Below, in pieces: positions 1 through 36,211 of a DNA stretch of 36,211 bases. Each line of letters begins with the position of its first letter. The stretch's first letter is position 1. The stretch lies in contig CASFOK010000016.1 of assembly GCA_949296475.1 (NCBI GenBank), positions 1 to 36,211 on the forward strand. Direction: 5' to 3'. The notes beneath the pieces are model-generated. The model was not told the DNA's origin. It worked only from the letters and a program-made list of their open reading frames with translations, and did not search any database. Both the position numbers and the translations under genes were made by a program. The stretch comes from an uncultured Pseudomonadota bacterium (GTDB taxonomy: Bacteria > Pseudomonadota > Alphaproteobacteria > Rs-D84).

Positions 1-109
1 CATAGCAAAAATCGCCGTCGGCATATTCACCAACGTTGCAAGTTACAGCGTTTGCAGACACAATCGGTGTTATTAAAAAGCAGCACAACAGCAATATTTT
101 TTTAATCAT
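1..109 (-). CDS. Secreted Cys-containing protein, 5' part only
   Basis: The gene starts at 109 and runs leftward off the window, so only about 36 residues are visible. They begin with two lysines, a hydrophobic stretch and a plausible signal-peptidase site after SANA, followed by VTCNVGEYADGDFC, which resembles the short Cys-spaced N-terminal segments of secreted Cys-rich proteins such as the one at 33174-34265. A G-run about 11 nt upstream could serve as ribosome binding site. Function unknown; export is inferred from the signal peptide. Confidence 0.55.
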   Translation of the reverse strand, partial: MIKKILLLCCFLITPIVSANAVTCNVGEYADGDFCY

Positions 110-185
110 ACTGCGATAATCCCCCCATATGATATTTTTTACAACCTTGATTTGATTCTAGAAAAAAATTCCCCGTCCCCGCAAC

Positions 186-213
186 AAAAAAAGCGATTTA
201 AAATCGCTTTTTT
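186..213 (-). terminator. Rho-independent terminator after the thioesterase gene
   Basis: A near-perfect palindrome built on GCGATTT/AAATCGC is flanked by A-runs and T-runs. Read on the minus strand it is a stem followed by a T-run; it overlaps the stop codon of the thioesterase gene. Its symmetry would let it work in both directions, but no plus-strand gene enters it. Confidence 0.75.
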
Positions 214-943
214 AATTGTTATCAATCCACGTACACTGAACAAACGCATGTTCTGTATCACCTGTCATAATTTTATGTGTAGATACCAAGCCGTCAATTG
301 CCACACCAACACTTATTTCTGGTGTATCGGGTTTTATTTCTTTCTTGAAATTAAGTTCTATGCGCTTTAACGTATGCTGACTGCGATAAACATAACCGAC
401 ACTTTCGGTCGCCCAAACAGCATACACAGCATTATTTATGTGCTGATTAACATCAATGTCATCAAAGCGACACTTCATCGTATGAAACTTGGTCGGCTCA
501 AAATCTGGATACTTTTCAAATTTTCTATCCCATGCGCGTTCATGAATTATATTCCACTTAGGCAAACTGTCATCCAAACGAACAGGACGACGATTATCCA
601 TATTAATCAATATCCATTGCGATGTCGCACGAACCATTAAACGACCGTCACTGCCACGCACCTCAAAATCACGGGTGGCACGAACACCATCCATGTTTGA
701 CGGCCACGTTATAAAAGACAACTCTTCCGCTTCACGTGGCATCTCAACAATATCAACCAGATAGTGCGTAACAACCCACGCCATATTATGCTCTATCAAA
801 TACGTACGACCGCAACCAAGAACCTCGGCATGCGTATCTGCAACACCCTGCAATTCATTCATAAGAATCAAAGGACGAACATTACCATATCGGTCACACT
901 GATATGCCTGAAGTATTCTCTTTTCAACATATTTTCCTGACAT
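212..943 (-). CDS. Acyl-ACP thioesterase family protein
   Basis: 243 residues, the usual length of bacterial members of the acyl-ACP thioesterase family (double hotdog fold), which release free fatty acids from acyl carrier protein in the cytoplasm. The N-terminal hotdog begins near residue 5. The second hotdog carries DVNQHINNAVYAVW near residues 163-176, matching the plant FatA/FatB and bacterial D-x-N-x-H-x-N-N signature that holds the catalytic Asn and His. An AAAGGGG element about 10 nt upstream supports the start, and valS ends 20 nt upstream, so the gene is probably the last of a DUF2147-valS-thioesterase operon. Whether it supplies fatty acids for membrane turnover or export cannot be told from the sequence. 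Confidence 0.85.
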   Translation of the reverse strand: MSGKYVEKRILQAYQCDRYGNVRPLILMNELQGVADTHAEVLGCGRTYLIEHNMAWVVTHYLVDIVEMPREAEELSFITWPSNMDGVRATRDFEVRGSDGRLMVRATSQWILINMDNRRPVRLDDSLPKWNIIHERAWDRKFEKYPDFEPTKFHTMKCRFDDIDVNQHINNAVYAVWATESVGYVYRSQHTLKRIELNFKKEIKPDTPEISVGVAIDGLVSTHKIMTGDTEHAFVQCTWIDNN

Positions 944-963
944 GATGCATTCGCCCCTTTTTA

Positions 964-3366
964 TTAGTCCTTGTTCTGTTGCGCAACAACAAAATCAAGT
1001 TTATCCCCCTGTACAATTTCATTCGCACGCGCCGCAGATTTTATTACGCCATATAAAACCGCAGGTACATCTGACGGTATCGTTAAAGTTTCTAACTTTG
1101 CACCGTTACCAATCTTTTGTTCCGTGCGCATCCCGCGAACGTTCTTTAATAAATCCAGCGCAATTTGCATTTCCGATACATCTGTATCACGCGCAGAATC
1201 AACCGCTGGATATGCAGTTAAATGCAAAGTCTTTCCACCTTCATACCGCTGATATATTTTCTGCCACAGTTCTTCTGTCAAGAAAGGTATAAACGGCGCA
1301 TATAAACCAATTACCGCACGTAATACTTCATACAACGTCCACTGTGCCGATAGTTTAGAATCAGCGCTATACTTTTCAGGCGACCAAAATCTATCTTTGA
1401 TAAATTCCAAATACTGATCGCAGAATATTTCATAGAAAAATGTATCAATCGCAGAACGTGAATTATAATTATCATATTTATCCAAATTTCTGCGAACTTC
1501 CGCTATGGCTTTATTTAATTCAGATAAAACCCAGCGGTCTTCTATGAACCTATCTGCAACATTTACCCGCTTCGCTGTATCAGGTTCAAAATCTTCCAAG
1601 TTCATCAAAGTATATTTTGACGCATTCCATAACTTAGTTAGTAATTTAGAACCACGTTTAACTTCGTCATCGCTATAGCGAATGTCCGTACCAATTGGTG
1701 CAGTCGCAATCCAATAACGCAGTGCATCAACACCGAACTTTGCAACAGCATCTAGCGGGTCGGTACCGTTGCCTTTGGTCTTGGACATTTTCTGCCCCTT
1801 GGAGTCACGAACAAGCCCATGGAAATTAACCGTTCTAAATGGAACATCACCCATAACATACATGCCCATCATTATCATACGAGCAACCCAGAAGAATATA
1901 AGGTCTGTACCCGTATATAATAAATCCGTCGGATAATACTTTTTCAATTCGGGCGTCGCGTCCGGCCAACCCAACGTAGAAAACGGCCACAAAGCAGACG
2001 AAAACCATGTATCCAAAACGTCTTTATCACGCGTCAACGTCTTTCCACCAGACTGCTTTATCGCCTCTTCTTCTGTTTCTGCAACGTAAATATTACCTTG
2101 TTCATCATACCACGCTGGTATATGATGCCCCCACCACAACTGACGAGATATAGGCCACTGACGAATATCCTTCATCCATGACATATACAAGTTATAACGA
2201 TGGTCCGGCATAAATTTTATTTCGCCGTCTTCAACAACTTTTATCGCCTTCTCGGCCAATTTTTTGGCGTCAACAAACCATTGCTCTGTTAAATAAGGTT
2301 CAACAACAACGCCACCGCGTTCAGAATATGGTGTTGGTATTATTTTATCTTCAATCTTTACCAACAAACCTGCTGCTTCTATATCCTTGATAACTTCTTC
2401 ACGTGCAGTAAATCTATCCATACCACGATATTTTTCCGGGATAACAGGATTATCGTTCATCTTGGCATCTGGCGTTAAAATGCAAATCGCCTTTAGGTTA
2501 TGACGTAATCCTACCTGCCAGTCATCAAAGTCATGCGCCGGTGTAATTTTAACCGCACCGGTTCCTTTTTCAGGGTCCGCATGCTCATCAGCAATAACAG
2601 GTATTTCTATATCCGTCAAAGGAATTATCGCGGTCTTGCCAATCAAATGCTTTAATTTTTCGTTTTCTGGATGTATCGCAATTGCTTGGTCACCAAATAA
2701 CGTCTCTGGACGCGTTGTCGCAATTTCAATAAAGCCGCCATCTTTCAAAGGATAGTTAAAGTAATAAAACTTTCCTTTTTCTTCGCGCGTTAAAACCTCT
2801 AAATCAGAAATAGACGTTTGTTGCTTTGGGCACCAGTTAACCAAACTTTTTTCACGATAAATCAAACCTTCGTTGTACATCTTTACAAAAAGTTTTGTAA
2901 CAGCGCGCGACAAACCTTCGTCCATTGTAAAACGTTCACGTTTCCACGCAGGCGTTACCCCCAATATATGCAACTGATTTATTATCTGACCGCCCTTATC
3001 GGCCTTCCACTGCCACGCATAATCTAGCAATTCTTCTGTCGTTAAAGAACGCGGATTTATACCCTTCTTGGACAAATCACGTTCAACCAACAACTGCGTC
3101 GCAATTGACGCGTGGTCCGTCCCAGGCTGCCACAAAACATCATAACCACACATACGTTTATAACGACAAATAATATCAGGCAAAACATTATCTAAGGCAT
3201 GCCCCATATGCAAGTTCCCAGTTACATTCGGTGGTGGCATCATTACACAAAAAGCCTTCTTTTCAGAATTTACATCGTTATCCCAAAAAGAATTCTCGTC
3301 CCAAAAGTTTTGTATTTTTGTTTCTATTTCGCGTGCGTTTAAATTTTTTCCAAGTTCTATTTTCAT
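964..3366 (-). CDS. valS: Valyl-tRNA synthetase
   Basis: 800 residues. Class I aminoacyl-tRNA synthetase that charges tRNA-Val and hydrolyses mischarged Thr-tRNA-Val. The HIGH motif appears as HMGH at residues 53-56 and the KMSKS motif as KMSKT near residue 525; between them lies the inserted CP1 editing domain with the bacterial ERFTMDEG segment before it. The C-terminus ends shortly after the anticodon-binding region (RGMRTEQKIG) and lacks the coiled-coil arm that closes typical bacterial ValS of about 880-950 residues. The start is separated by 3 nt from the DUF2147 gene upstream, suggesting co-transcription. Identity is certain; the short C-terminus is the only unusual point. Confidence 0.97.
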   Translation of the reverse strand: MKIELGKNLNAREIETKIQNFWDENSFWDNDVNSEKKAFCVMMPPPNVTGNLHMGHALDNVLPDIICRYKRMCGYDVLWQPGTDHASIATQLLVERDLSKKGINPRSLTTEELLDYAWQWKADKGGQIINQLHILGVTPAWKRERFTMDEGLSRAVTKLFVKMYNEGLIYREKSLVNWCPKQQTSISDLEVLTREEKGKFYYFNYPLKDGGFIEIATTRPETLFGDQAIAIHPENEKLKHLIGKTAIIPLTDIEIPVIADEHADPEKGTGAVKITPAHDFDDWQVGLRHNLKAICILTPDAKMNDNPVIPEKYRGMDRFTAREEVIKDIEAAGLLVKIEDKIIPTPYSERGGVVVEPYLTEQWFVDAKKLAEKAIKVVEDGEIKFMPDHRYNLYMSWMKDIRQWPISRQLWWGHHIPAWYDEQGNIYVAETEEEAIKQSGGKTLTRDKDVLDTWFSSALWPFSTLGWPDATPELKKYYPTDLLYTGTDLIFFWVARMIMMGMYVMGDVPFRTVNFHGLVRDSKGQKMSKTKGNGTDPLDAVAKFGVDALRYWIATAPIGTDIRYSDDEVKRGSKLLTKLWNASKYTLMNLEDFEPDTAKRVNVADRFIEDRWVLSELNKAIAEVRRNLDKYDNYNSRSAIDTFFYEIFCDQYLEFIKDRFWSPEKYSADSKLSAQWTLYEVLRAVIGLYAPFIPFLTEELWQKIYQRYEGGKTLHLTAYPAVDSARDTDVSEMQIALDLLKNVRGMRTEQKIGNGAKLETLTIPSDVPAVLYGVIKSAARANEIVQGDKLDFVVAQQNKD

Positions 3367-3369
3367 TTT

Positions 3370-3891
3370 TTAATCTCTGATTATTGGTTTCCAATTTTTT
3401 GTATCTATGTTCTGTAATTCAGCAGGCAAATCCGAAGCGCTTAGAACGTTCCAAGTCTGCGTTCTGCCGAACGGTCCTATTTTCCCACGCACTCGTAATT
3501 TATCGTTGTGGTCTTTCCATATCACACTTGAATAAACGCTGCCTTTCTTAGGGTCCATAATCTTACCGTCTTGATACTGACCATCGTCTTTGTCCCACTT
3601 CATGTCCCAGATGATATCTAAACCAACATACTTTGGACTGCCGTTGACCTTCGTCGCCAGTTTAGTCGGATTCTTTACCGTCTCTGACAAATTACCAGAC
3701 CCGTCATACAGCCCGACAATGCGACCCGCCAATAAATCGTCACCGCCGTCTTTATAATCGTACAACAGAACTATTGATTTAGGCAAATTCGTCCCATCAT
3801 CAATTGTCTGATACAGCCCAGCCAATGAACCTGCAATACCGGAATCCATTAATAAAAACAAACTAAGTACAGATAAAAATACGGTTTTCAT
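3370..3891 (-). CDS. DUF2147 family periplasmic protein
   Basis: 173 residues with a signal peptide (positive start, hydrophobic core, cleavage near GIAGS). The mature part fits DUF2147: an early GLYQTIDDGTNLPKSIV segment, an inner VGLDIIWDMK, then DGKIMDPKKGSVYSS and a C-terminal LRVRGKIGPFGRTQTW. The family is secreted and of unknown biochemical role, often with envelope or stress genes. The usual CxxC pair of many members is missing in the middle. A GGAAG ribosome binding site at about 3898-3902 fixes the start. It is first in an operon with valS, which is not a functional hint. It diverges from the orphan gene at 4016. Confidence 0.75.
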   Translation of the reverse strand: MKTVFLSVLSLFLLMDSGIAGSLAGLYQTIDDGTNLPKSIVLLYDYKDGGDDLLAGRIVGLYDGSGNLSETVKNPTKLATKVNGSPKYVGLDIIWDMKWDKDDGQYQDGKIMDPKKGSVYSSVIWKDHNDKLRVRGKIGPFGRTQTWNVLSASDLPAELQNIDTKNWKPIIRD

Positions 3892-3979
3892 TATTACTTC
3901 CTGCTTGTACTATAATATTTGTAAATCCTAGCAGATTAAAATCAAAATTCAAGCGCGGTATCGCCTTTTTCTTCTTTTA

Positions 3980-4009
3980 TTGACAAATAAAAAATATTTG
4001 TAATAATTT
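3980..4009 (+). promoter_or_regulatory. Sigma70 promoter of the 4016 gene (leaderless)
   Basis: TTGACA at 3980-3985, 18 nt spacer, TAATTT at 4004-4009. The expected transcription start, about 7 nt further on, falls at or next to the ATG at 4016, and there is no Shine-Dalgarno sequence between them, so the transcript is predicted to be leaderless. Confidence 0.6.
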
Positions 4010-4015
4010 ACCCAA

Positions 4016-4420
4016 ATGAAACAAAAACTATTTAATTTTTTATGCAACGTAATAAACTCTAGCCTTGTGTCTGTCTACGATGCGCATGATTGTACTATAT
4101 ACACAGTAGAATATAAAACAGACACAGAAACAACCACATTATATTTTGTAGCACGCTGCTGTATTATAAGCGTGAATAACATTTATATTGAATACGCTTT
4201 ATATACTTCCAAGAGCATTGACGAACCAGTCAATACACCGACATTTTCTGCAACAAGACCACTGATAAGCACAAAAGAAACAGACAAAAAACTGCCTTTG
4301 GAAACGCGAAGGCTTGAAAAACTGATAAAATTGTGCTCTAAGAAAATTATCGCCCAAGAACTAGAAGCGCAAAAAAATCATATGATAAAATCAATATACA
4401 ACGCCAATACACATATGTAG
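4016..4420 (+). CDS. Hypothetical protein, orphan
   Basis: 134 residues; I do not recognise the family. There is no signal peptide or membrane segment. The N-terminal two thirds alternate hydrophobic and polar residues (beta-rich, e.g. TLYFVARCCIISV), and the C-terminal part from about residue 90 is charged and helical. It stands alone on the plus strand between two minus-strand operons and has its own consensus-like promoter whose start point coincides with the ATG. The end is 9 nt from the convergent comF-like gene with no strong terminator between. The good promoter is the main argument that it is a real gene. Confidence 0.5.
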   Translation: MKQKLFNFLCNVINSSLVSVYDAHDCTIYTVEYKTDTETTTLYFVARCCIISVNNIYIEYALYTSKSIDEPVNTPTFSATRPLISTKETDKKLPLETRRLEKLIKLCSKKIIAQELEAQKNHMIKSIYNANTHM

Positions 4421-4429
4421 TTTGATTAA

Positions 4430-5173
4430 CTATATCGCGCGCATAACCCTACAAAACACAACACCGTAAACCGCACTGGCACCTGCTTTGGTCAAGACAC
4501 GATGTAACTCTGCAAACGTAGCACCAGTCGTCATGACATCGTCTACTAATAAAATTTTCTTGCCACGAATTTTATTGGGGTGTACAACCTTGAATGCACC
4601 ACGTATATTTTCTGCGCGTTGCTTAGCATTTTTGTGTCCCATGTCAGGACGGTACTTTCTGTGAACACTATCTACATCCATAACAGCGTTCATCGCCTTG
4701 GCAATCGGACGCGCCAACAAAGTTGCTTGGTTATAACCACGATGACATAATCTGCGCCATGCCAACGGCACCGGCATAACAATATCAGGTTGTATATCTG
4801 TATCACGCATTGCCCATATCATTGCACGCGACATAAATTTAGCATACTTTATCCGACCGGTATGTTTAAACGGCAAAACCGCCGAACGCGACACATCATC
4901 ATACACGCACGCCGCCCTGATTAAATCCAGCACACAACCACCAGACGCACACGTAGGACAAATCGGTCTGTCACCCAAATCCAGACTTGCTGGAAATGGA
5001 TAACCACACCTTACGCACTTTGGATTACCAATCCAATTAAACAAAGTCCAACAATCTGCACATAATTCGCCATGCGTTGAAACAGGCTCGCCACAAATTG
5101 GACAGGCAGACGGAAATAAAAAATCAATACAAGAATGCGAAAGACTTGAAATTAAATTTGATACCGCGCGCAT
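4430..5173 (-). CDS. comF: ComF-family phosphoribosyltransferase-like protein
   Basis: 247 residues. The N-terminus has paired Cys motifs (CPICGEP, CADC, CVRCGYPF, CPTC) typical of the zinc-binding region of ComF proteins, followed by the double-zinc and PRTase domain with the PRPP loop ILLVDDVMTTGAT near residue 208 and the conserved RRLCHRGYNQ segment. ComF is needed for DNA uptake or recombination of incoming DNA in naturally transformable bacteria, but many bacteria without known competence carry a homologue. The start lies 8 nt after the OmpA-like gene and shows no clear ribosome binding site, so translational coupling is likely. Identity of family is firm; role in competence is not shown. 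Confidence 0.85.
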   Translation of the reverse strand: MRAVSNLISSLSHSCIDFLFPSACPICGEPVSTHGELCADCWTLFNWIGNPKCVRCGYPFPASLDLGDRPICPTCASGGCVLDLIRAACVYDDVSRSAVLPFKHTGRIKYAKFMSRAMIWAMRDTDIQPDIVMPVPLAWRRLCHRGYNQATLLARPIAKAMNAVMDVDSVHRKYRPDMGHKNAKQRAENIRGAFKVVHPNKIRGKKILLVDDVMTTGATFAELHRVLTKAGASAVYGVVFCRVMRAI

Positions 5174-5181
5174 TTATACGA

Positions 5182-6450
5182 TTACCAAGACATACTTTTA
5201 TAAGATTTCTTGCTGATTGTATCACCGAACATGTCGCGTTGCTGTTGCGTCATAGTCTCGTACTGGTCCAGAGAAATCATACGCAGGACGAAACCCTCTT
5301 CATCGCGCTGTGATAAAACAGGCAATATTCTTTGTTCAGACACACCAGTGTCACGCAAAACCTGCTCTACAATCGCCAGACGACGTGCTGCTAACTTTCT
5401 GTCGTCAATATTCCGCGTGGAACTTTCTGGTATAGAAACCTGTACCGCACGCGTTGGATTACTTAATACGATATTCGCATACTCTGTTAACAAATTATAA
5501 TTATCACGCGATAGCGCGGAATCCTCGTTGCGAAATTTTATTTTGATTTCAAGCGGACGAATACCACCGGTTTCGGATAAATCACGTTCAGACGTAAATC
5601 CCTCTACGCTTGATGTCATGTCACTGGCAACATCAAATCTGTCGTCTATCTGAAAAGTTGAAAGATGTTTGTTTTCCGATAAAAACGTTTTTCTAAACGC
5701 CTTGCGTAATTCCGTTGGCGTCATCTTGGTCATTTCATTACGCGTACTTGTGATACGAGGTGACTCTGCCTTTTGTACAGCACGAACAACAACATCTTGG
5801 TCCATCGGTACAACCATACGACCGACGTTTACATCATCCGAACTGTTCTTCACTGCAGACGCATCATCCGTTCTTGCTGTTTTTGCAGCAGCGAACTTAT
5901 TCCCAAGTACACTATTATCTGCACGACGCTGTAATTCATTTAACCTTGCAATCTGAGCATCTAAATCAGAAACGATATCGTCACTTGATTTTAATTCAGT
6001 ACTTGTGTTGCTGTAACTGGTTGAATTAGACGCAACATCCAAACTTTCTTCTGGCAAAGCAAAATCAGACCTCATAACAGAAAATTCATCTGGCTGTGGC
6101 AAGCGCAGTGGCGTGTCATTACGTGCCCATAAATCAGAACTTGGTCTGCGCGGAATCAAAACGTCCGTACTGGCAAACAATTGTTCACCGGCATCAACAG
6201 AACCACCGTCAGATTTCTTTACCGATTTCGTTTTCGTAGCGTCACGTGCAACAACATTTCTTGTATCTGCCGTATTCTGTTTTGTTGTATTATTTTGCAC
6301 GGTTTTAACAACTTTTTTCTCAACCGGCAGTCCAAACGCAGCACGTGCAGATACCCCACCTGCTGCAACATTCACCACCGGCAAACGCGCGTCTGCCAAG
6401 GCTGGTAACACTATAAATAGGGATAAAACAGAAACATAAATCTGTCGCAT
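5182..6450 (-). CDS. Secreted protein with OmpA-like C-terminal domain
   Basis: 422 residues counted from the ATG at 6450, which has a purine-rich GGAAAGGAAA site directly upstream and begins a clear signal peptide (MRQIYVSVLSLFIVLPALA). Residues from about 25 to 290 are low-complexity, Ser/Thr/Asp/Arg-rich and without cysteines, with one short coiled-coil-like stretch (DLDAQIARLNELQRRAD). The last 120 residues, from LEIKIKFRNEDSALS through DDRKLAARRLAIVEQVLRD and ILPVLSQRDEEGF, have the beta-alpha-beta pattern of OmpA-like peptidoglycan-binding domains, though divergent. A periplasmic, wall-associated protein is the likely reading. It follows the cell-wall block and has its own promoter. Confidence 0.6.
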   Translation of the reverse strand: MRQIYVSVLSLFIVLPALADARLPVVNVAAGGVSARAAFGLPVEKKVVKTVQNNTTKQNTADTRNVVARDATKTKSVKKSDGGSVDAGEQLFASTDVLIPRRPSSDLWARNDTPLRLPQPDEFSVMRSDFALPEESLDVASNSTSYSNTSTELKSSDDIVSDLDAQIARLNELQRRADNSVLGNKFAAAKTARTDDASAVKNSSDDVNVGRMVVPMDQDVVVRAVQKAESPRITSTRNEMTKMTPTELRKAFRKTFLSENKHLSTFQIDDRFDVASDMTSSVEGFTSERDLSETGGIRPLEIKIKFRNEDSALSRDNYNLLTEYANIVLSNPTRAVQVSIPESSTRNIDDRKLAARRLAIVEQVLRDTGVSEQRILPVLSQRDEEGFVLRMISLDQYETMTQQQRDMFGDTISKKSYKSMSW

Positions 6451-6470
6451 TTTCCTTTCCTTCCATTTAT

Positions 6471-6500
6471 ATAATAGAACAAATTGCGAATCGCACGCAA
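6471..6500 (-). promoter_or_regulatory. Promoter of the OmpA-like gene
   Basis: Read on the minus strand: TTGCGT (6500-6495), 18 nt spacer, TATTAT (6476-6471). The start point would leave a short 5' leader carrying the GGAAA ribosome binding site before the ATG at 6450, unlike the leaderless promoters elsewhere in the window. Confidence 0.5.
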
Positions 6501-6523
6501 CAGAAAAATGCACATAATAATAT

Positions 6524-7570
6524 TTATTTTATTATTTCTTTTACAATGTTAATGACAGCGTTATTTTCAACCAACGATTTCTGTGCCATTTTTTCAAGTC
6601 TGGCAGGGTTATCAAACAACTCTGTCAACGTAGCAGCCAACCATTTCACGGTAAATTTGTCCTGCGGCACTGCGAACCCACCACCTAATTTCGCAAAACT
6701 GTTCGCATTCGCAGCTTGGTCCGGATTTATCCCCAGCGGCACCAATATCGCCCCGCGTCCGACTGTTTCCAGTTCTACAACCGTACTAGCCCCGCCACGT
6801 CCAATAATCAACGAAGAACCAGCAATGGTACTTGCCATATCATGAACAAAAGACAACACATTTGCACGAATTTTACTTTCAGCATATAACTTTTGCAGCC
6901 GAGAAACGTTTTCCGGACGCGTTTGATGCGTAACAAATATCTTCTTGTTTTTCATGGCAATTAGCGTCGCCGGGACAATATCGTCCAAAACCTGCGCGCC
7001 CAAAGAACCACCTGTTACAAATAGGCTCGGGCTATCTGGTAAAGGCGCCCCCGCAAAAGATAAAAAATCCTTACGTACCGGTAAACCAGTATACACAACC
7101 TTTGCAACCGTTCCTTCTGGCAAACCGTCAACTGTCGGGAAACTTGTCATTAACGTTTTGACCCAACGCAACGCAAATTTGTTCGCACGCCCGATTGCTG
7201 CGTTTTGCTCGTGCAGGAAAGTCGGGATATTCCAAACATGCGCAGCAAAAACAGCGGGCACCGATGCATACCCACCAAAAGCAACAACGCGTTGCGGACG
7301 TACAAAAGCAAACCTTAAAATCAAATATACTGCTGAAACCCCTATTTTAAACAACGACACCAGTTGTTTAATGCGACTTTTAGCGCCAACGCCTGACGCC
7401 CATATACGAACAACCTTGGCGCACTTTGGCATTCCATATGCCACCATTTTTTTTACGCGCCCATCGCAAGAAACAGTCACTTTATGACCACGTTCAACCA
7501 ATTCTGTAACAACGCTTAAAGCCGGAAACACGTGCCCACCTGTACCGCCGGTTGCAACCCATATTTTCAT
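6524..7570 (-). CDS. murG: Lipid II synthase, UDP-GlcNAc transferase MurG
   Basis: 348 residues from the ATG at 7570, preferred over a GTG at 7591 because an AAGGGGG site lies 5-6 nt upstream. MurG adds GlcNAc to lipid I on the inner face of the membrane. The family's motifs are present: ATGGTGGHVFPA at the N-terminus, FGGYASVPAV, HEQNAAIGRAN, FVTGGSLGAQ opening the C-terminal domain, and GRGGASTVVE plus LVPLGINPDQAANA for UDP-sugar binding. It lies 11 nt after ftsW, as in the classic division and cell-wall cluster. Confidence 0.97.
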   Translation of the reverse strand: MKIWVATGGTGGHVFPALSVVTELVERGHKVTVSCDGRVKKMVAYGMPKCAKVVRIWASGVGAKSRIKQLVSLFKIGVSAVYLILRFAFVRPQRVVAFGGYASVPAVFAAHVWNIPTFLHEQNAAIGRANKFALRWVKTLMTSFPTVDGLPEGTVAKVVYTGLPVRKDFLSFAGAPLPDSPSLFVTGGSLGAQVLDDIVPATLIAMKNKKIFVTHQTRPENVSRLQKLYAESKIRANVLSFVHDMASTIAGSSLIIGRGGASTVVELETVGRGAILVPLGINPDQAANANSFAKLGGGFAVPQDKFTVKWLAATLTELFDNPARLEKMAQKSLVENNAVINIVKEIIK

Positions 7571-7581
7571 AGTCAGCCCCC

Positions 7582-8721
7582 TTATTTCCACTTATCTTCA
7601 CGTACAACGGCCAAGACCATACCAAACAGCAAACAAAACGCCACAAAAGAACTGCCACCATATGAAATGAATGGCAAAGTCATACCCTTTGGCGCAAAAA
7701 TATGCAACGTAGACATCAAATTTATACAAACTTGCGTACCAAACAACGCGGCCGCACCGCCGGCAGCATAAAACACGAACGGATCACGCGCCTGCATTGC
7801 GTCAGTGGTCAAACGTTTTAAAACATACAGTAACAAACCCAATAAAACGCATGCCATTATCGCACCAAGGTCTTCGGCAATCGCCGCAAAAATAAAGTCT
7901 GTATGTGCGTCGGGCAAAGACTGCTTAACAAACGCGTCATCGCCGCTGCCCAACAAACCACCGTGCTGTATAGATTGAATTGATTGCCGAACTTGATATG
8001 TATCACCAGTACCAGAAAACCAAGACACAATACGATTATGCACGTGCGGCATTGTAAAAAACGCAAAAGCACCGACCAATGCAACAATACCTATCAAAAC
8101 AGGAACAATTACCAACGGCAACCCAGCCATAAAAACCATACCAGACAACACGGCAAAATATAAAATAGACGTACCTAAATCAGGATGCTGTAAAATTATC
8201 AAAAAAGCCGGAATAAATACACCAAGATAAGCCCACCAACTAAGCCACCTGAAACGCCACGCATCTTTATTAAAGAAAATGTCTGCCCCGTATTTTTCTT
8301 TCATCAAAGACAGGAACCACGCGGTCATAATTATAAAACCTGGTTTCATTATATCAGACGGCATAACATTAAACGGCCCCAACGCAACAAAGCGCGCAGA
8401 CCCTTTTACAACATGCGGCGCAACCAACGTTACAAGCAACAACAACAAACCAACAGCAACGTTTAGCCCGGATATGACCAACACCCACTTTTTATTTAAC
8501 ATACTGGTAACAAAAAGCGTTATCAAACCAATCACATAAAACGGCAGGGCCTTTATGATAAAAAAATGCCACGGTTGCCCTATACGTTCCGCTGCAACCG
8601 AACCTGCGGACACCATAAACAACATACCGGTAAAAATAAGTATCAATAATGCACCCAGCAGAAATCTATCTACTTCAAAATACCAACTGGTAAGTTTACT
8701 TTCTTCGGTTCTTTTAAACAT
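7582..8721 (-). CDS. ftsW: Peptidoglycan glycosyltransferase FtsW (SEDS family)
   Basis: 379 residues, polytopic membrane protein of the SEDS family, which polymerises lipid II at the division septum together with a class B PBP. Signature segments include KGSARFVALGPF and MPSDIMKPGFI near residue 115 and the C-terminal PKGMTLPFISYGGSS. About ten membrane spans are evident. The start at 8721 has no Shine-Dalgarno sequence but an extended -10 box ends 9 nt upstream, so the mRNA may be nearly leaderless. In the usual cluster murD separates mraY from ftsW; here it is absent. FtsW rather than RodA is chosen because of its position next to murG. Confidence 0.93.
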   Translation of the reverse strand: MFKRTEESKLTSWYFEVDRFLLGALLILIFTGMLFMVSAGSVAAERIGQPWHFFIIKALPFYVIGLITLFVTSMLNKKWVLVISGLNVAVGLLLLLVTLVAPHVVKGSARFVALGPFNVMPSDIMKPGFIIMTAWFLSLMKEKYGADIFFNKDAWRFRWLSWWAYLGVFIPAFLIILQHPDLGTSILYFAVLSGMVFMAGLPLVIVPVLIGIVALVGAFAFFTMPHVHNRIVSWFSGTGDTYQVRQSIQSIQHGGLLGSGDDAFVKQSLPDAHTDFIFAAIAEDLGAIMACVLLGLLLYVLKRLTTDAMQARDPFVFYAAGGAAALFGTQVCINLMSTLHIFAPKGMTLPFISYGGSSFVAFCLLFGMVLAVVREDKWK

Positions 8722-8730
8722 TTCGTGACT

Positions 8731-8739
8731 ATTATAACA
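8731..8739 (-). promoter_or_regulatory. Extended -10 promoter of ftsW (leaderless)
   Basis: TGTTATAAT on the minus strand, ending 9 nt before the ftsW ATG. No convincing -35 box is visible, as is common for extended -10 promoters. The predicted leader is 2-3 nt and no Shine-Dalgarno sequence is present. Confidence 0.5.
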
Positions 8740-8782
8740 TCTTTTTTAAGAAAATATACAGATGAAAACGTTTTTATTTTTA

Positions 8783-8806
8783 CCCCCGAATGATTGGGGG
8801 CTTTTT
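8783..8806. other. GC stem-loop between mraY and ftsW
   Basis: CCCCC, an 8-nt loop, GGGGG. A T-run follows it only on the plus strand, where no gene is being transcribed; on the minus strand, just after the mraY stop, it has no T-run. It may end antisense transcription or protect the 3' end of mraY mRNA. It is not a standard terminator for mraY. Confidence 0.35.
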
Positions 8807-9893
8807 ATGCAAATTTTAACAAGACCAACGCCAAACCAGAAAACAATATTGATAATATGAAAAACCTTTCAACTATTTTTGTTTCTGTCCAACCCAGTTC
8901 TTCAAAATGGTGATGCAATGGCGCGCGCAGAAAAACCCTGCGACCTGTACCCGTTATTTTACGGCTTGCCTTGAAATACATAGTTTGAACAAATGACGAT
9001 AATAAAATCAACACCATCATTCCTGCTGCAATCGCCATTATGATTTCAGACTTTAAAAGCATCGCGACTGTTCCCATAAAACCGCCTAAAGCCAAAGAAC
9101 CAACATCACCCATAAATATAGAAGCGGGTTTAGAGTTAAACCACAGAAAACCTAATACAGCACCAAACGCAGCCCCCAGAACCGCATAAAGACCGCTGGC
9201 TGTTGGTAAAAACATAACTGTATCCATAAAACCAATACGCGTTGCCCCATACAACGCCACAACCAACACAATTAATACAGGCATGTATAACTTTGCCAAC
9301 ATACCGTCTAACCCGTCTGTAATATTCGTGGCGTTCGCACTGCCTGCAATTACAAAATACGCAAACACATAATAGAAAATCCCCAATGGCAATATTATCC
9401 CAAAAGGTAAAGACAACGACAATTCTGGTATATATGGTGGTATCGTCTTGTTAATCAAATACGCCAAGATAACAACACATATCGCTTCTAACCCCAAACG
9501 CGTCATTGGCGATAAACCATTAGACGCCTTGTGCGACTGTGAAACAACCTTTTTATAATCATCAACAAAACCAATTGCACCGAACATTATTAACGATAAC
9601 AAGGCAATCCACCCGGTTGGATTGTCTATCGGCATAAACAAAACGCTGGGAATGATGATAGCAACACATATCAACAAACCGCCCATTGTTGGGGTACCGG
9701 CTTTTTTAAGATGCGCCTGCGGAACATTTTCACTAATCGGCTGACCTTTTTTCTGTATTTTATGCATAGCATTAATAAATGTGCGGCCAAATAATACCAT
9801 TATCAAAAACGCCAGGCCAAATGCGGCCGCAAATTGTGTCCAACCGCTTGCAAAAAAACTTGCGCCATGATTTAACAAAAAAGATGTCAGCAT
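8805..9893 (-). CDS. mraY: Phospho-N-acetylmuramoyl-pentapeptide transferase MraY
   Basis: 362 residues from the ATG at 9893, which has an AAGGAG site 7 nt upstream; a GTG at 9926 is less likely and would add 11 residues to a family of about 360. MraY transfers phospho-MurNAc-pentapeptide to undecaprenyl phosphate to make lipid I. The sequence has about ten membrane spans, the KKAGTPTMGG segment, the FVDDYKK aspartate motif, NATNITDGLDG, and the C-terminal HHHFEELGW motif. The start codon and ribosome binding site lie inside a perfect 12-bp inverted repeat (separate entry). First gene of the mraY-ftsW-murG block. Confidence 0.97.
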   Translation of the reverse strand: MLTSFLLNHGASFFASGWTQFAAAFGLAFLIMVLFGRTFINAMHKIQKKGQPISENVPQAHLKKAGTPTMGGLLICVAIIIPSVLFMPIDNPTGWIALLSLIMFGAIGFVDDYKKVVSQSHKASNGLSPMTRLGLEAICVVILAYLINKTIPPYIPELSLSLPFGIILPLGIFYYVFAYFVIAGSANATNITDGLDGMLAKLYMPVLIVLVVALYGATRIGFMDTVMFLPTASGLYAVLGAAFGAVLGFLWFNSKPASIFMGDVGSLALGGFMGTVAMLLKSEIIMAIAAGMMVLILLSSFVQTMYFKASRKITGTGRRVFLRAPLHHHFEELGWTETKIVERFFILSILFSGLALVLLKFA

Positions 9894-9918
9894 AAAAATC
9901 TCCTTCTTATGCTGACAT
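9884..9918 (-). promoter_or_regulatory. Hairpin enclosing the mraY start codon
   Basis: Two perfect 12-nt arms, ATGTCAGCATAA and its reverse complement, are separated by 11 nt. On the mRNA the AAGGAG ribosome binding site sits in the loop and the AUG start codon is in the 3' arm. The 5' arm itself spells a Met-Ser-Ala-stop mini-ORF. It could lower translation initiation or bind a regulator. Confidence 0.6.
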
Positions 9919-9930
9919 TTTATCACATAA

Positions 9931-9936
9931 ATTATA
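9931..9936 (-). promoter_or_regulatory. Possible -10 box of mraY
   Basis: TATAAT on the minus strand with TG directly before it; no good -35 box. Transcription would start near 9924-9926, making a leader that consists almost wholly of the mraY hairpin. Confidence 0.4.
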
Positions 9937-9947
9937 CAAAACCAAAA

Positions 9948-10247
9948 TTATTTAATATTGCAATTAATTGGCGTATTATCATCAAAGAAAAGCGTCCAAT
10001 CTTCACCCTTATTCCATAAAGTGACTACGCCAGTTTCAGTCTCACTTATATAACGCGCACCTGACGCAGATATCGCTATGTTAAACACCATTTCTGACCC
10101 GTTTATAACGGTGTTTAATGCATCACCGTTATCGGACATATTGATAGAAACGTCGTTTTCACCACAAACAAGTTCTATTGTGTTTTTATTACCATCGCAT
10201 GCTGATAACGCAAGTCCAATTACAACAAAAGATATCATCTTTTTCAT
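9948..10247 (-). CDS. MliC-like lysozyme-inhibitor lipoprotein
   Basis: 99 residues from the ATG at 10247, which has AAGGTGG 5 nt upstream. The first 19 residues form a lipoprotein signal with lipobox LSAC, so the protein is probably lipid-anchored. The mature part has a Cys near each end (VCGEND, INCNIK) and the segment ISASGARYISE...TLWNKGEDWTLFF, which matches the conserved SGxxY and W-x-KG core of the MliC/PliC family of C-type lysozyme inhibitors. In that family the Ser and Lys of these motifs enter the lysozyme active site. It lies 24 nt after the PBP1A gene and before mraY, so a wall-protecting role fits the context. Family call is by motif only. Confidence 0.65.
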   Translation of the reverse strand: MKKMISFVVIGLALSACDGNKNTIELVCGENDVSINMSDNGDALNTVINGSEMVFNIAISASGARYISETETGVVTLWNKGEDWTLFFDDNTPINCNIK

Positions 10248-10271
10248 ATGTTCCACCTTATTTTATAAAAA

Positions 10272-12311
10272 TTAAAACACACCGCCAACCGCCGGTCCGC
10301 TTTCTTTTTCACGAACAGCAGACGGCTGATTTGGTTTTTGCCCTTGTTTGAACGCTTCTGTAATAATCATACCATTTGGATCGGCAGATGCAGACACCCC
10401 GTTACCACGATTAACGCGAACAAAAGTCATACCATCTGGTACGGCAAACGGCTGATTCTTTTCGTTTGCCAATGCCACTTTCATAAAATCAGCAAAAACA
10501 CGTGCAGCCATATGACTGCCGGCACCAGGCCCAAGCGGTTTCGGCGTATCATAGCCTAAATAAACGCCCGCAATTAAATTTTTAGAAAAACCTACAAACC
10601 AAACATCTTTTACATCGTTCGTTGTTCCAGTTTTACCGGCAATAGTATGCCCTGGAACCCTTGCTTGCTTACCAGTTCCGCGTTCCACCGCCCCCTGCAG
10701 TATAGAAACTATTTGATACAAACTTTGCGGGTCTGACAAAGGTTCGGAATCAACAACCTGTTCTTCTGGCACCATGTCTTCTTGCCAATCTATTAAATCT
10801 GTCTTTTGGCCGTTAATTAACCGACCGTATCTATCTTCTATGTAATCAACCAATTTCGGTTCTATGACATGGCCACCATTTACAAATGCTGAATACCCCT
10901 GCACCAAGCGCAATAAAGTCGTCTCTCCTGACCCCAACGCCAGCGACAAGTTAATATTTTTTAAATCCGCAGGATAAACACCAAATCGTTGCGCAACCTC
11001 TATGGCATTATCTACACCAATTTGTTGAACCAAACGAACAGTCGGAACGTTACGCGAAGTCTCTAGGGCCAATCTTAACGGTATTTCCCCTAAAAATTTT
11101 TTATCATAGTTTTCCGGTTTCCATAATGAATTATCTTCACGCCAACCGACAATCGGTGCATCCAGAATCAGCGCCTCGGGCGACATACCACGCTCTAATG
11201 CAGCCAAATAAACGAATGGTTTAATAGTACTTCCGATTTGGCGCATCGCTTGCGTTGCGCGATTGAAAGAACTTTCCGCAAACGAACGACCGCCAGCCAT
11301 TGCAACAACACGACCGGTATGCGGATTCATAGCAATTATCGCGCCCTGCAACTTTTCTTTACGCCCGGCATTATAAGCATCCAATTCTTTATTTAACGCG
11401 TCACTGGCAGCCCGCTGCAATTCTGGAACTATCGTCGTTTTAATATACAGACCTTGGTTATACAAAGTCTCGCGACCTAAGGTTTCTAGTAACTGACGAC
11501 GAACGTCTTCGGCGAAATATTGAAACTTATCTTCCATCTGAGCTGTAAAACCGCTGTTTATATTTAACGGTTCTGCCGCCGCTGTGTCTGCCTGCGCTTT
11601 TGTAATAAAACCTTCTTCAACCATTCGGCGCAGAACATAATTGCGACGCTCTATGGCGCGTTCTCTGTCGTTTGGTGCCTTGGGTAACGAAGCCAAAAAT
11701 GCACATTCTGATAAAGTTAATTCAGAAACGGGTTTATTAAAATACATCAACGAAGCAGAACCAACACCATACGCACGCGCCCCTAAAAATATCTGGTTTA
11801 AATACAAGGTCATAATATGCTGCTTTGAAAAACTGCGCTCTAACCGTAATGCCAATATCGCCTCTTTTATTTTGCGCGACAAAGTACGTTCAGACGTCAA
11901 AAAGAAATTTTTTGCCACCTGCTGGGTAATGGTTGACGCACCAGAAAAGTTGGCATTAAAACCAAAAACGCGCATGGTATTATTAATCAACGCACGTGCA
12001 ATACCTTGGACGTCTACGCCCGGGTGCGTCCAGAAATTTTGATCTTCGGCCGCGATAAAGGCGTTTACTAATTGTTCCGGCAAATCATCATAATCTATGA
12101 ATACGCGCCTTTCTTCGGCATATTCTATTAACAAACTGCCGTCAGATGCATACAACCGCGTCGCAACAGGTGGCGCATAAGTCGCCAGATTTTTATAATC
12201 AGGTAAATCGTTACCATAAATTAATACCAACGCTGCCAGCGCCGCTATGCAGACGGTAAAACCCCAAAACAAAACATTTAATAAAACACGCAGTATCTTT
12301 TTAATTTTCAT
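10272..12311 (-). CDS. mrcA: Penicillin-binding protein 1A
   Basis: 679 residues from the ATG at 12311. Class A PBP: one N-terminal membrane anchor, a GT51 glycosyltransferase domain (AAEDQNFWTHPGVD with its catalytic Glu, GASTITQQVAKNFF, LYLNQIFLG) and a transpeptidase domain with the three penicillin-binding motifs STIK, SRN and KTGT. It polymerises and cross-links peptidoglycan on the outer face of the inner membrane. It is shorter than the E. coli enzyme (850 residues), lacking the large insertion. No ribosome binding site precedes the start; a promoter with good -35 and -10 boxes ends 8 nt before the ATG, predicting a nearly leaderless mRNA. Confidence 0.95.
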   Translation of the reverse strand: MKIKKILRVLLNVLFWGFTVCIAALAALVLIYGNDLPDYKNLATYAPPVATRLYASDGSLLIEYAEERRVFIDYDDLPEQLVNAFIAAEDQNFWTHPGVDVQGIARALINNTMRVFGFNANFSGASTITQQVAKNFFLTSERTLSRKIKEAILALRLERSFSKQHIMTLYLNQIFLGARAYGVGSASLMYFNKPVSELTLSECAFLASLPKAPNDRERAIERRNYVLRRMVEEGFITKAQADTAAAEPLNINSGFTAQMEDKFQYFAEDVRRQLLETLGRETLYNQGLYIKTTIVPELQRAASDALNKELDAYNAGRKEKLQGAIIAMNPHTGRVVAMAGGRSFAESSFNRATQAMRQIGSTIKPFVYLAALERGMSPEALILDAPIVGWREDNSLWKPENYDKKFLGEIPLRLALETSRNVPTVRLVQQIGVDNAIEVAQRFGVYPADLKNINLSLALGSGETTLLRLVQGYSAFVNGGHVIEPKLVDYIEDRYGRLINGQKTDLIDWQEDMVPEEQVVDSEPLSDPQSLYQIVSILQGAVERGTGKQARVPGHTIAGKTGTTNDVKDVWFVGFSKNLIAGVYLGYDTPKPLGPGAGSHMAARVFADFMKVALANEKNQPFAVPDGMTFVRVNRGNGVSASADPNGMIITEAFKQGQKPNQPSAVREKESGPAVGGVF

Positions 12312-12319
12312 AATGTAAA

Positions 12320-12348
12320 AGTTTAGGATATTTATTATCTCTTTGCAA
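12320..12348 (-). promoter_or_regulatory. Promoter of the PBP1A gene (leaderless)
   Basis: On the minus strand: TTGCAA (12348-12343), 17 nt spacer, TAAACT (12325-12320), then 8 nt to the ATG at 12311. The spacing predicts a 5' leader of 0-3 nt. Confidence 0.55.
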
Positions 12349-12360
12349 GTTTTGTGTTCA

Positions 12361-12432
12361 AATAAAAAGGTAACTCGGCATCGCAACGATCCAGAGGAGA
12401 GATTTTTTCTTTCACGCCGACAACCGAGTTAT
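12361..12432 (-). ncRNA. Candidate small RNA, about 70 nt
   Basis: Between the terminator of the SuhB-like gene and the PBP1A promoter. Perfect 8-nt arms TAACTCGG and CCGAGTTA (12431-12424 and 12378-12371 on the minus strand) close a 45-nt interior that holds a pyrimidine-rich CTCTCCTC tract, complementary to Shine-Dalgarno sequences, and a small ATCG-TTG-CGAT hairpin. A T-run follows the 3' arm, as in a terminator. A possible promoter (TTGGGT, 18 nt, TATAAC) would start the RNA at the 5' arm. Size, anti-SD tract and position beside a suhB homologue recall the alphaproteobacterial suhB-motif/alpha-r8 (MmgR) small RNA, but I cannot verify the match. Confidence 0.5.
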
Positions 12433-12467
12433 AGTTATAAAACATACACTTAAACAAACCCAACCCC

Positions 12468-12488
12468 GAAAAAAACCGCCTTGGCGGT
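12468..12488 (-). terminator. Terminator of the SuhB-like gene
   Basis: On the minus strand, ACCGCC and GGCGGT arms around a very short loop followed by seven Ts, starting 7 nt after the stop codon at 12495. Confidence 0.8.
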
Positions 12489-12494
12489 CTTATA

Positions 12495-13199
12495 TTACAA
12501 TTCAACTTTGCCGTTTGTAGCAATTAAATCCGAATCAAAGAAGATTTTTCCGCCTGCCTCGCGAACAAGTAAATCACCTGCAGCAATTTCTGCGTAATCC
12601 AATGGGTCCGAAACGAAAGCATCCAATTTACCAGACGCAACCCATGCCAAATCCAAAGCAGGACAGCCTGTCCGACGAACATCGCCAACCGTTTTGCGAC
12701 AATCGGTTGTGTTATAACCAACTGTCAACTCTGACGGTTCAGATAAATTAGAAACCCTTATCTTCGCAGAATGGTACGCAGAAAAAACATATGCACCACG
12801 ACCAAATTCTGCATAATACAACCTTTCATCAATCGGCGAATACACCAACGCTATTTTCGTTTCGTCGTTACTTCTTAACGCCAACGATATAGCAAAATGA
12901 GGATTACCACGTACAAAATTTGCGGCACCAGATAACGCCAAAACAAATTCGTCACGTCCGTCACCGTCGTGCGATACGTTCGGCGTCAATAAACCAGCCG
13001 AAGGACGAACCAACAACAAATCAGACAAAATACTTTCTTCTATTCTTGCAGACGCCTTTTGTACAAAGTCACGCGCCCCACGTAATGACTGTTGTAAATT
13101 TTCCACTTCCCCGAAATCGTGACGTAACCCAGACGCAGTACGCTGCAACGCCATAAACATTTTGTTTAATTCCGAAGAACCCTTTATCAACAAATCCAT
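12495..13199 (-). CDS. SuhB/IMPase-family protein lacking catalytic residues
   Basis: 234 residues, clearly related to alphaproteobacterial SuhB-type inositol monophosphatases: DFGEVENLQQSLRGARDFV at residues 28-46, FVRGNPHFAISLAL near 95-108, and the C-terminal ALDLAWVASGKLDAF and IAAGDLLVREAGG. The Mg-binding residues are gone. The DPLDGT motif reads LALSGA (88-93), the EES motif is replaced by LTPN (71-74), and the WD of the C-terminal motif is AE (203-204). It is therefore probably a pseudoenzyme. E. coli SuhB has a non-catalytic role with NusA and RNA polymerase in rRNA antitermination, which may be the retained function; this is inference. An AGGGG site precedes the start and rpmE lies 27 nt upstream, so the two form an operon. 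Confidence 0.75.
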   Translation of the reverse strand: MDLLIKGSSELNKMFMALQRTASGLRHDFGEVENLQQSLRGARDFVQKASARIEESILSDLLLVRPSAGLLTPNVSHDGDGRDEFVLALSGAANFVRGNPHFAISLALRSNDETKIALVYSPIDERLYYAEFGRGAYVFSAYHSAKIRVSNLSEPSELTVGYNTTDCRKTVGDVRRTGCPALDLAWVASGKLDAFVSDPLDYAEIAAGDLLVREAGGKIFFDSDLIATNGKVEL

Positions 13200-13226
13200 A
13201 TTTTGCCCCTGTTGAACAGCGCAAGA

Positions 13227-13439
13227 TTAAAATTTAAACCCTGCAAACTTGTTCTTAAAGTTTGATGCACGCTGCCCCTTGTCACCGGCGTTTGTACGTT
13301 GACCAGTCCATGCAGAATGATTCAAATTATCCGTAGACAAAACCAAGTCTTTTTTGACAGAAGAAAACATTTTTATGGTTTTACCGTTTGTCATTGTGAC
13401 GTTGATTTCATGATATTCTGGATGAATGCCTTTTTTCAT
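13227..13439 (-). CDS. rpmE: 50S ribosomal protein L31
   Basis: 70 residues starting MKKGIHPEYHEI, the hallmark N-terminus of L31, with HSAWTGQRT in the middle and FKNKFAGF near the end. It is the form without the zinc-binding cysteines. L31 sits at the central protuberance and bridges the subunits. The start has an AAGGG site, and a good promoter lies about 35 nt upstream. The SuhB-like gene follows 27 nt downstream. Confidence 0.95.
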   Translation of the reverse strand: MKKGIHPEYHEINVTMTNGKTIKMFSSVKKDLVLSTDNLNHSAWTGQRTNAGDKGQRASNFKNKFAGFKF

Positions 13440-13473
13440 CGTATTACCCTTTTTAATTCTTTTAAGCCACGAA

Positions 13474-13501
13474 ATTATACAAGGATTTTTCTATAAAGCA
13501 A
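13474..13501 (-). promoter_or_regulatory. Promoter of rpmE
   Basis: Minus strand: TTGCTT (13501-13496), 16 nt spacer, TATAAT (13479-13474). Gives a leader of about 28 nt containing the AAGGG ribosome binding site. Confidence 0.65.
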
Positions 13502-13517
13502 GCATTTTCATATATTT

Positions 13518-14036
13518 TTAATATCTGCCAATGCACCCCAAGTACGAATTTCCCGTGGTTTCCAAGACATTTATAAACTGATTGCGATTCTTGCCAGAAA
13601 ATAATGCCAGTATAGTTCCGGCATCTGTCGCCAGCATATCAGCAACTGTTGCAATGCCAGAATTCATTTTCTTAAAAAAACCACTGGCCGGATATATTTC
13701 CGCCGCCAGCAGTTGATTCTTACCGTTTTTATCGTTATTTGATGCCACATCAGACAGTTCTATGACCATCAGTTGACATTCCGGAGAAATTATCAATTTA
13801 TCCGTAACAGTTGCCTTGGTACCCAACAATTCGCCCCACCACCCAGTTGATTCGCAAAAAACAGGATAATATATCGTTGCGCCAGGATTTTCTTCTAATA
13901 TAGCCGATAAATCTATATCGCCAGTTAAAACATCAGGCATAACGCCCGTCGCGGCATTTATAACCTTGCGTGCCAACTGATAGTTAACATCAGCTTTTGT
14001 TTTACGCGGCCAGTAAAGAATCGGAAACTGTTTCAT
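13518..14036 (-). CDS. Hypothetical cytoplasmic protein
   Basis: 172 residues; I do not recognise the family. There is no signal peptide or membrane segment. It begins MKQFPILYWPRK, has an alpha/beta pattern with acidic loops (LTGDIDLSAILEENPG), and ends in a hydrophobic, glycine-containing tail. It stands between rpmE and the VirB6-like gene at 14105, on the same strand, separated from the latter by 68 nt. No ribosome binding site is seen, but an extended -10 box ends 8 nt before the ATG, predicting a leaderless mRNA, which supports the start at 14036. Confidence 0.55.
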   Translation of the reverse strand: MKQFPILYWPRKTKADVNYQLARKVINAATGVMPDVLTGDIDLSAILEENPGATIYYPVFCESTGWWGELLGTKATVTDKLIISPECQLMVIELSDVASNNDKNGKNQLLAAEIYPASGFFKKMNSGIATVADMLATDAGTILALFSGKNRNQFINVLETTGNSYLGCIGRY

Positions 14037-14044
14037 TGATATGA

Positions 14045-14053
14045 ATTATATCA
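14045..14053 (-). promoter_or_regulatory. Extended -10 promoter of the 14036 gene (leaderless)
   Basis: TGATATAAT on the minus strand, ending 8 nt before the ATG at 14036. No strong -35 box and no Shine-Dalgarno sequence. Confidence 0.55.
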
Positions 14054-14104
14054 GATTCGGAAGGTACAAAAAAGACCACTTTTATAAATAAAATACTTGA
14101 TTTT

Positions 14105-15397
14105 TTATTTTTGCAGTGCGGAATACCACTTTTTCAGGTTTTCCCACGTAATTTTTATGTCTTTTTTTGCATTTTCATAAAAACTTGAAGGTATACTTAC
14201 TTTTGCAAACAACGTTTGTACCAACGCCGGTATCATCACCATAAACATCGCGATAAACAATCCCATCAGTATGATAGTAATTATACTGTCGTTGTTCATC
14301 ATCAAACCGTCCATTAATATCGTCGAATCGTTTTGCGCCAACGCCGTTTGTAAAACATTTGCGCTTTTCCATTGACCAAAAGCCGCATTCAAGAACATGA
14401 CAGCAAAACTTACAAACACACCTATAATGGCAATACCTGCTGTTCCTTTTATGACGTCATCTATCATGCCCTTGATTGTCTGCCCACTGTTTTTAGGGAA
14501 AATAGCCCAGTCTTTAAATAGCCAAGACAACAACATTAATGGCATCATTATCAAATCCATAGACAATTTTATGAAAACCTCTAAGAAATAAAACGGTATG
14601 GGCAACAAAGCAACTAAAAACAATACGAAAATTAACAACCCCACAAAGAAAATCGGAATATTAGGAAATATCGGTAAATTCCATAAGATTTTATGCGCAT
14701 ATTCTTCGTTAAAAGCCATGTTTAGCATCGTCCACCCAACCGTCATTCCTAAGCCCGTCATTTGATGAACGTTTGCAACTTCGCACGCTAAGTTATGCCG
14801 CAACCGAGGCGAAAAAGCCCCACGTTCTGCGGCATCTGCACTAACAGACACGGGGTCAGCAACCGCGGTCGCAACAACGCATTGGGCAAAATCATCGTTA
14901 CCGACAATCGCCCTATTCAAAGACAGACCTACATTAAACACGGGTTCTATTACAACATCGGTCAATAAACGCGGCAAAGGTATCAATAGCAACGCAGAAA
15001 CAAAGGCCATCTTTATCAGTTGCGCACTAAACAAACTTGTCAGATTCCATGGTTCTTCGGACCGACCCTTTAAAAAGCCGGAAATTAATTTCCAAGCAAA
15101 CCACACCGCTGTTAACGCAATCGCAAACGTTATAGTTGCCGAACCAATACCGCTATAAACCCGCGGTAACAAGTCGGACATCGTCGCCATAATTTCTGAA
15201 AACATTTGACAAGACCAACAACTTGAAAAAAAGTTCAATGCGTCCGACATATTAACCGGTGCCATCGTTCTGTATATTGAAAAACCCGCTATGATTCCAA
15301 GACCTGCAATGCCCTTTATCACGAACGGAACAAATGCCCCCGCCGAAAAAGGCAAGAACGATACAAAAACTATCCAAAATTTTTTTAACCAACTCAT
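14105..15397 (-). CDS. VirB6/TrbL-like type IV secretion membrane protein
   Basis: 430 residues from the ATG at 15397; upstream in-frame starts would place charged residues before the membrane-targeting segment MSWLKKFWIVFVSFL. The protein has about seven or eight membrane spans and a SSCWSCQMF segment near residue 58 with a CxxC pair. A proline-containing span (LIMMPLMLLSWLFKDW) is followed by an amphipathic stretch and another span, the layout of VirB6/TrbL channel components of type IV secretion systems. It diverges from the four-gene operon of related proteins at 15469. An extended -10 box ends 8 nt before the ATG, with no ribosome binding site. The family call rests on architecture and context. 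Confidence 0.6.
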   Translation of the reverse strand: MSWLKKFWIVFVSFLPFSAGAFVPFVIKGIAGLGIIAGFSIYRTMAPVNMSDALNFFSSCWSCQMFSEIMATMSDLLPRVYSGIGSATITFAIALTAVWFAWKLISGFLKGRSEEPWNLTSLFSAQLIKMAFVSALLLIPLPRLLTDVVIEPVFNVGLSLNRAIVGNDDFAQCVVATAVADPVSVSADAAERGAFSPRLRHNLACEVANVHQMTGLGMTVGWTMLNMAFNEEYAHKILWNLPIFPNIPIFFVGLLIFVLFLVALLPIPFYFLEVFIKLSMDLIMMPLMLLSWLFKDWAIFPKNSGQTIKGMIDDVIKGTAGIAIIGVFVSFAVMFLNAAFGQWKSANVLQTALAQNDSTILMDGLMMNNDSIITIILMGLFIAMFMVMIPALVQTLFAKVSIPSSFYENAKKDIKITWENLKKWYSALQK

Positions 15398-15405
15398 TGT
15401 TTTTA

Positions 15406-15414
15406 AGTATATCA
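15406..15414 (-). promoter_or_regulatory. Extended -10 promoter, minus side of divergent region
   Basis: TGATATACT on the minus strand, ending 8 nt before the ATG at 15397. It is part of a 71-nt region that also holds the opposite-facing promoter at 15431-15439, so the two transcription units may be co-regulated. Confidence 0.5.
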
Positions 15415-15430
15415 TATTTTGCATTAAATG

Positions 15431-15439
15431 TGATATAAT
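15431..15439 (+). promoter_or_regulatory. Extended -10 promoter of the VirB6-like operon
   Basis: TGATATAAT, followed by a predicted leader of about 22 nt with only a weak AGAGA ribosome binding site before the ATG at 15469. Confidence 0.55.
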
Positions 15440-15468
15440 TGATAAGATAAAAATATATTAAGCAGAGA

Positions 15469-16755
15469 ATGTTAAGTTTTAAACACAAATTTTTATCAAT
15501 ACTGAAACCGGTTGCTTTAACCTTGGTTACACTTGTACTATGTACGGTGCCGGTATCTGCACATGCCAATATAATAGATGAACTAAATCTGGCACCGTTT
15601 ATTCCGACCGTATTAGATTCTTTGATGCTGGTTGCAACAGGCGGTTACGAATTCTTTGTGGGCAAAGGTGACGGTATAATATACATACTAATTTGGGGAT
15701 TTTTGGCTGTATCTATGGCTTTATACCTAATAAAAATGTACTTTCCTAAGACTTGGGTTTCGTTTTTTGGTTTTTCCGGTGGTGGCGAAATGATTGAAGG
15801 CAAAGCAGACGGTATGACCATAGCCTCAAATTTATTAAAACCGGCATTTCGTGCCATTATTGCCGCAACTGTTTTATTACAACTTAAACCGGTTTATTTA
15901 ACAGAATGGCTGGTTAACCCAGTTTTACAATTTGGCGCACTGTACACAGAAAGTATTACAAGCACTTTAAACGAAGCGGGTATCAAGGCAAAAAAAATAG
16001 AATGCCCATCCAGCATCATTGAAAAAGGATGGATTTCACAATCTAGTTGCGAATTTATGATTCAACCCGTCGCAGATATTTCACATGCGAACAACCAAAT
16101 TATAAAACGCGGGTTTGAGTTTTTTGAACGCGGACTGCGCGGATTAATAACCCTGATTCCACACGGCGGCGAAGACTTTTTGAATCTTGTAACAGGGATA
16201 TTTTTAATCATGGCTTTTGTTTCAAGCAATCTTTTTATGGCGCTGTTGATTATCCAGGCAATCTTTAACTTTGGAATGGCCTTGATTCTGTATCCGTTTC
16301 AGGTATTGGCTTATGTTGCAAAACCTAATGACAAATGGTTTGATATATGGCCAGCATTTGCCGGCATAACAAAAGCACTGCAACAATTGGTCATAACGAT
16401 GATTGCTTGCACCTTTATTCTGTGCATAAATATCGCCGTTGTTAAATCTTTATTCCAATGGAGTTCGTCTATATTCGTTGTTGCAGCCGGCGGTTCGGCT
16501 TCTTCTAATGTACCACAGGTTGCAAATTCTGCGATGGGATTTGGCGAACATTCTATATTATGGTTATCTTCAATAATGACATTTTATTTGATGTTGCGAA
16601 TCTTTAATATCACACGCGACAAACTGAAAGGATATGTTGGTTCAGGAATGGATAACTTGTACAACACAGTAAAGAAAGACACGCAATCATTTACACAACT
16701 GATAAAAAAACGCAGTAAACAAATAGGCACAGTTTTAGGATGGACAAAAAAATAA
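15469..16755 (+). CDS. VirB6/TrbL-like membrane protein, operon gene 1
   Basis: 428 residues with an N-terminal signal peptide (cleavage near VSAHA) and five to seven further membrane spans. A span with proline (NFGMALILYPFQVLAYV) is followed by WFDIWPAFAGITKALQQLVI and another span, the core pattern shared by all five related proteins here. The loop around residues 180-200 has two Cys (ECPSSI, SSCEFM) that may form a periplasmic disulphide. The C-terminus is basic (LIKKRSKQIGTVLGW). It lacks the N-terminal CxxC of three of its relatives. The stop codon abuts the next ATG, so translation is coupled. A type IV secretion role is inferred. Confidence 0.55.
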   Translation: MLSFKHKFLSILKPVALTLVTLVLCTVPVSAHANIIDELNLAPFIPTVLDSLMLVATGGYEFFVGKGDGIIYILIWGFLAVSMALYLIKMYFPKTWVSFFGFSGGGEMIEGKADGMTIASNLLKPAFRAIIAATVLLQLKPVYLTEWLVNPVLQFGALYTESITSTLNEAGIKAKKIECPSSIIEKGWISQSSCEFMIQPVADISHANNQIIKRGFEFFERGLRGLITLIPHGGEDFLNLVTGIFLIMAFVSSNLFMALLIIQAIFNFGMALILYPFQVLAYVAKPNDKWFDIWPAFAGITKALQQLVITMIACTFILCINIAVVKSLFQWSSSIFVVAAGGSASSNVPQVANSAMGFGEHSILWLSSIMTFYLMLRIFNITRDKLKGYVGSGMDNLYNTVKKDTQSFTQLIKKRSKQIGTVLGWTKK

Positions 16756-18039
16756 ATGAATGATGTATTAAACCCTTTGGTAGATAATGCTGTTTTATGC
16801 TGGGGATGTCCGGTCTTTGACCGCTTGTTCCAAGTTGTGTCTTATTCCGCAGCGGCAGTGTATAATAAACTGACAATATTTTGTGCCATATTATTTTGTG
16901 TGTTATTAGCGTTCTTTATCATGAACGCAGTTTGGAAAAACATCAAAGGAAACATATCAGACCCTTGGTATAAAAAATCCATACAACCCGTGATTATAAA
17001 TTCTTTGGTGGCACTGACTTTGCTTGGCATGGGGGTAACATTTCCAAGATTTATAACGTCCATTACTTTTGAACCCGTCACTGATATTGCACTGATTTAT
17101 ACACAAACGATGCTGGAAACAAACCCAGAAACCGTAAATGAAAAAGTACCTTATACGCCCCAAGAAATATCCGGCAAAGGATTTTATCGTCCAGAGCTGC
17201 GCGATAAAATAATATTACTGATGAAAACTACGATTACACAGTTTCAATCTTATATCAAACTGGGTATCGCCGTTATGGACAAGGCTTTTTCTTATAAAGC
17301 CTTGTTGGGCGTCGGTGCGCTTATCCAACATATAACATTATTTTTCATTGGGTTATATCTGGCATACGGATTCTTTAAGTTATTTTTACGGTTCTGTTTT
17401 TACTTCGCTGACATAATTGTCGCAATGACCTTTTTTGCGTTTTTCTTTCCGCTATCATTAATATTAATTGCATTCAAGGGCGCAGACGCACCTTCTTGGA
17501 TTTCGGCACTGGGCAAAAACATTGGTACAAATCAATTTAAAAAACTTATCAATGCAATTATAACGTTGGCTGCCGCAGTGCTTACTTATATTGTGATAAT
17601 GGTAATAATCGCAAAGTTCTTTTCACCAGATCAATCAACCCAAGAAATTATGACTATGGTTCTAAGTGGCGATATAAATACATCTGCCCCTGGTCAATCA
17701 ACCCAAGAGATTATGACGATGATTCTAAGCGGCGATATATATGCGGATGCTTTATCGTCCGATAATTTAGCTAGCATCACATTAGTCGGCAGTATCATAT
17801 TGCTATACGTTGTTAACTTCTTGTACGATCAAATTCCGCAGGTGACTTCTATGGTATTAAGTACTTTCGGCGTATCACAAGAAAATGAACTTAGCGAAAA
17901 ATTGGCGAATAAAGTAATGCAGGTTACTTCTAATGCCGTAGGATATGCCACTGCCGTCGGGAAAACAATATTGAACAAGGGCGAAAAAAATAAAGAAAAC
18001 AAAGATACAAAAGACAAAACAGATAATAAAACAAAATGA
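16756..18039 (+). CDS. VirB6/TrbL-like membrane protein, operon gene 2
   Basis: 427 residues. An N-terminal VLCWGCPVFDRLF carries a CxxC pair near residues 15-18, just before the first span. Six or more spans follow, including the family core FYFADIIVAMTFFAFFFPLSLILIAF. Residues 292-333 are a tandem duplication of a 21-residue unit (63 bp, separate entry) placed between two spans. The C-terminal 25 residues are almost entirely Lys, Asp, Glu, Asn and Thr. Starts immediately after the previous stop and overlaps the next gene by 4 nt (ATGA). Probable component of the inner-membrane complex of a type IV secretion system. Confidence 0.55.
   Translation: MNDVLNPLVDNAVLCWGCPVFDRLFQVVSYSAAAVYNKLTIFCAILFCVLLAFFIMNAVWKNIKGNISDPWYKKSIQPVIINSLVALTLLGMGVTFPRFITSITFEPVTDIALIYTQTMLETNPETVNEKVPYTPQEISGKGFYRPELRDKIILLMKTTITQFQSYIKLGIAVMDKAFSYKALLGVGALIQHITLFFIGLYLAYGFFKLFLRFCFYFADIIVAMTFFAFFFPLSLILIAFKGADAPSWISALGKNIGTNQFKKLINAIITLAAAVLTYIVIMVIIAKFFSPDQSTQEIMTMVLSGDINTSAPGQSTQEIMTMILSGDIYADALSSDNLASITLVGSIILLYVVNFLYDQIPQVTSMVLSTFGVSQENELSEKLANKVMQVTSNAVGYATAVGKTILNKGEKNKENKDTKDKTDNKTK
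17629..17754 (+). repeat. 63-bp tandem duplication inside a VirB6-like gene
   Basis: Units 17629-17691 and 17692-17754. Each encodes QSTQEIMTM-(V/I)-LSGDI plus a variable tail. In the first 16 codons there are three synonymous and two non-synonymous differences, so the duplication is not recent and the protein sequence has been kept. Confidence 0.9.
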
Positions 18040-19472
18040 AAGCAAAACTGATATCTCTTGCTATATATTTTATAATGGGTGCCATCGCGCTTGGGTTAGG
18101 TATATGGTATTTATCTTCTTCTATTGGTGGTGCGTCTTTGACGTATACCAGCGTAAACGGCTTTTTAACAGCAATTGGTGCATCAGACGGTGATATTACA
18201 AACGCCAACGGTTGCTTTATGTGCAAATATGTTTCCGAATTGTTCAGTGTCATCGGACGCGCGACGGAAATGTTCTGGACAACTATGGTAGACAACATAT
18301 GGATATTGCTTGCACTGGGATTTGGGTTGTTCTTGTTTTTGTATACCGCACAATATTTATTTAATGCCGCGAAAGAAACATCTTCTTTGGATGAAAAAGA
18401 AAAAAAATTAGAATTCAAATCGTGGTTTGACAAAGTATGGCGCCAAGGCGCACGAGTAATGATTGTTGGCGCACTTATGGGGGCTTTGGGCATGGGTGGA
18501 ACTGCGGCCCTTAAAACAGTCACCAATATAACCATTACGCCTGTTATGTTCGTTGGCGCAGAACTGTCAATGGCAGCAACTGAAATATCAGAGGCAGCAC
18601 AATGCCCCGCCTTAGAAAACACAGATAAAAACGACGAAATATTAAACCCCGTACTACAACCTTTTATGTGCGTAGTAAGTAACATAAACAGCGTAATGAT
18701 GGCCGGCGCAGCGGGCGGTTTTGCGCTGATGAACTATGCTTGGTTGGGCATGGGTGGTGGCGCGTTTACTTGGCTGGCGGGTCTGGGACTGGTAATTTTG
18801 TTTTTAGTCATTGGATTTGATTTATTCTTTCAGATTTTTTCTGTCATATTCAAACTGGTGTTCGTTATCATATTTTTACCGCTAATTCTTGCAGCCGCCG
18901 CATTTGAACAAACATGGTCTTTGGCAAGTGGGGTCGTTAAAAACTCTATTGATATGTTGGTAAAAACGGCTATTCAAGTCATAGGCATTACCTTAAAAAC
19001 TCTTATCATATATGCCATAGTATCATTCGCAGCAGATGAATATTTCCCAGGACCCAACGATGGATACAGCGCGATTTTACCGCCATTGATGGGGCAAAGC
19101 GTGCAAAACCCAGACGCACAAACATTGTCTGTCATAAACGTATTTTCAACTTGCGAAGAGGTGTCTTTGGAACAGGGCGTTGTTAACGCGGACAAATTCA
19201 AAAACTGTTTCACAGCAAGACGCGCAGAAGTTGAACGTAAATACCCCGGCGCGTTTGACTTTATGTCTGACGGTTGGGACTTCTTGATGCTGATGTTCGG
19301 AATATTCTTTATCTATTTCTATATAGTTAAACCAAAGATTGATGGTATACTTGGAAAAGACAGCAAAGAACAGTTTGATTTTGGCGGTTGGACAAAAGAA
19401 CTGGGCAAAAAAATTTGGCATGCACCGCGACAAATTTTTGACTATGTAGCAAAAGCAATCGGAGAAAAATAA
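18036..19472 (+). CDS. VirB6/TrbL-like membrane protein, operon gene 3
   Basis: 478 residues, the longest of the set. It starts with a membrane span (LAIYFIMGAIALGLGIWYL), then NGCFMCKYVSELF with a CxxC pair near residues 60-63, several spans including FDLFFQIFSVIFKLVFVIIFLPL, an amphipathic region beginning FEQTW, and a last span near residue 425 followed by a basic tail. Four more Cys lie in predicted external loops (CPALE, MCVVS, CEEVS, NCFTA). It overlaps the previous gene by 4 nt and is followed 5 nt later by the next, so the four genes form a single operon. Confidence 0.55.
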   Translation: MKAKLISLAIYFIMGAIALGLGIWYLSSSIGGASLTYTSVNGFLTAIGASDGDITNANGCFMCKYVSELFSVIGRATEMFWTTMVDNIWILLALGFGLFLFLYTAQYLFNAAKETSSLDEKEKKLEFKSWFDKVWRQGARVMIVGALMGALGMGGTAALKTVTNITITPVMFVGAELSMAATEISEAAQCPALENTDKNDEILNPVLQPFMCVVSNINSVMMAGAAGGFALMNYAWLGMGGGAFTWLAGLGLVILFLVIGFDLFFQIFSVIFKLVFVIIFLPLILAAAAFEQTWSLASGVVKNSIDMLVKTAIQVIGITLKTLIIYAIVSFAADEYFPGPNDGYSAILPPLMGQSVQNPDAQTLSVINVFSTCEEVSLEQGVVNADKFKNCFTARRAEVERKYPGAFDFMSDGWDFLMLMFGIFFIYFYIVKPKIDGILGKDSKEQFDFGGWTKELGKKIWHAPRQIFDYVAKAIGEK

Positions 19473-19477
19473 AAAAA

Positions 19478-20776
19478 ATGAAATTATTTAAATTTATTTT
19501 ATCCAAAATCGCTATCTGCATTTTTGCTTGTTTGTTTTTGACGCCCGTATATGCCGAAGCAACTAATTTACCAATGTCAGAAATTGGCGATTATGGTTCT
19601 TGGCTGACAGAACAAAATGTGGAATTATTTACAACTGGTATAAAAAGTGACATAACCGATTTTCAGTCAGAATTTCAAAAAAATCAACTGGTTCAAGACT
19701 ATGTACCCATAGAAGCAAAGGTCGGACTGGCTTTTATGCACGCATTGTCTTGGTTAGGGGAAAAAATTAATATTCCTTTGGTTAGGTTTGTAATTATATT
19801 TATAATAATCGCTTATGCTTTTTGGGTCATGTTGGAAGTATACAATATGATATCCAAGGGGTCTGACGTCAAAGAACTGGTGGAAAGTTTATTAAAGAAA
19901 TCCTTGGTTATCACAATATGGATTCTTATACTGGACCAAGGCGCCGCAAAAATATTTATGTGGGTTGTAGGCCCCATAATAAGTGTTGGTACTTATTTAT
20001 CCGATATAATATTAAACGCTGTTGCGAATGCTGTTGGCACAAATTTACCTGATACCTGTGGCGCAATTCGCGAATACGCAAATGCGCACACTTCCGCTAA
20101 CATGTTAATAGATCCGAATATGACCGCAGATATCTTGTGCGTCCCGACAAGATTATCAGGATTCTTCTATACAGCAATTGCAACTGGTTGGAAATGGATA
20201 ATCGCCGGAATAGGTACCAGCGCATTTTCTGTATTGGTCGGTATAGTATTCATTGTAATATTTTTAGTTAATATATGGAAATTTGCGTTAATGGCCTTGG
20301 GGGTAATTGCCGACTTGTTCTTAGCGGTAATTTTACTGCCCTTTACTGCTATTGCAGAAACAATCGCAAAGACTTCTTATAAAGGGATCGCCGGGGATAT
20401 ATTTAACGGATTTTTAGGATTATTCAAAACAGAATCTTTGGAAACACAAATTAAAAGATTTATTAATGCCGCGATTTACTTTGTATCTTTATCAATCGTA
20501 ATCGCAATATGTGCGGCACTGATGGCAGGAACAGTTTCCACTGACTTGTCTGCACAAGTACCAACGTTAGAAAACGCGGGATTTGTCGTTACTTTGTTAA
20601 GCGGTTGTTTGGTTACATACCTGGCATTTAACGCAGAAAAAATTGCAAAAGATATAGGCGGCAGTATAAATTCTGACATTGGTAAAGACGTCGGCGAACA
20701 AATCAAAAAACTGTTAAAAAATACATATAACAACGGAAAAAGTTGGGTAAAAGCATATAAAGATTCTAAAAAATAA
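19478..20776 (+). CDS. VirB6/TrbL-like membrane protein, operon gene 4
   Basis: 432 residues. Signal peptide ending near VYAEA, a soluble periplasmic stretch of about 70 residues, then six or so spans with the family core WKFALMALGVIADLFLAVILLPF followed by an amphipathic segment (LETQIKRFINAAIYFV). Two Cys (DTCGAI, LCVPT) lie in one loop. No CxxC. The basic C-terminus is cytoplasmic. It ends 7 nt from the convergent helicase gene, with no visible terminator. This is the last gene of the operon. Confidence 0.55.
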   Translation: MKLFKFILSKIAICIFACLFLTPVYAEATNLPMSEIGDYGSWLTEQNVELFTTGIKSDITDFQSEFQKNQLVQDYVPIEAKVGLAFMHALSWLGEKINIPLVRFVIIFIIIAYAFWVMLEVYNMISKGSDVKELVESLLKKSLVITIWILILDQGAAKIFMWVVGPIISVGTYLSDIILNAVANAVGTNLPDTCGAIREYANAHTSANMLIDPNMTADILCVPTRLSGFFYTAIATGWKWIIAGIGTSAFSVLVGIVFIVIFLVNIWKFALMALGVIADLFLAVILLPFTAIAETIAKTSYKGIAGDIFNGFLGLFKTESLETQIKRFINAAIYFVSLSIVIAICAALMAGTVSTDLSAQVPTLENAGFVVTLLSGCLVTYLAFNAEKIAKDIGGSINSDIGKDVGEQIKKLLKNTYNNGKSWVKAYKDSKK

Positions 20777-20783
20777 CGCATAC

Positions 20784-22874
20784 CTAATCTGTAAATTCTA
20801 CAAATTGACGCGCAACTTTCTTTATACCTTTATTTCTGAACGCAACTGTTAAAATGTCTGCGTTTTCTTCTATGACAACGCCGCGCCCCATTTCAGTATG
20901 AAACACCAATTTGCCAACAGCAGATTTTGATTCTGTTTTACGTGGCACAGGACGCGACTGATATGATGTAGGCATTTTATAATGCGTTCTTTGTGCCCCA
21001 CCCTGAAAATCTAGATATTTATTATCCATTTCTGTTATAAAGCGACTGGGCGAATTATATTGCCGCTGACCGAACATCATTCTGGACATTGCGTTGGTAA
21101 TTATTGCCCGGCGACGCGCACGAGTAATAGCGACATAGGCTAATCGTCGTTCTTCTTCTAAGCTGCCTTCATTAACTGATTTGTCGTTCGGGAAAATACC
21201 CTCTTCCCATGCCGGCAAAAATACTGTATTGAACTCTAGCCCTTTGGCAGCATGTATCGTCATTATACTTACAGTATCTGTTACTTTACTAATATCATCA
21301 GAATCGTTATCGTCCGCAGTCATTAATGCGGCATGTTCCAAAAACTCTGGCAAAGAAGTATATTTTGATATCACATTCGTTATTAACTCTTTTACATTAT
21401 CCAGCCTATCTGGCGCATCAACGTCTTTTGATTCGCGCCACATCTGTAAATACCCAGACTTATCTAATATATATTGCGTCGCAGCCACAGGTGTCATAGA
21501 TTGCCAGTCAAAATCAAACGCATTTAAAAACTCGTCCGCACTGCTTTTCTGCTTCGCCGATAACTGCGCGTTTTTCAGCCCGTCCATCAAGTATTTACCA
21601 CTTGAACGCAATTTAGCAATAGCAGACGCACCGAATCCGCGTCTTGGCTTTCCAATTATACGCATAAATGCAAAATCATCAAAAGGATAGACCAACAGAC
21701 GTAAGTACGCAATTACGTCTCGTATTTCCATTCTATCATAAAACTTTGTGGCACCTACCAGTTTAAAAGGAATTCCACGCGACGTAAACTCTTCTTCAAA
21801 CATGCGAGACAAACTGCCGGTTCTGATTAATACGGCATAATCAGAAAACGGTTCTGCTTCGTCCTTGCGCATAATCGTATCGGCAATAATTCTTGCCTCG
21901 TCCCAATCTGTCGGCAAAGTCAAAACATACACAGGCTCGCCTATCTTCATATCTGTAATACTGTGCAAGTCTTTGCCCAGTCTGCCTTGATTATGACGGA
22001 TTAAAGAATTAGCCGCCCCCAATATATTAGGCGTGCTGCGATAATTCGTTTCCAGTCGGATTATTTTTGCTTGTTTAAACGCAGCCTCAAACCCAAGAAT
22101 ATTTTGTATTTCCGCGCCACGCCATGAATATATAGACTGATCATCATCACCAACGCAACATATATTAGGATTATCGTTACCGCGCGTTAATGTTTCTAAT
22201 AATTGCATTTGCGCTTTGTTCGTGTCTTGAAATTCATCAACCATAATATACTTAAATTGTCTTTGATATTTTTCCAAAACGTCGCTATGCGTATTAAATA
22301 AATCCAAGACCTTTAATATTATATCACCAAAATCAAGCGCACCCATACGTGCCAGTTCCGCGTTATATGCCTCAAAAATACGCCCGGCAATTTCAGATGT
22401 ATACGAAGGGGCAGCCAAACCCTTGTCCTTTATTGCAGAAATTCTTTCCACCCAATCTGACGCGTTAAAGTCCAAACCCATTGCAGCAAAAACATTTTTC
22501 AAGACCGCTTTTTGATCTTCTTCGCCGTAAATTAAAAAATCGCGACGCAAACCCACAAGGTCAGAATTAGCACGTAAAATGCGCAAACACATAGAATGAA
22601 ACGTACCGCACCAAATATCACCCGCATACCAACCGCCACCGTCAACGGCGAAATCAAACAAGCGCTTTTTCATTTCGTTGGCGGCTTTATTCGTAAAAGT
22701 CAGCGCCAAAACCTGCCAAGGTTGCGCCAACCCAAGATTTAATATATAGGCAATACGCGTTGTTAAAACCCTTGTTTTACCTGTTCCCGCACCCGCCAAA
22801 ACTAACAAGGGACCTTCTGTTGTAGTGACCGCTTCTTTTTGTTTCTCATTAAGATTTTCTAGCATTAAATTCAT
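20784..22874 (-). CDS. uvrD: ATP-dependent DNA helicase, UvrD/PcrA type
   Basis: 696 residues from the ATG at 22874. Superfamily 1A helicase: Walker A AGAGTGKTRVL near residue 30, DEFQDTNKAQ (motif II), DDDQSIYSWRGA (motif III), TNYRST (motif IV), TIHAAKGLEF (motif V) and YVAITRARRRA (motif VI). It unwinds DNA 3'-5' in nucleotide-excision and mismatch repair and removes RecA. The C-terminus has the short conserved tail (GVVIEEN...VAFRNKGIKKV) typical of PcrA/UvrD. The promoter ends 6 nt before this ATG and there is no ribosome binding site, so the mRNA is predicted to be leaderless; an in-frame ATG three codons later is an alternative start. Confidence 0.95.
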   Translation of the reverse strand: MNLMLENLNEKQKEAVTTTEGPLLVLAGAGTGKTRVLTTRIAYILNLGLAQPWQVLALTFTNKAANEMKKRLFDFAVDGGGWYAGDIWCGTFHSMCLRILRANSDLVGLRRDFLIYGEEDQKAVLKNVFAAMGLDFNASDWVERISAIKDKGLAAPSYTSEIAGRIFEAYNAELARMGALDFGDIILKVLDLFNTHSDVLEKYQRQFKYIMVDEFQDTNKAQMQLLETLTRGNDNPNICCVGDDDQSIYSWRGAEIQNILGFEAAFKQAKIIRLETNYRSTPNILGAANSLIRHNQGRLGKDLHSITDMKIGEPVYVLTLPTDWDEARIIADTIMRKDEAEPFSDYAVLIRTGSLSRMFEEEFTSRGIPFKLVGATKFYDRMEIRDVIAYLRLLVYPFDDFAFMRIIGKPRRGFGASAIAKLRSSGKYLMDGLKNAQLSAKQKSSADEFLNAFDFDWQSMTPVAATQYILDKSGYLQMWRESKDVDAPDRLDNVKELITNVISKYTSLPEFLEHAALMTADDNDSDDISKVTDTVSIMTIHAAKGLEFNTVFLPAWEEGIFPNDKSVNEGSLEEERRLAYVAITRARRRAIITNAMSRMMFGQRQYNSPSRFITEMDNKYLDFQGGAQRTHYKMPTSYQSRPVPRKTESKSAVGKLVFHTEMGRGVVIEENADILTVAFRNKGIKKVARQFVEFTD

Positions 22875-22880
22875 CCGTCT

Positions 22881-22908
22881 ATTATAATACATAAAGTCTG
22901 GTTATCAA
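22881..22908 (-). promoter_or_regulatory. Promoter of uvrD (leaderless)
   Basis: Minus strand: TTGATA (22908-22903), 16 nt spacer, TATAAT (22886-22881), then 6 nt to the ATG at 22874. Best example of a leaderless promoter in the window, since both boxes are close to consensus. Confidence 0.65.
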
Positions 22909-22932
22909 AAATATATTTTACAGGAAGGGAAT

Positions 22933-23610
22933 ATGAAACGCGTTATATGCTTTGACATAGAAACAACAGGCCTGGAATACATGCGCGGCGATAGGTGTAT
23001 AGAAATCGGTGCCGTTGAAATGATAGACGATAAAATTACAGATAACACATTCCACGAATATATAAACCCAGACGGAAAAATCATCCCCCCCGATTCGTAT
23101 ATGGTGCATAAAATTTCAAATGCGTTCTTAGAAGACAAACCCAAAATGGCGGTGGTTGCCCCAAAGTTCTTAGAATTTATTGGCGACAGTCCAATCGTTG
23201 CACACAACGGGGCAGACTTTGACTTTCCTTTCATCAATCATGAATTGGCACAACTGGGACTGCCACAAATTCCAAAAGAGCAACAATTGGACTCTATTGT
23301 AATCGCAAGAAATCGGGTATTTGGTCCTAAAAGTTATTCATTGGACGCACTAGCAAAGTGGTATGGCATATCACTTACAGCACGTGCCGATGCCCATGGC
23401 GCCTTAATTGACGCTGAAATCTTGGCCAAGGTATATAAAGAACTTGAAAACACCGCGCCCGCACCAGATGTTGCAGACATTATCGCAAAACAACACCAAG
23501 ACTTTTTAAACCACCCAAAGATAGGAAATAATTTTCCAAAACGAACTTTTACACCACACGAAGACGAACTAAATGCACATAATGCTTTTATGGAAAAATT
23601 AATGGCATAA
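22933..23610 (+). CDS. dnaQ: DnaQ-like 3'-5' exonuclease (Pol III epsilon type)
   Basis: 225 residues, DEDDh exonuclease: FDIETTGL near residues 8-15 supplies the first Asp and Glu, VAHNGADFDFPF the third acid, and ADAHGALIDAEILA the His and last Asp. Such proteins proofread as the epsilon subunit of DNA polymerase III. The start has a strong AGGAAGGG site. The C-terminal 50 residues are polar and may hold the polymerase-binding tail. It diverges from uvrD across 58 nt and is followed by a symmetric terminator shared with the convergent Cys-rich gene. Confidence 0.88.
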   Translation: MKRVICFDIETTGLEYMRGDRCIEIGAVEMIDDKITDNTFHEYINPDGKIIPPDSYMVHKISNAFLEDKPKMAVVAPKFLEFIGDSPIVAHNGADFDFPFINHELAQLGLPQIPKEQQLDSIVIARNRVFGPKSYSLDALAKWYGISLTARADAHGALIDAEILAKVYKELENTAPAPDVADIIAKQHQDFLNHPKIGNNFPKRTFTPHEDELNAHNAFMEKLMA

Positions 23611-23636
23611 AAAAACGCAATTACTTGCGTTTTTTT
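23609..23636. terminator. Bidirectional terminator
   Basis: ACGCAA, TTAC loop, TTGCGT, flanked by an A-run and a T-run. It lies between the end of dnaQ and the end of the Cys-rich gene and can serve both strands. Confidence 0.85.
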
Positions 23637-23637
23637 A

Positions 23638-25914
23638 TTAAGCCCCTTCCCCTTCTGCACCTGTTCCAGAACTTGTGTTATCTGATTCACAAACACCGTT
23701 TTTCATCGTATATCCAGACTCACAAACACATGTACCATAAGTGTTACGAGTTGCATGTGCCGGACAAGACGCCAAACACTGCGTTCCGAACTGTTCATAA
23801 CCTGTGTTACACTTACAACGTTCGTTTACATAACCGTCCGAACCCGCAACACCTGCCGTCGTCTGATAAGTAGAATTATCTGGACACAACAGTGACTGAT
23901 AAAACATTTGCGAAATACTCTCTATACATGTTTCATTGTCATTATCCGGACAACTGTTTGTATCATTAGCAAATACAGCATATGCACAAGTTAACGCAAC
24001 GTTACGGCAAGCACCACGCATAACGTTATATATACTGTTTATGCTTGCGCTTGTAGACCAAGCATTAACCTGCGTAACCTGTTGATTGTAACAAGTCGCA
24101 ATGTCAAGCATACAATTTGACGCATAGTCAGATATAATCTGTCTTTGCGCCGCTTGAATGTTTACCATCGCGCGCTGAATATAATTAACCACAACGTCAT
24201 TATAAGGTTTATAATTACCGTTTGAATCGTATGTATAGTTCTGACATTTATCCAAAACCGCACGACAAAGACCTTCGTCTGTGACTTTCTGCTTTGTTCC
24301 TATTTTCTGCAACAGATATTTTACATTGCAAGACCCGTTATTACCGCCGTCACCAGAACATGTGGCTGTATCCATGCTGACGTTATAAGCATTACTTAAA
24401 AATGAAGATGTAATATTCGCGTTATTATAATTTTGCATAAAGTCCGTTATATCTGTAATGTCTTGTCCCAATATGACTTCACCATTTTCATCAATATAAC
24501 GTTTTGTTGGGTCCAAACACTTATTGTAATCTGACCCGCAGACCATATCATCTGTCATACAAGCGTCCAAGGCACCTATGCAACCCTTGGCATCATATTG
24601 ATTCTTGTTCTGCAACACAGCCAGACGCGCTTTTTGCAACATCAAATTTGCACTGCGAACATTGGATACCAAGGTCTCATTCATTTTGGTCAACCCCTGT
24701 TCGTACGCAATACAATCTTTATCAATTGCCAAATCATAATTACCCGTAATTTGTTCTATATTTGCACCGGCTTCTTTGCACTGAGTCAAAACAGTATTAC
24801 AACGTTTTTTTGCGGCGTTATATAAATCGGTTCCGCGCAAATTAGAGAAACTGGTAGTACCGGTATTCAAGAAATCCAAACTGAATATATCAGCGGTATC
24901 GGCAGTAAAGTCCAAACTCATATCCAAACCTGTATAGGTATCCGCCGAATAAGACGTGTTACTGCTGGGGTCGCGTATCATCTTTTCTATTTCTTCCAAC
25001 ATATTACGCGTTTCCGTGGTATCTGTTGCACCAGATAAAGCCGCCTCGGCCTCTGTCTCGTTCATAATGGCACGAATTTCATCCGCAGATAAACCTACAT
25101 ACCTTATGCGCTGTGCGACATCATTCAATTGCGTATTTGCGTCTTTAACCGCATCTTCCACCTTTGTATAATTTGATAAATTCGCCGAACAAGAACAACG
25201 TTTTTGATTGGCGTCTATCACAGAACAAAACTGGTCCATGCAATCGTTATACTGTTGCTGACAAGACTGATTTAAATCGGATGTTTGTTCCAGTCGCGTC
25301 TTTGCCTGCGCAATAGTTTCTGCGTTTGTTTCCGTATCAGTACCCGTAACAGTTGCACGCGCTTGTACTGACCGTTCACCGTTGCCAACGTTTGATCCCG
25401 TTTGTATATCTGTATCGCCAATCGTTGCACGACCGCCAACCTCTGCCGTTGTGGGTCGTAAAGTCACACCCGCCCTGCGAACGATTGGATTATTATTAAT
25501 ACTTGCCGCGTCAACCCGTGCATTGCGTCCGACAGTGTTAACCGCGGCCTCTAAATTATCACGCGACGAATTGGCTTTCGTTGTATTTACCGCGCGCGAT
25601 ACGGTACCCGTATTAATCGTCTGACCGGTTCCACGCGCTGTTGATGTAACAACGCTATTTCCTAAATCAACAACACGCGCACCACTGCGCACAACCGTAC
25701 TGCTTTCCGATTCTGACGGCGTAACTGTTCTTGTAGAAACGCTGCGCGAAGCGTCAACAGAACGAACAGTATTACTTGCTGTACGCGAGCTCTGTTTTGT
25801 TGCATCTGCAGAAACGCTGGCCGGTAAAGCCCTGGAAACAGTAACATCACCGGCTGCGAACACAGCAGGCGAATAAAAAGCCAACAAGAAAAAACAAATT
25901 GAAAGTCTTTTCAT
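23638..25914 (-). CDS. Large Cys-rich secreted protein, copy 1
   Basis: 758 residues from the ATG at 25914, which begins a signal peptide ending at VFAAG. Residues 25-190 are a Ser/Thr/Val/Arg-rich low-complexity region without Cys. From about 215 a Cys-rich part begins with CQQQYNDCMDQFC (CMDQFC at 225-230) and QKRCSCS, then a heptad-like helical stretch, more Cys pairs, a helical region rich in Gln and Lys around residue 410, and a C-terminal EGF-like segment with CKCNTGYEQFG and GTCVCESGYTM. It is a paralogue of the gene at 26783-28987. Probable surface or periplasmic protein; function unknown. An extended -10 box ends 10 nt before the ATG. Confidence 0.65.
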   Translation of the reverse strand: MKRLSICFFLLAFYSPAVFAAGDVTVSRALPASVSADATKQSSRTASNTVRSVDASRSVSTRTVTPSESESSTVVRSGARVVDLGNSVVTSTARGTGQTINTGTVSRAVNTTKANSSRDNLEAAVNTVGRNARVDAASINNNPIVRRAGVTLRPTTAEVGGRATIGDTDIQTGSNVGNGERSVQARATVTGTDTETNAETIAQAKTRLEQTSDLNQSCQQQYNDCMDQFCSVIDANQKRCSCSANLSNYTKVEDAVKDANTQLNDVAQRIRYVGLSADEIRAIMNETEAEAALSGATDTTETRNMLEEIEKMIRDPSSNTSYSADTYTGLDMSLDFTADTADIFSLDFLNTGTTSFSNLRGTDLYNAAKKRCNTVLTQCKEAGANIEQITGNYDLAIDKDCIAYEQGLTKMNETLVSNVRSANLMLQKARLAVLQNKNQYDAKGCIGALDACMTDDMVCGSDYNKCLDPTKRYIDENGEVILGQDITDITDFMQNYNNANITSSFLSNAYNVSMDTATCSGDGGNNGSCNVKYLLQKIGTKQKVTDEGLCRAVLDKCQNYTYDSNGNYKPYNDVVVNYIQRAMVNIQAAQRQIISDYASNCMLDIATCYNQQVTQVNAWSTSASINSIYNVMRGACRNVALTCAYAVFANDTNSCPDNDNETCIESISQMFYQSLLCPDNSTYQTTAGVAGSDGYVNERCKCNTGYEQFGTQCLASCPAHATRNTYGTCVCESGYTMKNGVCESDNTSSGTGAEGEGA

Positions 25915-25924
25915 CTTTCTGTCT

Positions 25925-25933
25925 ATTATACCA
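25925..25933 (-). promoter_or_regulatory. Extended -10 promoter of Cys-rich copy 1
   Basis: TGGTATAAT on the minus strand, ending 10 nt before the ATG at 25914. Leader of about 3-4 nt, too short for a normal ribosome binding site. Confidence 0.5.
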
Positions 25934-25974
25934 CAATGTAAAAAAACAGAAAAGATGATTTTTATATAATATCG

Positions 25975-26004
25975 TAAAAAAAGCACCGTTTGGTGCTTTT
26001 TTTA
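25975..26004 (-). terminator. Terminator of rplU-rpmA
   Basis: AGCACC and GGTGCT arms around a 4-nt loop with a T-run on the minus strand, overlapping the rpmA stop codon. Confidence 0.85.
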
Positions 26005-26271
26005 TTTTTCCGCTTTGTCATCTGGAACAACAGAAACTGTTTTTCTGTCGCCCACACCTTTTTTAAATTTAACAATACCAGCAATTTTTGCAAATATTGT
26101 ATGATCTTTACCCATACCAACGTTTGCACCCGGATGTACAGATGTACCGCGTTGACGGATAATGATATTACCTGGAATTACACGACTGCCACCAGATTTC
26201 TTAACGCCTAATCTGCGTCCCGCAGAGTCGCGTCCATTGGTTGTTGCCGAACCAGCTTTCTTATGTGCCAT
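26002..26271 (-). CDS. rpmA: 50S ribosomal protein L27
   Basis: 89 residues, starting [18 protein letters not shown], the diagnostic L27 N-terminus with the [11 protein letters not shown] motif that reaches the peptidyl transferase centre. No N-terminal extension of the Firmicutes type is present. Strong AAAGGAG site. Follows rplU by 47 nt, the usual order. Confidence 0.97.
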
Positions 26272-26318
26272 AATTAAACTCCTTTAATTTCTGATTATTC
26301 TGATTTATACACCAGAAA

Positions 26319-26618
26319 TTAACCTTTGATTTCCGTTATCTTCAAAACAGTTATATACTGGCGATGTCCGCGCGTACGACGATAATTCTGACGACGCTTT
26401 TTCTTGAAAACCAAAACTTTGTCAGTACGTTTCTGTTCTAAAACCTCTGCAACAACCTTGGCACCGTCAACGAAAGGCGTACCAACTTTGTCACCAACCA
26501 TTAAAACCTGGTCAAATTCAACTTTACCGTCGGCATTCAGTTTTTCAACCTTTACAATATCCCCCGCCTGAACGCGATATTGTTTGCCCCCGGTTTGAAA
26601 GATTGCAAAATTGCTCAT
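26319..26618 (-). CDS. rplU: 50S ribosomal protein L21
   Basis: 99 residues from the ATG at 26618 ([16 protein letters not shown]), matching the typical L21 start and length. [16 protein letters not shown] and the C-terminal [15 protein letters not shown] motif are present. The ribosome binding site is a weak GAGAAAG. A strong promoter lies 53-80 nt upstream. Confidence 0.97.
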
Positions 26619-26670
26619 TTTCTTTCTCTTTGCTAATGTTCTTGTTCTATTTTGTTCAAAAGTTTCTACA

Positions 26671-26698
26671 AAAATAACATTTTTTAGCAAAAAGTCAA
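26671..26698 (-). promoter_or_regulatory. Promoter of rplU-rpmA
   Basis: Minus strand: TTGACT (26698-26693), 16 nt spacer, TATTTT (26676-26671), leaving a leader of about 46 nt. Confidence 0.7.
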
Positions 26699-26738
26699 GC
26701 AATTTGCACAAAAATTTCTACATAACATAATAACGACA

Positions 26739-26765
26739 ACAAAAAACCGCCCAGGCGGGCGGTTT
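26739..26765 (-). terminator. Terminator of Cys-rich copy 2
   Basis: Minus strand: ACCGCCC, 4-nt loop, GGGCGGT, then six Ts. It separates the Cys-rich gene from the rplU promoter. Confidence 0.9.
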
Positions 26766-26782
26766 AATATTTTTCCGATAGT

Positions 26783-28987
26783 TTAATTACCAGAATCTGC
26801 ACGTTTCCAAGTACGTATCGCTTCTACACCATTATTCAACAAGCACTGTTCACGTAACGCCGCAGAATTACAATTCTCTGCATCGGTGTCTAAACATAAT
26901 GGCGTTTCAGTATCAACCGTACCGGCACCGTTTACACCGTTCAAGATTTCGTTCAGTGTAACAATGTTACGGCAAGTATTTTGTGTGTAATCCTGACTGT
27001 TATTGCACTTTGAATTATCTTGTTTATCAATAACAGCACGGAACTGCGACGTAGACGGATTACATATCATCGTTTCATAACAATGCGGTACATTCGCAAT
27101 CTGTGCACAATACGTCTTGATACGTGCATCAGGCCAGTTTGTATTCGTTGACGCCTGCGTTTCATAACAATCAAAGATTTCACTTAGGCATTCATTAAAG
27201 TTCGTACCAGCCGCAATCGCGTCGTTTAATGTAGTCTCTCTTTCTTCTTGGGCGAACTCTAACCGCTTTTGCTGCAGTGCCTGCTGGGCGGCAACTTTCT
27301 GATATCCGATATTTTGTGCGGTTGTGCGCAATTGTTCGCCATATGCATCACAATCGGCGTTTGCATCCAAAGCATATTTCTGCATAATGCTACGACGTGC
27401 ATCTGCAACAGGCCCACGCAAATTAGAATACGGGTCCCCAGATGCTGTGGTATAACCAAAGCACGTTGCAGAGTTAGATGCAGTATAGCCTGTATTTGGT
27501 TCTATAAAATCTAACTCGTAACTGCCGGTATTAGAAACAGATATATAACTGTTATAATTATACGGGCATTGCGACGCACCATTACCGCACTTACGTCCAT
27601 TTGATGGTGGCGTTCCGCATGCTTCGTATATACCATTAAAGCAAGAATCTAATACACGGTTACATACATTATTATGTGCATATTCAAACAGTTCATAACC
27701 CCACGTTTCCGCCAAAGAATCTTTTATATTTTCACTGTCTGAAAACGCCCCGTCTATACCCGCCAGATTACCAACAACATTTGATAAGTTATTAAACGCA
27801 CTGGTTAAACTGTTCGTATCATCAGATATAATTGTCAATGTTGCTTCTTTTGCATCTGCCCAAGATTGTAACGACGCCAATATATCACTGCCGGAACCAT
27901 CCAAGGAAGATATATCAAACCCAAAACTGTTACCGCTTTCTTTACAATAAGAAGGCGGCGTGTTGTTACTGCAAGTACCATCAAATATAGCATGTTGTTC
28001 ACACCAATCATCAAAAACATCTTCTGATGCGGTACCGTTCTGACTTGCCTCTTGCCAAGACACACAGTTCATAACCTTTTCAGCATCTGTCAATTGGAAC
28101 GCTTCACTTACGTCTTTGCCCTTGGTGGCAATTAATAACGCCAATTCACCAGAAACCTTTATCAATTCCTCGTTTGCAGTTTCCAGCGCTGATTCAGCCT
28201 CTGCAAATGCTTTAACGCGCCCTGCGCAAGCACATCTTCTTTGTGCTGCATTACGTGCGGTACAAATTTCATCCATACATGCATAGTAAGATTCTAAGCA
28301 ATTATTATAAGCCTCTGCCGAGATTAAACCAGTGGTAGAATCTATGATATTAGAATAATTACCTGTATATAACTTGTTTGATAAATATGTATAAGTATTA
28401 GAATTTACAGCGGCCTTGCTGCCACGAATTGCGCTGCCCTGTAAAGATACACGCGAAGGCGTTGTTGTTGTACGCGAACTAACGGTACGTGCATTATTTG
28501 TTGCGACACGTGACACAACGTTTGACGCGGTACGCGATACCACATTGCGTCCAGACGGTGTGCTTATCACTGTTCCAGTGCCAGTATTTGTCGCGACGCG
28601 TGACGTTGCGTTATTGCTTGTCGGTCTGGCAGAAACTGTATTTGTGGTTGTTGTGCGCGACGTAACCGGCGTTGTTGCTGTACGTGCAACAGTCCCGCGC
28701 GAAGAGACACTGCGCGAAGAAGTCGTGGCACTGGTACTGGTATTCCCACGCGATACCGTATTCGTAGAACTTTCACGCGATGTAACCGGTCGCGAAGACC
28801 TTGAACTTGTGTTACCTGCCCGCGTTGCCTGCGGACCAGAAACAACATTTTGCGCAGTCGGTGCAATCGGATCAGCAAACACAGCCCGCATAGATAAAAA
28901 AGTAGAACAAACAAAAAAAGCACCAGCCAGTAATAATACTGTTCCCATCGCATCTTTGCAGTAATCTGCTATTTCACGACTTTTCAT
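26783..28987 (-). CDS. Large Cys-rich secreted protein, copy 2
   Basis: 734 residues from the ATG at 28987, which has a CAGGAGAG site 8 nt upstream. The signal segment (GTVLLLAGAFFVCSTF) ends near AVFADP. Residues 40-185 are a Ser/Thr/Arg-rich region made of degenerate units around VSR/TSR spaced 8-12 residues apart. The Cys-rich part opens with CLESYYACMDEIC (CMDEIC at 237-242) and QRRCACAG, as in copy 1, followed by a helical AESALETANEEL stretch that also aligns with copy 1 (VEDAVKDANTQL). Later Cys-rich segments are more divergent and there is no EGF-like tail. Unknown function; probably surface or periplasmic. It sits on the other side of rplU-rpmA from copy 1. Confidence 0.65.
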   Translation of the reverse strand: MKSREIADYCKDAMGTVLLLAGAFFVCSTFLSMRAVFADPIAPTAQNVVSGPQATRAGNTSSRSSRPVTSRESSTNTVSRGNTSTSATTSSRSVSSRGTVARTATTPVTSRTTTTNTVSARPTSNNATSRVATNTGTGTVISTPSGRNVVSRTASNVVSRVATNNARTVSSRTTTTPSRVSLQGSAIRGSKAAVNSNTYTYLSNKLYTGNYSNIIDSTTGLISAEAYNNCLESYYACMDEICTARNAAQRRCACAGRVKAFAEAESALETANEELIKVSGELALLIATKGKDVSEAFQLTDAEKVMNCVSWQEASQNGTASEDVFDDWCEQHAIFDGTCSNNTPPSYCKESGNSFGFDISSLDGSGSDILASLQSWADAKEATLTIISDDTNSLTSAFNNLSNVVGNLAGIDGAFSDSENIKDSLAETWGYELFEYAHNNVCNRVLDSCFNGIYEACGTPPSNGRKCGNGASQCPYNYNSYISVSNTGSYELDFIEPNTGYTASNSATCFGYTTASGDPYSNLRGPVADARRSIMQKYALDANADCDAYGEQLRTTAQNIGYQKVAAQQALQQKRLEFAQEERETTLNDAIAAGTNFNECLSEIFDCYETQASTNTNWPDARIKTYCAQIANVPHCYETMICNPSTSQFRAVIDKQDNSKCNNSQDYTQNTCRNIVTLNEILNGVNGAGTVDTETPLCLDTDAENCNSAALREQCLLNNGVEAIRTWKRADSGN

Positions 28988-29033
28988 AAACACTCTCCTG
29001 TATTTCTGGAAGCCCCAGAAACCCGTTGTTTTA

Positions 29034-29060
29034 TAGTACGACTTCATGCAAGTCATACTA
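29034..29060 (-). promoter_or_regulatory. 5'-UTR hairpin before Cys-rich copy 2
   Basis: Two 11-nt arms, TAGTATGACTT and AAGTCGTACTA on the minus strand, with a 5-nt loop; all eleven positions pair in RNA (one G-U). Given the promoter at 29073-29081, the stem would sit at the 5' end of the mRNA. It may stabilise the transcript or be an operator. Confidence 0.5.
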
Positions 29061-29072
29061 TTATTTTGTATA

Positions 29073-29081
29073 ATTATAACA
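29073..29081 (-). promoter_or_regulatory. Extended -10 promoter of Cys-rich copy 2
   Basis: TGTTATAAT on the minus strand. Predicted start near 29066, giving a leader of about 78 nt that begins with the hairpin and contains the CAGGAGAG site. Confidence 0.45.
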
Positions 29082-29141
29082 TTTTTGTTGCGTTCTGTAA
29101 ATACGGAATTTTTTATTATTTCTTATTTAATCATGTTAGTG

Positions 29142-29147
29142 TATAAT
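29142..29147 (+). promoter_or_regulatory. -10 box of the PagL-like gene (leaderless)
   Basis: TATAAT ending 9 nt before the ATG at 29157; TG lies directly before it but without the usual one-base gap. No Shine-Dalgarno sequence. Confidence 0.4.
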
Positions 29148-29156
29148 ATCGTCGTT

Positions 29157-29711
29157 ATGAAAAAACTATTTATATTTTTTATCGTTTTATTGTCCGCGCC
29201 TGCATTCGCAGACCCGAACCCGATGTTTGGTACAGACACAAGAAATTCTGTAAACTTATATATCGGTCAAGGTACCGGCAGCGGGTCTTTATTCAAATTG
29301 GTTGACCCGTTTTTATGGGAATTTGAGCCGATAACCGTATTAATGGCGCAATACAGCCAACCAATGGAAATTTTCAGACTGCCGTCCAGAATAAATTTAG
29401 ACTTTGTACAAAATTTTGGTTATAACAGCAAGCACGGCTTGTCTTTTATGGCAATCGGAATTTCTTGGGACATCGCGATTGTAAATTGGAAAGGTTTTTA
29501 CATAGGGCTTGGTATAGGACCTTATATGCGGGATTCTCGCGATGACTACGTTAACAGCCGTCTTGTATTCGGCGAAAGGTTTTTTATAGGCAAAAATATT
29601 TCAAATCGTTGGCGCGCCGAATTCTTTACACAGCACTTTTCAAATGGTGACTTTACAGAAATAAATCACGGCTTTAACTATACCGGTCTTGCCGTCAATT
29701 ACAGTTTTTAA
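29157..29711 (+). CDS. PagL-like lipid A deacylase / outer membrane protein
   Basis: 184 residues from the ATG at 29157, which starts a signal peptide (MKKLFIFFIVLLSAPAFA). The mature protein consists of alternating beta strands ending in an aromatic-terminated strand (LAVNYSF), as in small outer-membrane barrels. The segment AEFFTQHFSNGDF near residue 160 has the H-x-S-N pattern of PagL lipid A 3-O-deacylase, whose His and Ser are catalytic, and INHGFNYTGLAV matches the last strands. If correct, it would trim lipid A and modify host recognition. Length agrees with PagL. The family call is by motif only; the catalytic Glu cannot be assigned with certainty. Confidence 0.55.
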   Translation: MKKLFIFFIVLLSAPAFADPNPMFGTDTRNSVNLYIGQGTGSGSLFKLVDPFLWEFEPITVLMAQYSQPMEIFRLPSRINLDFVQNFGYNSKHGLSFMAIGISWDIAIVNWKGFYIGLGIGPYMRDSRDDYVNSRLVFGERFFIGKNISNRWRAEFFTQHFSNGDFTEINHGFNYTGLAVNYSF

Positions 29712-30002
29712 TTAACGACAGCGCGATTTAATATCAGACAAAATCTTATGCAACATGTCTACACCTGCAAATTGTTTTATTGCGGGGGCAAAATCTTGTA
29801 TATCCGTTTCTTTTATAGCCGGTCTATTAGAACAAACGCATATTTTCTTTATTTTTTTCTTATCACCACACATACAAAAACCTAAATCATCGTTGCAACA
29901 ACAACCACTTTTACTTAGCGGACAATTGCATGTATTAACGAACTCATATTTTTTGCTGTTACGAAATCGTTGTATTAACAAAGCAGATTTTTTATGGTTC
30001 AT
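29712..30002 (-). CDS. Small Cys-rich cytoplasmic protein
   Basis: 96 residues from the ATG at 30002, which has a TAGGAGT site 6 nt upstream. A longer in-frame start would run into the terminator of ppdK. Nine Cys lie within about 40 residues (CNC, CCC, CMC, CVC with surrounding Lys and Asp), with one more near the end; no signal peptide. The spacing of paired Cys suggests metal binding (zinc or iron-sulphur), but I do not recognise the family. It has its own strong promoter and ends exactly next to the convergent PagL-like gene. Confidence 0.6.
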   Translation of the reverse strand: MNHKKSALLIQRFRNSKKYEFVNTCNCPLSKSGCCCNDDLGFCMCGDKKKIKKICVCSNRPAIKETDIQDFAPAIKQFAGVDMLHKILSDIKSRCR

Positions 30003-30031
30003 GATTTTACTCCTATGCAAAAAACGCAAAA

Positions 30032-30059
30032 ATAATACATCTTTTTTATCGCAAGTCAA
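30032..30059 (-). promoter_or_regulatory. Promoter of the small Cys-rich gene
   Basis: Minus strand: TTGACT (30059-30054), 16 nt spacer, TATTAT (30037-30032). One of the best promoters in the window; leader about 23 nt. Confidence 0.7.
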
Positions 30060-30063
30060 TATA

Positions 30064-30092
30064 AAACCCGCTTTTATACAAGCGGGTTTATT
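30064..30092 (-). terminator. Terminator of ppdK
   Basis: AAACCCGCTT and AAGCGGGTTT arms (10 bp) with a 6-nt loop, starting about 18 nt after the ppdK stop. The T-run is short and interrupted. Confidence 0.75.
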
Positions 30093-30109
30093 CTTTCCGT
30101 TATCCAAGA

Positions 30110-32770
30110 TTATTTCTTTCTTGGGAATTTAACTGCTGCTTGCGCCGCCGCCAAACGTGCGATTGGCACACGGAAAGGACTGCATGAAACTGAATCAAAA
30201 TCTGTCTTGTGAAAGAACTCTATTGATTCTGGGTCACCGCCGTGTTCACCGCATACGCCCAAGTGAATGTTTTCACCCTTGGTCTTGCGCGCTTTTTGGA
30301 CAGCATCTTTAATCAAAATGCCAACGCCTTCTTGGTCAACCGACGCAAACGGGTCTGCAACATATACGCCACGTGCGCGGTATTCATCCAAGATTTTACC
30401 TGTATCATCACGTGACATACCCAATGTCGTCTGAGTCAAATCGTTAGTACCAAATTCAAAGAATTTGCAACTTTCAGCGATTTCATCAGCCAAAACGGCG
30501 GCGCGTGGCAATTCAATCATTGAACCAACAGTATATTCAATGCTGTCACCGGTTTCTGCAAATAACGAACTTGCAGTTGCGTCAATAACCGCTTTAACGA
30601 TATCAACCTCTTTCTTGGATCCTACCAATGGAACCTCTATTTCTGGGAATACGCGAACACCTGCGTTCTTGCATTCCAAGGCAGCAGACAATATTGCCCG
30701 CGTCTGCATTTCACAGATTTCAGGATATGTAATTGCCAATCTACAACCACGATGTCCCAACATCGGATTCAATTCACGCAAAGCCTCGGCACGAGTTTTC
30801 ACAAAATCAACGGATTTCCCGATATGCTGTGCTAATTCTTTGATATCTTCTTCTGTATGTGGCAAGAATTCATGAAGCGGTGGGTCAATTAAACGAATTG
30901 TAACCGGCAGACCGTCCATAATCTTGAACAATTCTACGAAGTCGGCTTTCTGATAAGGCAATAATTTCGCCAATGCTGCACGTCTACCTTCAACGTCATC
31001 GGCCAAAATCATTTCTCTCATATCTTGTATACGATTTGGGTCAAAGAACATATGTTCTGTACGTGCCAAGCCGATACCTTCTGCACCAAAGTCACGTGCT
31101 TGTTTTGCGTCTTTTGGCGTTTCGGCGTTTGCTTTAACTTTCAAGACCTTGATTTCATCAACCCATTTCATCAACGTACCAAAGTTACCCGTCAATTCAA
31201 CAGATACGGTTGGAACTTGACCTTCAATGATTTGTCCCTTGGCACCGTCAATAGAAACCCAATCGCCTTCTTTGATTGTAACGCCGCTGGTCGTTTTCAT
31301 TGTCTTGGTTTCATAATCAATCTTGATATCAGGTGAGCCAGATACACAAGGCGTTCCCATACCACGCGCAACAACGGCTGCATGAGACGTCATACCACCG
31401 CGCGCCGTAATAACACCCTGTGCCGCGTTCATACCCGCAATATCTTCCGGGGACGTTTCAACGCGGATAAGCATGACTTTTTTGCCTTCCTTTGCCCACT
31501 TTTCTGCGTCTTCTGCATTAAATACAGCCTGACCAACCGCAGCACCTGGTGATGCAGGCAAACCTGTCGCAATAACTTTCTTTTCTGCCTTTGGGTCTAA
31601 CATAGGATGCAATAAATGGTCTAATTGGTCTGCACCAACGCGAAGAATTGCTTCTTCTTTTGTCAGCAAACCTTCTTCTACCATTTCAACAGCCATGCGA
31701 ACAGCCGCTGCCGCAGTACGTTTACCGTTACGGCACTGCAACATCCACAATTTACCGTGTTCAATTGTGAACTCCATATCCTGCATGTCTTTGTAGTGCT
31801 TTTCCAGTTTTTCACGAACATCACACAATTCTTTATAAACTTCTGGCATTGCTTCTTCCAAAGACAGGCGACCAGAACCGTCTTTGCTCATCGGCTGTGG
31901 CGTACGAATACCTGCAACAACGTCTTCACCTTGGGCGTTAATCAAGTATTCACCATAGTATTTATTTTCACCAGTTGCAGGGTCACGGCTGAAGCAAACC
32001 CCAGTTGCAGAATCATCACCAGAATTACCGAATACCATCGCCTGAACGTTTACTGCAGTACCCCAATCACCTGGAATATTATTCAATTTACGATATGTAA
32101 TTGCTTTCTTTGACATCCAACTGCCAAACACCGCACCAATACCTAATTTCAACTGTTCCCAAGGGTCTTGTGGGAATACTTTACCAATCTTAACACCAAT
32201 TTCTTTGAATTTTTCTACCAATTCTTTCAAGTCATCAGCGGTTAGTTCTGTATCTACTTTATAGCCCTTGTCTTCCTTCATACGTTCCAAAGTGTGTTCA
32301 AACAAATCAATGTCTGCGCCCAATACAACGTCACTGAACATCATGATAAAGCGACGATAAGAATCATATGCAAAGCGTTCATTACCAGAATGTTTTGCCA
32401 ACGCTTTCACTGTTTCATCGTTCAAGCCAAGATTCAGAACAGTATCCATCATACCTGGCATAGAAACGCGCGCGCCGGAACGAACAGAAACCAATAATGG
32501 GTTTTCCATATCAGCAAACTTCTTGCCCATAATTTTTTCAATATGCGCGACACCTGCACGAACCTGATCCATTAAATCTTCTGGATAGGTTTGATCGTTA
32601 TCATAATAATATTTACAAACGTCTGTTGTAACGGTAAACCCGGCAGGAACAGGCAATCCGACCAAATTCATTTCAGCCAAGTTCGCACCTTTACCGCCCA
32701 GCAGGTTTTTCATATCTGCCTTACCTTCGGCGTTACCGTTACCGAAAGTATATACCCATTTATTACTCAT
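30110..32770 (-). CDS. ppdK: Pyruvate, phosphate dikinase
   Basis: 886 residues from the ATG at 32770, which has an AAGGAGA site. PPDK interconverts pyruvate, ATP and phosphate with phosphoenolpyruvate, AMP and pyrophosphate. N-terminal ATP-grasp domain (GGKGANLAEM near residue 22), the phosphohistidine domain with GGMTSHAAVVARGMG holding the catalytic His, and the C-terminal PEP/pyruvate barrel with GEHGGDP and the FGTNDLTQ segment. Length is standard (about 880). It is typical of bacteria and protists with pyrophosphate-linked glycolysis. The gene stands alone with its own terminator. Confidence 0.97.
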   Translation of the reverse strand: MSNKWVYTFGNGNAEGKADMKNLLGGKGANLAEMNLVGLPVPAGFTVTTDVCKYYYDNDQTYPEDLMDQVRAGVAHIEKIMGKKFADMENPLLVSVRSGARVSMPGMMDTVLNLGLNDETVKALAKHSGNERFAYDSYRRFIMMFSDVVLGADIDLFEHTLERMKEDKGYKVDTELTADDLKELVEKFKEIGVKIGKVFPQDPWEQLKLGIGAVFGSWMSKKAITYRKLNNIPGDWGTAVNVQAMVFGNSGDDSATGVCFSRDPATGENKYYGEYLINAQGEDVVAGIRTPQPMSKDGSGRLSLEEAMPEVYKELCDVREKLEKHYKDMQDMEFTIEHGKLWMLQCRNGKRTAAAAVRMAVEMVEEGLLTKEEAILRVGADQLDHLLHPMLDPKAEKKVIATGLPASPGAAVGQAVFNAEDAEKWAKEGKKVMLIRVETSPEDIAGMNAAQGVITARGGMTSHAAVVARGMGTPCVSGSPDIKIDYETKTMKTTSGVTIKEGDWVSIDGAKGQIIEGQVPTVSVELTGNFGTLMKWVDEIKVLKVKANAETPKDAKQARDFGAEGIGLARTEHMFFDPNRIQDMREMILADDVEGRRAALAKLLPYQKADFVELFKIMDGLPVTIRLIDPPLHEFLPHTEEDIKELAQHIGKSVDFVKTRAEALRELNPMLGHRGCRLAITYPEICEMQTRAILSAALECKNAGVRVFPEIEVPLVGSKKEVDIVKAVIDATASSLFAETGDSIEYTVGSMIELPRAAVLADEIAESCKFFEFGTNDLTQTTLGMSRDDTGKILDEYRARGVYVADPFASVDQEGVGILIKDAVQKARKTKGENIHLGVCGEHGGDPESIEFFHKTDFDSVSCSPFRVPIARLAAAQAAVKFPRKK

Positions 32771-32894
32771 ACGGTTTCTCCTTGTGTTAAAAATGCGTAG
32801 GAATTCTGCGGTAAAACAATAAAAAATGCAAGAAAAAACTATTATTACCATCTAAAATTTGTATATTTATTTATGTCTTACTCGGTGTTTTTTC

Positions 32895-32924
32895 TTGATT
32901 TCATAGTTAATAAAAATTTATAAT
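32895..32924 (+). promoter_or_regulatory. Promoter of the structured RNA
   Basis: TTGATT at 32895-32900, 18 nt spacer, TATAAT at 32919-32924. Start expected near 32931, exactly at the first hairpin. Confidence 0.65.
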
Positions 32925-32930
32925 TTACCT

Positions 32931-33154
32931 GAACCCAATGGGAATTGAGTTCGGGGGCTGTAGCGGCCTTTATCTATTCGGTGCAAAAAGCATCGTTATC
33001 TGATGTTTCGGTGTAATTTTGCACCGTTATTATCCCTGACTGTAATGTCGGGGGGCCGTTGGTGTATACAATACGGTAAAACCGAAAGACCAATGGAATC
33101 ACTAATAGATTGATTCGCTAACTCCCCGACCGTCAATTCTCTGACGGTTTTTTT
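32931..33154 (+). ncRNA. Structured RNA of unknown class, about 220 nt
   Basis: This accounts for most of the 403-nt gene-free stretch 32771-33173. Visible helices: GAAC-c-CAAT/ATTG-a-GTTC (32931-32952, loop GGGA); TCGGGG/CCCCGA (32951-32956 with 33124-33129); AGCGGCC/GGCCGTT (32962-32968 with 33054-33060); a perfect 10-bp CGGTGCAAAA/TTTTGCACCG (32979-32988 with 33017-33026) with an inner CATC/GATG; CCCTGAC/GTCGGGG (33034-33053); CGGT/ACCG (33074-33084) inside TTGGT/ACCAA; GAATC/GATTC (33096-33116); and the terminal terminator. A promoter ends 6 nt before it. It does not show the signature sequences of 6S, tmRNA, RNase P or SRP RNA. It could be a free RNA or a leader controlling the gene at 33174. 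Confidence 0.65.
33129..33154 (+). terminator. Terminator at the end of the structured RNA
   Basis: ACCGTCA and TGACGGT (7 bp, 6-nt loop) followed by seven Ts, ending 19 nt before the start codon of the LamG-like gene. Confidence 0.85.
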
Positions 33155-33173
33155 GACACAAACGGGGACACAA

Positions 33174-34265
33174 ATGAAAAAAATTTTTTTTACTGTTATG
33201 TGTATCTTTTATACAAGATACGCGATATGCATTACATGCGATATACACGAATACATCAATAATGGAACGTGTACAACAATTTCGGTTGGATATTATGGAA
33301 CGAATTGCAACTTGCCAAAAGAATATGCAGAACTTGAATATCTAGAAAGCACGGGCAAACAGTACATAGACACAAAAATAATAATGCAACCAGAATACGA
33401 AATTCGCGCAACGGTTAATCCACTGTCAACACCTTCGGAGGGCTATTTTTATTGGGGTACCATGCCTTACAATATAAACCTAAATGACAAATCATTTACG
33501 TTTTGGCCGGTAATTTCTTCTGGCAAATCTCGCTGGAACAATAAATATATAACTTTTTTTCATCGCTATTTAACACACAATGCACTAAATGAAATAGTTC
33601 AAAATGAAACTGGGATAACCGTAAATGAAACGACGTATAAATATGCAGGTACATATGAAATAACGGAAGTTTATAACGACACATTATGGATTTTTAAAAC
33701 TAACGGACTTGACAGCCAATATAACGAGGGACCTTTTAGGATGCACCATTTCCAAATATTAGATGCTGATTCAGAAATTCTTATAAATCTTATTCCGGCA
33801 CTACGAATATCTGATTGTGCAATTGGAATGTACGACACCGTTTCTAACAAATTCTTTGAAAACCAAGGAACAAGCCCTTTTATAGCAGGCCCCCGTATCA
33901 GTTCTTGCACAACACAAACACAATGCACAAATGCCCCGACAAATTCTTATTATACCGAAAGCGGATTTAATAACGACTGCCCATGGAATTGTAAAGAAGA
34001 CTTTGGACAAACTGTTTATGATACATGTATGCCACTTTGTAAATCAACGGGACATAAAACTTTAAACGCTGGAACAAAAATATCGGTTCCTATGTTTGCA
34101 GAACGAAACACAACACCATCACTGATATTTAAATTCCACGATAACAATATTTGTTATGTTGATTTAACCCCAGGTAATACAACAGATGCAATACACGTTT
34201 TATTCAAAGGAACAGTTTACCATTCAATGAAGAAAGAACCGCATAAATCACTATGTGAAAATTGA
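33174..34265 (+). CDS. Secreted protein with LamG-like domain and Cys-rich tail
   Basis: 363 residues from the ATG at 33174 (CGGGGAC site 4 nt upstream). Signal peptide MKKIFFTVMCIFYTRYAIC, a short Cys segment, then a LamG/concanavalin-like domain recognised by LEYLESTGKQYIDT near residue 47 and by HHFQILDADSEILIN...IGMYDTVSNKFFENQGTSPF near residues 190-235. After it comes a Cys-rich part (SSCTTQTQC, CPWNC, CMPLC). Such domains are common in surface proteins of gut bacteria and phages and bind ligands, often carbohydrates. The gene has no promoter of its own; it lies directly after the structured RNA and its terminator, and its ribosome binding site can pair with the RNA's 3' arm. Confidence 0.65.
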   Translation: MKKIFFTVMCIFYTRYAICITCDIHEYINNGTCTTISVGYYGTNCNLPKEYAELEYLESTGKQYIDTKIIMQPEYEIRATVNPLSTPSEGYFYWGTMPYNINLNDKSFTFWPVISSGKSRWNNKYITFFHRYLTHNALNEIVQNETGITVNETTYKYAGTYEITEVYNDTLWIFKTNGLDSQYNEGPFRMHHFQILDADSEILINLIPALRISDCAIGMYDTVSNKFFENQGTSPFIAGPRISSCTTQTQCTNAPTNSYYTESGFNNDCPWNCKEDFGQTVYDTCMPLCKSTGHKTLNAGTKISVPMFAERNTTPSLIFKFHDNNICYVDLTPGNTTDAIHVLFKGTVYHSMKKEPHKSLCEN

Positions 34266-34272
34266 TAAAATA

Positions 34273-34304
34273 CTATACTTTATAAAATAATAAACTATAC
34301 TTTA
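34273..34304 (+). promoter_or_regulatory. Direct repeat with two TATACT boxes before tsaC
   Basis: CTATACTTTA occurs twice, 22 bp apart (34273-34282 and 34295-34304). Each copy has a TATACT hexamer; the second (34296-34301) ends 7 nt before the tsaC ATG. No clear -35 box or ribosome binding site, so either a leaderless start or a repeat-type operator is possible. Confidence 0.35.
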
Positions 34305-34308
34305 CTTC

Positions 34309-34878
34309 ATGACAGATTTATATGATAAAAATTTCTTAAAAAAATTAAATGAACATTTATCACGTGGCGGCGTTATCGCTTTTCCGACTGACACAGTCTG
34401 GGGGTTGGGTGCATTGCCGACACGCGCAGGCGCAGACGCAATATTTGAACTAAAACAACGCCCAAAAGAAAAGCACCTGATAATAATGTCTGATAGTTTT
34501 GAACACATAAAACAATATATGCAGGACTATCCTGAAAAAGCCTTTGAACTCGCCCAAAAATATTGGCCAGGTGCTTTGACTATCGGGGTCCCAGTTGCTG
34601 AAACGGATTCTATGTCTTTTGGCGGTGTGCGCGTTCCAAACTATAAGCCATTCCAAGAATTATGCGCGGTTATTGACGGTCACTGCTTGGCAACAACTTC
34701 TGCAAATATATCCGGACAACCACCGCTACAATCTGCAGAAGAAATACAACAGCAATTTCCTGAAATTATCGTAATTGATAATGCTTTTGATAAAATGGGC
34801 GGTGCACCAAGTACTGTTGCAATTCTAACTGATAATGAAGTAAAGATTGTACGCGCTGGCGCAGTTGAAATTAAATAG
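34309..34878 (+). CDS. tsaC: Threonylcarbamoyl-AMP synthase
   Basis: 189 residues, YrdC/Sua5 family: GGVIAFPTDTVWGLG near residue 16, KQRPKEKHLI near residue 45, LAQKYWPGALTI, LATTSANISGQPP and a C-terminal GGAPSTVA...IVRAGA. It makes threonylcarbamoyl-AMP from Thr, bicarbonate and ATP for t6A modification of tRNAs that read ANN codons. It is the short TsaC form without the Sua5 C-terminal domain. Its 3' end overlaps the convergent glycosylase gene by 8 nt. Confidence 0.92.
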   Translation: MTDLYDKNFLKKLNEHLSRGGVIAFPTDTVWGLGALPTRAGADAIFELKQRPKEKHLIIMSDSFEHIKQYMQDYPEKAFELAQKYWPGALTIGVPVAETDSMSFGGVRVPNYKPFQELCAVIDGHCLATTSANISGQPPLQSAEEIQQQFPEIIVIDNAFDKMGGAPSTVAILTDNEVKIVRAGAVEIK

Positions 34879-35407
34879 GTTTACTTATAAAACGGCTACC
34901 TTTTATAGCAAATCGCCAAGGTAATTCTGCATCTATCCCGGCATAATCAATACCTATTCTTTTTCCTGCAAGCATTTCAGGCACAGAATCACGTGACTCT
35001 ATCCATATTTTTTTACTATTACATAAATCTATCTTATTATCAGAACGGGTAATACCTAAAAACCGCGTAAGTTTACCTGGACCTTCACAACCTTTGTATT
35101 CCAGCGCACGAATTAAAACAGCTGCTGCGACACCTTCTTTGTCCAAGACAATATTCAGCATATTATACATACCATAGCAGAGATAAACATAAGTATGCCC
35201 GCCAGACAAAAACATTGCATCATTTCGCGCGGTGCATTTTCCACCAAAAGCGTGACAGCCACGCTCTGAATCAAGATATAATTCTAGTTCACAAATACGC
35301 GCACGAAATACTGAATTATCTTGCAACCTGTAACATAAATAAGCACCAACAAGTTGCTTTGCCGCGTCCATCGGATTTTGTAAAAAGAAATCGCGTCCCA
35401 GAATCAT
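34871..35407 (-). CDS. 3-methyladenine DNA glycosylase (AAG/MPG family)
   Basis: 178 residues. Fits the Aag family: GRDFFLQNP at the start, RICELELYL with the catalytic Glu near residue 41, CHAFGGKCTARNDAMF, YVYLCYGMYNMLNIV, AVLIRALE, GPGKLTRFLGI and the C-terminal PWRFAIKGSRFIS. It removes alkylated purines to start base-excision repair. Members of this family in bacteria are often called Mpg. An extended -10 box ends 9 nt before the ATG and no ribosome binding site is seen, so a leaderless start is likely. Confidence 0.9.
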   Translation of the reverse strand: MILGRDFFLQNPMDAAKQLVGAYLCYRLQDNSVFRARICELELYLDSERGCHAFGGKCTARNDAMFLSGGHTYVYLCYGMYNMLNIVLDKEGVAAAVLIRALEYKGCEGPGKLTRFLGITRSDNKIDLCNSKKIWIESRDSVPEMLAGKRIGIDYAGIDAELPWRFAIKGSRFISKPI

Positions 35408-35416
35408 AAATAAAAG

Positions 35417-35425
35417 AATATACCA
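35417..35425 (-). promoter_or_regulatory. Extended -10 promoter of the glycosylase gene (leaderless)
   Basis: TGGTATATT on the minus strand, ending 9 nt before the ATG at 35407. Confidence 0.5.
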
Positions 35426-35468
35426 CTGACAAATAAAGGCAATAAAAAACTGTCATAACCGGCAAAAA

Positions 35469-35710
35469 CTAAGTTTTTAATATATGTGCAGTTATAATAG
35501 TATTACTATTGGCGTTTATAGTCAGAACAAAATCACGACCGTATATATAATAATTCTTGCCACGGCGAATAACAGAATCTTGTGAGGCGCCCCCCGCACG
35601 ATACCATGCAACAATATCATCTGTTTCCAGCTTCAAATTATATTTCCCAACCTGTGGTATGTAAAGATTGTATAGGAAAATTCATCTAAATCCCAGGCCA
35701 CAAAGAAATA
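35469..35710 (-). pseudogene. Frameshifted remnant downstream of the rRNA operon
   Basis: In the gene-free stretch 35408-35778 the minus strand still reads as protein in two frames. The first frame (35710 to about 35650) gives FVAWDLDEFSYTIFTYH; the second (from about 35675 to the TAG at 35469-35471) gives QVGKYNLKLETDD, IVAWYRAGGASQD, SVIRRGKNYYIYGRDF and a tail ending HILKT. The two overlap near TACCACAGG, so one base gained or lost would join them. No ATG opens either piece; a GTG at 35701 is the only candidate start. I do not recognise the family. It follows the rRNA terminator directly. A sequencing or assembly error is an alternative to real decay. Confidence 0.5.
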
Positions 35711-35718
35711 TTACAGAG

Positions 35719-35746
35719 CAAAAAGAAAACCGCCCGATTGGGCGGT
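35719..35746 (-). terminator. Terminator of the rRNA operon
   Basis: Minus strand: ACCGCCC, 4-nt loop, GGGCGGT, TTTCTTTTT. Lies about 32 nt after the 5S gene. Confidence 0.9.
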
Positions 35747-35778
35747 TAAAATTCGGTTTCCATGTCGGACTGGATTTA

Positions 35779-35893
35779 TTCTGGCGACGACCTACTCTTC
35801 CGTGGCTTAAGCCAAAGTACCATCGGCGATACGGGGTTTCCCTGTCTGGTTCGGGATGGAACAGAGGGTGACTCCCGCTCAATAATCACCAGA
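35779..35893 (-). rRNA. rrf: 5S ribosomal RNA
   Basis: The minus strand shows the conserved 5S core (GAACCAGACAGGGAAACC region, CGCCGATGGTACT, GGAAGAGTAGGTCG) between complementary ends TCTGG and CCAGA. The terminal stem is extended beyond the mature RNA: CTGGATTTATTCTGG at 35770-35784 pairs perfectly with 35889-35903, a processing stem. Ends are estimated to within a few bases. Confidence 0.93.
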
Positions 35894-35990
35894 ATAAATC
35901 CAGCGAACATTCGTAAATTCATTTCAAATCAACATGCTTTGAACTTACTCTTCAAGCATACGTCTGACTTAACAAAAAGTCAAACAAAAA

Positions 35991-36211
<221 letters not shown>

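Follow-up and report, generated by a model that had tools for sequence, protein, structure and literature searches.

The described systems closest to the element analysed here are the C4 antisense RNA of phages P1 and P7 (RF01695) and sRNA-Xcc1 of Xanthomonas (RF02221). As characterized in PMC5320573, C4 RNA is cut by RNase P out of a longer transcript and has two loops, a′ and b′, of which b′ covers part of the ribosome site; c4-a1b1 was listed as a separate motif by Weinberg et al. (PMC2864571). The multi-copy C4-derived sRNAs of Acinetobacter baumannii are described as processed RNAs that match the C4 motif (PMC5320573). sRNA-Xcc1, which belongs to no clan in Rfam, is a trans-acting sRNA according to the title of Chen 2011 (cited in PMC12444791), and its homologues are treated, in the literature consulted, as trans-acting virulence sRNAs.

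The window, by which we mean the whole stretch of 36,211 nt that was analysed (contig CASFOK010000016.1 of an uncultured alphaproteobacterium), contains at positions 32931–33154 of the + strand, to which all features below belong unless stated otherwise, a structured RNA which serves as 5′ leader to the gene at 33174 rather than being a stand-alone ncRNA gene, as an earlier note on this DNA had supposed. Both promoter boxes named in that note are present, a −35 TTGATT (32895) and a −10 TATAAT (32919–32924) with an 18-nt spacer, and make up a putative promoter at 32895–32924. Because promoter-like consensus sites are as frequent in the region as expected by chance (8 observed, 8.6 expected), the consensus by itself is no evidence, and conservation across copies counts instead: a −10 box matching at least five of six positions lies no more than 20 nt upstream in 63 of 85 copies, as against 36 of 252 control positions, and is mostly situated 4–5 nt 5′ of the element. 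Transcription is proposed to start at about 32930. The strong intrinsic terminator claimed in the note is likewise found, as the stem GACCGTCA..TGACGGTT with a U run (33128–33154; stem arms 33128–33134 and 33143–33149), which is 97% paired in 39 copies with compensatory changes at four of its seven pairs, and whose 5′ arm has GACC in common with P1′, the 3′ strand of helix P1. Downstream of it follow a Shine-Dalgarno-like (SD) GGGG (33164–33167) and the start codon. In 77 of 85 copies an SD and start codon follow the element at a distance of 8–60 nt (median 23 nt), compared with 72 of 510 random positions, and this short, constant distance identifies the element as a 5′ leader. A coding function of the stretch itself was considered and rejected, only short, mechanically called ORFs being present.

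The gene that follows in the window (33174–34265) encodes a 363-aa protein with an apparent signal peptide and no Pfam match. It is one of a large family of paralogues in the genus, with some 20 matches or more in each of the genomes G028, G108 and G135; two separable regions, about 45–245 and 243–355, can be distinguished in the family, and several copies are broken by stop codons. Across the 85 copies, the downstream products include outer-membrane barrels, Chlamydia-type PMP repeats, a YadA anchor, glycosyltransferases, DNA methylases, a superinfection-immunity domain, and many lipoproteins and secreted proteins, and hydrophobic N-termini are enriched among them by a crude test (70/85 versus 181/343, p 3e-7). 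In a subgroup of six loci (L133, L125, L134, L144, L117 and L173) the gap between element and start codon is unusually long, 101–113 nt, and the genes led are related and mostly large and of surface type. The window ends, on the − strand, with 5S rRNA and the 3′ end of 23S rRNA (35779–36211).

These observations bear on the possibility that the 220-nt RNA is itself the product, a type III-like antitoxin or a trans-acting sRNA that acts elsewhere, its neighbour being incidental. Possession of its own promoter and terminator would suit such an RNA, as would the title under which the Xanthomonas sRNA-Xcc1 was described as trans-acting (Chen 2011, in PMC12444791), but the short, uniform spacing between the element and an SD and start codon, the distribution of the downstream proteins over 58 clusters rather than one toxin type, and the match of the address loops to the element's own 5′ part make this explanation highly improbable.

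Relatives ahead of other genes, for which the earlier note had proposed a search, are numerous. Of 142 sampled genomes of the order that comprises Candidatus Enterousia and its relatives, 130 contain homologues of about 220 nt, which occur in two of the order's families (f1 and f4) and not in four others. A covariance model built from 39 copies (R1) detects the element at full length in 55 of the 59 genomes sampled within the genus. With the window DNA as query, most genomes of the genus likewise gave matches, frequently in large numbers. Copy number varies: the window's genome contains eight copies, two nearly complete genomes contain 22 and 42, and most genomes of the order between 1 and 42. 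A DNA pattern search of named genomes located the family in gut Alphaproteobacteria, including Candidatus Enterousia intestinigallinarum, with further copies in MAGs filed as Rickettsiales; the hosts are gut bacteria with tiny genomes. One pattern match, in Flavipsychrobacter (L148), was discarded since the covariance model did not match it. A full-length copy of 182 bits in Endomicrobiia bacterium MS502-22 (L155) reflects either horizontal transfer or contamination. The leader is also present on two IMG/VR viral contigs (L308 and L309); in L308 it precedes, by eye, a small protein and two lipoproteins near terminase-like and DNA methylase-like genes, and the same small protein stands behind the same kind of leader at L111.

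That the RNA contains multiple helices, as claimed from the single sequence, is borne out by folding and by its homologues. The minimum free energy of the region is −84.3 kcal/mol, compared with a mean of −57.6 for shuffled sequences (z −5.9), and none of 200 shuffles was as low. Covariation was counted after 39 copies had been aligned with MAFFT without reference to structure; in this alignment 95.7% of the cells of the named structure are paired and 224 cells carry double changes, as against 58.7 in shuffles (0/500 reaching the observed value) and 25–33 when the partners are slid. The homologues thus do not show the lack of compensation that the note had named as counter-evidence. The element begins with a 5′-terminal hairpin, P0 (GAACCCAAT-GGGA-ATTGAGTTC, 32931–32952), which is 96% paired with compensatory changes at five of eight pairs, followed by GGGGG (32953–32957) and by two hypervariable segments, A (32961–32966) and B (32973–32978), corresponding to a1 and b1 of C4. 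Next come the hairpin Pc (32979–33026), the arms of which, CGGTGCAAAA and TTTTGCACCG, form the perfect 10-bp stem already recognized in the note, and the strand CCCTGAC (33034–33040). The 3′ part is an Xcc1/C4-like core (33047–33131) composed of P1 (GTCGGGGGG, 33047–33055, with CTCCCCGACC, 33122–33131, the strands that contain the TCGGGG/CCCCGA long-range closure drawn earlier), P2 (33056–33063/33089–33096), P2b, the conserved internal loop GTATACAATA...GAAAG, and P3 (TCA...TGA). The loop of P3 holds B′ (AATAGA, 33104–33109), which is complementary to B, and A′ (TCGCTA, 33115–33120), complementary to A, lies between P3 and P1′.

The strongest covariation resides in the long-range helices A:A′ and B:B′, which are overlooked in a local view of the sequence: compensation at one pair of A:A′ is seen in up to 26 of 39 copies, and B:B′ shows compensatory changes at all six pairs. 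These two hypervariable helices are the most informative ones and, together with the leader role and the multiplicity of copies, go beyond what a single sequence could reveal. As B′ sits in the loop of P3, A:A′ and B:B′ become pseudoknots once P3 and P1 form and are nested when P1 is absent. Two alternatives share strands. In one, P1 pairs GTCGGGG (from 33047) with CCCCGAC (33124–33130); in the other (state I), the 5′ GGGGG pairs with the CCCC of 33122–33128 and CCCTGAC pairs with GTCGGGG, so that both helices compete with P1. Compensatory changes give some support to either state: in P1 they occur at pairs 171:251 and 172:250, and in the 5′ GGG:CCC helix that competes with it at pair 26:256, where AU replaces GC in two copies. 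The anti-P1 helix CCCTGAC:GTCGGGG is paired in 99.5% of cells and shows no compensatory changes.

No Rfam family reached its gathering threshold in the region, and the models of 6S, tmRNA, RNase P and SRP RNA, which the earlier note had also seen no sign of, gave no match there. An independent RNA of an entirely new class is not supported, since the element is a leader and its 3′ half is a remote relative of sRNA-Xcc1 with the layout of C4. The entire sRNA-Xcc1 model (1–87 of 87) aligns at 33047–33138 with 27.2 bits, under the gathering cut-off of 53 bits, and over this whole length the three-helix core and the conserved ATACAA/GAAAG internal loop are recovered. A single locus of the genus, L051 in genome G020, exceeds the cut-off with 57.8 bits, the remaining genus copies listed scoring about 31–50 bits, and at E ≤ 0.001 the model matches in 27 of 59 genomes compared with none of 14 control genomes. 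The 3′ domain thus shares with sRNA-Xcc1 the order P1-P2-(TACAA internal loop/GAAAG)-P3-P1′, a leader-like place before an SD and start codon, and address loops complementary to an upstream copy. The window copy differs from sRNA-Xcc1 in its score below the cut-off, in an extra 5′ domain of about 110 nt, in a separate downstream intrinsic terminator, and in that no target of the address loops is detectable at the ribosome site.

Genuine sRNA-Xcc1 loci are themselves informative in this respect. The model scores above its cut-off in 39 of 398 genomes of other Pseudomonadota, and in 23 of 26 loci examined an SD and start codon lie within 120 nt. The P3 loop and the junction following it are complementary to an upstream segment and to the sequences flanking the SD (0/2000 permutations each); for the core loops against the SD region the values are 7.16 versus 5.17, again with 0/2000 permutations. 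At L276, for example, CCGAAAA...CAAACAG upstream and CCGAAAA-GGAG-CAAACAG-CCATG downstream both face CTGTTTG..TTTTCGG in the core. Because the loops match both an upstream copy and the SD flanks, these loci have the C4 layout, a1b1 / b′a′ / a2-SD-b2, and true C4 loci (L310–L313) show a like arrangement by eye. The sRNA-Xcc1 loci L258–L287, distributed across Pseudomonadota, stand by eye ahead of antirepressor-like, SymE-like and other small genes.

With the C4 RNA of P1 and P7 the window family shares the three-stem core, the position of b′ in a loop and of a′ before the closing stem, complementarity of these loops to a1 and b1 upstream in the same transcript, and co-transcription with the gene apparently controlled. 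Many copies also have GG(T) at the start of P1; GG on the 5′ side of P1 is, in the account of C4 cited above (PMC5320573), the RNase P cut site. The family differs from C4 of these phages in that no a2/b2 is detectable at the ribosome site, in that it extends beyond antirepressor genes, and in that control is apparently exerted through termination. Membership in C4 proper was rejected, since the C4 covariance model is unmatched and an a2/b2 target at the ribosome site is not detectable: the model finds nothing in the region even at E 10, and at E 0.1 it matches none of seven genus genomes (the window's and six relatives), although it does match four of seven other genomes that bear sRNA-Xcc1, at other places. 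Like the C4-derived sRNAs of A. baumannii, the family is a phage-type antisense RNA that has multiplied across the genome and whose a′/b′ loops have diverged; those RNAs are described as processed and as matching the C4 motif (PMC5320573), whereas here the copies are terminator-bearing leaders of single genes without a C4-model match in the genomes tested. In the window family, a1b1 and b′a′ are retained and the terminator occupies the place of the ribosome-site target. Since in genome G020 window-type leaders coexist with the Xcc1-type locus L051, at which inspection shows a target at the ribosome site, we infer that the former may derive from Xcc1-type loci, as this co-occurrence suggests.

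The pairing addresses formed by A and B are mostly unique, copy by copy, as judged from sequence comparison. All eight copies in the window's genome pair with themselves at 11 of 11 positions, whereas cross-pairing between copies reaches at most 9 (mean 5.7). In the larger alignment A4 (110 matches), which, having been fitted to the model, is biased towards the structure, self-pairing averages 10.85 of 11 positions for the 104 copies whose segments are complete, as against 5.79 with other copies. Ninety distinct addresses occur among these 104 copies; in genome G089, one address is common to two copies. An alignment-free permutation test gave the same picture, the longest pairing of a copy with its own segments averaging 8.11 nt versus 5.59 (0/2000 permutations). 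Pairing of the core loops of window-type copies with the SD region did not exceed that expected (5.70 versus 5.62, 534/2000 permutations), so that no a2/b2 target is detectable. The complementarity permutations, the address comparison, the N-terminus test, the folding probabilities, the −10 placement and the SD and start counts all come from hand-made tests.

Taken together with the leader architecture, which is well supported by the comparison of copies, the element is probably a new terminator-coupled variant of the C4/sRNA-Xcc1-type self-antisense RNA, acting as a leader ahead of accessory genes that often encode surface proteins, and self-antisense control of the terminator is the most likely mode of action. 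Transcription from about 32930 would display the address segments A and B in the 5′ part, and the 3′ part would fold into the three-helix C4-like core, whose loops B′ and A′ are complementary to these segments. With A:A′ and B:B′ paired, the upstream GGGG and CCCTGAC strands would keep the strands of P1 apart, which would leave GACC free for the terminator to form, so that an RNA of about 220 nt is released and the gene is off. If A and B were kept from A′ and B′, by slow folding or because another antisense RNA from that locus has engaged them, P1 (GTCGGGG/CCCCGAC) could form and withdraw GAC from the terminator stem, and read-through would be favoured. The core may act on A and B, possibly also in trans, and processing of the transcript is conceivable. 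Because addresses differ from copy to copy, each leader would recognize its own RNA; intramolecular compensatory drift alone could also have caused the divergence of the addresses.

An intrinsic terminator before the SD and a structure that competes with it, as found here, are the hallmarks of an attenuator- or riboswitch-type leader, the competition computed being moderate. In equilibrium folding, the mean probabilities over 39 copies are 0.94 for A:A′, 0.89 for the anti-P1 helix, 0.87 for the terminator and 0.01 for P1; blocking A and B raises P1 to 0.28, with values above 0.5 in only 12 of the 39 copies, and lowers the terminator to 0.77. These values indicate that the terminated form is the default and that withholding A and B causes a modest shift towards P1. 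For the window copy the full terminator stem reaches just 0.15, because a strand of the 5′ hairpin competes for it, and blocking A and B leaves P1 at 0. The same competition between P1 and terminator might be expected of a ligand-binding riboswitch, in which the loop TATAMAAYA/GAAAG would be the receptor for a small molecule or protein, A:A′ and B:B′ would be ordinary structural helices, and a shared signal would act on the terminator to control surface and accessory genes as a regulon. The leader position with a terminator, the conserved core residues, and the many copies ahead of genes enriched in hydrophobic N-termini are in keeping with this explanation, which is nevertheless unlikely, because A and B are far more variable than the other helices and pair almost uniquely with themselves, which a riboswitch does not need, because the same loops match the ribosome-site target in the related Xcc1 loci, a signature of antisense RNA, and because the downstream genes have no common pathway.

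The leaders may move together with their genes. PPDK and Sua5, between which the window's RNA and secreted gene lie, adjoin each other in seven relatives with neither the RNA nor a secreted gene in between, so that the RNA and gene in the window represent an insertion of about 1.4 kb. At three loci (L170, L171 and L179), near-identical units of RNA and three genes lie downstream of unrelated DNA, and the shared unit, 99% identical, starts exactly at the 5′ end of the element, which is also the presumed transcription start. By eye, L170 has an ORF resembling an integrase upstream and ORFs resembling primase/helicase downstream; L179 is filed under Gastranaerophilales. The insertion and the sharp common start could mean that mobile gene cassettes have the RNA at their left boundary and that it serves chiefly as a site of recombination and not in regulation. 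However, neither a common right end nor an attC-like site was found for such cassettes, L179 is possibly a chimeric or misbinned contig, and sharp left ends can also arise through exchange among many similar leaders; as the signals typical of an RNA are strong (−10 spacing, U-rich terminator, G-U pairs and SD spacing), a primary role as a boundary is very doubtful.

A wider proposal is offered tentatively and as one: that a phage-type self-antisense RNA was turned into genome-wide, mutually orthogonal, locus-addressed attenuators, which spread with accessory surface and restriction-modification genes, and that sRNA-Xcc1 is itself a C4-type cis antisense leader. Should this be correct, the predicted role of sRNA-Xcc1 homologues would be to control the following gene, such as a SymE-like one, as self-antisense RNAs, a role that differs from the trans-acting virulence sRNA of the literature consulted. 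For the gut bacteria that carry the family, it would mean that an antisense RNA of the phage immunity type has been domesticated as a leader with up to about 40 uses per 1-Mb genome, and that, with nearly every copy possessing its own pairing address, these leaders would constitute a natural library of orthogonal attenuators.
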